Source: Candidatus Methylacidiphilum fumarolicum
Lineage (GTDB): Bacteria > Verrucomicrobiota > Verrucomicrobiia > Methylacidiphilales > Methylacidiphilaceae
DNA length: 64,000 nucleotides
Assembly: GCF_949774925.1 (NCBI RefSeq)
Contig: NZ_OX458932.1
Coordinates: 1,736,001-1,800,000, forward strand
Reading direction: 5' to 3'
In this document: positions 1 to 64,000 of the stretch, one piece after another
How positions within the stretch are numbered: position 1 is the first letter of the stretch
Layout: each line of letters begins with the position of its first letter
Notes under the pieces: model-generated
The model's input: only the letters and a program-made list of their open reading frames with translations
Told to the model about the DNA's origin: nothing
Database searches by the model: none
Made by a program: the position numbers and the translations under genes

Positions 1-210
1 AGCAAACGAAAACTGAGTATCATAAAACACAACTGTTCGCATCCGTAAGAATGCCTCCTGAGATTTTGCCCCCATCCCCTGTACCGCATAGCTTGGTGAG
101 GGCAACCAACTCATTGCAAGCCCTAGAGATAGCAAAGAAAGCAGAATTTTTTTCGTCTTAGCTTCTACATGTTCTATTATTTGTTTCACAGCTTTTCTCC
201 TTGTCTTCAT
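1..210 (-). CDS. pmoB: Particulate methane monooxygenase subunit B, N-terminal part (runs off the window)
   Basis: PmoB is the large periplasmic-domain subunit of pMMO, which oxidises methane to methanol in the membrane. Only the first 70 codons are visible. Translating the minus strand from the ATG at 208-210 gives a basic start, a hydrophobic signal segment ending LPSPSYA, and then GAKSQEAFLRMRT, the family's characteristic N-terminal motif. An AAGGGT sequence lies just upstream, and the gene starts 11 nt after pmoA. In proteobacterial PmoB the mature protein begins with a copper-binding His (HGEKSQ); here the aligned residue is Met (MGAKSQ), and the His of RTIHWYD is Val (RTVVFYD). Loss of the PmoB copper ligands is known in verrucomicrobial methanotrophs. 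Identification is firm; the rest of the gene is not in view. Confidence 0.95.
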   Translation of the reverse strand, partial: MKTRRKAVKQIIEHVEAKTKKILLSLLSLGLAMSWLPSPSYAVQGMGAKSQEAFLRMRTVVFYDTQFSFA

Positions 211-221
211 TTTTTAAACCC

Positions 222-959
222 TTAGACGGTTGAATGCCTGACAAACTTTGTCGAACCGAAAAATTTCCCAAAGAACCACCACAAAAAGTACATACAGGCT
301 GATACAAAACCGGAGAAGAATGCGGAAACGCCAAGCACTCCCCCTGCAAAACTTCTCATCGTTCCGGTTTCCACCATGCGTATATACTCAGGGGTAGAAG
401 TCCGGATGTATTCATACTGGATGAGATCGGCCATACTCATCAGCTGTCCATAGTATTCCACTGGCACATGATAGGGAGCAATCATGGGCCAATTTGTTGG
501 ATAAAAAAGCCATCCCCAAAGCTCTCCGCCTACAAGCGCAGTAACGACAAAATTATTTGAAATCATTAATACCCCATCGAGAACAACCGCTTGAGGAATC
601 AAGGTCTCTGGAAAAACGAAGTTCAGAGGATAAGTGCCCCAACCCCAGAAGTTCCAATACCTATTCATCCACTGGCCAAAGAAAAGACCAACAGTGCAAA
701 AGGTTGCTCCTATAGGCATCTTGAATTTTGTCCAAAGAATAGATTGAACAGCCGCTGGAAATGCTATGTCTGCAATTGGCGCAACAACTGGCCACCACAT
801 CCGATCTTTCCAATCGGTCCAAAATGACCAATCCCCAGCCAATAGCATCTGATGAATATGATAGCCTCCAACAAAGGCAAAAAACATGGAAACAATAACA
901 ACAATATCAAATTTTCTTTCAAGAATTCTTGCTTCTGCATTCGCTTGTGCAAGTTGCAT
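222..959 (-). CDS. pmoA: Particulate methane monooxygenase subunit A
   Basis: PmoA is an integral membrane subunit of pMMO and the standard marker gene for methanotrophs. The protein is 245 aa, the usual length, with several membrane segments and family motifs such as MNRYWNFWGWGTYPLNF and the FFGKFFGS tail. The start chosen is the ATG at 957-959 (MQLAQANAEA), preceded by a GGAGG box; an upstream in-frame ATG would add 21 residues that do not look like PmoA. It sits between pmoC (95 nt upstream) and pmoB (11 nt downstream) in the usual C-A-B order. The 95-nt gap from pmoC holds a hairpin (984-1009). Sequence alone does not tell which pmo copy of the genome this is. Confidence 0.97.
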   Translation of the reverse strand: MQLAQANAEARILERKFDIVVIVSMFFAFVGGYHIHQMLLAGDWSFWTDWKDRMWWPVVAPIADIAFPAAVQSILWTKFKMPIGATFCTVGLFFGQWMNRYWNFWGWGTYPLNFVFPETLIPQAVVLDGVLMISNNFVVTALVGGELWGWLFYPTNWPMIAPYHVPVEYYGQLMSMADLIQYEYIRTSTPEYIRMVETGTMRSFAGGVLGVSAFFSGFVSACMYFLWWFFGKFFGSTKFVRHSTV

Positions 960-983
960 GTGTCCTCCAATCTGTTTATATTC

Positions 984-1009
984 GGGGCGGTGGATGAGTA
1001 AACCGCCCC
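984..1009 (-). promoter_or_regulatory. Stem-loop in the pmoC-pmoA intercistronic gap
   Basis: GGGGCGGT (984-991) and ACCGCCCC (1002-1009) form a perfect 8-bp GC-rich stem with a 10-nt loop, in a very AT-rich gap between pmoC and pmoA. On the pmo-coding strand it is not followed by a T-run, so it looks more like an mRNA-stabilising or processing hairpin, or a partial attenuator, than a full terminator. On the plus strand it is followed by TTTTT. Its function is inferred. Confidence 0.7.
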
Positions 1010-1054
1010 TTTTTGGAATCATTTTTTTGATTTTGATTTTTTTCGATTCCCCTC

Positions 1055-1882
1055 TTAGACTTCGCAGTACGCAGGATCAACCGATTTTTCGGGTTCCTCC
1101 ATTACTTTTACTGGCGAAGTTGCTGTTTTTCCTAAATAAACCTGCTTGATCAACTCATAGACCCTAGGACATGCTTGGAGCCAAACCCCCATGATCGCTA
1201 ATGCGCCCCATCCAAAGGCTACAAAACCCCAGTGGAGTGGCGCCACAAAAAGCTCCTCCATAAACCAGCGGGTATGACCGAATTCGTTCAATCCCACATT
1301 AGGAAAGATCATCAGCGGGGAACCAACAAGTACGGCATAGGGAATAGAAAAAGACCTAGCAAACATAGGCAGCCTGGTTATGGCATACATGAAGGACCCT
1401 ACTCCCAGTATTATGTATATAGGATAGCTTTGATAGAACTCGATGATATGACTTGGAGTAAAATCCGTATCACGAATCACCGTTTGATGCCATGTCCCAT
1501 CTTGCTCAGTAAAGTAACTGGCTCCCCAGTAAAGTCCTACAGTATAGACCACAATAAACAGCCCGAGATTCCAGTACCTTCTGAGCTCTTCGACAGGAGA
1601 AATATTTTCTAAATTTCTATCCCTAGTCACCCATAGCCAGGTGCATACGGCAATGAAAGACAGCGCCTCCAAAGCCAGTTCTGCTAAAAGCAGATTCATC
1701 CAATAGGTCTGATACTCAGGGGAGGTATAATCCAGTCCTTTTGTAAAAGCAAATGCTCTTTCATATAGATTGACAAGAATATACCAACCGCTAAGTAGAC
1801 CAATGCCCAACCACATTCGATTCCATGAAAAAAGCGATCTTTCAGGAATCGCAATAGTCGTAGCAGTTGTTGCTTGTGCCAT
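1055..1882 (-). CDS. pmoC: Particulate methane monooxygenase subunit C
   Basis: PmoC is the membrane subunit of pMMO that carries the copper centre now thought to be catalytic. The start is the ATG at 1880-1882 (MAQATTATT), with a strong AGGAGG 7 nt upstream, giving 275 aa; the frame stays open upstream but looks non-coding. Two ligand sets are visible: Asp128, His132 and His145 (spacing as in the CuC site) and Asn199, His203 and His217 (spacing as in the CuD site described in Methylococcus). All six are therefore kept, in contrast to the lost PmoB ligands. It is the first gene of the pmoCAB operon, with a long leader region upstream. Confidence 0.97.
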   Translation of the reverse strand: MAQATTATTIAIPERSLFSWNRMWLGIGLLSGWYILVNLYERAFAFTKGLDYTSPEYQTYWMNLLLAELALEALSFIAVCTWLWVTRDRNLENISPVEELRRYWNLGLFIVVYTVGLYWGASYFTEQDGTWHQTVIRDTDFTPSHIIEFYQSYPIYIILGVGSFMYAITRLPMFARSFSIPYAVLVGSPLMIFPNVGLNEFGHTRWFMEELFVAPLHWGFVAFGWGALAIMGVWLQACPRVYELIKQVYLGKTATSPVKVMEEPEKSVDPAYCEV

Positions 1883-1953
1883 AGAATTCCTCCTATTTAG
1901 TTGTTCATACCAAACGGCTTTCATTTTTATATTGCAAACAAAAGCCAATAATT

Positions 1954-1978
1954 GAAGCCGGTATGCCAACCGGACTTC
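1954..1978 (-). promoter_or_regulatory. Inverted repeat in the pmoC leader/promoter region
   Basis: GAAGCCGGT (1954-1962) faces ACCGG-A-CTTC (1969-1978) around a 6-nt loop: nine pairs with one bulged base, about 72 nt upstream of the pmoC ATG. It stands out in AT-rich DNA. It could be an operator for a dimeric regulator or a 5'-UTR hairpin; I cannot tell which without a transcription start. Confidence 0.5.
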
Positions 1979-2852
1979 ATTTGCAACCGTAATATCTATA
2001 TTCTTTTTAGGCAATTAGTGATATGGAGGAAAATGATGGATTATAACTTAGGTGCTATCACCTATTAAAAGAGGGAATGTTTGTATCGCTATGTCCTGAT
2101 TACTTTGAAATGGTTATTATGATAAGGATTTGCTGATAAATCATGTATTTTTTATATATATTATACTCATAATTATAATAATATATTCTTGTATGTTTTT
2201 TTAAAGATATAACCTTTTGATTTACATTACGAGTAATGTATTTAAAATCATCCTATTTATTATTTTTATATTCATAATAACCCCGTCCATATAAAAAGAG
2301 ATAATACCTAGTATATAATAGGCAAATCCCTTATTTTCGCATATAAAAATGGGCAATCCTCTATCCTCTTCCAATTGAAGCGATAAAAACGTGAGCCTGT
2401 TTTTCAGAGGCAACCTCCTACGACCAGAGGTTTCCCTAAAGGGAATAGGTGAGCCGTTTTGGAAGGGGGTCTACTTTTTAAAAGGCAAAATCAGGCCCTA
2501 TCAGCCCCTTAGTGGTATCTAGATGATCTTCAAAAATACCTGTTTAGAACAGACAGTATCACCCTTTCCAAGGGGGATTGTGACGTTGTCTACATACAAG
2601 AGAGCAATTGGACAAAAGAGCCTTGCCCGCAAGAGATGCACTTGATAGGATCTTTCCCGGTTGTTTCCTTCTAGTAGTGGATATCCTTGCGAGGAGAAAA
2701 TGCCTATCTGTTCCATTTCTGTTATCCTCTTTTCAAGGGCTTTAGCTTGCAATTCAAAAAACATGATGGCAAGTACTCCTATAAGCGCTTTGATCCCATC
2801 TACTCAAATAGATAGATATTTCCTAGGCGCTCTTATAAAAAAAAAGAAAAAA
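1979..2852. other. Long intergenic region between pmoC and the response regulator
   Basis: No convincing gene is seen in these ~870 nt. About 2,090-2,400 is extremely AT-rich and is a likely place for the pmo promoter. From 2,400 to 2,600 GC-rich patches form several small hairpins: AACCTC/GAGGTT at 2412-2432, TTCCC/GGGAA at 2432-2445, CCCTT/AAGGG at about 2562-2574. On the minus strand, CTGTT-CTA-AACAG followed by a T-run (about 2528-2550) resembles a weak terminator for the response regulator gene upstream. An 81-codon reading frame on the minus strand (2519-2764) has no ribosome site and no recognised family; I do not call it a gene. Confidence 0.5.
2412..2445. other. Pair of adjacent hairpins, possible structured RNA
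   Basis: Two stems lie side by side: AACCTC (2412-2417) with GAGGTT (2427-2432), and TTCCC with GGGAA (2432-2445) around a TAAA loop. They lie about 540 nt upstream of pmoC on its strand. No known riboswitch class is recognised. Confidence 0.3.
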
Positions 2853-3551
2853 TTAGTTGTTTGTAGGTAACGTGTTGGAATCGACAGAATTAGTTTGAGA
2901 TTGCTGCCAAGAAATGGCATAATGAACAAGTTGGGGACCACTTTTGAGATAGAGTTTTTGTTTAATGCTCGCCCGGTAAGCTTCTACAGTTTTAACGCTC
3001 AAGCTCAATTGCTCAGCAATCTGTCTACTCCCATACCCCTTGCCTATTAATTGAAAAACCTCAAATTCCCGGTCGCTTAAAGCTTCAATGGGACTAATCG
3101 ATAAAGCTTTTCTTTTGCCAGAAACCCCTTGGAGTATGCGGTTAGCTACTTGATCACTTACAGAAATTCCCCCAGCCATAACTTTCTGAATGGCAGCAAT
3201 CAATTTTTCCCCTCCTTCGCTCTTCATGAGATACCCTCGAGCACCTGCTCGCAAAACTCTTTCCGCATATAATGACTCTTCATGCATAGATAAAACGAAA
3301 ATGGCGATATCCGGATAGACCGCATGGATATCTTTGATAAGTTCCAAACCGCTTTTCCCAGGAAGAGAAATATCGACCAGGACAAGGTCAGGCTGAGTTT
3401 TTTCAATAAGTTCAAAACCCTCATGAGCGTTTTTTGCTGTTCCACACACACTCATTCCAGGCGTAGAATTAATCAGCTGACAGAGCCCTTCTCTTAATAT
3501 CGTGTGATCATCGACTATTAAAACTTTATGTATTTTCTCTTGCTTAATCAT
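2853..3551 (-). CDS. NarL/LuxR-family response regulator
   Basis: A two-component transcription regulator of 232 aa. The receiver domain (about residues 7-125) shows the acidic pair at 14-15 (VDDH), the phospho-acceptor Asp60 (LVDISLPGKSG) and the conserved Lys (YLMKSEGG, about 109). The C-terminal LuxR-type helix-turn-helix (about 155-215) has the signature LSDREFEVFQLIGKGYGSRQIA and SVKTVEAYR. No histidine kinase gene is adjacent, so it is an orphan here. It lies on the same strand as pmoCAB, about 970 nt upstream of it, and 96 nt downstream of the efflux operon. A role in pmo or efflux control is possible but only inferred from position. Confidence 0.93.
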   Translation of the reverse strand: MIKQEKIHKVLIVDDHTILREGLCQLINSTPGMSVCGTAKNAHEGFELIEKTQPDLVLVDISLPGKSGLELIKDIHAVYPDIAIFVLSMHEESLYAERVLRAGARGYLMKSEGGEKLIAAIQKVMAGGISVSDQVANRILQGVSGKRKALSISPIEALSDREFEVFQLIGKGYGSRQIAEQLSLSVKTVEAYRASIKQKLYLKSGPQLVHYAISWQQSQTNSVDSNTLPTNN

Positions 3552-3647
3552 ATATTCTCTCTAAGCATATAATTTTAATATAAACTATACTATGAACAGT
3601 GGCAAATTTCAATTATTAGTAATTACTTATAAAGTTTTTTATTATTT

Positions 3648-4757
3648 TTAATAAAGCCTTTTTTTAAACAAAAACCAGCTAAAACTCATGCTTATAAGGC
3701 CAATAATCAAAAGAGGCAAATATTGATTCCACAAAGTATCCAATCCCCTTCCTTCTAGGAAAACACCTCGAGCAATGATGAGAAAATACCGCATAGGATT
3801 AAGATAGGTCAGATCTTGAATCGACTCAGGCATATTGCGGATAGGAGTAGAAAAACCAGATAATATGATGGAGGGGACCAAAAAGAAAAACACTCCAAGG
3901 AGAGCCTGTTGTTGAGTGGAAGCAATGGAAGAAATGGCAAGCTCAATCCCAATGATGGCAAAGAGAAAAAAAAGGAGTCCTAAATAGAGAACCAATATAT
4001 TCCCATTAAAAGGAATTCTAAACCAAAGAAGAGCGGCAAGCAAAATAAGTGTCGCTTCCATTAAAGCAAAAATCAACCCTGGGATGGTTTTGCCTATCAG
4101 GATTTCTATTGGCCTAAGAGGAGTAACAAGCAACTGATCAAAAGTGCCCATTTCTTTTTCTCTGGCAATAGAAAGTCCAATGGTCATGGCCGAAACGACA
4201 AAAGTTAAAATAGCAATCAATCCTGGGACAATAAACCATTGGGAGAGAAGATTTGGGTTGTTCAGGGCACGAAAAGAAATTTGAGAAATAGGAGCCTTGC
4301 CTCCGTTTCGTTTCAGCCATTCAGCATTATAATCAGCAATGATTTGATTAGCATAGCCAGAGAGAATAGCAGCCGTATTGGAATTCCTGCCATCGATGAT
4401 CAACTGGACTTTCCCGCTTCTTCCAGAAAGCAGATCACGATCAAATCGCCGATCGATATGGAGCACGAAAAGGACATTTCTTTTTAGAATTTCATCGGTA
4501 ATCTGGGATTCCTTAAAAATTTCCTTTTTGAAGACAAAGATTGGAGAGCCTTTAAATTTCGAAATAAATTCTCTGGAATGGTACGTTCTATTTTCATCAT
4601 ACAGAGCAAAAGAGACTTTAAAAAGATCAAAGGTAGCAGCGTATCCAAAGACAAACATTTGAATGACTGGGGGAACAATCAGAACAAACCGACTCCGCGG
4701 ATCCCGTATAAACACAAGGATTTCTTTGATAACCAAGCCAACGACACGATTCCACAT
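3648..4757 (-). CDS. ABC-2 type transporter permease (second of pair)
   Basis: An integral membrane permease of 369 aa with the ABC-2 layout: an N-terminal membrane helix (VGLVIKEILVFIRDPRSRF), a large extracytoplasmic domain (about 45-170), then five hydrophobic segments. It contains the family motif EKEMGTFDQLLVTPLRPIEI. It matches YbhR/YhhJ-type permeases in length and order. It is the last gene of the efflux operon, 56 nt after its sister permease, and the two probably form a heterodimer with the double ABC ATPase. The substrate is unknown; YbhFSR homologues are drug or cation exporters. Confidence 0.9.
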   Translation of the reverse strand: MWNRVVGLVIKEILVFIRDPRSRFVLIVPPVIQMFVFGYAATFDLFKVSFALYDENRTYHSREFISKFKGSPIFVFKKEIFKESQITDEILKRNVLFVLHIDRRFDRDLLSGRSGKVQLIIDGRNSNTAAILSGYANQIIADYNAEWLKRNGGKAPISQISFRALNNPNLLSQWFIVPGLIAILTFVVSAMTIGLSIAREKEMGTFDQLLVTPLRPIEILIGKTIPGLIFALMEATLILLAALLWFRIPFNGNILVLYLGLLFFLFAIIGIELAISSIASTQQQALLGVFFFLVPSIILSGFSTPIRNMPESIQDLTYLNPMRYFLIIARGVFLEGRGLDTLWNQYLPLLIIGLISMSFSWFLFKKRLY

Positions 4758-4780
4758 ATTTTTTTCTTCTTCTTTCTATT

Positions 4781-4816
4781 TCTGTGCTCTCTGCTTTATC
4801 TGTGCTCTCTGCTTTA
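4781..4816. repeat. Perfect 2 x 18-nt tandem repeat at the end of the first permease gene
   Basis: The unit TCTGTGCTCTCTGCTTTA occurs twice head to tail (4781-4798 and 4799-4816). The second copy contains the stop codon of the upstream permease (TAA on the minus strand, 4814-4816), so the first copy is non-coding spacer that repeats the gene's last codons. It looks like a recent slippage or replication duplication. Confidence 0.9.
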
Positions 4817-5938
4817 TTCCAATCGTCTTTTCCACAACAAATAAGAAATCCCATTGATAACAATAGCAAAAAGGATTAGCACCAAGAGGTTTCCAACCAA
4901 TACACTCCAGACATTCCCAGCCAGGAAAATGGTTTGAAGAATAGAAACGAAATATGTAGCTGGGAAAAGAAGAGTAAGAAACTGAATACCAACGGGCATA
5001 GAGTTAATATCAAAGATAAAACCTGAAAGCATGAAGGCGGGCAAAAAACTAGTAATGATCGCGACCATACTTGCAACAAAAGAGTTTTTTGAGAGATTTG
5101 AAATCAATACGCCAATACCCAGTACCGCAAGCAGGAAAAAGATCGAAGAAAGAAAAAGAACCAAAAAAGATCCTCTAAAAGGTACTTTAAAAAGAAAGAC
5201 GGCCAACAAAAAAGAAAATAACATCCCCCCCATTCCAAGTGCAAAATAGGGTAGGAGTTTGCCAATGAAATGTTCCAGCTTCGTCAGGGGGGTAGCAAGC
5301 ATAGCTTCCATGGTTCCTCTTTCCCACTCTCTGGCAACAACAAGAGCAGTAAGCAACGCTCCAACTACTGTCATGTTAATAACAATGATGCCTGGAACCA
5401 GATAATTCCTTGTAATCAGGGCAGGATTAAACCAAACTCGGATTTCTTGGCTAACGGGCAAGCTTACTGGCAAGTTCCGATCGATTCTTTCCCGTTTGAG
5501 CCAATCTATCCATACCCCTAATAGATAGCCTTCAATTAGCCGGGCGGTGTTGGCATCCGTTCCATTGACTATCGTCTGGATCGTTCCTTTATCAAAAGCC
5601 AAAGATTCTCTATTCCAATTGCCCCTTAGCCAGATGATGCCCAAAAGTCGACCTTTCTCAAAATCAGACTGTGCCTTTTGGATTGTCTCATAGGAGAATG
5701 GGGAAAAATAGATGGAATTTTTAAGACTAGATTCAAAACTAGAAGAAAGGCTTGTGGGACGCTCTACAACCACTCCAATTGGTAGGTGGATCGCATCCAG
5801 AGAAATCCCATATCCAAACAAAAAAAGTAAGATCGAAGGAAGTACAAAAGCAATACCAAAGCTTGAAGGATCTCGTAGAATTTCGATCCATTCCTTTTGG
5901 ATAAATCCATAGAGCCGTTGGTTAAAAAGAAAATTCAA
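4814..5938 (-). CDS. ABC-2 type transporter permease (first of pair)
   Basis: A membrane permease of 374 aa, with the same architecture as its downstream sister: an N-terminal helix (YGFIQKEWIEILRDPSSFGIAF), a periplasmic domain (about 45-175) and a C-terminal hydrophobic half with REWERGTMEAMLATPL, the ABC-2 signature. Its start overlaps the stop of the double-ATPase gene by 4 nt (ATGA), indicating translational coupling. It corresponds to YbhS in the YbhGFSR arrangement. The two permeases are clearly paralogous but diverged, as expected for a heterodimer. Confidence 0.9.
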   Translation of the reverse strand: MNFLFNQRLYGFIQKEWIEILRDPSSFGIAFVLPSILLFLFGYGISLDAIHLPIGVVVERPTSLSSSFESSLKNSIYFSPFSYETIQKAQSDFEKGRLLGIIWLRGNWNRESLAFDKGTIQTIVNGTDANTARLIEGYLLGVWIDWLKRERIDRNLPVSLPVSQEIRVWFNPALITRNYLVPGIIVINMTVVGALLTALVVAREWERGTMEAMLATPLTKLEHFIGKLLPYFALGMGGMLFSFLLAVFLFKVPFRGSFLVLFLSSIFFLLAVLGIGVLISNLSKNSFVASMVAIITSFLPAFMLSGFIFDINSMPVGIQFLTLLFPATYFVSILQTIFLAGNVWSVLVGNLLVLILFAIVINGISYLLWKRRLE

Positions 5939-7686
5939 TTTTCCTCTCTACTTTTTTCTATCAATCCTATGAACGCATCCTCGATAGTAGGGGTAGGATT
6001 GTCCTCAGTTTGAAAAGGTTTTTTAATCTCTTGGGGACTTCCTTCGATCAAAATTTTTCCCCTTGAAATTATCACTAACCGGTCACAATACTCGGCTTCT
6101 TCCAAATAATGGGTGGTAATAAGTAAAGTGGTATGCCGTCTTGACAAACGGATCATCCTTATCCAAAATTCTCTGCGACTTTGAGGATCCATTCCTGAAG
6201 TTGGTTCATCAAGAAAAAGAATGTCCGGATCATGCAAAGTAGCGCAAGCGATGGCTAACCTTTTTTGAAATCCTAAAGGAATCCGCCCAGCATCCATATC
6301 TAGAACCGATCCAAGCTCATATTCTTCAATTACCGAAGCAATCCGCCTTTTTTGTTTTTCACCTGATAAGTCATAAGCTCGGGAAAAAAATAGGAGATTT
6401 TGATAAACGCTTAAATTGGTATAAAGGGAGAACTTTTGGGAGACATAGCCGATTCGAGAACGAGCGGATGCTGGAGAAGTCCTCAAATCGAAGCCACTTA
6501 CAGACACCTTTCCTTCAGAGGGAGGCAACAGACCACAAAGCATTCGAAATGTGGTTGATTTGCCTGCTCCATTTGGTCCCAAAATTCCGAAAATCTCCCC
6601 TAGATTAACTGAAAAACTTATTTTTTTTACCGCTTCAAATTTGCCAAAAAACCGGGAGAGCTTTTCTACAACAATTATTTTTTCAAGCGAACGCTCTTTT
6701 CTTTTTTCTTTCAAAGCTACCTCTTCTTTTGAGGATGAGAGAGCGGGTTGTTGTTTTTGAGGGTAAAAAGATAATACACAATCAGCAATTTTTCTTTCTC
6801 CAGGAATAGCAACAATCCCAAATTTTTCATTTTCCTTCAAAAATGTATCTTTTTTGTCCTTTTGAAGCAGAATTCTTATATATTTTCCTTCAAAAGAATG
6901 ATCGATCACTGAAGGATCTGACGATACGTTCAATAAAAGTTCTTTTGAGTCCATTTTCTCCGAATGAATCAATAAAACTATGCCCTTAGCATTTTCTTCT
7001 AAATACGAAGGGCTTCCTTGGACGAGTTTTTCTCCTTTGTCCAAAAGGAGGATATCATGGCAATAACGGGCTTCTTCTAAATAAGAAGTACTGATCAGCA
7101 CAGAAAGCCCACGATCTTTGACTAGATCAAACAAGATTTTCCAAAGTTCTCTTCTGGATAAAGGGTCCACGCCAACGGTTGGTTCATCAAGCAACAATAG
7201 CTTTGGGGAAGAAAGCAGAACCGAGGATAAGGCCAGTTTTTGTTTCATGCCGCCAGAAAGGCTTCCGGCAAGTCTTTTCATAAACTGGCTAAGCCCAGAC
7301 ATAGCTAGCAGTTCCCTGAACCTCTTTTCCCTTTCATTTTTTGGCAGGCAGTAGAGATCTGCATGCAACCGGAGATTTTCTTCTACTGTCAAATCTTCAT
7401 AGAGCCCAAAATTCTGAGGCATATAGCCTAGCTGGGCCGACAAAGCCTCTTTATGTTCTATTGGACTAAGTCCAAGAACTTCGATCTGCCCACTGTCCGG
7501 TACATACATTCCAGAAAGAAGACGGAGTAGGGTACTTTTGCCTGAGCCATCAGGTCCGACAACCCCCGTTATGATTCCATAGCCTATTGTAGAAGAGAGC
7601 TCCTTGATAGCAAAGAGCTTTCCTCTTGCTGTTTGAAAGGATTTACTAACATTGCTTAGTCGAACACAGTAGGATTTTCCATCCAT
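5935..7686 (-). CDS. Double ABC-domain ATPase of an efflux system (YbhF-like)
   Basis: A cytoplasmic ATPase of 583 aa with two complete nucleotide-binding domains. Domain 1 (about 8-240) has Walker A GPDGSGKST, signature LSGGMKQKLALS and Walker B LLLLDEPTVGVDP. Domain 2 (about 335-560) has GPNGAGKST and Walker B ILFLDEPTSGMDP, but its signature position reads IPLGFQKRLAIA, a degenerate LSGGQ. This asymmetry suggests one canonical and one weakened ATP site. The length equals that of YbhF (about 578 aa). It lies 6 nt after the HlyD-like gene and overlaps the next permease by 4 nt, so it powers this export complex. Confidence 0.92.
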   Translation of the reverse strand: MDGKSYCVRLSNVSKSFQTARGKLFAIKELSSTIGYGIITGVVGPDGSGKSTLLRLLSGMYVPDSGQIEVLGLSPIEHKEALSAQLGYMPQNFGLYEDLTVEENLRLHADLYCLPKNEREKRFRELLAMSGLSQFMKRLAGSLSGGMKQKLALSSVLLSSPKLLLLDEPTVGVDPLSRRELWKILFDLVKDRGLSVLISTSYLEEARYCHDILLLDKGEKLVQGSPSYLEENAKGIVLLIHSEKMDSKELLLNVSSDPSVIDHSFEGKYIRILLQKDKKDTFLKENEKFGIVAIPGERKIADCVLSFYPQKQQPALSSSKEEVALKEKRKERSLEKIIVVEKLSRFFGKFEAVKKISFSVNLGEIFGILGPNGAGKSTTFRMLCGLLPPSEGKVSVSGFDLRTSPASARSRIGYVSQKFSLYTNLSVYQNLLFFSRAYDLSGEKQKRRIASVIEEYELGSVLDMDAGRIPLGFQKRLAIACATLHDPDILFLDEPTSGMDPQSRREFWIRMIRLSRRHTTLLITTHYLEEAEYCDRLVIISRGKILIEGSPQEIKKPFQTEDNPTPTIEDAFIGLIEKSREEN

Positions 7687-7692
7687 AAGGGC

Positions 7693-8571
7693 TTAGTCCA
7701 TAGTTAAGGGAGGTTTTTCGGGTGGATACGGTTGATTTAATGGTATCCGTACTGTCGCTGGCATCCCTAATCTCAACCTATAATCAGCATTTTCACTGTA
7801 GACTCTGACTTGATAAACAAGTTTTGTTCTTAACTCTGGCGTTTCGACATTTTTAGGAGTAAATTCAGATACTGGAGAAATGAAACCGATCCAGCCGTGG
7901 AAAACTCTTCCTGGATAGCTATCAGTGAGAATTTCAGCTTTCATGCCTAAAAATACTTTTCCAAGATAGGCTTCAGGGACATAGGCTCTTACCCAAACAG
8001 GACGGTCAAGAGCCATTGTGAAAACTGGCGTTTGAGGGGTAACCATATCTCCTGGCTCTAGAATCCTATCTTCTATCACTCCGTCTTGTGGAGCATAGAG
8101 TTTGGCATCCTGTAATTCTCTTTTCGCAAGAGAAAGAGCAGCTTCATCGGCCTTGAGTTTGTCTTTTGCTTCTTTCAATGCTGCTAAGGCATTATCCCTT
8201 TCTTGGAGAGAAATGTATTGCTCCTTGGCAAGAGCTTCGTCTCTTTTGTAGGTAATTTCAGCATTTTCTAAAGCCGCCTTATCGACCGCCACTGTATGTT
8301 CAGCTTGCCTTACTGCATCCTCAAAACGAACTGGGTCTAGTTCTGCTAACAACTCTCCCTTTTTTACTCGCTGCCCCTCCTGCACATACATTTTCAAAAT
8401 TCTACCCGTATCGTAAAAAGCCAGCTGGACTTCGCGGATATCGACATTGCCATAAATAGTCAAAGTCCCAGATACAGAGAGTCGAAGTCGAATATAATAG
8501 AAAAGGCCAACGCACAGAATGATCAATGCGCCAACAAGAACAAGCATGATTTTTTTCTTTTTCTCTGTCAT
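7693..8571 (-). CDS. HlyD-family periplasmic adaptor (membrane fusion protein)
   Basis: A protein of 292 aa linking the inner-membrane ABC pump to an outer-membrane channel. It has one N-terminal membrane helix (about 8-28), a split biotinyl-lipoyl-like domain (GRILKMYVQEGQRVKKGELLAELDP and LYAPQDGVIEDRILEPGDMV), a coiled-coil hairpin between them (about 85-150) and a beta-barrel domain. This is the YbhG/YhiI type. It lies 8 nt after the TolC-like gene and 6 nt before the ATPase gene, so the five genes form one operon. Confidence 0.92.
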   Translation of the reverse strand: MTEKKKKIMLVLVGALIILCVGLFYYIRLRLSVSGTLTIYGNVDIREVQLAFYDTGRILKMYVQEGQRVKKGELLAELDPVRFEDAVRQAEHTVAVDKAALENAEITYKRDEALAKEQYISLQERDNALAALKEAKDKLKADEAALSLAKRELQDAKLYAPQDGVIEDRILEPGDMVTPQTPVFTMALDRPVWVRAYVPEAYLGKVFLGMKAEILTDSYPGRVFHGWIGFISPVSEFTPKNVETPELRTKLVYQVRVYSENADYRLRLGMPATVRIPLNQPYPPEKPPLTMD

Positions 8572-8579
8572 GGCTCCTC

Positions 8580-9929
8580 TTACCTTTTAAGAATGCTATT
8601 GAAAGCCAGAATATCCTCTTGATTTAAGATACCAGCAGCGGCTTTTAGCTGAGCCCGAGACACAAGATGATTATAGAGTGCATTATAATAATTTCTTGTT
8701 GCATTCGACAAATCAGAAATCACTGTCAGCAAATCGATGATCGATCTTGTGCCCAATTCATACCCTTTTTTAGTAGCTGCGTAAGAAGTTTTAGCGGAAT
8801 CTAAAGCTGTTTTAGCGCTTTTGAGCTGAAGGACGCTACTTTGCAAATTTAAAAATGCTTCTTCTGTATCTAATTTTGTCTGATCTGAAGTATTTCTTAA
8901 AAATTCTGATGTGGCTTTGGCTTGGGCTTGAGACTGCTTAATTCGTTGATCAATCTGTCCATCATAAAGCGGAACAGAAAGTGTCAAAAAACCTGCGGCT
9001 ACCTGCAAATTGACTGGTATAGCATTTACAGCCAGTTGACTAGAGGAACCTACGACAGATAAAACTGGCCAATGCCCTCTTTTATTCTGCTCAAGCTGAG
9101 CATAGGAAACATCGACTAAAGCTTTTGCTTGTTTGATCAGCGGCTGATTTGCCATGGCTGTTTGAACCCATGGACCCAGTTCGTTAGGAGTCGGACTCAT
9201 TGGAGAAATTTCTTTGACATCGGCAAGTTCTTCTATGGGTTTATGAGTGATTCTTTCTAGAATCGCCTTTGAAATATTCAGTGCATTTTTTGCTGTAATA
9301 AGGCTGGACTGTGACAAATCATACCTAGCTTTTGCTTCTTTGACGGCAACAATATCTCCTTTGCCTATTTTCAAGAAAGCCTCAGTTTGCTTAAGAATTT
9401 CTTCATAAAGGGACAGTTCAGTTTCCGAAACCCGCTCGTTTGCTTGGGCTTGTAACACTCCAAAATAGGCTTGAATGACACGGAAGATTAGCTGCTGTCT
9501 TTGATATTGGACTGCAGAACTTTGAGCCTCTTTTTGATATTTAGCAGCTTTCAATGCGGATAGCTTTTGGCCATCGAACAGGGGCTGCGTTAAAAGCACG
9601 GTGTAAAATTCGAAGGAAGTCCCCGTTGCAAGAGAAAAGGAATTGATATTCACATCAATCAAACTCCCCACTCCGGCAGCGGTGTTTATCGAAAGGGTAG
9701 GGCCTAGGGCCGCCTTAGCAAGGGATACTCCAGCCTGAGACCCATTAAAAAGATAGCTTTCTCTTGAAAGAATAGGATCAGACTCCAAAGCCTGATGAAA
9801 AACCTGAACAAGATCTTCTACGGCTATAGCAGAATAGGCTTGCAGCAGCACCGAACAGAACCAGAAAAAAAAGGAAAAGAAAGGGGAATAATACTTCTGG
9901 AATTGTCGAACCATAGGTCCTTTTTTCAT
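8580..9929 (-). CDS. TolC-family outer-membrane efflux channel
   Basis: The outer-membrane factor of a tripartite pump, 449 aa. It has an N-terminal signal peptide (hydrophobic FFSFFFWFCSVLLQAYSAIA) and two internally similar halves rich in long Ala/Gln/Lys helices, the outer membrane efflux protein pattern. Two starts are possible: the ATG at 9927-9929, without a clear ribosome site, or the ATG five codons later (9912-9914), close behind AAAGGA. It is the first gene of the five-gene export operon and shares a 215-nt divergent promoter region with nadE. Confidence 0.9.
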   Translation of the reverse strand: MKKGPMVRQFQKYYSPFFSFFFWFCSVLLQAYSAIAVEDLVQVFHQALESDPILSRESYLFNGSQAGVSLAKAALGPTLSINTAAGVGSLIDVNINSFSLATGTSFEFYTVLLTQPLFDGQKLSALKAAKYQKEAQSSAVQYQRQQLIFRVIQAYFGVLQAQANERVSETELSLYEEILKQTEAFLKIGKGDIVAVKEAKARYDLSQSSLITAKNALNISKAILERITHKPIEELADVKEISPMSPTPNELGPWVQTAMANQPLIKQAKALVDVSYAQLEQNKRGHWPVLSVVGSSSQLAVNAIPVNLQVAAGFLTLSVPLYDGQIDQRIKQSQAQAKATSEFLRNTSDQTKLDTEEAFLNLQSSVLQLKSAKTALDSAKTSYAATKKGYELGTRSIIDLLTVISDLSNATRNYYNALYNHLVSRAQLKAAAGILNQEDILAFNSILKR

Positions 9930-10144
9930 TGTAACGGTAAATAGAGAATGCTTAAAGCAAAAATTCGGCTGAGAAACTAAGCTCTACTTTTCGCTCAATT
10001 CTCTTGAGCAGTATCTCCAATAGGTCTTAAGTGATCTTCTTTTTTACTATCTTCCTAAGCAGAAAGAAAAATGAGGCCTGAAATGGACGAATTTTTCTTT
10101 TCTTTTCTCTTTCTTCTCCTAGATAATCAAAAAATATTTTAATA
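9930..10144. promoter_or_regulatory. Divergent promoter region, efflux operon / nadE
   Basis: 215 AT-rich nt between two divergent starts. It must hold promoters for both directions. No operator or riboswitch is recognised; no Shine-Dalgarno box is evident before the nadE ATG. Confidence 0.4.
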
Positions 10145-12223
10145 ATGGAAAGATATAATTTTTTTAATTTTTATAATCACAACTTTGTAAGAGTAGCTAT
10201 AGCTATCCCCGTAGGTAAAGTCGCAGATCCATTTTACAATATTGAGCAGATTATTGAACTGAGCAAAAAAGCGGTTCAAAAAAAATCGATGCTCGTCGTC
10301 TTTCCAGAATTAAGCATTTCTTCCTATTCCTGTGAAGACCTGTTTCATCAATCGGCCTTGCTTGATAGTTCCCTAAAAGCCCTATCAAAACTTCTCGAAG
10401 CCTCGGTTTCCTTTCCTATGCTTTTGCTCGTGGGGCTTCCTTTACAAGTCAATCAGCTCCTTTTCAATTGTGCCGTTCTTCTTTGTCAAGGAAAAATACT
10501 GGGCATCATCCCCAAAAGTTATCTTCCCAACTATCGGGAGTTTTACGAGCCAAGGCAGTTTTCTCAAGCTTCTTTTGCAACCGAAAAATCTATTGATTTA
10601 CTAGGCCAATCGGAGATTCCCTTTGGCACCAATCTGATTTTCCAGTGGGAAGAACAGCCTCTATTTAAAATGGCAATTGAGATCTGCGAAGATCTCTGGG
10701 TACCCCTACCCCCTTCCTCTTTTGCAGCCCTGGCCGGGGCTACTATTCTAGTGAATCTTTCGGCCTCCAATGTGACAATTGGCAAAAGCGACTACAGAAA
10801 ACTCCTTGTTGCCAGTCAATCTGGAAGGTGTATTGCCGCTTACCTTTACAGTGCAGCTGGATTTGGGGAATCCACAACGGATCTTGCCTGGGATGGTGAA
10901 GGGCTGATTTACGAAAATGGGACTAAGCTAGCAGAAACTCAAAGATTTTCTTATGAATCACAGATTATCTTTGCCGAGATTGATCTGGATAGGCTCCAAG
11001 CAGATAGGATGCGCCAAAATAGTTTTGGACAAACAAAATTGGAGTTTCGTAACAAGATTGAAGCATTCAAAACCCTATCTTTTTCCCTTGTGAGGGAAAA
11101 AGATAGCTCCCTTTTTTTGGAAAGAGAACTGGAACGCTTTCCCTATGTTCCAACTGATCCATTGACAAGGGATCAACGATGCCAGGAAGTTTTTTCTATT
11201 CAGACTCAGGGACTTGTCCAGCGATTAAGAGCTACGGGGATTTCTAAAGTGGTCATTGGAGTATCCGGAGGACTCGATTCTGCGCATGCTCTCATTATTT
11301 GTGCGAAAGCAATGGACATATTAAGATTACCACGAAAAAACATCGTAGCCTGCACCATGCCTGGCTTTGCAACGACCAATAAAACACTCGAGCAAGCTCG
11401 CAAACTTATTGAAGCCATTGGTTCTGAAGAATATTTCATAGACATTCGGCCTAGCTGCATGCAGCTTTTTAAAGACATCGGCCATCCTTTTGCCCAAGGA
11501 CAAAAGCTTTATGACATTACCTTCGAGAATGTTCAGGCGGGAGAACGTACTAATCATCTGTTCAGGCTTGCTAATCTAGTAAAGGGATTGGTCGTTGGCA
11601 CAAGTGATTTAAGCGAACTCGCCTTAGGTTGGTCTACCTATGGCGTGGGCGATCATATGGCTCATTACCATGTCAATGCCAGTGTCCCTAAGACTCTTAT
11701 AAAATTTCTTGTTCGCTGGGTTTCCAAAAAGGAGGAGCTAGGCCAAAAAGTGAGTATTGTTCTCAACGAAGTCCTTGATACGATTGTAAGTCCTGAACTT
11801 ATTCCTGGAGAAGATGGTCAGGAATTTCTGCAAAGTTCCGAAAAAGAGATTGGGCCTTATAACCTCCAAGACTTCCATCTATACTATACGTTAAGATATG
11901 GGTATTTACCTACAAAGACCGCCTTTTTAGCATGGACTGCATGGCATGATCAGAATAGGGGTCATTGGCCAGAAATCGAAGGAAATAAGGAAGCCTATAG
12001 GATAGATCAAATAAAACACTGGTTAAGAGTCTTCCTTGACCGCTTTTTCCGAATGAGCCAATTTAAAAGAAGCTGCATAGCTAATGCTCCTAAAGTTGGC
12101 TCTGGAGGCTCCCTGAGCCCAAGAAGTGACTACCGAGCCCCATCGGATAGTTCTTCTCTCCCCTGGTTAAAGGATTGGGAACGGATCCCCGATTCCGAAG
12201 AAAGTTTCTTAAGCAAGCTGTAA
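10145..12223 (+). CDS. nadE: Glutamine-dependent NAD+ synthetase
   Basis: This enzyme makes NAD+ from deamido-NAD+, ATP and glutamine, the last step of NAD synthesis. It is 692 aa with two domains. The N-terminal nitrilase-type glutaminase (about 15-290) shows the triad Glu55 (VVFPELS), a Lys in GIIPKSYLPNYREFYEPRQF and Cys in IEICEDLWVP (about 180). The C-terminal synthetase has the PP-loop GVSGGLDSAHAL (about 370) and GTSDLSELALGWSTYG. The first ~14 residues (Asn/Phe-rich) precede the usual family start. Its 3' end overlaps the convergent pabC-like gene by 94 nt. Confidence 0.95.
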   Translation: MERYNFFNFYNHNFVRVAIAIPVGKVADPFYNIEQIIELSKKAVQKKSMLVVFPELSISSYSCEDLFHQSALLDSSLKALSKLLEASVSFPMLLLVGLPLQVNQLLFNCAVLLCQGKILGIIPKSYLPNYREFYEPRQFSQASFATEKSIDLLGQSEIPFGTNLIFQWEEQPLFKMAIEICEDLWVPLPPSSFAALAGATILVNLSASNVTIGKSDYRKLLVASQSGRCIAAYLYSAAGFGESTTDLAWDGEGLIYENGTKLAETQRFSYESQIIFAEIDLDRLQADRMRQNSFGQTKLEFRNKIEAFKTLSFSLVREKDSSLFLERELERFPYVPTDPLTRDQRCQEVFSIQTQGLVQRLRATGISKVVIGVSGGLDSAHALIICAKAMDILRLPRKNIVACTMPGFATTNKTLEQARKLIEAIGSEEYFIDIRPSCMQLFKDIGHPFAQGQKLYDITFENVQAGERTNHLFRLANLVKGLVVGTSDLSELALGWSTYGVGDHMAHYHVNASVPKTLIKFLVRWVSKKEELGQKVSIVLNEVLDTIVSPELIPGEDGQEFLQSSEKEIGPYNLQDFHLYYTLRYGYLPTKTAFLAWTAWHDQNRGHWPEIEGNKEAYRIDQIKHWLRVFLDRFFRMSQFKRSCIANAPKVGSGGSLSPRSDYRAPSDSSSLPWLKDWERIPDSEESFLSKL

Positions 12224-12903
12224 GTGTCAGCCAACAGTCCCTCCAGAACAGTGGTGATCCTTCCTTTCTTCAGAATCTTGCTTTCGAAGCGCACAACCGG
12301 TTTAATGCCTATCCAGCTGTTGGTTAGAAAAATTTCATCAGCAGCCTGGAGAGTTTCTGGACCAAAATGTGCTTCTGCCACATCTATCTGCGACATAACC
12401 CACTGTCTTATTACTCCATTGCGGCATCCTGTCTGCAAAGAGGGAGTAAAAACCTTGTTATTTTTCACAAAAAAAATGTTACTCATCGCTCCAGAAACCA
12501 CGTGCCCCTGCTCATTTAATAGAATCGCTTCATCAGCATTGACTGAAAGCCTCGCTTGAAAGTGGGAAAGGTAACTTAATGTTTTTAACCTACTGTCCCA
12601 ATTTCGTGAACCAACCCTAACCTCTGAAATCTCCAAGGAAAAGCCCCTTTTGGTTTCAATAGGAAGAGGCTCAAAAAACTCTTTTTCTTCTCTAGGTCCA
12701 ACAATCCATCGCCATTTCCCACTTGCTTCTTTAGGTAAATGAAGGCTGCCATGGCGGAAATCTATTTTAGGGCTAAGCCCAAGTGTTTTTGCACTTTCCA
12801 AAAGACTTCTCCAATGTTCTTCAACAAAAAATGCCGTTCCATTTTCTACCCGAAGAGTTTCAAAAACTCCGAAACCAGGAGAAAAAGCGATAGGCAGTTT
12901 CAT
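12130..12903 (-). CDS. pabC: Class IV aminotransferase-fold PLP enzyme, probably aminodeoxychorismate lyase
   Basis: A 257-aa fold-type IV PLP enzyme. It shows the start SPGFGVFETLRVENG, the PLP Lys in RLKTLSYLSHFQARL (about 107) and the substrate loop GHVVSGAMSNIFFV. In branched-chain aminotransferases the Ser before GAMSN is usually Glu, so an aminodeoxychorismate lyase (p-aminobenzoate for folate) fits better, although D-amino-acid or branched-chain transaminase cannot be excluded. It follows dsbD by 17 nt on the same strand. Its last ~31 codons overlap the 3' end of nadE on the opposite strand. Confidence 0.75.
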   Translation of the reverse strand: MKLPIAFSPGFGVFETLRVENGTAFFVEEHWRSLLESAKTLGLSPKIDFRHGSLHLPKEASGKWRWIVGPREEKEFFEPLPIETKRGFSLEISEVRVGSRNWDSRLKTLSYLSHFQARLSVNADEAILLNEQGHVVSGAMSNIFFVKNNKVFTPSLQTGCRNGVIRQWVMSQIDVAEAHFGPETLQAADEIFLTNSWIGIKPVVRFESKILKKGRITTVLEGLLADTYSLLKKLSSESGIRSQSFNQGREELSDGAR

Positions 12904-12920
12904 AAGTAGATAGAATAAGC

Positions 12921-15104
12921 CTATTGAAAATACTCCTCGCTCTTCGTTTGTGCTTCTTTCTGTTTTTTGGCTTTTTCGATTTTGTTCAACACATCCAAAA
13001 GCATGTTGGGAGTAATGACTTCTGGCAAAAGGATGGGCGAGGAGGAATCGACACCATAAAAGACATAGGTTGGTACCCCACTTCTTCCCAAGCTTTCCAA
13101 AACTTCAGTAATTTTTGGATCTCGATTGGTCCAATCCGCTTCCATCTTCACAACACCCACTTCTTCAAACTTTTTCTTCACTGCTGGATTTTGCAATGCT
13201 ATCTTTTTATTCACCTGACAGGTAAGGCACCAAGAAGCGGTAAAATCAACGAAAACAGGAATTCCCTGCTGTTTATATTCTTCTAATTTAGCTTCCGAAA
13301 AGGGGATCCAATCCTCTTTTTTAGCCGTTTTCAGTGCAAAAAGCCGCTCCGTTTCGACAACTGCATAATAAAAGCTACTGGAAAGGATAGCCAATGCAAG
13401 GAGGGATGATACAACTCGCACTCCAAGAGGATGAAAGGGAGTACTAAATTTACCATAAATCCAAGAGCCTAAGCCGATAAAAAGCAACGCCACTAAAATA
13501 TCCAATGTTCCATCAATTCCTCGGAGTTTTCCATAAACCCAAATCAGCCAAATCACCGCACCAAGAATTGGAAAGGCAAGGAACTGTTTAAAAGCAACCA
13601 TCCATGGCCCTGGTTTTGGCAGTAGTCTCAAGAGGCTTGGAAATACAGACAACAAAAAAACGGGAAAAGCCATACCCAAGCCAAGCGATGTAAAGACCAG
13701 GACAATGACAACCGGGGGTTGTGCAAGGGCAAAACCAATGGCCGATCCCATGAATGGAGCTGTACAAGGAGAGGCCACTAAGGTTGCTAAAACCCCATTT
13801 AAGAATGAGCCTAAATATCCCTTTGCCTTTTCAACTATAGATTGAGCTGATATCAAAGAGAGGCCAATCTCATAGACTCCCAGTAAGTTCAAAGCAATAA
13901 GGAAAAAGAAAAGAGCCATAAAAGCAACGAACGGTGGCGATTGCAGTTGAAAACCCCACCCTAACTCTAATCCTTTTTCTCTTAAAAAAATTAACAACCC
14001 TACAACAATCCAAAAAGAACTCAGTACGCCCAATACAAACAAAAGCCCATGAATTATGGAAGAACTTCCCTCTTCCTTAGCCGCACCTACTAAATTTAAG
14101 ACTTTCAAAGAAATCACCGGCAACACACAGGGCATCAGATTGAGAATTAGTCCACCAATAAAACCAAGGCCTAAATAAGAAAAAAATTTTTTGTTGAAAT
14201 AAAATGGAACCTCTTTTTTTTGCGTTTCAGTTTTAGGTGAAATAAATTTTTTAGCTCGAATATCCCAATTAATTTTTTCAATACCTTTCCAATCCGAAAG
14301 TTTTGCTGTGAATACCCCACTTAAAGGCTCCGTAACTGCTCCCGCGTTACTGGGACGTGCTATTTCCAGCGAGATTCCTTCTTTTCGTAATCGAATCTGC
14401 TGTGGAGCAGAATATTGAATAATTCCATTCTGATAAGGGAAAAAATGAGCGGATTCGAAATTAAGGACTTTGCCGGTTTTATTTTGAAAAAAGAGGGTAA
14501 GATTTTTTTCCGAGGCTAAAAAGCTTATTTCTATTGAAGAGGGAGGACTACGGGGAATTTCATATTTAGCCTTTTGAAAGCTTTCTTTCAAAGTTTCATC
14601 AACTCTTGGACTATTTTCAACAGGCAAGGTCAATGTGAGATCTGCACTTCCAGGAAGGCAACTCTGTGCGCATTCGACCCATTGGACATTAGCCTTCAGA
14701 GTTACGGTAGAGCCCACCTGCTGCTCCTGAGACAGATCCATAGGTATCAAAAGCCAACATTCTCCTTCATATCCATAGCTAGTAAGAGGAGGCAGCGAGA
14801 TAACACTTGGGCTTGGCCATTGGATCGGCCCTGCATGCAATCCAGCAGGAAGAGCCCAATCGATTTTAGTAGCCGAACCAGCATCTCCTGGATTAAACCA
14901 ATAAGTATGCCAGCCCTCATCCATTTTCAGTCGAAGGGCCACATAGAAATGACTACCCGGAGCCACAGCATCAAGTTCAGACAAAAGACTAGCCTCGACA
15001 TGCTTGCTTCTAGCCACGTTCGATGTTGCCGCTAAAGCAGTTGAGGAATAATAAAAAATAAAGAGAAAAAAAAGGCACAACGATCTACAATAACAAGCTT
15101 TCAT
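12921..15104 (-). CDS. dsbD: Thiol:disulfide interchange protein DsbD/ScsB family
   Basis: It carries electrons from cytoplasmic thioredoxin across the inner membrane to periplasmic disulfide reductases. The protein is 727 aa: a signal peptide (ending TALA), a periplasmic N-terminal domain (about 28-290), about eight membrane helices with the redox cysteines in LMPCVLPVISLKV and ASPCTAPFMGSAIGF, and a C-terminal thioredoxin-like domain with WCLTC (about 630). The N-terminal domain resembles the longer ScsB type rather than E. coli DsbD. Upstream lies a 182-nt divergent gap with uvrC. Confidence 0.9.
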   Translation of the reverse strand: MKACYCRSLCLFFLFIFYYSSTALAATSNVARSKHVEASLLSELDAVAPGSHFYVALRLKMDEGWHTYWFNPGDAGSATKIDWALPAGLHAGPIQWPSPSVISLPPLTSYGYEGECWLLIPMDLSQEQQVGSTVTLKANVQWVECAQSCLPGSADLTLTLPVENSPRVDETLKESFQKAKYEIPRSPPSSIEISFLASEKNLTLFFQNKTGKVLNFESAHFFPYQNGIIQYSAPQQIRLRKEGISLEIARPSNAGAVTEPLSGVFTAKLSDWKGIEKINWDIRAKKFISPKTETQKKEVPFYFNKKFFSYLGLGFIGGLILNLMPCVLPVISLKVLNLVGAAKEEGSSSIIHGLLFVLGVLSSFWIVVGLLIFLREKGLELGWGFQLQSPPFVAFMALFFFLIALNLLGVYEIGLSLISAQSIVEKAKGYLGSFLNGVLATLVASPCTAPFMGSAIGFALAQPPVVIVLVFTSLGLGMAFPVFLLSVFPSLLRLLPKPGPWMVAFKQFLAFPILGAVIWLIWVYGKLRGIDGTLDILVALLFIGLGSWIYGKFSTPFHPLGVRVVSSLLALAILSSSFYYAVVETERLFALKTAKKEDWIPFSEAKLEEYKQQGIPVFVDFTASWCLTCQVNKKIALQNPAVKKKFEEVGVVKMEADWTNRDPKITEVLESLGRSGVPTYVFYGVDSSSPILLPEVITPNMLLDVLNKIEKAKKQKEAQTKSEEYFQ

Positions 15105-15286
15105 CTAAGGCATAAAATTTGTGACAAGTAAGTTTAACCATTCTTTTATAAAAGAACTAATCATATTCGCTGCTAACAGGGAAAAAAATAATGCCCTCTC
15201 TTTTTAAAAGTGGCTTAAATTATATGGGAATAAAACAAAAACGCTTTTTATTTTAATATGTTACGGGAGGTTTTAAACAATAGGCT

Positions 15287-16741
15287 ATGTCGGTGCAAGA
15301 AAAAATCAGAACACTCCCCCACAAACCTGGGGTATATCTTTTTAAAGACAAGCTCAATCGGATTATTTATGTCGGCAAAGCCGTGGATCTTCATAAAAGG
15401 GTTAGCCAGTATTTTCATCCATCGAAAAAATTTAGTGGGGATAGAAAATTAAAAGCTCTGATCGAGGCTGTTGCCGATCTTGAATTTTACTGCGTTCATT
15501 CGGAAGCCGAAGCTGTACTCTTAGAAGGAAGACTGATTAAAGAATTTAGGCCACGGTATAACATAAGCTTTAGAGATGATAAACGGTTCTTGTTGGTCAA
15601 AGTCGATTTAAACACACCATTCCCGAGATTTCAAATTACGCGTTTAAAAAAACAAGACAATGCGAGATATTTTGGTCCATTCGCTAGTGCTGGTGCATTG
15701 AGAACCACACTTAATTTAATGAAAAAAAACTTTGGCCTCCGTTCCTGTTCAGCGGTGATTCCTACCGAAAAAGACTACAAACACTGCCTGGACCATATCA
15801 TAAAAAATTGTTCGGCACCCTGCATAGGCAAAGTGAATCAGGCTGAATACTATCAAAGGGTTCAAAAAGCCTGTGAATTTCTTGAAGGCCGGTCCAAAGA
15901 AATGATTAAGGAAATACGGCAAAAAATGGAGGAAGCCGCTCGGGCTCAAGAGTTTGAAAAAGCTGCAGAACTAAGAGATTTATTAGAAGCCTTGGAACAA
16001 ACAACAAAGCCGACCAGACGTTTTGCCAAACAGCTTCCAAAAGCCCTTTCTCCACTCGAAGATTTAGAAGAACTAAAAACTGTTCTCTCTCTTCCTAAAC
16101 TCCCACTGATCATCGAATGCTTCGACATATCTAACATTTCTTCACTGCACAAAGTGGCTTCGATGGTTTTGTTCCGAGAGGGAAAAGCTGACCGTTCTTC
16201 CTACAGGCGATACCGAATTAAGACGGTTGTTGGACAAGATGATTTTGCCTGCATGGAAGAAGTCATCCGAAGAAGGTATAAAAGGATCCTCGAGGAGGGA
16301 GGAAAACTAGCCGATCTTATCATTGTCGATGGAGGCAAAGGCCAGCTTTCGAGCGCACTGAAAGCGTTAGATTCTCTTGGATTAAGTAACCTTTCTTTGA
16401 TTGGACTTGCTAAAGAAAATGAAGAAATCTACCGGGTCGGATGCTCTGAGCCCCTTATCCTTGATAAAAGCAGTGGGGCTTTACGCTTACTCCAAAGAAT
16501 CAGAGATGAAGCCCATCGGGTTGCCAATGCCTATCACCAACTGCTCTTAAAGAAAAGAATGAAAGAAAGCATTCTCGATGAATGTCCTGGGGTGAGTGAA
16601 AACAGAAAAAAACTACTCATTCAATCTTTTGGCTCTGTAGATAGACTGAGAAAGGCTACTATGGAAGAAATCGCAGCTGTTAAAGGAATTGGGAGAAAAC
16701 TTGCAGAAAAAATCTTTTCTTTTCTTGCTTCACGAAATTGA
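15287..16741 (+). CDS. uvrC: UvrABC excinuclease subunit C, short form
   Basis: UvrC makes both incisions in nucleotide excision repair. Domains seen: GIY-YIG nuclease (about 10-90; KPGVYLFKDKLNRIIYVGKA), a UVR helical segment (about 200-240; AQEFEKAAELRDLLEAL), the RNase H-like 5' nuclease (about 275-410; ECFDISNISS, LIIVDGGKGQLSSA, DEAHRVAN) and a C-terminal helix-hairpin-helix pair. At 484 aa it is about 110-130 residues shorter than the common ~600 aa; the shortage falls between UVR and the RNase H domain. All catalytic motifs are present, so it is probably functional. A GGGAGG box lies 16 nt upstream of the ATG, rather far. Confidence 0.93.
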   Translation: MSVQEKIRTLPHKPGVYLFKDKLNRIIYVGKAVDLHKRVSQYFHPSKKFSGDRKLKALIEAVADLEFYCVHSEAEAVLLEGRLIKEFRPRYNISFRDDKRFLLVKVDLNTPFPRFQITRLKKQDNARYFGPFASAGALRTTLNLMKKNFGLRSCSAVIPTEKDYKHCLDHIIKNCSAPCIGKVNQAEYYQRVQKACEFLEGRSKEMIKEIRQKMEEAARAQEFEKAAELRDLLEALEQTTKPTRRFAKQLPKALSPLEDLEELKTVLSLPKLPLIIECFDISNISSLHKVASMVLFREGKADRSSYRRYRIKTVVGQDDFACMEEVIRRRYKRILEEGGKLADLIIVDGGKGQLSSALKALDSLGLSNLSLIGLAKENEEIYRVGCSEPLILDKSSGALRLLQRIRDEAHRVANAYHQLLLKKRMKESILDECPGVSENRKKLLIQSFGSVDRLRKATMEEIAAVKGIGRKLAEKIFSFLASRN

Positions 16742-16749
16742 TTGAATGG

Positions 16750-18345
16750 TCAATAGGAGATCCATCTAGAAAAAATTTTATCTTTTTTATCGCTTTTCTT
16801 CTTTTCCTCTGTCTTCGATTCACTATGACCCATTTCTAAGCTATGAACTACTCCATCCAAGCCTGAGGGCTCTGGGATGGAGTTTCGCGCTTCCCTGCGG
16901 GCAGTTTCACCGGAGTATGCTCGGCTCGCGGACTTCCAGCCCGCAGCGAGGTTCCATCCGGCCAGAGCTTCCCGCTCCACGCATGGATCGGTTCCCGTCC
17001 ATTCCTTTCCGTATACAACGACCTTCGGCCCTGGAAAGGCGAAGCCGTGGTCCTTCTCCCATTTCGCCAAGCCCCAGTCGAGAAGCCCGAGCGCCGAGTT
17101 CTCGTCCCGATGGCAGGACGCTCCGCATGCGCACTCATGCCACCGGTCGCCGAGGGTCTTTTCCACGACGCCGCCGCATCGGTGGCATCTCTGGCTTGGC
17201 TTCAACGTCCTCGCCTGTGCTTCCAGCTATCCGATACCAGCCTCTTCCGCTTTGTATCCGACCATCGCCCCGAAAGCTCCGAACGATGCGTCCAACATCT
17301 CTCGATTCAGCCCGGCTTTTTGCCGCACACGTTTCCCGGGCTTTTTCCGGCTGCCCCGGGCCGAAGCCGTCATCCTTTTCGGCTCCAGCTCCTCCGTGAT
17401 CAACAGTCCGCTGCGTCTCACCATCGCGGCGCTCTGCTTGTGCAGGAAATCCTTCCTGACGTTCGCCACCTTGGCGTGCATCCGGGCGAGCAGCTCGTAC
17501 TGCTTGCGCAACCTCTTGGAAATGCGAAATCCCTTCCGTTTCCCCTGCTTGCGGATCGCCGCCTCCATCTTGCGGGAGATCGTCCGTCCGAGCTTCCTGA
17601 GCTTCTTAAGCGCCTTGCGCAGATGGCGCGGATTGGCGACCTCGGAAACGTCCGGCTCGCTCTTTTCCGGCTCCAACCTGGCGCTAGTCAGGAACCGCTC
17701 CGTGCCCAGGTCGAAAGCCTCGGCTCCACAGCCATGCTCCCGCGCCGGCCGGCAGCGCATCGTGACCGACGCATGCCATCGGCCGCCGGAAAGAAAGATC
17801 TCGCATGTCCTGGGTTCTCCGGGAGTACGGGCCTTGCCCCGGATCGGGATCTCCCCAATGCCGGAGAGACGAAGCTTCAGGTGAGCGCTTCGCTCTCTGG
17901 CGATCAGCCGCCAGTCACCTTCGTGCTGCTTGAAGCCGAAACCGCTGAATCGCCCTGCCTGCTTGAAACGCGGGAATCCCGGCTTTTCGCCTTGCCGGAT
18001 GCGGCGGAAGAACGCCTGAAAGGCGAGATCCAACCTCTTGAGCGTTACCTGGGCGGATTGAGCATTGATCGAGGCGAGAAGCGCGCTGCAGGAACGGAGC
18101 TCGGTGAGCCATCGGCACTGCTCGGCGAAACCGATGCGCCGCTTTTCCTCCTTCCACGCCCGCCTGCGCTCCTCCAAAGCTAGGTTCCAGAGAAAGCAAT
18201 GGACCCAGCGAGTCCGCAAAAGCTCATCCCGGACGGTCTTGGATGGATAGAGCCGGTAGGTGACCTTGCGCTCGACCGGGCCCAGAACGGGAAGACCAGC
18301 GGGTGATGCGATCATCATGAGGCGACGCTGGACAGTGGCCAGCAA
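16750..18345 (-). pseudogene. tnpB: TnpB (RNA-guided nuclease, IS605 OrfB) interrupted by an in-frame amber codon
   Basis: TnpB is the transposon-encoded ancestor of Cas12 nucleases. The reading frame shows the N-terminal YRLYPSK motif, the RuvC Asp in AFDLGTERF and the RuvC Glu in LLITEELEPKRM. It then reaches a TAG at 17227-17229 after YKAEEAGIG. In the same frame beyond the stop follow the zinc finger (CHRCGG...CACG) and the last RuvC residue (CHRDENSALGLLDW). So a nonsense codon, not a frameshift, cuts off the zinc finger and third catalytic residue. The frame runs on to 16750, but the element end near 16850 suggests that the last part is read-out into flanking DNA. It is probably inactive unless the stop is suppressed. 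Confidence 0.88.
16851..16882. repeat. Right-end subterminal hairpin of the IS605-type element
   Basis: CTCCATCC (16851-16858) pairs perfectly with GGATGGAG (16875-16882), with an inner AGCC/GGCT stem. It marks the tnpB-side end of the element, where TnpA would bind single-stranded DNA and where the TnpB guide RNA would be encoded. Confidence 0.65.
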
Positions 18346-18366
18346 TATGGTCTATCATTTAGTGTA

Positions 18367-18783
18367 ATGACAGGTCAAGTGCGTTTGCACCTTCTGCATC
18401 ACTGCGTTTACGCGCTGCACTACCATTTAGTTCTTGTCACAAAATACCGCCGCAAGGCGCTTACCCGCCCCATGCTTGACCGGTTGCGTGCTATTGCGGA
18501 AATGAGCTGGGATGGATGGGGCGGACAGCTGCTTGAGTGCAACGGAGAATCTGACCACGTTCACTTGCTGGTTGCGTTGCCACCAAATCTTGGACTCAGC
18601 CGCTTCCTGAACAATCTCAAGACAACTTCTTCCAGACTTCTCCGCAGAGAGTTTGCCACAACGGTCGCCCGTTTCTATCGTAAGGCAGTTCTTTGGAGCC
18701 GTTCCTACTGCGTTATCACGTGCGGGGGCGCCCCATTAACCGTCCTCAAACAGCACATCGAACGGCAAGAAACGCCGGAATAG
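18367..18783 (+). CDS. tnpA: IS200/IS605 Y1 transposase TnpA, catalytic Tyr replaced by His
   Basis: A 138-aa single-strand HUH transposase. The N-terminal HYHLVLVTKYR and the HUH motif His64-Val-His66 (DHVHLLV) are intact, as is CVITCGGAPL. The family's catalytic Tyr lies in a KQYIxxQ helix; here the protein reads KQHIERQ, with codon CAC at 18754-18756 (residue 130). A single T-to-C change from TAC explains it. Without the Tyr nucleophile the enzyme should not cleave or join DNA. The frame is otherwise complete. It is divergent from tnpB, with 21 nt between the starts. Confidence 0.88.
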   Translation: MTGQVRLHLLHHCVYALHYHLVLVTKYRRKALTRPMLDRLRAIAEMSWDGWGGQLLECNGESDHVHLLVALPPNLGLSRFLNNLKTTSSRLLRREFATTVARFYRKAVLWSRSYCVITCGGAPLTVLKQHIERQETPE

Positions 18784-18985
18784 GGCGGCCTTCACCACAA
18801 TCCAAGCCCAAAGCTCTGGCTGGAGCACTGGCCGCCAGAGAGGGTAGTGTGACCTTTGCTTGGGTGGAAAGAAGAAAAGTTTTACAGTCGGGGCCAGTTA
18901 TTGTGTGTAGAGAGAACGAGTTAAGCCTTGGTTACCAATTGGCTATTGGTGCCCTTCTATTGTAGCGCAACCCTCATCCATAGCC
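18784..18985. other. Left end of the IS605-type element and flank of purL
   Basis: No gene is seen. A 7-bp stem, CTCTGGC/GCCAGAG (18814-18840), with outer pairing between CCAAGCCCAAAG and CTTTGCTTGG, forms the likely left-end hairpin. TTAC, the type of target left by IS608-like elements, occurs at about 18927, but the exact end is uncertain. Confidence 0.5.
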
Positions 18986-21268
18986 TCAGGTTGTTGAGAG
19001 GAGGGCATCAAGCCCATTTTTCCAAGACTCTTCGATCTCTGTCCCTTTTAGTTCGATGCTTTCTGCTCCGTAGTGTAACTTTAGGACATAATCCTCAAGA
19101 ACTTCTCCTATAACGACCGCTTCTAGTCCTTTATGTTGGCAATTACAAAGAACTTGAGACAGTTTATTTTTGGGAACCGAAACTATTGTTCTAGCGCCAG
19201 CTTCGTTAAACAACAGCTCATCAAGCCTACGATTGGTTGGGAAAACAATCGAACAGCCCAGCTTTTTTCTTCCACTCCCTATACTCTCGATTAAGGCCAA
19301 AGCCAGCCCCCCTTCTGATAGATCATGGGCAGTCGAAACCAATCCTTCTGAAATTAAAAGACGTAAAACTTCATTGTGTTTCTTTTCTGCTTCTAAATGG
19401 AACCAGGGAAGTTGATTTCCAGTTATTCCCAACCATTCTTGAAGATATAAGGAGCCTTGGAGACCTTCGCCCCAACCACCCAGAAGAACAATCGTCTCTC
19501 CAGGGCGTTGAAAGGATAGTTTGGGGATAGGCTTATCGCTTTCAATCAATCCTACAGCCCCAATGACGGGTGTGGGGAGAATGGCTCCCTCTTTAGAATA
19601 ATTATAAAAACTTACGTTGCCGCCTGTCACTGGAATATCAAAGAACCGACACGCATCAGCAATGCCTCTAATCGCCTCTTTAAACTGCCAATAAACTAAA
19701 GAATTATTAGGATCAGCAAAATTGAGATTATCGGTTATCCCCAAAGGAAGAGCTCCTACCACTGACAAATTTCTTATTGCTTCAGCCACGGCTAATTTTG
19801 CTCCATTATAGGGATCGATTCCACAATAGCGTCCATTCCCATCTAAAGTAGCTGCTAAGCGGACCGGCTCATTTCCTAAAATTACTCTCAATACGGCAGC
19901 ATCTGCGCCAGGCCCTTCAATGGCATGCAATCCTACAAGATAATCAAACTGCCTATAAATCCATTCTCGAGAGGAATTTTGAGGAAGCGCAGCAAATGCC
20001 AACAGGAAAGCTTTGTAATCTATAGGTTGCGGTATTTTCTCTAAAGGCGGCAAAGAAGGATTTGTCATCAATGGCTCTGTGGCAGGCAACTCATAAACTG
20101 GAGCTTGATGGACGATCAAATCCGGAGAAATCTCTATGGCTTTTCTGCCCCGATGATAAAAGCAAAGTTTTTCTTCCTTAATTACTTGACCAATTTGAGT
20201 AAAAGGCACACCCCATTTAGTGAAGACCGCTTTTGCTCGGTCTACTTTGTCTTTATGGATGATTAGAAGCATTCGTTCTTGAGATTCAGAAAGTAAGATC
20301 TCTTCAGCTTGCATATCTGCTTCACGTACAGGAACATTATCCAAATTTATTTCCATACCCCTCTTTGCTCTAGCGGCCGTTTCAGAAGTCGAGCAGATCA
20401 ATCCTGCCGCTCCCATGTCCTGTATCCCAACTACTACCCCTGGTTCCTGAAATAGCTCAAGACAAGCCGACATTAAGATCCTTCCCATAAAAGGATCAGC
20501 AATCTGAACAGAATATCGTTCTTCGGTTTTCTGCTCTTCCAGTTTTCGCGAAGCAAAAGCTGCCCCTTTGAGTCCATCTCTTCCTGTCTTTGATCCAGCT
20601 ATAAAAACCGGATTACCAATCCCCTCAGCCTTACCCCGCTGGATCTGATCTACCCTGACCACTCCAAGACAAAAGACATTGACTAATGGGTTACCCTCAT
20701 AACTGCTATCAAAGGCTAGTTCCCCACCCACAGTAGGAACTCCCACACAATTCCCGTAATGAGCAATGCCTGCTACTACATGCCGAAGCAGAAAAGCATT
20801 GTGAGAGGCTTGAGTACTTTTTTCTGCTCGAATCTCCCCAAATCTCAAAGAATTCATAAAGCAGACTGGTCTAGCCCCCATAGTAAAAATGTCCCTGAAT
20901 ATTCCTCCAACTCCTGTTGCCGCTCCCTGAAAGGGCTCAACAGCACTGGGATGATTATGAGATTCAATTTTGAATACGACAGCCCATCCGTTACCCAGAT
21001 CGACTACGCCTGCATTTTCTTCTCCCGCTTTAACCAAGACCCTCTTGCCTGTTGTGGGTAACTTTTTTAGTTCCCTCTTCGAGCTTTTATAACAACAGTG
21101 TTCACTCCACATGACACCGATCAGAGCCATTTCAGCCCGCGTAGGGACTCTTCCCAGTAGCTGGGCAAGCCTTTGATATTCGTCAAAGGAAAGCCCAAAG
21201 GATTTCAATTCTTCAAGCAGATCACCATTTTTAGCACTCAACCCTTCATTGGATGTTTTCATGTCCAT
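18986..21268 (-). CDS. purL: Phosphoribosylformylglycinamidine synthase, PurL subunit
   Basis: It converts FGAR to FGAM in purine synthesis using ATP and ammonia delivered from PurQ. At 760 aa it is the 'small' PurL that works with separate PurS and PurQ, neither of which is in this window. Motifs seen: [10 protein letters not shown] near the N-terminus, the ATP/metal region [23 protein letters not shown] and a second AIRS-like half ([30 protein letters not shown]). Its start overlaps the nagA stop (TAATG), so the two are co-translated. Its 3' end borders the IS element but is intact. Confidence 0.95.
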
Positions 21269-22428
21269 TATTGGCTAGAACAATATACTTTTTTTCCCTT
21301 GTGGTAAAGCTCCCTCAAGAACGGCCTAGGAGAAAGATCAAATAGACAAAAACTGGCTTCATTGCCCTCTTTTAAACCATGAGGTATGCCAAGTATTTCG
21401 GCGGGACGCACCGAATAGGCATCCCACCACTCCCACCAGGGTGTCCCTGTCATTTTATGAGCAAGAAAGACCCCATCAAAAGGCCGTAACGTGGAGCCCC
21501 CGAGTCGACCACTTTGCTTCTCAATGGCTTTACCTTGAGGATCGACTACTATTTCTATATGCCCTAGGTGATAAATTCCAGGAGAAGCAGCTGCTCCAGC
21601 CATCGCATCAGAAACAAGGATGACTCTTGAACCCAAAGCTTTTGTTAAGGCCCGAAAGGCTACCATAGGCACATGTTTGCCATCTGGAATCAAGGAAGCA
21701 TAGGGAAGATCCGAGGCAATAACATCTAGAAGCACATTCTGAAATTTAGGAACAACAGGAGAAAGGGCATTGCCTAAATGCGTCCAAAGTTTAGCACCTG
21801 CAATGACAGCAGATTGTATAATTTCCCAAGAAGCTTCTGAATGCCCAATAGCTACTGCCGATCCCAACGCAACTGCTTCCCTTATAAATTGTATCGAAAG
21901 CTCCCGATCTATTTCAGGAGCAATAGTGATTAACTTGACCTTTCCTCCAGAGGCTTCCATAACCTCGTCCAACCAGGATAGATCAGGCTTCATCATCCAT
22001 TCTATTCGATGGACTCCTCGAGAACCTTCCGAAGGGGAAAGGAAAGGTCCCTCTAAATGAAAGCCAATGCAGTTGAGCGGCAAAGCGCAATGGAGCTGGT
22101 TAAGTTTTTGAAGATATTTTTGGTAGCTATTTCTAGGACGAGTAATAATGGTAGCTAAAAAATGGGTGCAGCCATTTTCAAAAAGTTTCCGACAGAGTAT
22201 TTCAAACTGCTCGCTAGAAAGCCCTTCGCTGTTTACATCAATGCCTCCAAAACCGTTGATTTGAAGATCAACAAGCCCTGGGGCTATCCAGGGAAAAGAA
22301 AGAGAATCATGACTGTTTGGTATCCTTTCGATTTTTTTGTATACTCCCTTCTCGATACTGATTGACAGTGGCAGTCCGCTACGATAATCTCTTGCTTCAA
22401 TTTTCATGGCATTGTTTTGAGGACGCAC
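21268..22428 (-). CDS. nagA: N-acetylglucosamine-6-phosphate deacetylase family
   Basis: An amidohydrolase that removes acetate from GlcNAc-6-P, in amino-sugar or cell-wall recycling. It is 386 aa. Metal and catalytic residues are seen in [11 protein letters not shown] (Glu), AIGHSEAS (His), THLGNALSP (His; the common form is THLFNAM) and VSDAMAGA (catalytic Asp). Two starts are possible, the ATG at 22426-22428 or the ATG seven codons later (MKIEARDY), neither with a clear ribosome site. No nagB or transporter lies nearby; the coupling with purL is unusual. The family call is firm, the exact substrate less so. Confidence 0.88.
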
Positions 22429-22605
22429 TAAGGATTTAGTGACTCCTTGACTAGTGGTAAGTTCTTTTTACGATCATAAAAGTAAGGAAGGCTAACGGAA
22501 AGCTTCTTTTTTATATACCCTTATATTATACAGTCTTGGTATGCTTTTTATGAAATAGGTTATTGTAAAACAAAATTATTTTTTCGAACAAAAATAGATA
22601 AGATT

Positions 22606-24000
22606 ATGCCATTGGTTTTTCTTAAAACGTTTGGGTGTCAGATGAATGTCAGGGATTCGGAGCAGGTCCTCCAGGATTTTGTTGAAAAGGGCTATACAAT
22701 TTCTCCCTCTGAAAAGCTTTCGGACATCATTCTCATTAATACCTGTTCTGTAAGAGCCATGGCTGAAGATAAAGCCATCGATAAGATGCTTTCTCTGAAG
22801 GGGCTTAAAGACAAAAATCCTTCGATTGTATTGGGAATTATTGGCTGTATGGCACAAAACCGTGGAGAAGAAATAGCAAAAAAATATCCTTTTATTGATC
22901 TTATCCTGGGCACACAAAAATTCCATAAAGTCGCAGAAATTGCTGATCAAATTTATAGAAATCCAAGAAGGCAGCAATGCTATATAGATCTTTCTGAGGA
23001 AGCAAACTCCCAAAATACGATCACCAAACATTTAGCAAAGAAAAGACAAGCTGTAGCCTATGTTTCTATTATGCAAGGCTGCAGCATGCATTGTGCCTTT
23101 TGTATTGTCCCTACAACCCGTGGCGAAGAGCGCTCTAGACCTGTTTCTGAAATTTTCGAAGAAGCGCAAAGCCTTACAGCAAACGGGGTAAAAGAAATTG
23201 TTTTGCTTGGCCAAATTGTTAATCGATACGGAGCCAAAGAATTTTCTTGGAAAAACGGCAAATCTCCTTTTGTACAACTTCTCGAACAATTAAGTACCCT
23301 AAAAACTTTAGAACGACTGCGGTTTACCTCTCCACATCCCATTGGTTTTAAAGAAGATCTTATCCGAGCTCTTAAAGAAATTCCGCAACTGTGTGAGCAT
23401 GTGCATATTCCTGTACAATCAGGGAGCGACAGAATATTAAAAGCTATGCGCCGAGGATATACCCGTTCAAAGTTCCTTCAGCTTATCGAAAAGTTAAGGA
23501 AAGAGATTCCTGACATAGCTCTTTCAACAGATGTGATTGTGGGGTATCCTGGAGAAACAGAAGAAGATTTTCTTCAGACCTGCTCACTACTTGAAGAAGT
23601 ACAATTTGACAACGCTTTTATTTTTCGATATTCTCCTCGGGAAGGAACCCCTGCAGCCAATCTGACGGAGCAGCTGAGCGAAGATATAAAATTTGAGCGC
23701 AATTACCAATTGTTAGAGATCCAAAACGCCATCACCTTAAAAAAATCGCAAAGACTTGTGGGTCAGACGGTAGAAATTTTAGTTGAAGGAGAAAGCAAAA
23801 AGAAAGCTGAAAAATTTCAGGGACGGACAAGGACCAATCATCTTGTCATTATACCTAAAAACGAGCGATGGAGAGGAGAACTGCTACCAGTAAAAATTCT
23901 ACAAACCACAGGTCACACCTTCTATGGCATTCCTATACTTTCTGGCTTCGATGATCAACCAGCCTCTGACCAAATAGAACAGATAAGCTCTGCTAGGTAA
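22606..24000 (+). CDS. miaB: tRNA-2-methylthio-N6-isopentenyladenosine synthase
   Basis: A radical-SAM methylthiotransferase that modifies A37 of tRNAs reading UNN codons. It is 464 aa with the family's three parts: an N-terminal UPF0004 domain with cluster cysteines (FGCQMN, NTCSVR, GCMAQN), the radical-SAM cysteines Cys159, Cys163 and Cys166 (QGCSMHCAFC) and a C-terminal TRAM domain. The usual LGQNVNSYG motif reads LGQIVNRYG. No close neighbour on its strand suggests an operon. Confidence 0.94.
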   Translation: MPLVFLKTFGCQMNVRDSEQVLQDFVEKGYTISPSEKLSDIILINTCSVRAMAEDKAIDKMLSLKGLKDKNPSIVLGIIGCMAQNRGEEIAKKYPFIDLILGTQKFHKVAEIADQIYRNPRRQQCYIDLSEEANSQNTITKHLAKKRQAVAYVSIMQGCSMHCAFCIVPTTRGEERSRPVSEIFEEAQSLTANGVKEIVLLGQIVNRYGAKEFSWKNGKSPFVQLLEQLSTLKTLERLRFTSPHPIGFKEDLIRALKEIPQLCEHVHIPVQSGSDRILKAMRRGYTRSKFLQLIEKLRKEIPDIALSTDVIVGYPGETEEDFLQTCSLLEEVQFDNAFIFRYSPREGTPAANLTEQLSEDIKFERNYQLLEIQNAITLKKSQRLVGQTVEILVEGESKKKAEKFQGRTRTNHLVIIPKNERWRGELLPVKILQTTGHTFYGIPILSGFDDQPASDQIEQISSAR

Positions 24001-24289
24001 TAAAAGGAAAATAACAAAGAGACTCAACAATAATAATTAATTTTTCTTCCTTTTTGAATAAATAAATATTTGGGAAATCTTACAGAAAAGAACATTTTTA
24101 TCGCCAATAGAATCCCTTAGAGCTTACAGTTTACGATTGATCAGAGAAAATATTTTAGAAAAAAGGATTTTTGCTTTATCCCTTGTTTTATATGGAAAAT
24201 TACATCTTAGAGAACCCAAAAAAAGTGGAAAAGACCTCCTCAACATACCTTTGTGTAATCTTGGACAATCTTTGCTTCCTAGCAATACA

Positions 24290-25342
24290 ATGATAGCCAT
24301 GACACCAACTTCCTACCAAAAAACCGCTAGGATCATCGCCTCTGTCCTCTTTGTCTTGTTGGGTTTTTGGATTCTTCACGGCTTTCTTGTCGCGATGGCT
24401 TGGGCATTCCTTATCGCTATTGCCACCTGGCCTTTCTATAGTTGGGCAAGACTCAAACTGCCGCGCAAAACTCCTAGTTGGGTTAGTTCTTTGCTTTTTA
24501 CCCTCCTAGTTGGCGCTTTGCTTTTTGGTCCCTTAATTTATGGAGTGTTTAAAGCAGGACAGGAAGCTATAGTCCTCGGCCAATTTATTGCACATGCACA
24601 AAGAGAAGGGGCTCCTGCTCCCGAGTGGTTACAACATATTCCTTTTATTGGCAATTGGTTAACCATACGCTGGAATAGTAATCTGGCAACGCCTGAAGCT
24701 GCATCGAAGACCTTGGCTCATATCGATTCAGCGTTTTTATTCCGATGGGGTAAAACTATTGGTTTTCAAGTTATCCATAGGATGGAAGTCCTAGCTTTCA
24801 CTCTGCTTACCCTGTTCTTTCTCTACCGGGATGGAAGAATACTTGGGAAAAAATCTCTATGTCTTATCCGCAAGCTTCTGGGCACTTCTGGAGAAAGGTA
24901 CGCTTTACACCTTGTTTCTGTCATTCGAGGAACTGTGAATGGCTTGATTTTAGTCAGCTTGGGCGAAGGAATTTTATTAGGAATTGCCTATGCCATTGTG
25001 GGCTTACCAGATCCCGTAACCCTTGGAGGTATTACGGGGATTCTGGCGATGATTCCTTTTGCAGCTCCTCCAGTCTTTTGCACTGCAGCGCTTTTTCTTA
25101 TCGCCCAAGGAATGATCATTCAAGCCATTGGGATAGTTATTTTCGGTTTTAGCGTTCTGTTTATAGCCGATCATTTTATAAGGCCTGTTTTAATCGGTGG
25201 AGCGGTAAACCTTCCTTTTTATTGGGTGCTGCTAGGAACTCTTGGAGGGCTTAGTACTTTTGGTCTGCTGGGTCTTTTTGCAGGGCCAACAATCATCGCT
25301 GCGCTCCTGGTTGCCTGGAAAGATTTTGTGGACACGCCATAA
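24290..25342 (+). CDS. AI-2E/PerM-family membrane protein
   Basis: An inner-membrane protein of about 350 aa with the AI-2 exporter/PerM pattern: two N-terminal helices, a soluble stretch (about 85-150), then five or six helices with the family-typical glycine-rich end (ADHFIRPVLIGGAVNLPFYWVLLGTLGGLSTFGLLG). I chose the ATG at 24290 (MIAMTPTSYQK) because the hydrophobic start follows at once; the frame is open upstream to a TTG at 24137, but that extension looks non-coding. Members export small molecules or ions; the substrate here is unknown. Confidence 0.85.
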   Translation: MIAMTPTSYQKTARIIASVLFVLLGFWILHGFLVAMAWAFLIAIATWPFYSWARLKLPRKTPSWVSSLLFTLLVGALLFGPLIYGVFKAGQEAIVLGQFIAHAQREGAPAPEWLQHIPFIGNWLTIRWNSNLATPEAASKTLAHIDSAFLFRWGKTIGFQVIHRMEVLAFTLLTLFFLYRDGRILGKKSLCLIRKLLGTSGERYALHLVSVIRGTVNGLILVSLGEGILLGIAYAIVGLPDPVTLGGITGILAMIPFAAPPVFCTAALFLIAQGMIIQAIGIVIFGFSVLFIADHFIRPVLIGGAVNLPFYWVLLGTLGGLSTFGLLGLFAGPTIIAALLVAWKDFVDTP

Positions 25343-25398
25343 ACTTTCCTTTGGCAATCCTCTCAAAATGGAAAAATTTTTTTTAATCCCCTTTCCTC

Positions 25399-28300
25399 AT
25401 GAACTCCTATTTTCAGTTTTATACCTCTCCTTATGTCTCAAAAACTAGACGAAAAAAAATGAGACAGTTGGCTGCCTTGCCTGAACCCAAGAGAGCAACA
25501 GAATTGATCTACTCTTTTCAAAAGCTCGATCTTTCTGTTCCAGAAATAAATAATAGGCTCAACTCGATGCTCCAGTATATAGGTCTGCATCAGAAAAGAT
25601 CTCTAGCCGAAGCCTTGACAAAAGCCTATCCGTTGAATAGAACCGAAGGTCTCCTGCTTCTGAGGCTTGCAGAGGCCTTGCCCAGAATGCCTAACGACGA
25701 AACAGCTCTTCTCCTTTTTAAAGAGGCAATACGAAGAGGAAATTGGCAAAATACAGACAGAAACCAATGGACTTCTTTCCTGTTGAGCAAGTTAAAATTT
25801 TTGCTTACCAACTGGCCCTCTCTTATCCTACCCTCATTCCCTACTGATGCCATCCTCAAAACTTTTCTGCGTATTCTAACAAAGCTATTGGTTAACATAT
25901 TTGTTCTGGCTCCAGATATTGAAAACAGCCGAGAAAAACTCTTTGGTTTAGTAGCTCAAGGAATACCTATATCTTTGGATCTTCTCGGAGAAGACGCATT
26001 AGGCAGTAGAGATGGCACAAGGCATTGGGAAGATTGTCATAAAGTAGTTGAGTTACTAGGGATGATCAAAGCTTCCTTCCCACAGTCAGATCCAGAAATC
26101 TCCGTGAAATTGTCCGCATTAGACTCGAAATATGAGCTTCCTTATGGCCGCATTTCTTTTGAGAGAATATATTCTAAACTAAAGTCTCTCTGTTTGAGTG
26201 CCTTTGAAAAAGGCATCAGTCTCTGTATCGATGCCGAACAATATTTTCGATTGGAATTTTCACTGGATCTCCTTGAAAACCTTTTATCAGATAGGGATCT
26301 TGAAGACTATAATAAATTAGGATTTGTTGTTCAGTCTTATTTAAAAAATAGTGAATCTCTCATCGACTATTTGGGAGAACTGTGCAAAGAGAAAAAAAGA
26401 AAACTATCCATTCGGCTCGTCAAAGGAGCGTACTGGGATCATGAGATTATTCGTTCCCAATCACTAGGTCTTGGTCACTATCCCGTTTATACCTTAAAAG
26501 AACTAACCGAACTTTCCTATATGGCTTGTGTAAGCAAGCTGTACGAACAAAGAGAGCTATTATCCACTCGCATTGCTACGCACAATCCTGCAACCATTGC
26601 AGCGGTCCTTGAGTTTTATATTTCTCGAAAAGAAAACAGGATTGAATTTCAAAGACTCTATGGTTTAGGAGAAGCTGTAGAAAACTGGCTAAAGAGGCAA
26701 GGATTTCCCACAAGAGTGTATATTCCCATTGGAACTGGCAAAGAACTGTTTGGCTATTTGGCAAGAAGACTCATCGAAAATGGAGCAGGGTTGGATGCAT
26801 TCGTTGCGCCTTTTGATTTTGACAAATTGTACTGGGATCCACTGCAGAAGCTACAAAAGAGAGGGCATTTAGAAAATACGAAAATTCCCTTACCGCCTTT
26901 CCTTTATAGAGATAGAGAAAATGCTCCTGGTTGTGATCTATCCGATCCGGAGGTTTGGGAGGAATTTGGAAGGAGAGAATCCCCTTTTTTATTACCTCTC
27001 CAGGTCTTTTCTAGTAACGCTATCACTAGCCGATTGCGGGTCTTATCCCCCGCTAATAGCAAAGAAGTCGTTGGGGAAGTCCCACTACCTTCAGATGCTG
27101 AAATTGAAAAAGTCCTCTCTCATACTGCCTCTTTTGCCTTAGAATGGGACCGACTACCTCTCGAACAAAGGGTAGAAATGATTAGAAGGCTTGCCAAGGA
27201 AATTTGGAAATACAGGCATGATTTTCTCTATCTTTTGTGTGCGGAGGCAGGAAAAACGATTCCAAACGCCCTTGCTGAAATAAGAGAAGCAATAGATTTT
27301 TGTTATTACTACTCAAAAGAAGCAATTAGGCTTTTTTCTAAGCCAATCTTACTTCCTGGCCCAATGGGCGAAGAAAACAAATTGCACTATCACGGCAGAG
27401 GCCTATGGGTATGTATCAGTCCTTGGAATTTCCCTCTTTCTATTTTTTTAGGCCAGCTTGTAGCTGCTTTATTAACTGGCAATGTAGTTGTGGCTAAACC
27501 AGCTGAAGAAACCCCTCTTATCGCCTTATTAGCCACAGAGCTTGCCTACAAGGCAGGCATTCCTAAAGAAGCTCTTTCTGTCGTTGCTGGGAATGGACAG
27601 ATTGGACAAAAGTTAATCCTACACCCCTCCGTGCAAGGCGTCGCCTTTACGGGTTCTTTTGAGACAGCAAAAATAATCGCTCGATGCCTAAGTCAAAAAG
27701 AAGGACCAATTGTCCCTTTGATCGCCGAAACAGGCGGGATCAATGGTATGGTGGTAGATGCCACGGCTGCCATAGAAAGAGCAGTCAAAGACATTATCCA
27801 TTCAGCATTCAATCATGCTGGCCAAAGGTGTTCATCATTAAGAGTGTTGCTTGTCCAAAAAGAGATTTCTAAACAGGTGCTCTCTTTACTGTCAGATGCT
27901 TTGGAAGACATGATTGTTGGAGATCCGCGTTATTCAGAAACTGATGTTGGACCAATTATCAGTCCTTCTCAGTTGGAGACACTACATCAATTTTCTCATT
28001 TTTTTCGAAGTCATGGGCATTTATTGACTCAAGCACCTATTGGGAAAACCGCCTCAGCTTATGGTTATTACTTTGCTCCTCAGCTATTTGAAATTCCTTC
28101 GCTAGATCTTATCGATCGGGAGATATTTGGTCCTATCCTTCCCGTCATATCATTTTCTAAAGAAGAACTTCAGAGGCTCCTTCAAAAGCTTTACCAAAAA
28201 GGGTATGGCCTGACAATGGGACTTCAAACAAGGCTGGATTGTAAAATAGAAAAGCTTTCTTCTGAAGCTCCTGTGGGTAATTTTTATGTCAATCGCTCGA

Positions 28301-28470
28301 TGATAGGGGCAACAGTTGAATCCCAACCTTTCGGAGGGGAAGGCCTTTCAGGAACAGGGCCAAAAGCCGGAGGACCAAATTATCTTTTGCGCTTTGTTCA
28401 CGAAAGACTCACTACTATCAATACGGCTGCTTTAGGAGATCCCTCCCTCTATTTTTTAGATAGCTCTTAA
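25399..28470 (+). CDS. putA: Bifunctional proline dehydrogenase / L-glutamate-gamma-semialdehyde dehydrogenase
   Basis: It oxidises proline to glutamate in two steps. At 1,023 aa it is a minimal PutA without an N-terminal DNA-binding domain. The proline dehydrogenase half (about 90-480) has the FAD-barrel motifs SVKLSALDSKYE, RLVKGAYWDHEI and RVYIPIGTGKEL. The aldehyde dehydrogenase half (about 530-1000) has SPWNFPLSIFLGQ, a Glu in ETGGINGM and the catalytic Cys in GQRCSSLRVL (about 811). The start ATG (25399) has no strong ribosome site; a later ATG (MRQLAALPEP) is possible. It is convergent with the next gene. Confidence 0.93.
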   Translation: MNSYFQFYTSPYVSKTRRKKMRQLAALPEPKRATELIYSFQKLDLSVPEINNRLNSMLQYIGLHQKRSLAEALTKAYPLNRTEGLLLLRLAEALPRMPNDETALLLFKEAIRRGNWQNTDRNQWTSFLLSKLKFLLTNWPSLILPSFPTDAILKTFLRILTKLLVNIFVLAPDIENSREKLFGLVAQGIPISLDLLGEDALGSRDGTRHWEDCHKVVELLGMIKASFPQSDPEISVKLSALDSKYELPYGRISFERIYSKLKSLCLSAFEKGISLCIDAEQYFRLEFSLDLLENLLSDRDLEDYNKLGFVVQSYLKNSESLIDYLGELCKEKKRKLSIRLVKGAYWDHEIIRSQSLGLGHYPVYTLKELTELSYMACVSKLYEQRELLSTRIATHNPATIAAVLEFYISRKENRIEFQRLYGLGEAVENWLKRQGFPTRVYIPIGTGKELFGYLARRLIENGAGLDAFVAPFDFDKLYWDPLQKLQKRGHLENTKIPLPPFLYRDRENAPGCDLSDPEVWEEFGRRESPFLLPLQVFSSNAITSRLRVLSPANSKEVVGEVPLPSDAEIEKVLSHTASFALEWDRLPLEQRVEMIRRLAKEIWKYRHDFLYLLCAEAGKTIPNALAEIREAIDFCYYYSKEAIRLFSKPILLPGPMGEENKLHYHGRGLWVCISPWNFPLSIFLGQLVAALLTGNVVVAKPAEETPLIALLATELAYKAGIPKEALSVVAGNGQIGQKLILHPSVQGVAFTGSFETAKIIARCLSQKEGPIVPLIAETGGINGMVVDATAAIERAVKDIIHSAFNHAGQRCSSLRVLLVQKEISKQVLSLLSDALEDMIVGDPRYSETDVGPIISPSQLETLHQFSHFFRSHGHLLTQAPIGKTASAYGYYFAPQLFEIPSLDLIDREIFGPILPVISFSKEELQRLLQKLYQKGYGLTMGLQTRLDCKIEKLSSEAPVGNFYVNRSMIGATVESQPFGGEGLSGTGPKAGGPNYLLRFVHERLTTINTAALGDPSLYFLDSS

Positions 28471-28484
28471 TTTGCTACAGGATT

Positions 28485-29906
28485 TTATTTGTGTTGGGAA
28501 GCCCTTTTTTCGGGTATAAAAAAATAGATTTTTTGATTCTTATAGTCGATCGTCGAGACTTTATCATAAAAAAAACCAAATCCGATCATCCCCCCTGGCC
28601 AAAATCCTAAATTCCCACTCACATCCATTGGCAAGGATCCAACACTGCCTTGCAAGATCCCTTGGATCCTTTCACCCATGATTTCAAGCTGATTAGCAAG
28701 TCCAAATTCCAATGGGCTTTGACTCGTTCCCAATCCCCAGTGCATGTCAATCGATTGACCACTCCCATGATGAATGTAAGGTCCGCTTTGATCTGAAAAA
28801 AAATTTTGCTGTAGCCAAACCTTTGAGAGCTTAGCCACTAGTGGAGAACATAAAAAATATCCAGGAGTGCCTGTATCTAATAGGAATAAAAGTGGTACAC
28901 TATTGTTGATTTTCCCTTGTACTATAAGTGTCTGTGCTGGTCCTATGAGAAAGGGAATGACTCTTATTCTTCCGCTACTTAAGCTCAAACTTTTCAAGCT
29001 AGATAGAGGATCATCCTTAGAAAATCTTAAGATAAAGAATTTGGGAACACTTTTCCATCTGTCGCGAAGATCGAAGGTTGGAAGAAAATGAGACAAAAAA
29101 TTTTCTCCAAGGATTCCATCAATTTCCAATCCTGTCCTAGGAATAGCTAACAAAGAGTGGATTACTGCCGGGATGTTCCTAATAGTTGCTCCTCCAATGT
29201 TCATAGAATGGATTTTCCCAAACTGAATCCAATAGCTTCCCATAGTACTTGTTTCTTTTTCTTTTCTGAACAATTTCATTTGAGCCTTATTAGCAAGGCG
29301 CGGACTCAAAATGACATATGTCGATCCTGTATCGATCATAAATCGGGCTTTAATTCCTCCAGATAATTCAGTTTCAATAATTGGATAGGGAACAAAGTCT
29401 TTGAACCGAACGGTTACTTGTTCTTTGGTCGAGTCTACCGCAAAAGGCTTTTGATCTTTATTAAAACTTTTTAAAAGATCTCCTAGTCCTAATTCACCCA
29501 ATTCATATGCGAGAGGAGCTGCAAGGGAATAACGGTCTTCCCGTATGTATATTTCTTTTAAAAGAGCCTTTGGTCGTCTTTCTTCAGGCCGAATTTTTAA
29601 TACCCTCTCAAATGCTTTTCTTGCCAGCTCAAGATTCCCCCTGCAAAGAGCAGATTCTCCTATAATCATCCAGCAAGAAAAACAGGATGGATGCTCTTGC
29701 AAAAGACTCCTTGCCATTCTAGTTGCTTCTTCAAAACGGCCACTCCGATAGAGTACATTTAACTGTTGCTCTGCTGCTTGTTGCTCGCTATGTGAGGCAA
29801 GGAGGTTTAAAGAAAAAAGAACTAAAACAAAGGGCCAAAAAAGAAAAAAGGCTTTTTTAAAGGTTCTTTGCCCTTCATAAAAAGTCCAAAAACAGAAGAA
29901 ATTCAT
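28485..29906 (-). CDS. TPR and aspartic protease-like (double DTG) exported protein
   Basis: A 473-aa protein with an N-terminal hydrophobic signal or anchor (about 18-38), a TPR-like helical part (about 45-130; GNLELARKAFERVLKIRPEERR) and two retropepsin-like segments. The first has RFMIDTGSTYVILS (about 205), the second LFLLDTGTPGYFLCS (about 345); both DTG triplets match aspartic protease active sites. This could be an intramolecular pair of protease lobes in the periplasm or outer envelope. The substrate is unknown. It lies 18 nt behind the SDR gene on the same strand. Confidence 0.75.
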   Translation of the reverse strand: MNFFCFWTFYEGQRTFKKAFFLFWPFVLVLFSLNLLASHSEQQAAEQQLNVLYRSGRFEEATRMARSLLQEHPSCFSCWMIIGESALCRGNLELARKAFERVLKIRPEERRPKALLKEIYIREDRYSLAAPLAYELGELGLGDLLKSFNKDQKPFAVDSTKEQVTVRFKDFVPYPIIETELSGGIKARFMIDTGSTYVILSPRLANKAQMKLFRKEKETSTMGSYWIQFGKIHSMNIGGATIRNIPAVIHSLLAIPRTGLEIDGILGENFLSHFLPTFDLRDRWKSVPKFFILRFSKDDPLSSLKSLSLSSGRIRVIPFLIGPAQTLIVQGKINNSVPLLFLLDTGTPGYFLCSPLVAKLSKVWLQQNFFSDQSGPYIHHGSGQSIDMHWGLGTSQSPLEFGLANQLEIMGERIQGILQGSVGSLPMDVSGNLGFWPGGMIGFGFFYDKVSTIDYKNQKIYFFIPEKRASQHK

Positions 29907-29924
29907 CCCCTTGCTACAGGTTTT

Positions 29925-30638
29925 TCATTCCGCCCCTTTCCGTGGAATTACAATTTCGGTCAGCCAACAAGCCTCCGATAAACTTAATAGATAAAGAACT
30001 GTTTGAGCGATATCTTCGGGTTGTATGTAGAATACCCCTTCGACTCCAGTCATCGGAGTGGCCACCATCCCGGGGCAAATGGCCGTCACTTTTATATTGT
30101 ATCTTTTTCCTTCATCAGCCATGGCTTTAGTCAGCCCCATTACGCCAAATTTAGAAGCGCTATATCCTGCTGTATTCGCCCACGCCTCCACTCCTGCCAG
30201 AGAAGAGATATTGATAATATACCCCCCTGTCTGCTGCTTTTTCATCTGCTTGAAAGCTTCCCTTGAACACCAAAATGTTCCATAAAGATTGGTTTTGAGC
30301 ATCCGATCAAAACTCAAGGTGGACAACTCATCTAATGGAGCATAAATCCCAATGCCGGCATTGTTCACAAGGATATCTATGCGACCAAAACAATTGACTG
30401 TCTCCGTAATAAGCCGGATACAACTTTCTTCTTTAGAAACGTCAATTTCCAAAGGTAGAGTTTTAGCAAATGTTTTGGTTTCGATTTCTAAAGCGACTTG
30501 TTGATTTAACTCCATTCTTCGAGAAGCAATTACCACACTAGCTCCGGAAGCAGACAGAGCATAGGCAATTTCTTTGCCTATCCCACTGTTTGCACCTGTA
30601 ACTATGGCGATCTTACCATTTAAAAAATTAGCTTCCAT
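29925..30638 (-). CDS. Short-chain dehydrogenase/reductase
   Basis: A 237-aa NAD(P)-dependent oxidoreductase of the classical SDR family. It shows the cofactor motif TGANSGIGKEIA, NNAG (VNNAGIG), the catalytic Ser in INISSLAGV and YxxxK in YSASKFG. Arg-Arg in ASRRMEL after the second strand hints at NADP(H). The substrate is not predictable. It follows the 5-formyl-THF cyclo-ligase gene by 69 nt and precedes the protease-like gene by 18 nt, so the three may be one transcript. Confidence 0.9.
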   Translation of the reverse strand: MEANFLNGKIAIVTGANSGIGKEIAYALSASGASVVIASRRMELNQQVALEIETKTFAKTLPLEIDVSKEESCIRLITETVNCFGRIDILVNNAGIGIYAPLDELSTLSFDRMLKTNLYGTFWCSREAFKQMKKQQTGGYIINISSLAGVEAWANTAGYSASKFGVMGLTKAMADEGKRYNIKVTAICPGMVATPMTGVEGVFYIQPEDIAQTVLYLLSLSEACWLTEIVIPRKGAE

Positions 30639-30707
30639 AGACTACCTAATGTTCGAACCTACTCATGCAGCACAACCCTAAAAACTCTTTGAAAAGACAA
30701 AAATTCT

Positions 30708-31301
30708 TTAGGATCGTAAAACGACTCGAATCAATTCCTTTTCAGTAATTATAAGATCCAGCCGCTGATCATGAGGCTCGGTATAGATTTTATGGATTTC
30801 CTGGAAAGAGAAATAAAGACCGATTCGACACACTTTCGATGGAAGTGTGGAAAGACAGCGATCATACAATCCAAGGCCTCTTCCAAGCCTTTGCCCTTGT
30901 CGATCAAAGCCTATTCCTGGAACAAGAATCAGATCCATGTCTTGGCTTAAAACTTCGATGCAGGAAGCCTTTGGTTCCATGATTCCCATGAAATTTTTTT
31001 CTAAATCTTCCTTTTTCTCTACTTCGAAAAACAAAAGTTGCTTCCCTACCACTTTTGGAAACAAAACTTTCTTTTTGCTGGCTTTGGCTAATCGGAAAAT
31101 ATCAGAAGTATCTGGTTCAGAAGGGAGGGAAGAATAAAGGGATACAACCCGAGCATCTTGCCAGACCGGATGGCTGCACAACCGATGTGTAATCTCAATG
31201 GAAGCTTTTTTTCGATCCTCCTCTCTCAAGCAACCCATCACTTTAGATTTTAAAAGCCTCCTTTGAACCTGTTTTAAAGAATAAGATGTAGTAATGGCCA
31301 T
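30708..31301 (-). CDS. 5-formyltetrahydrofolate cyclo-ligase
   Basis: It converts 5-formyl-THF to 5,10-methenyl-THF with ATP, salvaging stored folate. The protein is 197 aa, normal for the family, with VVSLYSSLPSEPDT, the lysine-rich KKKVLFPKV and the C-terminal signature LVPGIGFDRQGQRLGRGLGLYDR. Folate one-carbon carriers are used in C1 metabolism, which suits a methanotroph, but the gene is general housekeeping. Confidence 0.93.
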   Translation of the reverse strand: MAITTSYSLKQVQRRLLKSKVMGCLREEDRKKASIEITHRLCSHPVWQDARVVSLYSSLPSEPDTSDIFRLAKASKKKVLFPKVVGKQLLFFEVEKKEDLEKNFMGIMEPKASCIEVLSQDMDLILVPGIGFDRQGQRLGRGLGLYDRCLSTLPSKVCRIGLYFSFQEIHKIYTEPHDQRLDLIITEKELIRVVLRS

Positions 31302-31390
31302 TTAGTATAAGAATCTGAAAAAATAGAAAATGTAAAACAAAAAAGAAGATATAAAGCCTTTCTTTATTCTATGCCATTTTTTTTAAAGTT

Positions 31391-31546
31391 TTACTCATGA
31401 CGTCGTTGCAAAAAAAGATTGTGCTGCACAAGCTTATTAAATTTTTCGTCACGAGAAACATCCGAATTCTTTATTAATTTACCTACTTCTTCCACCGCAG
31501 GATCCTTAGGTAGAATCTTCTTTTCTTTTTTTTCTCTCTTTTTCAT
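31391..31546 (-). CDS. Small basic hypothetical protein
   Basis: A possible gene of about 51 aa starting at MKKREKKEKK, very rich in Lys/Glu at the N-terminus with a predicted helical end (SRDEKFNKLVQHNLFLQRRHE). A weak AAGG lies upstream. No family is recognised. It sits alone between the cyclo-ligase and SYLF genes; it may be real or a chance frame. Confidence 0.35.
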   Translation of the reverse strand: MKKREKKEKKILPKDPAVEEVGKLIKNSDVSRDEKFNKLVQHNLFLQRRHE

Positions 31547-31713
31547 GAAAATAAACCTTACTACTTTTTTCACTCTTTTTTTAGAGGCAATACGTTAGCC
31601 TTCAAAATTAGTAACAAAAGAATTATTACAATTTTTACTTAAAGAAGGAAATAGGCATATATTCCATAATATTTTCCCTATTTCTATAGAGAAACCATCA
31701 GGGAAAATGATAT

Positions 31714-32400
31714 TTACTCTTTAGGGTAAGGTTCATTCAATGTATCGATAAGACTCTGGGCGCTTTTAGGCGGTTGTACCTGTCCAGAAAAGATTTCAGA
31801 GGGACTAACAGCTCTATGGTAGTAGCGTTCATTGACTTCTGGTTCTTCACGAATTTCTATCCCTTGCAGAGCAATGCCACCAAAGAGACCTTCCGTGGAT
31901 CGGTACGTATAGATATTACTTTTAGGTTTTATCAAAGCCTGTCTTTCACTTTCAGGGCCAGCAACCCCACTCATTTCGCCTGTTAAGTGGACTTTGCCGC
32001 CACGAGAAAATTGTCTGACAGCTTTGTCTGAATTAAGAATAATCACATAGTCAGTTTTGGTTCCTCCCACTTGTAATCCCACCCCAATACCACTTACTGA
32101 AATTGCCGAGGGCCCCGACCAACCTCCAATGGGATGTCGCACAACAACAAGACCTTTACCATATTCTCCACTGATGACAAAACCCCCTTTGGTTACTTCA
32201 AGATAAGCTACCCCTTTTGCTTTATCCCATACTGATTTTGGAATCTTCTTTTCCTGTTTAAACTGATGAATGACTGCCGAGGCATCGTGGACTATTTCTT
32301 TTAAATTCCAAGAGGCATGGAGTGGCCTCATCAGGCCAAAAAAAGAAAGCATAAACAAAACCAGGAATCTATTAAAAAAAAGAGAAAGTGTAGACTTCAT
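31714..32400 (-). CDS. SYLF-domain (Ysc84-like) exported protein
   Basis: A 228-aa protein with a signal peptide (about 1-30) and a SYLF/Ysc84 lipid-binding domain: IPKSVWDKAKGVAYLEVTKGGF, GGWSGPSAISVSGIGVGLQVGG, DYVIILNSDKAVRQFS. Bacterial members are secreted or envelope proteins thought to bind phosphoinositide-like lipids. It lies about 100 nt after the FecR-domain gene on the same strand; both are exported, but a shared role is a guess. Confidence 0.82.
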   Translation of the reverse strand: MKSTLSLFFNRFLVLFMLSFFGLMRPLHASWNLKEIVHDASAVIHQFKQEKKIPKSVWDKAKGVAYLEVTKGGFVISGEYGKGLVVVRHPIGGWSGPSAISVSGIGVGLQVGGTKTDYVIILNSDKAVRQFSRGGKVHLTGEMSGVAGPESERQALIKPKSNIYTYRSTEGLFGGIALQGIEIREEPEVNERYYHRAVSPSEIFSGQVQPPKSAQSLIDTLNEPYPKE

Positions 32401-32504
32401 AAAGTTAATTCTTTGATAATCAAAATAGTTAGCTTAAGCAATCTTTTTTTATAATTTCCAAGCCTCACTATTGTTGTAAAGAAGGAAAAGAGAAACAAAG
32501 AGCG

Positions 32505-33059
32505 TTACTTTTTTTCTTGGTCCTTTTCTTGAGAGATTGGTCTTTTTTCTGCTGTGCCATCCGCTCTTACATAGACCATCTCCCCTGAATGAAGTTGATA
32601 AGTTTCATTTTTTGCATTTAACAAGAGGGTTGCCTCTCCTTGTTCTGCTACATACTGTTGTTCGCCAGAAGCATAAGAAGCATAAAATCTTCCTGATGTC
32701 TGAGAAGTAAATGTCCCTCCTTTTGTAATCACTTTAAAATCCTTTGAACTGAACTCGATCTTGCCTCTATCTAGCTCAAAGACAATAGGATTTTCATTTT
32801 TTAAAGTAACGACCGTAAGGCTATCTACTGTCGCTTCTTCACCTTTATCTTTCCACCCTATCGTGCATACTGAAAAGTAGTCAGTTTTTATAACTTGGCC
32901 TACTTGAATAGAACTACCTGCTTGGACCGGTATACCATAGGTGGTAACCACACTATTCTGATCCCCTCCTTTAATCGAAGTGATTTCGGCTGCATAACAA
33001 GCTATGGGAAGAAGACTGAAAAATAAAAATACTTTTATCGGGAATAAAATTCTTTTCAT
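32505..33059 (-). CDS. FecR-domain exported protein
   Basis: A 184-aa protein with a signal peptide (MKRILFPIKVFLFFSLLPIA) and a FecR-type beta domain: LQVGQVIKT-like phrase SIQVGQVIKTDYFS, VDSLTVVTLKNENP, FELDRGKIEFSS and a C-terminal repeat VAEQGEATLLLN. No sigma factor or TonB receptor is nearby, so classical iron-dicitrate signalling is not indicated; many free FecR proteins are of unknown function. The charged tail (EKDQEKK) is low complexity. Confidence 0.7.
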   Translation of the reverse strand: MKRILFPIKVFLFFSLLPIACYAAEITSIKGGDQNSVVTTYGIPVQAGSSIQVGQVIKTDYFSVCTIGWKDKGEEATVDSLTVVTLKNENPIVFELDRGKIEFSSKDFKVITKGGTFTSQTSGRFYASYASGEQQYVAEQGEATLLLNAKNETYQLHSGEMVYVRADGTAEKRPISQEKDQEKK

Positions 33060-33789
33060 AAAAAATTTTTTTAATAATATGTTTGTTAATCAAGCAAAAA
33101 TTGCAAGCATTTTACCTCATTATACATTGAAGATTTTAAGAATTTTTCCTAACCACAATTTTTATGTTTGTATATTTCCTTTTACTTTTTTTATCATCTC
33201 TCTTTATTGGATGGAAGGATAGAAAAAAAGAAAGGCATGGGATTTTTCTTTTGCAATGATGGCTTATAAGGGGAGGTAGGCGAGAATAGCTCTTCCATTG
33301 AGAGGATTGGATGAAATTGCAAAGGCTGGCTCCATCTTGTTTTTTGGCTTGAATGTATCCCTGATAAAGCTAGAATAACAGGAATAGTATATGGATGGAT
33401 CTGACTCAGCAGAAGTATGGACTACTTTGAAGCAGAGTATTGGTTTATGTGCTTGACCGGGAAGAGCCAGCCTTGTTTAGTTTGTGTCTAAAATGTGGTA
33501 ACTACCACTTGCTCTGGAAACGGTGAATGTACAAAATTTAGTTTGTAGGACCAGTGGAGATTATTGTCTGGCTGACTACATGGATAGCATTGGCATTAGA
33601 GTAGTGATGCTTGATTCCAAAATGCACCAAAATATCTCTTACTCAATAGGAAGCAGAACAGGAAAGTTGTCTGGTTTAGTCCTACCTCAAACCCAGCACC
33701 TGAAATGGATCATGTTCCCTCTGGGATGAGCCCACAGTTTGGAGAATCTGTAAAGAAGCCCATCCTTAGAGGATATGCTAGGACACATT
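33060..33789. other. 730-nt intergenic stretch left of tRNA-Thr
   Basis: AT-rich near the FecR gene, then of average composition. Short open frames (for example 33523-33729) have no ribosome site, no family signal and no coding-like composition. It may hold the tRNA-Thr promoter and old remnants; nothing more is supported. Confidence 0.4.
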
Positions 33790-33861
33790 GCCGGCTTAGC
33801 TCAGAGGTAGAGCAACGGTTTTGTAAACCGTGGGTCGAGGGTTCGAATCCCTCAGCCGGCT
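33790..33861 (+). tRNA. tRNA-Thr(UGU)
   Basis: A full cloverleaf of 72 nt: acceptor GCCGGCT/AGCCGGC, anticodon stem ACGGT/ACCGT with loop TTTGTAA (anticodon TGT), T arm GAGGG-TTCGAAT-CCCTC. CCA is not encoded. Its 3' part (33812-33861) recurs as a decayed copy at 40725-40774, so this tRNA is the attachment site of an integrated element. Confidence 0.95.
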
Positions 33862-34962
33862 CGAAATTTTCCTCTGGTGGGAAGCCAATCTTAGGCATTC
33901 TAGCTTGATCCGCAGGATTTTTCCTATTGATGGCATTGAACATTGCTAGCACAGGTGGGCGGATAAGCGCAAGGAAGTAAACGATCAAATAACGACACTT
34001 AAATAGGTTGGGGTTACCATGCAAAGGTAATCCATGTTTGGTGAAAATTTCGGCCGGAGACAGCTGAATTCCAGAGATTCGCGGAAAAGCTAGCAGGAAG
34101 ATTATCCAATTCAGTGGAAAAAGAAGTACTTTGTCAACCTGAGAAGCTGGAATGTGCTTTTGGACTCATTGCGTCATTGCTCACCACAAGCAATGTTACT
34201 TCTAATACGAGTCTCCATTTGTATCGATTGCAGTTCTGTGAAAGGAACCGTTAAGGAGGCTTTAGGAAGGCAAGTATCTGATCTTGCAAAAAGTCTCTCC
34301 AGTAGCAATTGTTCTTTGCCTACAAGAGCTCCATTGAACACCGAGCAAGCCTTTCTAAAAGCTTGGAGCGTGTCCTAAAAATTCCTGCGATCTATCGCAA
34401 TGATTTCCCTAGCAATTCCATCCCTATGTTTTTGTCATCGCCTCAGTCATCTTGCTCGGCTGGCTCATGGGGAAACTCAAGGCAGCTAAGCTCTCCTTTT
34501 CTACCGGAAAAGGCCCTGACTTACCTATGCACAGTCCAAATATGCCCGAGGCAAATATCGAGCACAACAAACACCGTAAATTCATACAGGAAAATGAACG
34601 GGCACGTCAGATGCTTTCCATTCTCAAAATTGGTTTCTTGAAAGCTTTGAAAATGGAAAAAAACCTTCAAAAGGCTCACATTGGAATAAACTACGAAGAA
34701 TGCCATGGATAATTAAGACATTACAAAACTTTTACCAAACACGGAAGAAGTCGTACCGCCGGCTGCAGGTATCTCTTCTCTCCAAGAATCACGATACTGC
34801 GCCGATACGACGCCTTTGGATATTGGTTGCTCTCTGCGTCAGCCAAAAACTTGGCCATGGTCGCAAAGACGACTTTGCTTGGCAATTGAGAGACATTCCA
34901 TTTGACTGATTGCTTGCAACAGCGAGTGACGCAAAGGCTCCGCAGCACGAATTTACAACGTG
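33862..34962. other. Degraded spacer between tRNA-Thr and the helicase-nuclease gene
   Basis: About 1.1 kb without a convincing intact gene. One frame on the plus strand (34411-34712) reads a hydrophobic segment (YVFVIASVILLGWLMGKLK) followed by a polar, charged tail, but lacks a proper start; it may be the remnant of a small membrane protein. This is where a lost integrase would be expected, but I recognise none. Confidence 0.4.
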
Positions 34963-37900
34963 TTAACCGCTGGCTGCTCGCTTCACGACCCTCGTAAGGT
35001 ACGCCTTACGAGACTTTGTGAGCCGGGTGAAGTGGTAATGCTCCAGGATAGCCCTGAAGGGAACTTCGTAGTTTGCATCCGACATAAATGTTAGCATGTC
35101 TTTCTGCCGTAGCACCGCAATCAGCTCTGATGGCGGGATATCGATCAGATCGCGCCTTCCCGCAGGCCTCATATTCACTGCAGGCGTCCCCTTGATGCGG
35201 ACCACCTGACCTTCTGGTGAGCCATCACCGAGCTCATCTTCCTGGACAATCTCGCCAGCACGAAGCATTGCTCCCAAAGCCCTGTTCAACTCTTGCCGCA
35301 CAGTCTGCCCGACTCGCTGGAGATACGGGCAACCTTCGACGTAGAGCCGGTACACTGACGAGCGTGTGAGCGGACCGTCTCGCTCGATAATCTGCCGAAG
35401 TATCTCCTGGATATTAGCTATGGACGCCTCTCGAGGGTCAGGGAAACCTGAAGCCTTTGAGTACCCAGTGAACGGACCAACGACCACCGAAGACTCCTCG
35501 GCTTCAGGAGCGCTTTCCTCTGTAACCTCGCTTTCGACAGTCGTTACCTCTAGGGTAGCCCTTGTGCTATTACGATCCGGTGCAGGGTCCCCCATTTGTC
35601 CGCGTTGAGTTCCTTCGACGAATTTCAAAGGTCTGATCCCAAGCTCTTCACATGCCTCTAACACTGTGGCCAGAGCCCGTTGCCGGTCCGCATAGAAATC
35701 AGACTCGCGCACTCGCACGAACCTCCAGCCGGCCCGTTCGAGCTGCCGCTGTCGTTTCATGTCGCGGTCGTATTGTTCCAGACCGTGCCACTCCTCACCA
35801 TCGCACTCAATAGCCAGACGCGCCTCTATCCCTTCTACCACGAGGTCGATTCGGTAATTAGCCACCTTAACCTGGGGGCGTATTCTATAGCGACACCGCA
35901 GTAGCTCAAGCGCGACATCCACCTCAAACCAGCTCTCGTATGGGTCGGGTTGGGTATGCAGCCGCCGTGGCCCCCTCGCTGCACGCTCTAGCTGGTTGAG
36001 ATCTTCGAAAAAGAGATCGACTACTTGTGGACTCTCGAAGAAGCTGATTAGTTGACGGCGCAGGTCGTCGGGTGCAAGGTCATGCGGTTTGATGCTGTAG
36101 AAGAGCCAAACTTGATCTCGTGCTCGACTCATGGCCACGTTGAAACGCCGCTGCTCCGAAAGACGTGTTAGAGCTCGGGAATGCACGTTCGGAGAGATCA
36201 CTAACGAAAGGAATATAACGTCTCTCTCGTCGCCCTGGAACATCGCAGGCTCACCGCAACGCAGGCGGCGTTCTTCGATCACCCTGGGTTCAAGCCTTTG
36301 GGCAAGCAGGCTATCAATGAGTTGAGACTGAGCATGGCCTTGCAGAGCGATGACTCCAATGGTCTTACCTTCATAGTTCTTATCATTCACTAGCCCCACA
36401 ACTGTTTCGACAAGAGCCTCGGCCTCGGCGCGATTCACGATTCTCTGTCCTTCTCCTACACAAGAACCTTCAGCGACAAAACGCGAACGAAGGGGCTTAA
36501 GCCTCTCGGGAGGGGCCTGACGCAGCGGGATCAACGGTGCGTCGCGGTAGCAGAGGTCGTTACTGAAGCGGATGATCTCAGGTACACAGCGAAAGTGCTC
36601 GCGAAGGCTGATGTGGCTCCCAAACGTTCGCTCCGCATGATCGAAAAGGCTAGAATCAAGGCGAAATTCGTCTCGATAATGAAACTGGCTCAAGTGCTCA
36701 CGCACGAGACACTCGATTTCGCGCTCCTCTATCCCAACTGCTTCGGGGCTGTTCTGCTTGTCGTCGCCCACAACCACAATGCGCTTCGCCAACAGTAATA
36801 GAACCAGAGCATCGATGCCGGCTTGCGATGCTTCGTCCACGACCACCGTCTCGAAGAGACCAGGCACCGCATCAACAGAGGCCCAAAGCTTATGAAGCGG
36901 CATGATCCACGCCGGAATACGCGGAACGCAGTCCTTGAGGTATCTCCGCGCCGTGCGCCGGTTTTTATGTGCGTGCTTTCCGGTGCCCTTGCCAATTCTT
37001 TCCACGGTCTTTGTCCAAGCGTTCAGGCTTTGGATCGTTCTCTCGTCCAGCCGGTCAAAGAATGCTTTCCAGGCGCGGAGAGAAGCCAGTTTCTCAGTTG
37101 CCTTCTCGATCTTCCTTTTGAAGCGGTGGTAGTCTTGCACCCGTGTTTCATAAGCCGAGCTGTTACTGAGCTGCCGCAGCCACGAGCGGGCGGCGGCCCA
37201 ATGCCAAGCTTCTTTAAGCCGAAGGATCCGCTCGCTCCAACCTGTATTGCCTTCCGTGCTTCGGAGCAGATCTGCAAGTGCTGGACAGGATGAGCCGAGC
37301 GTATCAAGCAAGCTCTCATAGCGCTCCAGGCGCAGTTTCTCTTGCTTCAGTCTTTCTCGCTCCTGCCAGGCGGTCCGCCACGCGGCAACATCGCGTGATC
37401 GTGCGGCATTCTCGAGAGAACTCAGGCAGGAATGGGCTTTTGATCCCAGGCGTAAGCGACGCACGGTGTCAATGAGCCAGTCCAACTCCTGCTGTACGTC
37501 ATGAAATCGTCGCAAATCAAGTAGCGCATTGATGATCTTCAACCATTCACTACGGCCATTGGCGGAAGCAAGCTCTGTACGGTTCGGACCGAAAGCCGTC
37601 ACTAGTAAGACGGCGTGATCGGAGTTGAAAAATGCCAGTAGTTCGTTCACCCCCTCTGTCAGCTCTTCGGCTCGCGATATAGCTTGCCGGAGACTAGAAA
37701 CATCTAGCAGAGAAGCCTCCCAGAGCCGTTGCAGCTCACAAGATATACTTCGTAGATCCAAATAGTCGCGCACGCATCGAAGCTGCTCGATGTCTACGAC
37801 CTTCTTCCCATCGACCCGACAATACCTTGCAATGTAGCGAGTCTCTCGTACAACTCGTGGCGCAAGAATAAAGAACCCCATCCAGCCACCAGCCTCCAGA

Positions 37901-40065
37901 TGAGCCAGAAGTCGCTCGATGTCTGCTCTCAGTTTATCCCCAGCGATCTTATCCGGTAGCTCGATACGAGCGGATGAAATCGCTTCAATGAGGCGCTTGG
38001 CGCGTGTCAGCAGACCCTCCGAGTCGGCAACACGGCGCGTCCAGCGAGCTTCAGCAGAAGCCAGCAAATCCTGCAGAACATTCACCGAAATGACACCCAA
38101 CACACGCTCGGCCCGAAGGGCGTGATTGGTCAGCACTTGAATGGCTGAATGGAGCTTGAGGAGTTGCTCCGTGCCGGTCGCCTCTAGCAGCTCAGGTTTT
38201 GCTGCATCTACAAGACCACTCGCTCTTCGTGCTGACATCTCTGCTTCTTTCATACGCTCGATCAAGTCCTCAAACTCGTTCGGACTGAGGAGCTCGGCAT
38301 CTCCGATTTCGAGGAACAGCTCAGCCCGAGTACCTGCAGTCAAGCCAACATGGACCTCGGCAAGGAAGTCTGTCTCCGAAGGGTCAAGGGGAAACGGGGC
38401 ATCAGCAGACACTTCCGATACCCAGCCGAACTCCTGTTCTTGCTCGCTTAATTTCCGCGCTATCTGTGCAGCTGTTCCCGAATACCCGCCGGACAGCTCG
38501 TGCGAGTACGTCTCTGCCTCTCGGAATTCCTGGAGGTCCCGCTCGACCCTCGCTAGCTCTCCTTCAAGCGCCCGAAGATCCGCCTCTGCTTCTTGTATTG
38601 CGCGATGTGCTGCTTCCGACCCGGGCCATTCATTCATACGCCTCAGAATCCCATGGACACTATCTTCGAGAAGGCGCTGATCCTCGCGCGAGGATCCAAG
38701 CGCCGTTACACAGAGGTCCTGAATGTCACTTGGCAGAAGGCCACGCAGTACTGCCAGCGCCTTCGCTGCGTGGGCAGTCACTAAGACCCGATCGCCCCTG
38801 GCGAGCAGATGGCAGATGAGGTTCGCAATGGTATGGCTCTTTCCTGTTCCCGGTGGGCCCTTAACAAGGACGCACGAACCGGTTTGAAGACGCTGTACGA
38901 TCTGTTTCTGCTCTTCGTTATACGGAAGAGGAAAAAGAGGACGGCTCTCCTCCACGGGGCCCGCTGCACTGCTTTCTTCATGGCTATCAGCAGCTACCCT
39001 CGGGGACTCGCCTTCCCTGAGCAGATGTTCCCACGGCGGTGTGCCTTGTAGCACACCGACTGTAGCACCCTCTTGGAATTTACAGATAAGCTCGTCATAA
39101 GCTGTTGAACGTCGCTCGCGAAGCACTACCGCTGGTGAAAACGACAACCGTGGACGCTCGTCGATGTTGCCAGCGTGATCGAATGACATGTCCACCTGTG
39201 CATCTACACTGAGTCTGTTTGCAATTTTGCGCAAGAGAGGAGCGACATGATCGTTGTCCCAAGCCTGGATGTCAAGTGTTTCGAGGTAATTGTCGAGCAT
39301 GTCTTTGTTGAGCCGCGGCCTATGCTGAGGCTCGATCATATCAAGCTCGACCTTAAAGGTATCAAACGTAGCTGCAGGCACGACACTGAGTTGTCCTCTT
39401 GCCGCGTCGAAGGTGAGTTCTGCTGGTGCAGTTAAAACATGGCGTTTGATGATCACGCCCGTGGGATCACGCCACTGCAAATAGCCAATTGCAAGCACGA
39501 GTTCGTAACGCTCTTCGGCCTCTTCGAGGCGGCGGTGCATGAAGTAGAGGTCCTTGTAGACAGACTGCACACCCCCCCAGTTCCGCATTTCTTGCGCCCA
39601 CGGCTCCCACTTGTCAACGAGATACTCAAGCCAGGCATCCTGAATCTGTGGGAAATCTGTCAGCCGGCGCAGTTCGGGCACCTTCTGCACGATCCCTGAC
39701 TGGATGCCCTTCGTCTCATCGAGATCTGGCATTTTTCGTTCAACGAGCACCGTGATTTCACAAAGCAGTTCGGGCTCATTGTTCGGATCGTCCAGTGTGC
39801 CGCTCTGCACCCAATCGGCTACGGCCGACGGTACGGAAGGCCGTAGAGGCATCCGCTTTTTCCGGACTTCAAGCCAAACCTCACCTGAGTCCTCTCCGCA
39901 GTTCTTCAAGAAAGGAGACCTACATTCGTCGGCTTCCCTGGGTATCTCGGCAAACCAAAGGACACGCTCCTCCGAGCCATAGGAGGAGATACGCCTGCGT
40001 CTTATCGCGGCGCTGTCTTTTAGAAAAGCCAGAAGAGCTGCTCCCTTACTCATCGCCTTAGGCAC
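34963..40065 (-). CDS. Giant SF1 helicase with C-terminal Vsr/MTES_1575-like nuclease (putative defence protein)
   Basis: 1,700 aa. An N-terminal domain of unknown kind (about 1-370) precedes Walker A at 402-410 (KGPPGTGKSHT). Long coiled-coil and helical inserts (about 470-1050) follow, then Walker B VVVDEASQAG (about 1078), VVVGDDKQNSPEAVG, and helicase motif VI FNVAMSRARDQVWLFYS (about 1310), a UPF1/DNA2-like SF1 layout. A PD-(D/E)XK fold of the Vsr/MTES_1575 type (about 1375-1470) shows YRIDLVVEG, LAIECDGEEWHG and GWRFVRVRESDFY. The tail (about 1545-1650) resembles DUF3320. This resembles DUF4011-helicase-Vsr (Hhe-type) antiphage proteins, though I see no typical DUF4011. It is the only intact gene of the tRNA-Thr island and GC-rich. 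The frame is unbroken, so it is likely functional. Confidence 0.85.
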   Translation of the reverse strand: MPKAMSKGAALLAFLKDSAAIRRRRISSYGSEERVLWFAEIPREADECRSPFLKNCGEDSGEVWLEVRKKRMPLRPSVPSAVADWVQSGTLDDPNNEPELLCEITVLVERKMPDLDETKGIQSGIVQKVPELRRLTDFPQIQDAWLEYLVDKWEPWAQEMRNWGGVQSVYKDLYFMHRRLEEAEERYELVLAIGYLQWRDPTGVIIKRHVLTAPAELTFDAARGQLSVVPAATFDTFKVELDMIEPQHRPRLNKDMLDNYLETLDIQAWDNDHVAPLLRKIANRLSVDAQVDMSFDHAGNIDERPRLSFSPAVVLRERRSTAYDELICKFQEGATVGVLQGTPPWEHLLREGESPRVAADSHEESSAAGPVEESRPLFPLPYNEEQKQIVQRLQTGSCVLVKGPPGTGKSHTIANLICHLLARGDRVLVTAHAAKALAVLRGLLPSDIQDLCVTALGSSREDQRLLEDSVHGILRRMNEWPGSEAAHRAIQEAEADLRALEGELARVERDLQEFREAETYSHELSGGYSGTAAQIARKLSEQEQEFGWVSEVSADAPFPLDPSETDFLAEVHVGLTAGTRAELFLEIGDAELLSPNEFEDLIERMKEAEMSARRASGLVDAAKPELLEATGTEQLLKLHSAIQVLTNHALRAERVLGVISVNVLQDLLASAEARWTRRVADSEGLLTRAKRLIEAISSARIELPDKIAGDKLRADIERLLAHLEAGGWMGFFILAPRVVRETRYIARYCRVDGKKVVDIEQLRCVRDYLDLRSISCELQRLWEASLLDVSSLRQAISRAEELTEGVNELLAFFNSDHAVLLVTAFGPNRTELASANGRSEWLKIINALLDLRRFHDVQQELDWLIDTVRRLRLGSKAHSCLSSLENAARSRDVAAWRTAWQERERLKQEKLRLERYESLLDTLGSSCPALADLLRSTEGNTGWSERILRLKEAWHWAAARSWLRQLSNSSAYETRVQDYHRFKRKIEKATEKLASLRAWKAFFDRLDERTIQSLNAWTKTVERIGKGTGKHAHKNRRTARRYLKDCVPRIPAWIMPLHKLWASVDAVPGLFETVVVDEASQAGIDALVLLLLAKRIVVVGDDKQNSPEAVGIEEREIECLVREHLSQFHYRDEFRLDSSLFDHAERTFGSHISLREHFRCVPEIIRFSNDLCYRDAPLIPLRQAPPERLKPLRSRFVAEGSCVGEGQRIVNRAEAEALVETVVGLVNDKNYEGKTIGVIALQGHAQSQLIDSLLAQRLEPRVIEERRLRCGEPAMFQGDERDVIFLSLVISPNVHSRALTRLSEQRRFNVAMSRARDQVWLFYSIKPHDLAPDDLRRQLISFFESPQVVDLFFEDLNQLERAARGPRRLHTQPDPYESWFEVDVALELLRCRYRIRPQVKVANYRIDLVVEGIEARLAIECDGEEWHGLEQYDRDMKRQRQLERAGWRFVRVRESDFYADRQRALATVLEACEELGIRPLKFVEGTQRGQMGDPAPDRNSTRATLEVTTVESEVTEESAPEAEESSVVVGPFTGYSKASGFPDPREASIANIQEILRQIIERDGPLTRSSVYRLYVEGCPYLQRVGQTVRQELNRALGAMLRAGEIVQEDELGDGSPEGQVVRIKGTPAVNMRPAGRRDLIDIPPSELIAVLRQKDMLTFMSDANYEVPFRAILEHYHFTRLTKSRKAYLTRVVKRAASG

Positions 40066-40724
40066 GCTTGGATTAGTGACTTTAAAACATAAATTCCTCG
40101 GCCCACAGCTCGTTTAATCTAACGGAAACCCATTAAAATAGGAAGAAGCCTTTCCCTGTTATTAACCGTTTACACTTACAAGGACCTTGTCTAAATTCCA
40201 AGTAGAGTAGGCCCTCCAGAGACTAAAGGATGGCGTAGAGATTCTACCTAAGATAATACATTCAGCCAAGCTGCTGGTCAAAAACCTAACGGGCCAAATA
40301 CTACTAAACATCATACCGTTTAAATGGCTAAGATGCACCGAATCATTACTAGCCCGTCTCACCATGAATTTTCCTAGCTTTTAAAGGAAAACCCGGTTAT
40401 TTCCAATCCAAGTCACCGTGAATGATCCAAGATTGTGAAAGTATACCGAGGAGTGACCAATGTGGCCAAACTGTGTCCCCAAAAATTGTTAAGCCAAACT
40501 GATTCCTCACGACAGCAGATGGAAGAAGCCAGAATGGCAAGCATATTCTTGAGAACAGATTTTGTCCCGGTTCATATTCTTTTGTTCCGATTCCAATCTA
40601 CAGTGGATGCTCCACAGCGACGACATTAGATACCAAAAGTAACGGCTATCTTTTCTCATGAAAATAAAGAAAACGATTTTTTTAACGACATTGCAAGCGT
40701 AAAATCCATCTAGGAGATCACTAT
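40066..40724. other. Spacer between the helicase-nuclease gene and the tRNA remnant
   Basis: About 660 nt with no supported gene. It would contain the promoter of the giant gene (its ATG is at 40063-40065). Short frames such as 40162-40365 and 40435-40629 show no recognisable domain. Confidence 0.4.
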
Positions 40725-40774
40725 GCAACCATTTTGCAAACCGTGGGCTGAGGGTTCGAATCCCTCAGCCAGCT
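40725..40774 (+). repeat. Decayed 3'-tRNA-Thr copy (att-like direct repeat)
   Basis: This 50-nt stretch matches 33812-33861 of the intact tRNA-Thr at 44 positions. The T arm (GAGGGTTCGAATCCCTC) is unchanged, while the anticodon loop reads TTTGCAA and the anticodon stem no longer pairs. No 5' tRNA half is present, so it is not a gene but a displaced attachment-site copy. Confidence 0.88.
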
Positions 40775-40959
40775 CTTCTTCCTGATATAATTCTATAATA
40801 ATTACTTCGGTAGCTGTTTTAAGTTCTTTTCCCCATTAGATCAGAACCGTTCCATCAAACGTATTCATTTCTGCTCATTAGCAGAAACAAAGCTAATTTC
40901 CTGCTTTATCGAAACCGGTTTCACCACCATCTTACTACGATGGCTAGAGCTTCCTTTCC

Positions 40960-42060
40960 CTAGGCTTCACATCTCGCAGAATTCACCGTAGACCCGCTTT
41001 GAACCGTAAAGCCAGACGCCAGGAGATGCATGGCCTCATTTGCCTCCCGGTCTTGGAGGCTTCCACAAACCGGGCAGGTCCATAAGTAACCCATCGCACC
41101 GTTGCGCCTGGTATTCCAGTTCTCATCGAACTCTAAAGCACCCTTGTTTTCCGTGGCCAAGGCCTTTGGCTGGCATTTCAGCCTTCCACGCCCATTCTCA
41201 TCCTCGAAGTCAATATGATGAAGAAATCGTATAAGGTTTGAGGTGAGTTTGTGCCAGGCGTCCTGCCAAATATTGGCGATGCGAGCGTGGAGCCTGGACA
41301 GCTTGGCTCTTGCCTTTTTTCTCATTCTCCGACACCGACAACCGTGTTCCTTTGGGAACCAGAGCATTGCCCGCCCACCCGAGCTTTCTCTTGGCGGATT
41401 AGTGCTTGGTCAAGAGACTGCAAGACAGTCATCGCAATTGCTTGAGTAATGTGCTGTGTGGTTTGAGATCGATGATCTTTTTCCCCCTAGATAGCGATGC
41501 CATAGCCGACATTCCCAAATCCACCCCAATCGCGCCTTGGTTTTCAGCAGGACGCAGATCGATAGCGTCGGTATCGGCGGGGACGCTGACAAACCACCAG
41601 TTCACCACCTGAAAGATGGTAGCAGAAAGGCTCTTGCCTGTGAAACGTAACGACCCCCACCTCCCTACCCCACTCAGTTTAGGTATACGGATGTGGCACC
41701 CGTCTAGAGAAAACTAGGTGTTGGTCAGGGGAAAACAGTCAGGCCCGCCTGTCTTGCGGTACTTCGGGTACTTTGCGCGTCCTGCCCAGAAGTTCTTGCA
41801 GGCGACTCCCAACTGCCCAATTGCCATCTGTGATGCGTTTTTGGTGACTTCGAGCATACAGGGGAATTGCTCGCGTTTCATGGCGTTGAGCTGGTAACGG
41901 AAGGAAGGCTGCGAGAGCTTGGGCAGGCAGGTGCTTGGCTTTCCCCCCCCCGCATAAAGTCTCTACCACTTGGTCAGCACCCAGTTGTATCTGAACCGCG
42001 TGGTCCCCGCTGCCTTGGCGAAGGAGGTGACCTAAATACTGTGTGAGACCAGCGCGATTA
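40960..42060 (-). pseudogene. tnpB: TnpB of the IS607-type element, multiply frameshifted
   Basis: TnpB pieces in order on the minus strand, in changing frames: TTRFRYNWVLTKW then TAG (the next residue is normally Gln), MKREQFPCMLEVTKNA, KNFWAGRAKYPKY, the RuvC motif GAIGVDLGMSAMASLSRGKK, RKKARAKLSRLHARIANIWQD and finally CPVCGSLQDREANEAMHL, the zinc-finger/RuvC-III end. A frameshift coincides with a run of C at about 41941. At least one nonsense codon and several shifts make it non-functional. Confidence 0.85.
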
Positions 42061-42074
42061 TGTAGCGATGATCC

Positions 42075-42580
42075 CGACTGAGATTCCTCCACAGCTTTTT
42101 TGACATCATCCAATAGCTTCTGGTTCTTGCGCAAGCGACTCCCCCGCATAGCCAAGCGCTAAACATTGCAATGATTTCCAACACGCCCTTGGCCCAATCT
42201 TCCTCGAAGGTCGTCTCTTTGTCTTGGTTGAGAAGGACCACTTCCACGTTTTTCGCCCTGTAGGTGGCAAATACCAGTTCTGTACCAAAGCACAACAGCC
42301 GGTTCTTGTGGAGGACGACCAGCCACTTAATCTTGCCACTGATGCCAGCATCGAGCAGCCGCTTGAGACCCCTCGTGTGAGAGTGTATGCCAGACCCTAC
42401 GTTCGCGATGGCCTCAAACGTTCAGCCCTGGCAGGCACAGAACAGCTCAAGCATCTGTTTCTGCCCTTCCAGCTCGTCCTTCTAATCGGGGCTGGAAACA
42501 CGGGCATAGGCAATGGTACGCCAGTTAGCTTCGGCTTCGGCACGGAATAGCTCTGGGGCAACCGCACAAGAGCGTAGCGC
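42075..42580 (-). pseudogene. IS607-type serine resolvase (TnpA), broken
   Basis: The minus-strand frame reads IAYARVSSPD-stop-KDELEGQKQMLELFCACQG-stop-TFEAIANVGSG, then LVVLHKNRLLCFGTEL and VLEIIAMFSAWLCG, the IS607 resolvase pattern with the catalytic Ser in RVSS. The two stops are TAG where CAG (Gln) is expected and TGA where TGG (Trp) is expected. A frameshift near 42,150 moves the end (MRGSRLRKNQKLLDDVKKA) to another frame. Confidence 0.85.
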
Positions 42581-42600
42581 TGGCGTCCGCCCGCCGTGCG

Positions 42601-43056
42601 GGCTTGCGGCAAAAGCTTGCCCTCGCGTTCCCATCACCGCAGCGTTGGGGCAGAACCCCTCAGGAACTCGGGCGGCCTTTTGAAGGCTGACCATCTTACG
42701 CGACAGGTTCAAGCTATGCATTGCTGAGCAACAAAGTGCCAGTGTTATGGAAACTGTTCAAGCCCATCAAAAAGGAGCCTAATTGGCATTTCAAAGAAAT
42801 GCAGATATAAGCCTTAAGCGACACCAGAATCTTCAGACTTTAGGCTTGAAAAGCCTTTAGAGCATCCATTCCCTGAGACTTCTCTACTCTCTCTACACTT
42901 TTTTGCTAGCTTCATGAGGCAGTATTCAAATCCATTACGATTAATTTTTGTCCAAATGGCTACTGTGCAATGAGCTAGATGGGTCAACATTATTTTCTTT
43001 TTCTCTAAGCAAGACGAAAAAGGGCCAATGGATTTAAATTAATCAAGGATCTCATC
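42601..43056. other. Spacer between the IS607 remnant and the next gene
   Basis: About 450 nt. GC-rich at the left (possibly the start of the IS607 element), AT-rich at the right, with an AAGGAT ribosome site just before the GTG at 43057. No gene is seen. Confidence 0.4.
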
Positions 43057-44124
43057 GTGAAAAAAATAATAGCTATTGGCACTACCATTATCATTCTTAT
43101 TGTGTTTATCTCCTTCTATCTTTTTAAGTTTCATCTTGGGTTCCTTCTAGATATTCATAAGGCTTATCTTACCCTAGAGAAAAATAGCCCTACCATCGAT
43201 CAAATTGAAGTGGCTGTCGAACAATCCATTCCAGATTATCTGAGCATCCTAGAAATCAATATAGAGCAGATAGAACAAACCCCCATCGGTTTGCGCATTG
43301 ACTGTTCCTTTAGGGTTTCGGTCGACATGGATATCTACAAAGTTGCTTCCACCCCTATCCTTCAAAATCCAGAGGAATTAAAGTCTATTGATCTAATTCC
43401 AAAAGATCTTAGAGAGCTGGCAATCAAAGAAATAGAAAATACGGTCTTTATTCCTTCGCTTCCATCTGGAATGAGTTACGATTACACACATCAACAAATA
43501 GCTTTTAGGCAAGGAGAAGAGATTCAGCTAAAGGCAGTTGTCAGAGCTTCGGAAAATTCGCAAGGAGGATGGACCCTTGAAGCTGAAATAGAGGATTCTC
43601 CATGGGGTATTAAAACTCCAGGAACCTATCTTAAAACTGCTTTGCAGATGGCCAACGATAGGAGAGATGAAATCTTGGTATGGGAACAAATTTGGCGTAA
43701 GTATTTAGAATTAGAACAACATCCAAAAGAAAAGCAAGAAGCTTTGAGAAGGTTTGTTGAACAGAAAAAGAAACAGCCAGCCCTCTCCCCAAAACATGAA
43801 ATGGTTGCAACGATCGAAAAAGCAACACAGGAGAAAATCAAACCTAATAAAGAACACCCTTACGCTAAATTTGAGCCATGCTTTGTCAAAGTTGCCTTCT
43901 TTCGAACAGCCGCTGTCTATAGAAAAATCGGCTCTGATGTCACTATTCGTATTACAAGAACCATAAGAGTGTTATCTTATACCATTCCTAAAGGTACCAG
44001 AGCCTTTGGTAAGGTAGTAAAGAATGATGGAAGAAATGGCATGGAGGTACAATTTACTCGAGCGATCCTTCCCAGAGGTACCATTGTAAAATTCAACAAA
44101 AGGGCAAAGATTATTCCTATATAA
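43057..44124 (+). CDS. Membrane-anchored hypothetical protein
   Basis: 355 aa starting at GTG with AAGGAT about 8 nt upstream. One N-terminal membrane helix (about 4-24), then a soluble, mixed alpha/beta region, a charged helical stretch (about 210-275) and a C-terminal beta-rich end (SDVTIRITRTIRVLSYTIPKGTRAFGKV) ending in VKFNKRAKIIPI. No family is recognised; the C-terminal part could be a small barrel domain. It stands alone, next to the IS607 remnant. Confidence 0.7.
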   Translation: MKKIIAIGTTIIILIVFISFYLFKFHLGFLLDIHKAYLTLEKNSPTIDQIEVAVEQSIPDYLSILEINIEQIEQTPIGLRIDCSFRVSVDMDIYKVASTPILQNPEELKSIDLIPKDLRELAIKEIENTVFIPSLPSGMSYDYTHQQIAFRQGEEIQLKAVVRASENSQGGWTLEAEIEDSPWGIKTPGTYLKTALQMANDRRDEILVWEQIWRKYLELEQHPKEKQEALRRFVEQKKKQPALSPKHEMVATIEKATQEKIKPNKEHPYAKFEPCFVKVAFFRTAAVYRKIGSDVTIRITRTIRVLSYTIPKGTRAFGKVVKNDGRNGMEVQFTRAILPRGTIVKFNKRAKIIPI

Positions 44125-44270
44125 GAAAAAAGCCAGAATGATGATGCTATAGGCATTTCCCCAATAGCTATACGGTTTTGGAAGAGGTATAATAAGAAAT
44201 TTACCTAGAAAAGAAGCAAGTGGCTTCCCTTATTTTCCATTCTCATTCCAATTGCTAAGCTTTGTATTTT

Positions 44271-44858
44271 ATGCATGCTAACATAGTGGCTGTCACTCAA
44301 TTAATTCTTGAGCAGATGCCAGAAAGTTGCCGTTTCAACAAGGAAGATGGAGAAAAACTGCTCTCTTTAAGGCCTTACCTTTACCCTTTAGAAGACAAAC
44401 TTGTCAAAGGATTTTATGATCTTCTGTATAATCATCCTCCAACGGCTTCTATTTTTGATCCAACGGAAAGAGAAAACAGGGAATGGACACTTAGAAATTG
44501 GTGGAGACGAACCTTAGATGGTCCCTTTGATCTACAATATTGGACATGGCAAGCAGCAGTCGGTATTATTCATATTCGAAGGAAAGTCAAAAATCCAATG
44601 ATGATTGGTATGTGGGGCTGGATATTGAATTTCATTGGGAAAGAAATTTCAAATTATCTTTCCTACAATGAATTTCTAAGCGCTACCGAAGTCTTGCATC
44701 GGCTGGCTGCAACAGCCCAAGCATTGACCGCCGAAAGTTATTTGCACCACTACCTTATTGCACTTTCCCAAGCAACAGGTACAGAGACGCAACTTCTTGA
44801 CCGGCTGGTTCTTATTGAATTAGATCAGATCCAGGAATTTTTGTCCCAAAGACGCTGA
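44271..44858 (+). CDS. Protoglobin-family haem protein
   Basis: 195 aa from the ATG at 44271 (MHANIVAV). It matches the sensor-globin/protoglobin fold: EDGEKLLSLRPYLYPLEDKLVKGFYD for the early helices, and the putative proximal haem His101 in VGIIHIRRKVKNPMMIGMWGWI. There is no attached signalling domain, so it is a free globin, possibly for O2, NO or CO binding or detoxification. It could matter for an organism that runs an oxygen-dependent pMMO. Neighbours do not indicate the role. Confidence 0.85.
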   Translation: MHANIVAVTQLILEQMPESCRFNKEDGEKLLSLRPYLYPLEDKLVKGFYDLLYNHPPTASIFDPTERENREWTLRNWWRRTLDGPFDLQYWTWQAAVGIIHIRRKVKNPMMIGMWGWILNFIGKEISNYLSYNEFLSATEVLHRLAATAQALTAESYLHHYLIALSQATGTETQLLDRLVLIELDQIQEFLSQRR

Positions 44859-44893
44859 TTCATTACTTCATGACCTATTGATCTTCGATCCTC

Positions 44894-45400
44894 TTAACGA
44901 GAAGAATAGGAAGGAACATGGGTGCTAGAGAGAAGGCAGCTGGCAAAAGCAGCGATTCCTTCAGCTCTTCCAACAAACCCGAGTTTTTCGTTTGTTGTGG
45001 CTTTGATTCCAATTTGGGAAGGATCGATTCCTAAAGACAAACTTATTTTTATTTTCATTTCATCGATAAAAGGAGAAATTTTCGGCTGTTCACAAATAAC
45101 GACAGAATCTATATTTTCAACTTTCCAATTCTCTTTAGCAAGCAGCTGGCTAATTTCATTTAAGAAAACTGAACTAGAAACATCTTTCCATCTTGGCTCC
45201 GAATTAGGGAAAAAGAAGCCAATATCTCTTTTACCAATAGCTCCAAGGATAGCGTCAGCCATTGCATGAATTAACACATCGCCATCAGAATGCCCCAAAA
45301 GACCATATTCAAAAGGTATTTCTACTCCGCCAATAACCAGTTTTCTCCCTTTAACCAGCTTGTGCACATCATATCCAATTCCTGTTCTGATCATGGTCAT
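44894..45400 (-). CDS. ispF: 2-C-methyl-D-erythritol 2,4-cyclodiphosphate synthase
   Basis: It makes the cyclic diphosphate in the MEP route to isoprenoids. 168 aa, typical length. Motifs: GIGYDVHKL (metal-binding Asp and His), LLGHSDGDVLIHAMADAILGA, DIGFFFPNSEP and the C-terminal IKATTNEKLGFVGRAEGIAA. Convergent with the globin gene. No ispD is adjacent. Confidence 0.95.
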   Translation of the reverse strand: MTMIRTGIGYDVHKLVKGRKLVIGGVEIPFEYGLLGHSDGDVLIHAMADAILGAIGKRDIGFFFPNSEPRWKDVSSSVFLNEISQLLAKENWKVENIDSVVICEQPKISPFIDEMKIKISLSLGIDPSQIGIKATTNEKLGFVGRAEGIAAFASCLLSSTHVPSYSSR

Positions 45401-45467
45401 AAATTAACGGATGCAAAAAAAATAAAAATCTATTTTTTTTTATTCTTTCCTTTGTTTTAATTTTTAT

Positions 45468-46337
45468 GTGAGCGTTCATAAAATTGCTCTCATAGGGACT
45501 GGGCTACTTGGTCACAGCATAGCCGAAAGATTGCTGCTTACTAATCACTCTCTTTTGGTTTACAACCGTACCGCTTCTAAAGCAATGGATCTTATTCCTC
45601 TTGGAGCAAAGCTGTGTAGCTCTGTCTCTGAAACCATAGGAACTGCCAATGTTATTTTCCTTGTCCTTTCCGATGCCACCGTTACCAAAAATCTTCTTTT
45701 TGAAGCTAATGGGCAAAGTGCCTTCCATGGAAAAACTTTCTTTCAAATGGGAACGATCAGCCCTGAGGAATCCGAAGAGCTAGCACTCAAAATCCAAGAA
45801 AAAGGAGGGGCTTTTGTCGAATTGCCTGTATTAGGAAGCAAAAACGAAGCAAAGAGTGGGACTCTTCTTTTGATGTTTGGAGGCAGTGAAGAAGAATACC
45901 ACCGTTGGTATACACTTTTATCAGCGCTAGGCAAAGTTTTTTTCACAGGGGATCCAAGAAAAGCAGCCGTTTTGAAACTCGCCTTGAATCAACTTATTAT
46001 TTCTTCTATTATTGCCTTTTCTACAAGCTTCTCAATGATCTTAAAAGAAAGGATCGATCCTGAGCTATATATGGAGATCTTGCGAAAAAGTAGTCTTTAT
46101 TGTGCTACTTTCGATAAAAAACTGCCTAGAATTCTAAACAAAGATTATTCTTCAGCTAATTTTACTTTAAAGCTGCTCTTAAAAGACTTAACATTATGCT
46201 TGAAAGAAACAGAAAAACTTTCGATCCAATCGGAGCCTTTAAAAGCCTACGAAAAGCTTATCCGCATGGCTATCGAGCAAGGTTTTGAAAATAACGATTA
46301 TTCTTCTGTTTTCGAAGCCATTTCTCAAACCCTATGA
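45468..46337 (+). CDS. Beta-hydroxyacid dehydrogenase (GLYR/HIBADH family)
   Basis: 289 aa starting at GTG. A Rossmann motif IALIGTGLLGHSIAERL, a VYNRTASKA loop (NADP-type Arg), a substrate motif VELPVLGSKNEAKSGTLLLMFGG and the catalytic Lys in AVLKLALNQL identify the family. The usual DAPVSGG reads ELPVLGS, seen in glyoxylate/succinic-semialdehyde reductases. It overlaps the cupin gene by 4 nt, so they are translationally coupled. The substrate is not certain; glyoxylate is one possibility. Confidence 0.85.
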   Translation: MSVHKIALIGTGLLGHSIAERLLLTNHSLLVYNRTASKAMDLIPLGAKLCSSVSETIGTANVIFLVLSDATVTKNLLFEANGQSAFHGKTFFQMGTISPEESEELALKIQEKGGAFVELPVLGSKNEAKSGTLLLMFGGSEEEYHRWYTLLSALGKVFFTGDPRKAAVLKLALNQLIISSIIAFSTSFSMILKERIDPELYMEILRKSSLYCATFDKKLPRILNKDYSSANFTLKLLLKDLTLCLKETEKLSIQSEPLKAYEKLIRMAIEQGFENNDYSSVFEAISQTL

Positions 46338-46621
46338 ATAATAAATCTATGGAAATTCTAATAGAAAAAAATCCGACCCAGCAGAGGCTAAAGGAACTTG
46401 GAGTCAGTCACTGGCCGATATGGGAAAAAGATGTTTCCAAATTCGACTGGCAATATCCAGAAAAAGAAATTTGTTATCTATTGGAAGGAGAAGCAATAAT
46501 TTCCAGCCCAAAAAATAAACCAATTCGAATTGTTAAAGGAGATCTGGTCATTTTTCCCAAAGATCTCTCTTGTCAGTGGGAAATAGTAAAAAAAGTAAAA
46601 AAACATTATCAAATCGGTTAG
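46334..46621 (+). CDS. Small cupin-domain protein
   Basis: 95 aa. A short cupin of the DUF861/EutQ-like kind, with the motif KEICYLLEGEAIISS...PIRIVKGDLVIFPKDLSCQWEI. Only some of the usual metal-binding residues are present (a Glu in LLEGEA, no HxH pair), so metal binding is unsure. Its start overlaps the dehydrogenase stop (ATGA). Confidence 0.8.
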   Translation: MNNKSMEILIEKNPTQQRLKELGVSHWPIWEKDVSKFDWQYPEKEICYLLEGEAIISSPKNKPIRIVKGDLVIFPKDLSCQWEIVKKVKKHYQIG

Positions 46622-46690
46622 CTTCGATAGATTTTTTCTTAAAGTTGAGTATATAAAAACATCGAAGAGTTTTTTCATAATCGATCTTCA

Positions 46691-46762
46691 GGCCCCATCA
46701 TCTAGTCGGTTAGGATACGGCCCTCTCAAGGCCGGTGGACGGGTTCGAATCCCGTTGGGGCT
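46691..46762 (+). tRNA. tRNA-Glu(CUC)
   Basis: A cloverleaf with acceptor GCCCCA/TGGGGC, anticodon stem CGGCC/GGCCG and loop CTCTCAA (anticodon CTC), T arm ACGGG-TTCGAAT-CCCGT. No CCA encoded. It lies between the cupin gene and the convergent histidine kinase gene, whose stop begins 18 nt after it. Confidence 0.95.
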
Positions 46763-46779
46763 ATTTTTTTCCTAACCAA

Positions 46780-48504
46780 CTAATCAAGGAGAGGAAAAAG
46801 AAGGGAAAAAGTGCTTCCTTGCCCTAAGGTGGAATGGACTTCTACTTTCCCTCTGTGATTTTCCATAATTTTTTGGACAATCGCCAATCCTAGGCCAGTT
46901 CCCTCCTTTTTCCTTGTGAGAAAAGGAACGAAAATGTCTTCAATTTCTGCTTGGGTCATTCCAGAACCTGTATCCTTTACTCTGATGGCCAAGTAGGGTT
47001 CGGCATCGTCATGTTGAATGTCAGCTATAATTTCCAACATGCCTCCTTCTCCCATTGCTTGAATCGCATTGAGGATAAGATTGAGCACAGCCTGTTCGAC
47101 TTGCGCTCTATCCGCCTTTAGGTTAGGGAGCATGGGAGATATTTTGGTCTGCACCTCAATTCTCTGGCCAGCCAGTTTATGCCGTGAAAGAAGGAGGACA
47201 TCATCGATGATGTCTTCCACCTTCATTGCTTCCAAGGTAGGCTCTGTGGACCTTCCAATCACAAGAACTTGATCTACAATCCGATTTAGTTGGCTCATCT
47301 TTTTTTCGAGGACCTCCAGATCCCTCTGAGAAACTGGGTCTTCCTTGATCCTCATTTTAAGACTATGTAGAAGCATATGGATGACGGTCAGAGGATTTCT
47401 TATTTCATGAGCGATTTCAGCAGCGAGAAGTCCCAAGGAAAGCAATCTTTCTCCCTCTCTCAGGTTCTCTTCGGTTTGAACAATTCTCTCTAAAAGCCTA
47501 GCCTTAGCTAGGGCCACTGCTGAAAGATCAGCTAGGGTTTGGAGAAGTTGAATTTGACTGTTTGAAAAGCGATGAGGGGTGGAGGTAAAAATGGCAAGAA
47601 GCCCTTGACACTCTTTACCGAATACCAAAGGGACGGCTAAAAATGAGACCATTTTATTTTCTAAAGCAAACTCCGGACAATGCATCAAAGATTCTTCATG
47701 GATATCCTGAATAGCTAATGGCTTGCATTTTTTAACGACGACTCCAAATATCGATTCGCTTAAAGAAATGACCATCTTCTCTTTTTTTATGTCTTCCTTA
47801 TTGCTGTCATAGGATGCAATGAGAAGGAGCTCTGACTTTTCCCGATTCAGCAAAAACAGCTTACCCTTATTGGCGTCCATAAAAAAGACCGCATTACGGA
47901 CCACTCCTTCTAAGGTTTTTTCTAAGTCTTCTTGAGAAACGATCGTTCGTCCTATTTCAATCAAGGTAGAAAGCTGCTTGGCCTGTTGACGCAATTTATC
48001 GATTTCCCAGGCATAAGAAAGCCATTGCGCTGCTTCAGAAGCAATGGTTTCTAATTGCTTTTCGTGTTGTGGCTTATAATGACTTTTTTCATGGCTATCC
48101 ACATTTAGCACGCCTACGATGGTGGATTGCCACTCAATCGGCACCGCCAGCTCGGAACGTATCCTTGGATCAATGGAAACATAACGCCAATCCTTTGAAA
48201 CATCGTCAATCCGAAGTGTCTTTCCAGAAGTCGCTACCCAGCCCGTAATCCCTTCCCCCACCCTAAGTTTGGTCTTTTTAGCTCTTCGCTTGAGCCCAAA
48301 GCTTGCTTCGATATCAAGAAAACCTGTATTTGGATTGAATAAGACAAAGGAGCCACTGTCGGATTGGGTGATGTCAATGGCTATTTTTAAAAAATGCCGG
48401 ATAACACCTTGAACAGTAAGCAGTCGTTTGATTTTGTTTATGGACAACAGACCAGCTTTTTTGGCTGTAAAGACGTTGTTTTTATCCTCAGATGCACTTT
48501 TCAT
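46780..48504 (-). CDS. Soluble sensor histidine kinase with two GAF domains
   Basis: 574 aa without membrane segments. GAF 1 (about 35-170; GEGITGWVATSGKTLRIDD) and GAF 2 (about 190-340), then a HisKA domain with the phospho-acceptor His in AAEIAHEIRNPLTVI (about 367) and an ATPase domain with NLILNAIQAMGEGG, DTGSGM and GTGLGLAIV. The ATPase type is like NtrB/PilS kinases. It follows glnD by 12 nt, so a link to nitrogen status is possible but inferred. No partner regulator is adjacent. Confidence 0.92.
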   Translation of the reverse strand: MKSASEDKNNVFTAKKAGLLSINKIKRLLTVQGVIRHFLKIAIDITQSDSGSFVLFNPNTGFLDIEASFGLKRRAKKTKLRVGEGITGWVATSGKTLRIDDVSKDWRYVSIDPRIRSELAVPIEWQSTIVGVLNVDSHEKSHYKPQHEKQLETIASEAAQWLSYAWEIDKLRQQAKQLSTLIEIGRTIVSQEDLEKTLEGVVRNAVFFMDANKGKLFLLNREKSELLLIASYDSNKEDIKKEKMVISLSESIFGVVVKKCKPLAIQDIHEESLMHCPEFALENKMVSFLAVPLVFGKECQGLLAIFTSTPHRFSNSQIQLLQTLADLSAVALAKARLLERIVQTEENLREGERLLSLGLLAAEIAHEIRNPLTVIHMLLHSLKMRIKEDPVSQRDLEVLEKKMSQLNRIVDQVLVIGRSTEPTLEAMKVEDIIDDVLLLSRHKLAGQRIEVQTKISPMLPNLKADRAQVEQAVLNLILNAIQAMGEGGMLEIIADIQHDDAEPYLAIRVKDTGSGMTQAEIEDIFVPFLTRKKEGTGLGLAIVQKIMENHRGKVEVHSTLGQGSTFSLLFPLLD

Positions 48505-48516
48505 GACTTTCCAGAA

Positions 48517-51279
48517 CTAAATTCCGGCAGCCTTTCGAATATTCCTTAAAATTTCCTTTATCTCTTCATCCTTAATTATTTTTTCCCCATTTTTATTTAA
48601 TACATAAAACGTATCCAAAGCGGCACCTTTTTCGGTAGCGATTCGAGCTGAAACAATTTCTATTCCCAACTCTAAAAGCGCATTAGAGATCCTGTACAGA
48701 AGAGCCGGTTTATCAGGAGTTTGAATATCAAGGATAGTGTATTTTTTAGAGGAATCCTGATCGAAAGTAATGGAGGTAGGAAATTCTCCTTCATAATCCT
48801 CTTTGATAATGGTCTTGTTTTTAGCAAGCTGCTCAGTTATATCAAAAGATTCGCTAATGAATGCCTTTTCAAGGATTTTACAAAAAGCATTTTTGTACTG
48901 CTCTTTAGAAGCAAACTCCTTGTTCGAAGTGCACACTTTAAAAACATCGAGAACAATCCCATCGTTGCGCGTATGGATATCAGCAGTTAAAATGGAAAGA
49001 CCAAGAACAGAAAAACTGCCACAGATCCTAGAAAAAACTCCTAACCTATCCCATGTGACAATAATGACTTCAGAATGATCCAATTCGGGTTTATCGATCC
49101 ACTTCACCACCGGTGCTAATACATTGGAACTGGAGTCAATCTGATTCATAAAGAAACGGTGAATGAGCTCGATATGAATAGAGATGGCTTCTTCGGAAAA
49201 AGTTTGAAAATACCGTAAAGGAAGATTATTAAAATGCGCTTCAACTTCTTCCTCGTCGATTCGAGAAGAAAGCCTTGCCTTCGTTTTTTCTTTTATCTGC
49301 TCGATAGATTTTCTCCTCTCGAAAATAAACTCTTCTCTGTTAGCCAATGCTCGTGAGGTTTGATGATATAGCTCCCACAAAAGAAGATTTTTCCAGCTTG
49401 TCCAATTTTTGGATTCTCCTGTTCCTTCTTGATCCGCAAACGTTAATAATAGGAGCATATCCAATCTTTGCTGAGAGCCGACTCGCCGGGCAAAATCTAA
49501 AATTGTTTCCTCATCCTCAAGATTTCGTCTGACGGCTATCTGTCCCATCAAAAGATGTTGATCCACCAAAAAAACAAGATCGGAAAGCTCTTCGGCAGAC
49601 AATCTGAGCCGTTTGGCTGCATTCATGGCATTGACCGCACTCAGTTCTTCATGATGCTTTCTTCGATTGGCTGCCCTGCCTGTATCGTGTAAAAGAATTG
49701 CCAAATAGAGGATGAAAGGATTCTGCAATTGATGAAATAAAGAGGCAAAGTTTTTATAAGGGGCTTCTTTTGCTCCAAGTAGTGCATCGATAACTTCGAT
49801 AGCTTTCAGGGTATGCTCATCAGCCGTATACCTATGAAAGAACTCATGTTGGACAAGACAGCGTAAGGGAGCAAATTCAGGAAAAAGTTTTCCAAGTAGT
49901 CCAATCTCGTGCATCTGTCGACAGACTTCTCCAACCTGGCCTTTCCTAGAAAATATGAGCCGAATTAAATCCCGAACATCTCGACGACGCAAAAAATTGG
50001 CATTAATTAAATGCAACCTATTTTTAATCTGGATTTTTAAGGTTGGCCCTATTTTTAGTCCCCACCGTTGGATAAAAGAAAAGGCTTTGAGGATAAGGAG
50101 GGGATTTTCAGTCAATTTTTCAGGATTAACAACTTCCAGGCTATGGTTTTCTATAGAAAAAGAGCCGAAGGGCTTGCTTGTTCTCCCTTTAGAAAGAAAG
50201 CCTTTTTTTTGAGCCGCAATTGCCTGAGCTGTCGTATTGGCAATAAGATAAATTTGAAGCGCATGATCATAAAAGTGGCGCATGAACTCTTCTACCCGTG
50301 CCAAAATATCTTTTTGCGGATATCCCAAAGCGGTGGCAATTTTCCCCTGGCTTCCTAAAGTCAAGAGATCAAATTTTCTTTTTTCCAGAAAATGGAGTTT
50401 TTCTCGAACCCGAAGCAAAAAATCATAGGCATTTTCTAATTTTTCCAAATCTTTTACCTCCATCCACTTTTCGCTAACAATCTGTTCTCTTTGGGTTATC
50501 TTTTCTTTGACTCTAGCGATCCAAAAAAGACTCTGATAATCTCTTAGGCCACCACAGCCCCATTTGATGTTAGGCTCCTGAACCAATACCGTTGCTCCAT
50601 ATTTCCTATGCTGTTCTTTGAGATCTTCTAAACGCCATTCGATGAACTCCTTTTCTTTCCCATGGATACAGGAAGGCTCAAATATCCTTTGAAATCTTTC
50701 CCACAGCTGTTTTGAACCGCAAATCAAATCGGCATCAAGAAGGGCCGTCTTCGTTTGCAAATCCCTATTTGCCCAAGCAATAATTTCTTCCAGTTGATGC
50801 GTCGAATGTCCTACATCCAATCCTATATCCCACAAAAAATAAAGAATCTTGTGGATTAATTCGTAAATAACATCCTCTGCCCCTTTTTGAGGATCATACA
50901 AGAAGAGCAAATCGATGTCACTAGCTGGAGAAAGCTCTTTTCTTCCAAATCCACCCACCGCCACGAGCGCAACGGAAGGCTCTTCAAAGGCCATAGGGGA
51001 AAAGAGTTGTTCTAAAGCCATTTCCCACATATGGGTCAATATGACCATGAAGAGTTCCGCCCGCCTCCTTGCAATAGATTTGCCGCTAGCTCCTAAAGCA
51101 CCCTCCATTCGCACATGATGCAATTCTTTTTTAAGAAAATTTTTGTAAAACAAAACAAGGTCTTTCGGCTTTTTCTTGCTTTGGATTAGTTCTTTTTCTA
51201 TTTCCTTCAATGACTTATCGAATGAACTCATCTTACTTTTGCAACTCTTAACTTTTCCATTATCATAACTCAACGACAT
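48517..51279 (-). CDS. glnD: PII uridylyltransferase/uridylyl-removing enzyme
   Basis: The nitrogen sensor that modifies PII proteins. 920 aa. Nucleotidyltransferase domain with VGGFGRKELSPASDIDLLFLY (about 110), HD domain with ILLHDTGRAANRRKHHEE (about 530; the common form is HDIGK) and two C-terminal ACT domains (VTWDRLGVFSRICGSF; IQTPDKPALLYRISNALLE). The start could also be at MSSFDKS, 16 codons later; the longer form leaves only 39 nt to the divergent pdxJ. Forms an operon with the GAF histidine kinase. Confidence 0.95.
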   Translation of the reverse strand: MSLSYDNGKVKSCKSKMSSFDKSLKEIEKELIQSKKKPKDLVLFYKNFLKKELHHVRMEGALGASGKSIARRRAELFMVILTHMWEMALEQLFSPMAFEEPSVALVAVGGFGRKELSPASDIDLLFLYDPQKGAEDVIYELIHKILYFLWDIGLDVGHSTHQLEEIIAWANRDLQTKTALLDADLICGSKQLWERFQRIFEPSCIHGKEKEFIEWRLEDLKEQHRKYGATVLVQEPNIKWGCGGLRDYQSLFWIARVKEKITQREQIVSEKWMEVKDLEKLENAYDFLLRVREKLHFLEKRKFDLLTLGSQGKIATALGYPQKDILARVEEFMRHFYDHALQIYLIANTTAQAIAAQKKGFLSKGRTSKPFGSFSIENHSLEVVNPEKLTENPLLILKAFSFIQRWGLKIGPTLKIQIKNRLHLINANFLRRRDVRDLIRLIFSRKGQVGEVCRQMHEIGLLGKLFPEFAPLRCLVQHEFFHRYTADEHTLKAIEVIDALLGAKEAPYKNFASLFHQLQNPFILYLAILLHDTGRAANRRKHHEELSAVNAMNAAKRLRLSAEELSDLVFLVDQHLLMGQIAVRRNLEDEETILDFARRVGSQQRLDMLLLLTFADQEGTGESKNWTSWKNLLLWELYHQTSRALANREEFIFERRKSIEQIKEKTKARLSSRIDEEEVEAHFNNLPLRYFQTFSEEAISIHIELIHRFFMNQIDSSSNVLAPVVKWIDKPELDHSEVIIVTWDRLGVFSRICGSFSVLGLSILTADIHTRNDGIVLDVFKVCTSNKEFASKEQYKNAFCKILEKAFISESFDITEQLAKNKTIIKEDYEGEFPTSITFDQDSSKKYTILDIQTPDKPALLYRISNALLELGIEIVSARIATEKGAALDTFYVLNKNGEKIIKDEEIKEILRNIRKAAGI

Positions 51280-51318
51280 AATCTTTACAAAGACTGCTCA
51301 CAGAAAGAAATTAACAGT

Positions 51319-52062
51319 ATGATTCAACTCGGACTCAACATCGATCATGTGGCAACACTAAGGCAGGCAAGGTATAAACAGAACCCTTTTTCTTTTAATG
51401 CCGAGCCATCACCCCTAGAAGCAGCAAAAATAGCCCAAAATGTAGGAGCCCACTCTATTACTGCTCATCTTCGGGAGGATCGGCGGCATATTCAGCTAGA
51501 AGATATGCAACTCATTCGTTCTGCGGTAAAACATTTGAATATGGAAATGGCTCCTATCTCCGAAATGGTCAAAATAGCCTTGGAGATTAAACCAGATGAG
51601 GTTTGCTTGGTTCCAGAAAAAAGAGAAGAAGTTACAACCGAAGGCGGCCTGGATGTGGTTAGTCATCTCCCATCAATCAGGAAGGTGGTATCAGAACTTT
51701 CTCAAGCCAACATCATCGTAAGCCTTTTTATAGATCCCGATCCCGATCAGATAAAAGCCGCCAAGCAAACAGGTGCCCATTGTATTGAACTGCATACGGG
51801 TCAATATGCCATGGCTACTGATTTAGAAATCATCGAAAAAGAAATTGAAAAACATAAGCAATGCGCTTTGCTTGCCCACGAATTGCACCTACAGGTTAAT
51901 GCGGGCCATGGGCTAAACTATAAAAATGTTAGTCCTTATATTCGTTCTGTTCCTTTCCTTCATACGCTCAACATTGGCCATGCGATTATTTCGGCAGCCA
52001 TTTTTTTGGGTCTTGAAAATGCTCTAAAGAAAATGCTTAGCTTGATTGAACAAGCCGTTTAA
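51319..52062 (+). CDS. pdxJ: Pyridoxine 5'-phosphate synthase
   Basis: It condenses 3-amino-2-oxopropyl phosphate with deoxyxylulose phosphate to form vitamin B6. 247 aa. Family motifs: LGLNIDHVATLRQAR, HLREDRRHIQ, CLVPEKREEVTTEGGLDV, VNAGHGLNY and NIGHAIIS. Followed after 2 nt by acpS, the same pair as in many bacteria. Confidence 0.97.
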   Translation: MIQLGLNIDHVATLRQARYKQNPFSFNAEPSPLEAAKIAQNVGAHSITAHLREDRRHIQLEDMQLIRSAVKHLNMEMAPISEMVKIALEIKPDEVCLVPEKREEVTTEGGLDVVSHLPSIRKVVSELSQANIIVSLFIDPDPDQIKAAKQTGAHCIELHTGQYAMATDLEIIEKEIEKHKQCALLAHELHLQVNAGHGLNYKNVSPYIRSVPFLHTLNIGHAIISAAIFLGLENALKKMLSLIEQAV

Positions 52063-52064
52063 TC

Positions 52065-52436
52065 ATGGATATCATAGCTGTTGGCATCGATTTAGTGGAG
52101 AACAGTCGGATTGAATCGGTTTTAAACCGTTTTGGGGACCGATTTTTAAAAAAGATTTATAGAGAGACCGAACTGGCCTATTGCTTTTCAATGACTAATC
52201 CCATTCCCCATCTTTCAGCTCGATTTGCAGCAAAAGAGGCCGTGATCAAAGCCCTAGGAAGTCCTATTGCTTATTGGAAAGATATTGAAGTGTTTTCTAA
52301 GAAAAATCGAGCCCCCCAACTTTTCTTTCATGGGGAAGTTCTTAAACTCTCTTCTTCAAGAGGCGTCAGCTCAACCTACATCAGCCTTTCGCATTGCCGT
52401 TCGACCAGTGCTGCCGTTGTCATTCTTACTGGTTGA
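52065..52436 (+). CDS. acpS: Holo-[acyl-carrier-protein] synthase
   Basis: It transfers phosphopantetheine from CoA to acyl carrier protein. 123 aa. Motifs: IAVGIDLVENSRI (metal-binding Asp), RFAAKEAVIKALG and the C-terminal ISLSHCRSTSAAVVI. Co-transcribed with pdxJ. Confidence 0.95.
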   Translation: MDIIAVGIDLVENSRIESVLNRFGDRFLKKIYRETELAYCFSMTNPIPHLSARFAAKEAVIKALGSPIAYWKDIEVFSKKNRAPQLFFHGEVLKLSSSRGVSSTYISLSHCRSTSAAVVILTG

Positions 52437-52450
52437 TCGCTATGGAGGTA

Positions 52451-52474
52451 TTACCCCCATATTTATAGGGGTAA
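52451..52474. terminator. Possible bidirectional terminator hairpin after acpS
   Basis: TTACCCC (52451-52457) pairs with GGGGTAA (52468-52474) around a 10-nt AT loop, between two convergent genes. No T-run follows on either strand, so termination is only plausible. Confidence 0.45.
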
Positions 52475-52490
52475 GACCTTGAACCTTAGT

Positions 52491-52784
52491 TCATTCTTTA
52501 TAGAAGATTGCTTTGATCATTCCTTCCTTAAACTCATACTGAGCTTTTGCCGCAGCAACCTTTGCTTGCCAGCTTTTATCCATTGCCTCAATATAAGCTT
52601 CGGCTCCTTTTTCTAGCTCTGCTCCCCATTTGGCCCTTATTTTTTCTTTGAGGATTTCCTTAAAAACCTCATCCCAAGCCTCACAGCTTGTCTCTTTAAA
52701 TCCGCTTAGAAGACCCTCAATCAGATCTTCATGTTTTTCGCAGCAACATTTCGTTTCTTTTTGACAATCTTCGCTCTGTTCCAT
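52491..52784 (-). CDS. Small Cys-rich hypothetical protein
   Basis: 97 aa. The start at 52782-52784 (MEQSEDCQKE) is fixed by AGGAGG 8 nt upstream; the open frame continues upstream but has no such site. The N-terminus carries CQKETKCCCEKHED, four cysteines and a His that could bind metal, and the rest is a charged amphipathic helix (KWGAELEKGAEAYIEAMDKS). No family is recognised. It lies downstream of the kdpD-kdpE-AraC genes on the same strand, with a 171-nt gap. Confidence 0.7.
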   Translation of the reverse strand: MEQSEDCQKETKCCCEKHEDLIEGLLSGFKETSCEAWDEVFKEILKEKIRAKWGAELEKGAEAYIEAMDKSWQAKVAAAKAQYEFKEGMIKAIFYKE

Positions 52785-52955
52785 AGCATATTCCTCCTTT
52801 TTTCCGTTTTCGAATCGTTCCATGGACAAAAGATCCCCATGAATCGATACTTCTTACAAAACAGAGAATAGCCGTTTGCCCCTACATAAACAAGGAGTTT
52901 TGAAAAAATATAATGAGAAAGGTTTAAGACAGAGCCTTGGATCAAACTTTAGGAC

Positions 52956-53888
52956 TTATTTTTTTACTAACCTCTTTGGCGAAGGATAGACGCAGGGACA
53001 ACAGCCCATGACTTGACAGAAGACCTTACTGAAATAACTCAGGCTTGAATAACCAACAGCGAAAGCAGCTTCCGTAACGTTATAATCACCTCTTTTCAAT
53101 AGCTCAGCTGCTTTTTCTATGCGCAGATTTCTAACATACACAGGAATAGACATTCCTGTTTCCTTAGAAAAAAGTCGACTTAAGTACGAAGGACTTACTC
53201 CCAGATACCGTGCTAATTCAGAAAGCCGAATAGCGCTTGTGAAGTGTTCTTTAAGATATTCTTTTGCCTTACTGACAATCAGCTTGTGAGCTGGAGAAAG
53301 CGGACAGATTTTTTCTTCCGCCTGCATGGGCTCAAAGAGGACTTCTGCCGCTGCCTCCAAGGAAAGAGCATGAGCATAAAGAGAGAGAGCCGGTTGAGAA
53401 AGAGTCCCAGACAAAAGAATTTCCAAACGTGATTCCAAAGAAAAGGAAATTTCATGAGGATTGCCGATTAACGGTTCTTCTCTTTTTCCCTCTAGCCAGG
53501 CTTTGACAGGTGGCAAAAGCCATTCTTCCAATCCTTTAAGTTCCTGTGCCAGAGCACTTCTTGACCATTCCACTGTGACAAACTGGGCATATTCCCCGCC
53601 AATTCTTTCAGCACGAAGATCCTTCTCTGTAAGCGCATAAAACCCTACAGTTCCTGGTCGAAACTCTACTTGTGCCTTCTCCGAATACACGATGCCAGAG
53701 CCAAGCTTATTGATGCAGATCTCAAGGCTATTTCGATGAAAACTTCTCGACCAGTCAAAAGAGCCATCAATGCGTGATTCAACAATTTCTAAACTCCAAC
53801 CCTGAGCATAAAAATTCCCAGCAATCTGTCTCCACCTTCCAGAAATATCTTTCCATGCCCCCCGCTCTACTTTCGCTAAATTCATCAC
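52956..53888 (-). CDS. AraC-family transcription regulator
   Basis: 310 aa. The N-terminal part (about 1-190) is a cupin-like sensing domain without a clear ligand; the C-terminal ~100 residues hold the AraC double helix-turn-helix: IRLSELARYLGVSPSYLSRLFSKETG and YNVTEAAFAVGYSSLSYFSKVFCQVMG. It lies 35 nt downstream of kdpE on the same strand. The regulated genes are unknown; the small Cys-rich gene just downstream is one candidate. Confidence 0.9.
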   Translation of the reverse strand: MMNLAKVERGAWKDISGRWRQIAGNFYAQGWSLEIVESRIDGSFDWSRSFHRNSLEICINKLGSGIVYSEKAQVEFRPGTVGFYALTEKDLRAERIGGEYAQFVTVEWSRSALAQELKGLEEWLLPPVKAWLEGKREEPLIGNPHEISFSLESRLEILLSGTLSQPALSLYAHALSLEAAAEVLFEPMQAEEKICPLSPAHKLIVSKAKEYLKEHFTSAIRLSELARYLGVSPSYLSRLFSKETGMSIPVYVRNLRIEKAAELLKRGDYNVTEAAFAVGYSSLSYFSKVFCQVMGCCPCVYPSPKRLVKK

Positions 53889-53923
53889 TTTTTTCTTTCT
53901 GCAAAATTAGGAACAGTGTCAAC

Positions 53924-54646
53924 TTATTTTGAAGCGGTATCCGCTGGATCTAAAATCATTAGCCGATATCCGATTCCAGGCTCTGTAAGGAGTAATTTTG
54001 GCTGCATAGAATTTTCCTCTATCTTTTCTCTAAGCCTGGCCATATACACTCGCAGATAATGGACCTGCTCAACTGAATGAGGCCCCCATATTTCCTGCAA
54101 AATCTGTCGGTGGGTCAACACCTTGCCGGCATGACGGACCAGCAGTCTTAAGATGCTATATTCTGTAGCCGTCAAATGGATCTCTTTTTTGTTAAAAAAG
54201 ACCCTCCTGTTGACAAGATCGACTTCCAAGCCATCTGTCCGAAAAACCTGCAGGCATTCTTGAGGTTGCAGCCTTCGGAACAATACTCTCATTCTGGCCA
54301 TCAGTTCTTCATCTCCAAAAGGTTTAGTTAAATAGTCATCAGCACCACTATCCAAAGCCTGGACTTTCTCTTTTTCCTGATCCACTGCCGAAAGAACAAG
54401 AATAGGAATTTGGCTCCATTCCCTTATTCTTTGGATAACAGCGATACCACTTATATCTGGAAGTAATAAATCAAGGATGATGAGATCAGGCCTTCTCTGA
54501 GCTGCTTCCAAAATTCCTTCTTCTCCTTTTGCAGCCACATACACCCGATAGCCTTTTTTTTCAAGAATCAATCTAAGCAATTTGAGCATTTGCGGCTCAT
54601 CATCAATAACAAGTACAGAATGTGGCATCTGTCTTTCTTTACTCAT
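53924..54646 (-). CDS. kdpE: KdpE-type response regulator (OmpR family)
   Basis: Response regulator, about 240 aa from MSKERQMPHSV; the frame is open further upstream into kdpD (to 54712), so the start is not certain. The receiver domain shows LVIDDEPQ, the phospho-acceptor Asp in LIILDLLLPDISG and Lys in DDYLTKPFG. The winged-helix OmpR domain shows LTATEYSILRLLVRHAGKVLTHRQILQEIWG. It lies just after kdpD, the usual partner. The Kdp system controls a high-affinity K+ pump, but kdpFABC is not in this window. Confidence 0.9.
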   Translation of the reverse strand: MSKERQMPHSVLVIDDEPQMLKLLRLILEKKGYRVYVAAKGEEGILEAAQRRPDLIILDLLLPDISGIAVIQRIREWSQIPILVLSAVDQEKEKVQALDSGADDYLTKPFGDEELMARMRVLFRRLQPQECLQVFRTDGLEVDLVNRRVFFNKKEIHLTATEYSILRLLVRHAGKVLTHRQILQEIWGPHSVEQVHYLRVYMARLREKIEENSMQPKLLLTEPGIGYRLMILDPADTASK

Positions 54647-54659
54647 ATCGGTTGATTGT

Positions 54660-57371
54660 TCAAACTTTAGAGGTTTCATCCTTCTGTGGCATTGGGAATG
54701 TTTCTGGCACATTTTCTAGCGGTAGGATAATGGAAAAGACAGCGCCTCCTTCCGGACGATTTTGAACCTGCACTTTTCCTCCATGCGCATCGACTACGCC
54801 TTTAACGATCGAAAGCCCCAATCCGGTCCCTCCAGGAGGAGCGCCTGTGCCTCGATAAAACTTTTCAAAGATTCGGCTTAATATTTCCGGATCGATGCCA
54901 GGTCCTCTATCAGCCACCTGAATCACCAAAGCATTTTTCTTTACGGAAACATTCAGTTCAACAGGGGAACCAGCGGGTGTATGTATGGCAGCGTTGAGCA
55001 AAAGATTATTTAAGGCTTCCAACATCAACGAAAAATCGATCCGGACTAGGGGAATGCCCTGCTGGATGTTTACTGTAAGAGGTCTACCAGCCAACTCCTT
55101 TTCGGTTTCTTTTAAGGCAAGGTTGATTAAATCATGAATGTCAGTCCATTCTCTTTTCAATTTAAACCTACCAGATTCGATTCTGGCCATATCTAGTAGA
55201 TTGCGTACAAGCCTATTGAGTCGAAAGGTTGCAGATTTGATTTCTTCCAATAAAATTCGCTGATCGGTGGGGCTCATCCAGCGATCTTCCTTACTTAACG
55301 ATTCGACCGCCGCGGTTATAACCGCCAGAGGCGTTCGCATTTCATGGGAAATGGAATTAAGAAGCGTACGGCTGAGTCTTTCGGATTCGGCAACAACCCT
55401 AGCATGCTCGGCCAACTCAGCAAGTCTTTGCCGATCAATGACAAGAGCGATCTGATTAGCAAAAGCTTGAATGAGGCTTTTTTGATCAAAAGAAAGCGAT
55501 TGGATCCCAGGAATGTTTATCCCAAGAACCCCTACACACCCCTTATGAGTGGTCAATGGAACATAATAGGCTTTGGATAGAGGCAGGTTTTCTGTAAACC
55601 TGCCCGCCGCTTTACCATGTTCAAAAGCCCAATTGGCGACTCCTGCTTCCTTTTCTGTCACCTTTAAGGTACTTGCCCAATGAGGAAGACCAGAAAGCTT
55701 ATTGTTATAAGGATTAACTAGAAAAACAGCTACTTCCGCTTGGAAAACGTGGGTTAGCTGCTCAATAACTTTTATAACAATCTCATCGAGTCCAGCCGCT
55801 TGAGAAAGTTCCTGACTGAGCATATAAAGGGCAGAAATTCTGGCTTCTCTTCTTCTCTCCGCTTTTTCTTGAGCTCTTAATCTAGCAATAAACTGACCTA
55901 AGACTAGAGCCACGACAAAATAAGTAAACACAACAAAACCGTTTTCAATACCCTGGATTCCAATTACAAATCGAGGAGAAAGAAAAACATAATCCCAGAT
56001 GATCGCACTTAAAAAGGCCGCAACGATGACAGGTCCTCTCCCAACAAAAAGCGCAATGATGACAATACCTAATAGATAGATCATTCCAATGGACCTGCTC
56101 CCAATCCATTGGTTCAACCATAAGCAAAGGAGCGTAATCGCTAGAATGACTAAGGAAGTTATTCCGTATTGAGAAAAACTAGACTGCGGAATAATAGGAA
56201 AAGTTTTCGGCGTTTTTGCTGCGACACTTTCATCTTCCCCAACGATATGAATATCAATCTGGCCGCTTTCCCGCACCAGTTTATGCAGTAACGATCTGCT
56301 TTTAAACCATTCGATTAATCCCTTTCCTCTGGGTTTTCCCAAGACAACCTGCGTTATGTTTCGTTGTTTGGCAATGCGAAAAATTCCACGAACTATATCC
56401 TCATCTGTCGTAGTAATGATTTCTGCCCCAAGCTCTTTGGCTAATTCTATGTTTTTTGAAAGCCTTTGTTGGTCTTCTTCTGAAAGCACTTTACTGGTCT
56501 CTACATAAACCACATACCAGGGGCATTTCAAACTTTCTGCATGTCTTCTTGTCCATCGAATGAGCGTTTCTGATGAAGGGCTTGCACTGATGGCAACCAG
56601 CAGCCGGTGCGATATTTTCCAGGGTCCCAATATATGCATAATCTGCATATATTCCTGGACGTCCTTTCCAGCCTTCTCTGCTGCTAATCTCAAAACAATT
56701 TCCCGAAGCGCCCTCAAGTTGCCTTCCTTGAAAAAATTCAAGGCTGCCGCCCTCGCTTGTTCAGGAATATAAACTTTGCCTTCCGCTAACCGTTTAAGGA
56801 GATCTTCTGGAGAAAGATCGACCAGTTCGATCTCAGCCATATCTACAATACTATCGGGGACCTTTTCATATATGGGCGCTCCAGTAATCTGACTGATCAT
56901 GTCTGTGCGACTTTCAATGTGCTGCACATTGAGCGTGGTAAAAACATCTATTCCGGCATCGAGGATTTCTAGAACATCTTGATAGCGTTTCAGATGCCTC
57001 ATTCCCGGCGCATTTGTATGAGCCAATTCATCGACAATCACAAGCTGGGGTTTCCTTTTGAGGATCGCATCTAAATCCATCTCTTCTAGAAGAATATCCC
57101 TATAGTGAACGATTTTCCTCGGAATGATAGGGATTCCCTTGGTCAACTGCTCGGTTTCTCTCCGTCCATGGGTTTCTACAAAGCCGATGACTACGTCTTT
57201 GCCGTTATTTAATTCCACCTGCGCAGCCTGTAACATCGCATAGGTTTTCCCCACTCCAGGGCACATCCCTAAAAAAATTTTCAAGCTTCCCCGACGCTTC
57301 TCCCCCTCTTCCTTTTCTACTACCTCAAGCAAGGCGTCTGGATTGGGTCGATTTTCTATTTCCTCTTGCAT
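54660..57371 (-). CDS. kdpD: KdpD-type K+ sensor histidine kinase
   Basis: 903 aa. Domains: N-terminal KdpD domain with the P-loop GMCPGVGKT (35-43) and VDELAHTNAPG; a USP-like segment (about 245-375); four membrane helices (about 400-500); a GAF domain (about 530-650); a HisKA with LNSISHEMRTPLAV (His about 675) and the ATPase domain with GTGLGLSIVKGV. This is the full KdpD arrangement. It is the first gene of a four-gene minus-strand group. Divergent from rplY, with 184 nt between. Confidence 0.95.
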   Translation of the reverse strand: MQEEIENRPNPDALLEVVEKEEGEKRRGSLKIFLGMCPGVGKTYAMLQAAQVELNNGKDVVIGFVETHGRRETEQLTKGIPIIPRKIVHYRDILLEEMDLDAILKRKPQLVIVDELAHTNAPGMRHLKRYQDVLEILDAGIDVFTTLNVQHIESRTDMISQITGAPIYEKVPDSIVDMAEIELVDLSPEDLLKRLAEGKVYIPEQARAAALNFFKEGNLRALREIVLRLAAEKAGKDVQEYMQIMHILGPWKISHRLLVAISASPSSETLIRWTRRHAESLKCPWYVVYVETSKVLSEEDQQRLSKNIELAKELGAEIITTTDEDIVRGIFRIAKQRNITQVVLGKPRGKGLIEWFKSRSLLHKLVRESGQIDIHIVGEDESVAAKTPKTFPIIPQSSFSQYGITSLVILAITLLCLWLNQWIGSRSIGMIYLLGIVIIALFVGRGPVIVAAFLSAIIWDYVFLSPRFVIGIQGIENGFVVFTYFVVALVLGQFIARLRAQEKAERRREARISALYMLSQELSQAAGLDEIVIKVIEQLTHVFQAEVAVFLVNPYNNKLSGLPHWASTLKVTEKEAGVANWAFEHGKAAGRFTENLPLSKAYYVPLTTHKGCVGVLGINIPGIQSLSFDQKSLIQAFANQIALVIDRQRLAELAEHARVVAESERLSRTLLNSISHEMRTPLAVITAAVESLSKEDRWMSPTDQRILLEEIKSATFRLNRLVRNLLDMARIESGRFKLKREWTDIHDLINLALKETEKELAGRPLTVNIQQGIPLVRIDFSLMLEALNNLLLNAAIHTPAGSPVELNVSVKKNALVIQVADRGPGIDPEILSRIFEKFYRGTGAPPGGTGLGLSIVKGVVDAHGGKVQVQNRPEGGAVFSIILPLENVPETFPMPQKDETSKV

Positions 57372-57555
57372 TACTCAAAATAGAAGCTATGTATATGGGT
57401 TTACAAAATGAAATTGTTAATAAAGATAATTATGAAATAAATTCATTCTGATATAACCGTAACTCCAATTGATTTCTATTGATAGACATATAGCTTTATC
57501 GACTATTATAATACAGGAGAAATAATACAGGAGCAATTAACAAGGGGCAATCACT

Positions 57556-58218
57556 ATGGCACAATCTATTACATTAAAGGCTAATATAAGGAAAGCCGTT
57601 GGCAAGTCCGCTGTAAAAAAACTCAGAGCCAATGGACGGATCCCAGCCATTCTGTATGGAAAGAAATCCAATCTTCCTCTTGAGATTCCGGCAACAGAAC
57701 TCAGAGACCTTTTTCATGGAAAAAGAGTGGAAAAAGTGCTTTTAAACCTAGAAATTATAGATACGGAAGAGAAAAAATCGACCCTGGCATTTCTTCAAGA
57801 AATCCAGCTCCACCCGATTACCGATAAACTCGTCCATTTGGATCTCCACGAGCTATCTTCCGATGAAAAACTGCACGCAGAAATTGACCTTGTTTTTATT
57901 GGAGAGCCACAGGCTTTAAAATCCGGCACCGCTAATCTTGATATTTCGCTGCGAAGACTCAAAATAAGCTGTTTTCCTAAAGATCTTCCCAATACGATTC
58001 CGGTTTCTATAGAACAGTTGAAAACGGGGGAATCGCTTCACGTGGCGGATATTCCTTTGCCTCCAGGAGTTGAGTGCCTCAATCCCAAAAATCAAGTGGT
58101 TCTCTCTTTGGTGGCAACTAAAGGAGAAGAAGAAATGGAAGCCCCGACTGGAGAAACTGCTGAACCTGAAGTCATAAAGGAAAAGAAGCCAAAAACTGAA
58201 GAATCAAAAGGAGAATAA
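57556..58218 (+). CDS. rplY: 50S ribosomal protein L25 (CTC form)
   Basis: Binds 5S rRNA. 220 aa: an L25 domain (about 5-95; ANGRIPAILYGK) plus the C-terminal beta domain of the long CTC type, and an acidic/basic tail (about 190-220). A GGGG-type ribosome site precedes the ATG. First gene of the cluster with pth, rpsF, ssb and rplI. Confidence 0.95.
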   Translation: MAQSITLKANIRKAVGKSAVKKLRANGRIPAILYGKKSNLPLEIPATELRDLFHGKRVEKVLLNLEIIDTEEKKSTLAFLQEIQLHPITDKLVHLDLHELSSDEKLHAEIDLVFIGEPQALKSGTANLDISLRRLKISCFPKDLPNTIPVSIEQLKTGESLHVADIPLPPGVECLNPKNQVVLSLVATKGEEEMEAPTGETAEPEVIKEKKPKTEESKGE

Positions 58219-58266
58219 GCTGCATCTCCTTTTTCAGTTGCATGGCCTACGTAAAGGAAATATGCC

Positions 58267-58821
58267 GTGTTTCGCATGGTAGTAGGGCTTGGAAATCCCG
58301 GAAAGGAATACGAGAATACCAGGCATAATATAGGGTGGAAAGTTGTAGAGGAGCTAGTAAAAAAAGAGCGCCTTTCATTTGTCATAGATAAAAAGAGCTT
58401 GGCTAAAGTAGCACTAAAAGAAGATCTTTGCTTTATGCTCCCTCTAAGCTATATGAATTTGAGCGGTAAAGCAGTTGGAGCGTATTTAAAAAAATGGAAA
58501 TGTGATCCAAAAGAAATATTAGTTCTTCTCGACGATATTTCTTTACCGTTGGGAAAACTGCGATTTAGGTTTAAAGGCTCCTCTGGAGGGCATAAAGGAT
58601 TGCAGTCTTTGATTGAGGAACTGCATTCTGAAGAGATTCCAAGACTGCGTTTGGGCATAGGGCCCTTACCCGAAGGGGAAGAACTGGTTCATTATGTCTT
58701 GAAGCCTTTTAAGGAAGAAGAAAAAGAAAAAGTTAAGGAGATGATCCTCAAAGCGATAGCTTTTTTTGATTGTTTACAAAAGGAAGGAGTTGAAATTGCC
58801 TTGAACAAATTTAGTTCATAG
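58267..58821 (+). CDS. pth: Peptidyl-tRNA hydrolase
   Basis: Releases peptides from dropped-off peptidyl-tRNA. 184 aa from GTG at 58267, or 181 aa from the ATG at 58276 (MVVGLGNPG). Motifs: GLGNPGKEYENTRHNIGW with the catalytic His, LPLSYMNLSGKAV, LVLLDDISLPLGKLRFRF-type sequence and GSSGGHKGLQSLI. Lies 48 nt after rplY, the common rplY-pth pair. Confidence 0.96.
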   Translation: MFRMVVGLGNPGKEYENTRHNIGWKVVEELVKKERLSFVIDKKSLAKVALKEDLCFMLPLSYMNLSGKAVGAYLKKWKCDPKEILVLLDDISLPLGKLRFRFKGSSGGHKGLQSLIEELHSEEIPRLRLGIGPLPEGEELVHYVLKPFKEEEKEKVKEMILKAIAFFDCLQKEGVEIALNKFSS

Positions 58822-58882
58822 AAGTATGTATTAATCGTAGAAGTATGTATTAATAAAAAAATGGAATGCTAGAGACAGTATC

Positions 58883-59218
58883 ATGAATAGAACATATGAT
58901 GCTTTATATATACTCGATACCCAAGGGAAAGAAGAAGCGATCAAAGAACTAATCGAGCAGATTGAAAAAACGATAACGACTCTGGGAGGAAAGATCTTAA
59001 ATATCCAAAAAATGGATAGAAGAAAATTTGAAAGAGTCGCTGGAAAAATCGATTCGGGTTATTACGTAAACTTCGGAGTTGAAATTCCTCCTCATTCCTT
59101 AAAAGAACTCGAAGCAAAATTAAGAATTAACCCTTCGATTTACAGACAATTTTACGTGAAAAGAGAACCGAGTCGTATTACTATTCAAAAAAATCATGTG
59201 GAAACACTCTTGACTTAA
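58883..59218 (+). CDS. rpsF: 30S ribosomal protein S6
   Basis: 111 aa. Motifs NRTYDALYILDTQGKE and GYYVNFGVEIPPHSLKELE are typical of S6, which partners S18 in the small subunit. It is followed 6 nt later by ssb, as in many bacteria. Confidence 0.95.
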   Translation: MNRTYDALYILDTQGKEEAIKELIEQIEKTITTLGGKILNIQKMDRRKFERVAGKIDSGYYVNFGVEIPPHSLKELEAKLRINPSIYRQFYVKREPSRITIQKNHVETLLT

Positions 59219-59224
59219 GATTTT

Positions 59225-59665
59225 ATGGCTGATTTAAATAAGGTTTTCCTCATGGGTAATTTGACCAGGGATCCTGAATGTCGTTATACTCCCAAAGGGA
59301 CCCCAGTGGGGGATATTTCCCTTGCGATCAATAGTTCGTATCGGGCCCAAGATGGTCAGGTAAAAGATGAAGTCTGTTTTGTAGAAGTTGTTATATGGGG
59401 TAGACAGGCGGAAACCTGTAAAGAATACCTACAAAAAGGCTCTTTGGTCTTTGTCGAAGGAAGGTTGCAGATGGAGCAGTGGGAAACCAAGGAAGGAGAA
59501 AAAAGGACTCGGATGCGAGTCAGAGCCGATAGGATTCAGTTTTTGGGGAAGACTAAAGGCACGGGAGCTAATGCAGCTGGACCAGAATCCTCTCCTTCCA
59601 AAGCCGAAACAACCATCACTCCCCCTGAGGAACAACAAATTAATGAAGATGAAGTTCCCTTTTAG
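59225..59665 (+). CDS. ssb: Single-stranded DNA-binding protein
   Basis: 146 aa. An OB-fold domain (about 1-105; LNKVFLMGNLTRDPECRYTP, FVEVVIWGRQAETC, SLVFVEGRLQMEQWETKEG) and a flexible tail ending in the acidic tip EDEVPF, which recruits partner proteins. Lies between rpsF and rplI. Confidence 0.95.
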   Translation: MADLNKVFLMGNLTRDPECRYTPKGTPVGDISLAINSSYRAQDGQVKDEVCFVEVVIWGRQAETCKEYLQKGSLVFVEGRLQMEQWETKEGEKRTRMRVRADRIQFLGKTKGTGANAAGPESSPSKAETTITPPEEQQINEDEVPF

Positions 59666-59724
59666 TTCTTGACAACAAGGACGGGGAAATAGGAAGAAAA
59701 AACTCCTGTTGCAAAGGGTTTATT

Positions 59725-60303
59725 ATGAATATAGAGGTCATTCTCAATAAAAAACTTGACAAAGTTGGTGCTGAAGGAGATCTAGTAACAGTCAAAGCTG
59801 GGTATGCCAGAAATTATTTGATTCCCAAAGGATTCGCCACACTGGCCACCTCCGCCACAAAATTGCAAGTCGAGCGGCTCAAAAAAATTCGAGCTGAAAG
59901 AGAAGAGAAGGAGAAAGAAGCGGCTTTGGAACTAGCTTCAAAAATTGGCTCGCTTCGACTGACTTTTAATCTGATTGGAGAAGAAAAAACCAAGAAGGTC
60001 TTCGGTGCCGTCACTTCCCAAGACATCTGTGAGAAGCTTGCTCAGGAAGGAATCCAGATTGACCGGAAAAAAATTTCTCTTGAAAGACCACTTAAGGAAT
60101 CTGGCTTGCATGTTGTACCCATTCATATTCATCAGGAAGTTTTAGCTCAACTTCAGGTGGAGTTGGTCTTCCCAAAGAAAGAAACCGAAACAGAAACAAC
60201 CGCTAGCCAAGACAAAAAAAGCGAAAAGAAAAAGAAAAATAAAAAGGGCGCCCAAACAAAAAAGGCTCAACCTAAGAAAAGTGAGACTTCTTCTTCAACA
60301 TAG
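59725..60303 (+). CDS. rplI: 50S ribosomal protein L9 with Lys-rich C-terminal extension
   Basis: 192 aa. The N-terminal L9 domain (MNIEVILNKKLDKVGAEGDLVTVKAGYARNYLIPKG-type motif, about 1-50) and C-terminal domain are normal to about residue 150. A tail of about 40 residues follows, rich in Lys, Thr and Ser (KKSEKKKKNKKGAQTKKA), that ordinary L9 (about 148 aa) lacks. There is no rpsR between ssb and rplI, though the usual order is rpsF-ssb-rpsR-rplI. Confidence 0.94.
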   Translation: MNIEVILNKKLDKVGAEGDLVTVKAGYARNYLIPKGFATLATSATKLQVERLKKIRAEREEKEKEAALELASKIGSLRLTFNLIGEEKTKKVFGAVTSQDICEKLAQEGIQIDRKKISLERPLKESGLHVVPIHIHQEVLAQLQVELVFPKKETETETTASQDKKSEKKKKNKKGAQTKKAQPKKSETSSST

Positions 60304-60409
60304 CAACATGCAGCCCTGCCGCAAACGGTTTTAATAAAAGAAACTAACCCACTTTGCCTCTTTGCTATGGTTAATAGTTTGACGGGGATAGCAGGGAAAG
60401 GAAAGCTCT

Positions 60410-63112
60410 GTGAAACCCAATGCTTTTCTCTTTTTGTTTAAGCAAACCAGAGAAGAAGTTCTCGTTCGAGGGCTGTTCCCCATTCTTTTCCTCTATTTGT
60501 TAGGTCTCATAGAAGTATCTTTTAGCCAGGCCACTGCTGATGGTCTGAATCTGCCTCCGCTGCCATCATCCATCGACTCACAGCCGCAACCAAAGGGTTT
60601 GTCTCCAGAATCATCTCCACCTACAACAAATCCTGCAAACAATACCAATCTCGCCCAAGAACAGAGAGAACAGTTGCTCCCATCGGCTCCTCGTCTTACC
60701 CCCCCCACTCCACCCCAACCTCCTCTTGAGGAGGAACATCCCGTAGAACAGGCTGAAAAGCCTGTTCCACAGGCAATACCAATCAAAAAAAAACCAAAAA
60801 AAATAGTTGGTCCTCCTAGTGGAGCTGAAAGCCAGAAGAAAGGGCCAACAGTCAAAGAAATAGAGATCGTTTACGTTGGTCCCAAATCAGTAAATCGTTC
60901 TATGATCCTTTCCAACATGCGCACAACAGTAGGACAACCCTACTCAGCAACAACCATCGAAGAAGATGTCAGAAATCTTTATGCAACTGGTCTCTTTACC
61001 AATTTGAGGATTACCACCGAAACGGTAGCCGAAGGAGTCAAGGTTATCGTTATCGTTCAACCTAAACCACTAGTTAAAGAAGTCACCATTCAAGGAGCAA
61101 AACAAATCCCGGTAGAAAGAATCAGAAAACAAGTTAAAACAAAGATTGGTGATCCTTTAAGTGAGTTTCAAGTCTCAGCGGATGCTGAAAAAATCCGGGA
61201 GTATTATCAAAATCATGGATTTGGCAATGCTCAGGTGACGTATAAGATAGATGTCAACGAAGAATTTGGCCGTGCCATAGTCAGCTTTTCCATTTCTGAA
61301 GGAGAAAAGCAGTTTATTGTGATGGTTAATTTTGTTGGGAACAAGGCTTTCAGCAATGCAGAATTACAAAAACAGCTCAAAACGAAAAAAAAGAACATTC
61401 TGTCTTTCGTTAATAAATCAGGGATTTTTAAAGAAGACCAACTGCAGGAAGACTTAAGAAAGCTCAAAGAATTTTACCAGGATCACGGCTATATCGATAT
61501 GCAAATAAAAGATGTCAAAATCTCTACCCCTGAAAAAGAGAAAATGGTGGTAACCATCAGCATTTTTGAAGGCATCCAATACAAAGTGGGAACCATACAA
61601 TTTCAAGGAAATGTCATTTATCCTAATTCCGATCTGCTCGACAGCATCAAAATGAAAGAAGGCAGTGTCTTTTCTCCAAAAGGACTAGATGATGACATTA
61701 AAGCGATACGCGATCTCTATGGCAAGCAAGGATATATTGATGCCGAAATAAAACCCGAAAGACTAGCAAATATAGAAAATGGTAGGATTGATTTGCTTTT
61801 TAAAATCTCTGAAGGAAGCCAGGCTTACATAGATAAAATCATCATTCAGGGGAACAATCAGACCAAAGATAAGGTCATCCGCAGAGAGCTTGCGGTGACT
61901 CCAGGAGATGTTTATGACAGCGTTCGTGTGGAGGCAAGTAAGAAAAGATTAGAAAACCTTGGCTACTTTGAAAAAGTGGAAATAAATCCTCAAGACACCA
62001 ACGTTCCCAACCGGAAAAACATGGTTATTTCTGTCCAGGAAAAAAGAACTGGAAATGTGACTTTTGGACTTGGATACAGCACCATCGAGAGCCTGCTTGG
62101 TTTTGTCGAGCTAAACCAAGGGAATTTTGACATCTCCAACCCCCCTTCTTTTACTGGTGCCGGTCAGAAATTCCGGTTTCGGTTGCAGCTGGGCATTTTT
62201 ATGGAAAGTGCCATGCTTTCTTTCACTGAGCCATGGTTCATGGATCAACCACTTATGGTTGGTTTCGATCTGTTTTTCAATCAGCTCACCTATCTGCAGT
62301 TTTATAACGGCTTTAACGAAACCCAGTATGGCTTAGACTTGCGCTTGGCCAAACGACTGAATCAATGGTTTACCCTGTCGACCCGATACGATTTTAATGT
62401 CTATGATCTGTGGGGTTACCTCCCAGAGGTAGAGAACATTCCCGTTTTTGCTCAGAACAGAGGATCGAGAACACAAAGTGATATCACCATGGATTTGATT
62501 TATGATAGCAGAGATAGCGTCTTTGTCACAAGACATGGCACCTTCCTGGATTTCAATATCTTGGGCGCTGGTGGTCCACTCCTAGGTCAAACAGATATTT
62601 ACAGACTTCAATTGGATATATCCCATTTTGAAAATTTTCCTCTATGGGATATTATCATGTGGAATCATCTCACAGCAGGATTTGTCCAACAGTATGGGAA
62701 AAGCAGTTTCGTGCCCCTTTTTGATAGTTATTTCGTAGGTGGTCCTCGGTCATTGCGAGGTTTCGATTATAATCTGGTCGGTCCTAATTACTTACCTTTG
62801 GATTTCCCCATAGGAGGCCAAACAATGGCGGTTTGGAACCTAGAGTTTACTTTCCCTGTAGTCGATAGAGTTAGATTTGCGGTTTTCAATGATATGGGCT
62901 TTAATGCTGGATCCCTGATCGGCCCCAATCAACCTGTCCCCACTCCTTTTGTTGCTGGTCAAGGAATTAATATCGATGCCGATTACGGTTTTGGCTTAAG
63001 ATTGTTTCTACCAATTGGCCCCCTACGATTGGACTACGGTATTCCTTATTTGAGACAGAGCTGGCTGAATAAAACGGGAAGATTTTATTTTGATGTCGGC
63101 TATTCCTTCTAA
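60410..63112 (+). CDS. bamA: Outer-membrane assembly factor BamA
   Basis: The BAM complex core that inserts beta-barrel proteins in the outer membrane. 900 aa, GTG start with AAAGGAAAG upstream. A signal segment (about 15-45), then an unusual Pro-rich linker (about 45-145; PPTPPQPPLEEEHPVEQ), five POTRA domains (about 145-560; VTIQGAKQIPVERI, VNFVGNKAFSNAEL, IQFQGNVIYPNSDL, IIIQGNNQTKDKVI) and a C-terminal 16-strand barrel with the lid-lock motif VGGPRSLRGFDY and terminal FYFDVGYSF. Ends 351 nt before an OmpH/Skp-like gene, its usual neighbour. Confidence 0.96.
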   Translation: MKPNAFLFLFKQTREEVLVRGLFPILFLYLLGLIEVSFSQATADGLNLPPLPSSIDSQPQPKGLSPESSPPTTNPANNTNLAQEQREQLLPSAPRLTPPTPPQPPLEEEHPVEQAEKPVPQAIPIKKKPKKIVGPPSGAESQKKGPTVKEIEIVYVGPKSVNRSMILSNMRTTVGQPYSATTIEEDVRNLYATGLFTNLRITTETVAEGVKVIVIVQPKPLVKEVTIQGAKQIPVERIRKQVKTKIGDPLSEFQVSADAEKIREYYQNHGFGNAQVTYKIDVNEEFGRAIVSFSISEGEKQFIVMVNFVGNKAFSNAELQKQLKTKKKNILSFVNKSGIFKEDQLQEDLRKLKEFYQDHGYIDMQIKDVKISTPEKEKMVVTISIFEGIQYKVGTIQFQGNVIYPNSDLLDSIKMKEGSVFSPKGLDDDIKAIRDLYGKQGYIDAEIKPERLANIENGRIDLLFKISEGSQAYIDKIIIQGNNQTKDKVIRRELAVTPGDVYDSVRVEASKKRLENLGYFEKVEINPQDTNVPNRKNMVISVQEKRTGNVTFGLGYSTIESLLGFVELNQGNFDISNPPSFTGAGQKFRFRLQLGIFMESAMLSFTEPWFMDQPLMVGFDLFFNQLTYLQFYNGFNETQYGLDLRLAKRLNQWFTLSTRYDFNVYDLWGYLPEVENIPVFAQNRGSRTQSDITMDLIYDSRDSVFVTRHGTFLDFNILGAGGPLLGQTDIYRLQLDISHFENFPLWDIIMWNHLTAGFVQQYGKSSFVPLFDSYFVGGPRSLRGFDYNLVGPNYLPLDFPIGGQTMAVWNLEFTFPVVDRVRFAVFNDMGFNAGSLIGPNQPVPTPFVAGQGINIDADYGFGLRLFLPIGPLRLDYGIPYLRQSWLNKTGRFYFDVGYSF

Positions 63113-63463
63113 TGAATAAAGCAAAGCAGTCTTAAGGAGAAAGTCGTTAGGATCTTCTCTATTACTCTAAAGGAGAAGGGTGGTTGCATTGGTTTGAGGA
63201 TCGATAACGGAAAAGATATAAAATGATTTGACAAAAAAAGAATTTTCATTTTTGATAAAGGTTCTCAAAACTAAAAAAAGAATTGTCAATATGGGAAAAA
63301 GGAATTGCTTGTAAGAAGAAACAAATCCCATATATTTTCTTGCTGTAAACTATATTAAAAAAAGGGTAATGTTGAAGGGGAAAAGATCTGAAAAAGAAAG
63401 CTTAAAACCTTCTAACTTAGCTATAGGATTTCCATTCATAATGAAGAAAAAAATAAAAAGTCT
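63113..63463. other. Intergenic region between bamA and the OmpH/Skp-like gene
   Basis: 351 AT-rich nt, no gene seen. The length suggests the chaperone gene has its own promoter rather than only read-through from bamA. Confidence 0.4.
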
Positions 63464-64000
63464 ATGAAACCATTTATCTATATTGCTACTATTCTGTGTG
63501 CTTTATCCATACCATCCGTGTATTCTCAACAGGTATTAAAAATTGGTGTTGTTGATCTTCAGAAAGCTTTTAATGATTTCTATAAAACCAAAGAAGCCGA
63601 TGCCGAAATGAAATCCAAAGTGGCTGCCTTTGAAAAGGAACGTCAAGAAATGGCCAATGACTTAAACAAGGTTGGAGAAGAGGCCAAAAAAATGCATGAT
63701 GCGGCTCAGGATAAGACTCTTTCTGAAGCTGCTCGGGCTGAAAAACAGAAGGCTTTCGAAGCAAAAGCTCAAGATTTCCAAGCCATGCAAAGGAAGTTCC
63801 AAGAATTTCAATATGTCCGAACAAAGGAACTAGAAGACCGTTCCCAAAGAATACGTCAAAACATTATCGATGATATCACCAAAGCGATTTTAGAAATTAG
63901 CAGCCGAGAAAAATTTACTCTCGTTTTTGATAAATCGGGGAAAAGCCTTAGTGGCACCAATGTATTACTTTATTCACAAGACGTTAAAGATATTACCGAT
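63464..64000 (+). CDS. skp: OmpH/Skp-like periplasmic chaperone (runs off the window)
   Basis: Skp helps outer-membrane proteins cross the periplasm. 179 codons are visible: a signal peptide (MKPFIYIATILCALSIPSVYS), then KIGVVDLQKAFNDFYKTKEAD, a long charged helix (about 40-135) and ISSREKFTLVFDKSG, all Skp/OmpH features. It lies downstream of bamA, the usual neighbour. The 3' end is beyond the window. Confidence 0.92.
   Translation, partial: MKPFIYIATILCALSIPSVYSQQVLKIGVVDLQKAFNDFYKTKEADAEMKSKVAAFEKERQEMANDLNKVGEEAKKMHDAAQDKTLSEAARAEKQKAFEAKAQDFQAMQRKFQEFQYVRTKELEDRSQRIRQNIIDDITKAILEISSREKFTLVFDKSGKSLSGTNVLLYSQDVKDITD

Follow-up and report, generated by a model that had tools for sequence, protein, structure and literature searches.

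The only intact gene of a 6,913-bp island at the tRNA-Thr(TGT) gene of Candidatus Methylacidiphilum fumarolicum encodes a 1,700-aa helicase-nuclease. It lies in a stretch of 64,000 nucleotides which was analyzed as a whole and is referred to as the window (contig NZ_OX458932.1). The gene is probably a one-gene antiviral system, acquired horizontally and carried as cargo by a now decayed element of the tyrosine-integrase type. Judged from sequence, an antiphage role of the protein is likely, and this defence would probably belong to a known general type, but its front end is described by no family library. The following features were assigned to the island and its target, in window coordinates:

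33790–33862, plus strand: intact tRNA-Thr(TGT), the integration target (ARAGORN; Rfam tRNA, 74.4 bits)
33812–33862, plus strand: attL, the tRNA 3′ half, spanning anticodon stem to 3′ end (direct repeat)
33863–34001, no strand: island end sequence of ~140 nt, also present at the tRNA-Arg(CCT) and tRNA-Ser(GCT) islands of genome G001 with 74% and 70% identity
34028–34744, no strand: decayed insertion sequence within the island with terminal inverted repeat-like ends and relatives elsewhere in the window genome (G000) and in G001
34963–40065, minus strand: gene of the 1,700-aa helicase-nuclease, sole intact gene in the island (start codon GTG; an ATG at codon 5 is also possible)
40066–40724, no strand: non-coding right part of the island without a recognisable integrase (ORF list, tblastn, Rfam)
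40725–40775, plus strand: attR, a displaced copy of this 3′ half that has degenerated (direct repeat; the empty-site sequence resumes at 40776)

The sole long direct repeat that a repeat search detected in the region is formed by 33812–33862 and 40725–40775. It comprises 51 nt with 45/51 identical positions and is thus one base longer than the 50 nt with six mismatches given in a first-pass annotation of this DNA. The second copy of the tRNA 3′ half is far beyond chance (E = 5.2e-11, genome-wide BLASTN). A comparison of relatives, by which the annotation had proposed to check its reading, revealed an empty tRNA-Thr site in two genomes of the same genus, G001 and G004, both with the identical 73-nt tRNA-Thr sequence. 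Their upstream flank is kept up to the final base of the tRNA (90% and 87% identity), and the sequence straight 3′ of it, TTCTTCCT...GGTAGCTGTTTTAAGTT, continues exactly at window position 40776, i.e., after the second copy. Since the empty sites continue as the window does from 40776 onward, the island is delimited to 33863–40775. This insert is a real and well-supported tRNA-targeted island, and the relatives do not uniformly carry the gene at a conserved position without a tRNA copy, which favors the initial reading.

The downstream flank of G001 and G004 picks up again after 296 bp, where their alignment to the window jumps from ~40848 to 42763. The intervening stretch was rejected as a part of the island, as it is a separate IS607-type remnant outside the repeat, matched at ~30 other places of the genome. 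Serine-recombinase-like and TnpB-like fragments were read in it by eye. Two independent insertions, the tRNA island and the IS607-type remnant, set the window genome apart from G001 and G004. The GC content of the gene (55.6%) does exceed that of the non-coding parts of the island (40–44%) and of the window (43%), as had been stated, but it does not mark the island alone, because the unrelated IS607-type remnant extends the high GC past the repeat to ~42.7 kb.

In G001, the ~140-nt island end is located directly 3′ of tRNA-Arg(CCT) and tRNA-Ser(GCT). The tRNA-Arg island encodes an intact 381-aa tyrosine integrase and carries, just past it, 46 nt of the tRNA 3′ half as an exact repeat, which matches that of the tRNA-Thr island in length and position. 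Furthermore, the same tRNA-Thr is occupied by a different integrase-bearing island in another species (G002). There, the tRNA is followed by two more copies of its 3′ part with 45 and 48 nt (locus L028, 2872–2916 and 9517–9564), and a truncated tyrosine integrase adjoins the second tRNA copy. The shared end sequence and the att design therefore assign the island to a family of tRNA-targeting elements. The earlier proposal of a tRNA-targeted island is thus borne out by the empty sites, by the island of another species in the same tRNA and by the end shared with sister islands.

With the integrases of G001 and G002 as tblastn queries, no integrase remnant was detected in the island. The genome-wide search, performed with a partial 150-aa query and hence a weak negative, returned no integrase either. 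A Rfam search of the non-coding parts of the island found the tRNA as the only known RNA, and one relative of the repeat at 34028–34744 overlaps a 574-aa transposase-like ORF. Having no integrase next to either end, the island is a remnant rather than an autonomous element. Homologous loci of the helicase-nuclease almost never have a tRNA nearby. The tRNA therefore belongs to the vehicle and not to the gene, and tRNA linkage was rejected as a trait of the gene family.

Being the sole cargo that is retained in a family of elements inserted at several tRNA genes, the protein could also be a module for element maintenance or competition between elements. It would guard the integrative element that carries it from rival plasmids or competitors for the tRNA site. 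Relatives of the gene are carried on 403 plasmid records, which agrees with such a function, but a self/non-self mark or a partner gene is not visible. This explanation, which sequence alone does not separate from antiphage defence, is regarded as improbable.

The ORF list confirms a single intact gene of 1,700 aa, which is the sole ORF of more than 110 aa between the two copies apart from those nested in its other frames. Its product is organized as follows:

38941–40065, minus strand: N-terminal domain, residues 1–375, with a possibly DUF4011-like stretch at residues 146–235 (homologue alignments, profile comparison)
36016–38940, minus strand: SF1 (Upf1/SMUBP2-like) helicase core with a long insertion, residues 376–1350 (Pfam AAA_11/AAA_12, alignment)
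35653–35928, minus strand: MTES_1575 REase of the Vsr fold, residues 1380–1471 (Pfam, alignment, fold match)
35236–35478, minus strand: winged-helix/DUF3320-like region, residues 1530–1610 (DUF3320 matches, AlphaFold2 model)

The SF1 helicase and the Vsr/MTES_1575-like nuclease named in the first-pass annotation are both upheld by Pfam, the latter (PF18741, residues 1380–1471) with 99.7 bits and thus above the cut-off of 38.2. The PDB relatives of the helicase are Upf1, SEN1, SMUBP2 and DNA2. Walker A is located at residues 403–410, DEAS at 1077–1080 and motif VI at 1306–1317. In an alignment with 11 homologues, Walker A, DEAS, GDDKQ, motif V and motif VI as well as the nuclease residues E1381, D1407 and E1420-C-D1422-G are kept, with G005 as the one exception. 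The active-site residues are kept across phyla, and the D...ECDG core is intact in all further homologues from which it could be extracted, which again favors the initial reading. In the G005 homologue, from the same family, the helicase and the nuclease motifs have both been lost, but it is still a 1,468-aa ORF. In at least one lineage, the chassis is thus either put to another use or in decay.

The C-terminal 331 residues, modelled with AlphaFold2, match nucleases of the Vsr/DUF559-type fold (3hrl and I-Bth0305I; probability 1.00, TM by target 0.69–0.75), and the winged-helix matches of this model are weaker than those of the nuclease. DUF3320 matches were obtained at the C-terminus of 7 of 9 homologues. 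The homologues differ in length, with some ending after the nuclease (~1,500 aa) and others having a C-terminal extension (1,650–1,790 aa). Profile searches and structure prediction of the two protein ends thus identified a DUF3320/winged-helix region at the C-terminus, which had gone unrecognized before, whereas the N-terminus yielded neither a Pfam nor a PDB match.

For residues 1–375, this applies to Pfam as well as to PDB searches by sequence and by fold with the predicted model (pLDDT 82), and DUF4011 (PF13195) was also absent by hmmscan in 26 homologues. The first-pass annotation had regarded these ~370 residues, lacking a typical DUF4011, as a possibly new sensing part. However, the domain is kept in homologues from Verrucomicrobiota, Kapaibacterium, Aminicenantes, actinomycetes and proteobacteria. 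In addition, a profile comparison by hhalign, in which other helicases supplied the DUF4011 regions, aligned residues 146–235 to the DUF4011 stretch that precedes the helicase core by a similar distance. The score of 29.9 exceeds those of 60 column-shuffled controls (mean 13.4, maximum 21.0) and of the reversed control (12.0), at an HH probability of only 8%. As the domain is widespread and has a weak DUF4011 signal above the null, the idea of a new sensing part is only half right. It is possible that the domain is a very divergent DUF4011-like one.

The closest homologue found stems from a Kapaibacterium MAG (64% identity), and the two are sisters in the tree (SH-aLRT 100). The verrucomicrobial homologues of the same family group elsewhere, and the homologue of the same-genus genome G002 is distant. 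GC and codon-position GC match those of the Kapaibacterium gene. Based on this nearest relative and its matching GC, the gene was probably gained by horizontal transfer. One of the relatives from the same family is the record ‘Verrucomicrobia bacterium LP2A’. The codon-position differences to the Kapaibacterium homologue (0.26/0.19/0.56) follow a purifying pattern and point to constraint on the protein. It is therefore very improbable that the island is dead DNA with a recently inactivated passenger: the integrase is gone and the attR copy and the internal insertion sequence are degraded, but the frame of 1,700 codons is intact with all motifs kept and the purifying pattern, although the surrounding island DNA has decayed.

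A further explanation is a stand-alone enzyme for DNA/RNA processing or repair, consisting of a SMUBP2/DNA2-like helicase and a Vsr-fold nuclease, which is carried as neutral or beneficial cargo and is no immune system. The Upf1/SMUBP2/DNA2-like helicase core would be in line with this, as would the position of some homologues in housekeeping surroundings without tRNA or integrase, for instance at the locus near UMP kinase that G007 and G008 share, and the finding that none of the phage records or viral contigs searched contains a close relative. On the other hand, the distribution within the phylum is patchy (6/388 genomes with a match at E ≤ 1e-60), and the transfer across phyla, the carriage on plasmids and the setting in a mobile island fit an accessory defence better than core repair. 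A processing or repair enzyme is hence considered unlikely, and one-gene defence is the preferred reading. The gene was also rejected as part of a phage, since pattern scans of IMG/VR gave no relative and the phage records only two weak partial matches.

In favor of defence, individual homologues have defence genes as neighbors. These are the BREX genes pglZ-brxL, a methyltransferase-restriction pair together with AbiE, a complete Azaca system (ZacA-ZacB-ZacC), a type IV restriction enzyme, and Csx3/RAMP CRISPR genes. An enrichment of defence genes near the homologues was not seen, as PADLOC matched 34 families in 116 neighboring proteins and 39 in 80 control proteins. The controls, neighbors taken from related genomes, included tRNA-flanking loci and probable false positives of the TnpB type (Cas12f models). 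Because the control matched as many families, the enrichment is unproven and was discarded as a statistic, and only the individual neighborhoods are cited. By eye, no obvious defence neighbors are present at L052 and L053, the two relatives that are closest beyond the phylum.

Among known systems, the phage defence candidate PDC-S37 of PADLOC-DB (PDLC05009) aligns over helicase, nuclease and C-terminus (model positions 298–1533 of 1550, 234 bits, E 9e-70), but its first ~297 positions remain unaligned to the N-terminal 385 residues, so that a full-length match is not reached. This model gave only partial matches in every family member tested. Similarly, the anti-phage protein ProA (NF058533) aligns with model positions 613–1877 of 1903 (248.9 bits), staying below its cut-off of 1,500 bits with an N-terminal model part of ~600 positions unmatched. 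A literature search found no paper describing ProA or PDC-S37. Hhe (DUF4011-helicase-Vsr; NF042953, PDLC02194) has the same order of a DUF4011-like domain, SF1 helicase and Vsr-fold nuclease. However, its match is partial (residues 1071–1481, 129.6 bits, cut-off 2,000), and Pfam DUF4011 is unmatched in the 1,700-aa protein, with a remote profile signal only. Models of Mokosh defence match partially as well, and these partial matches to defence models likewise speak for a defence role. The giant HEPN-transglutaminase-SF1 helicase-Vsr-wHTH proteins of the MTES_1575 type share the SF1 helicase, the MTES_1575 REase, a C-terminal wHTH overlapping DUF3320 and the lack of a modification gene, but their HEPN and transglutaminase domains were not detected by Pfam (PMC3710099). 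Such giants had already been put forward as defence proteins that act independently of modification (PMC3710099). The protein is thus no full member of PDC-S37, ProA or Hhe, yet by its predicted architecture it would work like them. That the coupling of a helicase and a nuclease can provide antiphage immunity is shown by Hna and Hachiman (PMC13381803; PMC12278908). Hna, which acts by abortive infection, is also a single protein with coupled ATPase and nuclease, but it is a mechanistic analogue only, with no homology implied (PMC13381803).

As the empty sites show, an element entered the 3′ half of tRNA-Thr(TGT), and the sister islands suggest that it was of the tyrosine-integrase type. The tRNA was restored at one end of the insert, and the displaced copy at the other end has since mutated. 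The integrase was then lost and an insertion sequence hit the island, and therefore one cargo gene remains intact. For the substrate, trigger and antiviral outcome of the helicase-nuclease we infer the following scheme. Foreign or aberrant DNA such as ends, forks or ssDNA gaps, or, alternatively, a phage protein bound to DNA, may be recognized by the DUF4011-like domain at the N-terminus together with the winged helix at the C-terminus. The Upf1-like SF1 helicase would translocate through ATP hydrolysis and gate the nuclease, and the Vsr-fold nuclease would cut DNA, so that a phage or plasmid is blocked either by destruction of the invader or by killing of the cell. A modification enzyme would not be needed.

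It is conceivable, although rather doubtful, that these proteins form a family of their own, as yet without a name, of antiviral helicase-nucleases that act as single genes. The N-terminal domain of ~370 aa, found at least in Verrucomicrobiota, Bacteroidota, Aminicenantes, Actinomycetota and Pseudomonadota, would then represent a sensor of the DUF4011 class that is either new or extremely divergent, and tyrosine-integrase elements would carry the gene as sole cargo among the tRNA hotspots of extremophilic methanotrophs. If the antiviral reading is true, a class whose triggers are only starting to be understood would gain a compact immune candidate, a nuclease-helicase encoded by one gene whose sensor domain is covered by no library. 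The catalytically stripped homologue of G005 is a natural test of the chassis without its enzymes. Finally, tRNA-Thr(TGT) is an integration hotspot in verrucomicrobial methanotrophs, where a comparison of occupied and empty strains could expose accessory and defence genes.

The tRNA-Thr gene at which the window island is inserted is also occupied in G002, a genome of the same genus, where two tandem copies of the att repeat (the direct repeat of the 3′ part of the tRNA) and a truncated integrase were found (L028 1638-9564). This insert is a second island at the same hotspot and is unrelated to the window island. In G001, also of this genus, an integrative element is located at tRNA-Arg(CCT) (contig C88, L030 8125-17994). 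It is apparently complete, has exact 46-nt att repeats, shares a 140-nt end with the window island and encodes a 1,101-aa DUF3854 primase/ATPase-like protein, an HTH protein and a 381-aa integrase.

In this genus, islands at three different tRNA genes share a type of small protein that looks secreted and carries repeats of the motif NQVG..TFG:

L028 7942-8268, small NQVG..TFG protein (G002)
L030 9611-10000, small NQVG..TFG protein (G001)
L031 2576-3046, small NQVG..TFG protein

A weak trace of such a protein was detected at window 40330-40470 (E 8e-4).

Just past the island, an IS607-type element remnant is inserted (40848-42763), which contains serine-recombinase-like and TnpB-like fragments and matches about 30 places in the genome, some of them 97-99% identical across approximately 1 kb. 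A high-GC IS200/IS605-like element with ORFs for a 138-aa TnpA-like and a TnpB-like protein lies at 16750-18783, flanked by a uvrC-like and a purL-like gene.

Homologues of the island's helicase-nuclease were found outside the genus as well. In Mycobacterium colombiense, the homologue is directly followed downstream by ZacA, ZacB and ZacC, which make up a complete Azaca system:

L058 7956-16560 and G481 contig C59 49770-54748, homologue and Azaca system on the same strand

G005, which belongs to a different genus of the same family, encodes a 1,468-aa homologue with its open frame kept (contig C4; L005 1114-5520 / L110 6757-11163). Walker B is gone, with VIGGE in place of DEAS, motif VI is gone, and every nuclease residue is gone, with GIIGPFA in place of the ExD stretch. 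This protein is a catalytically stripped helicase-nuclease.
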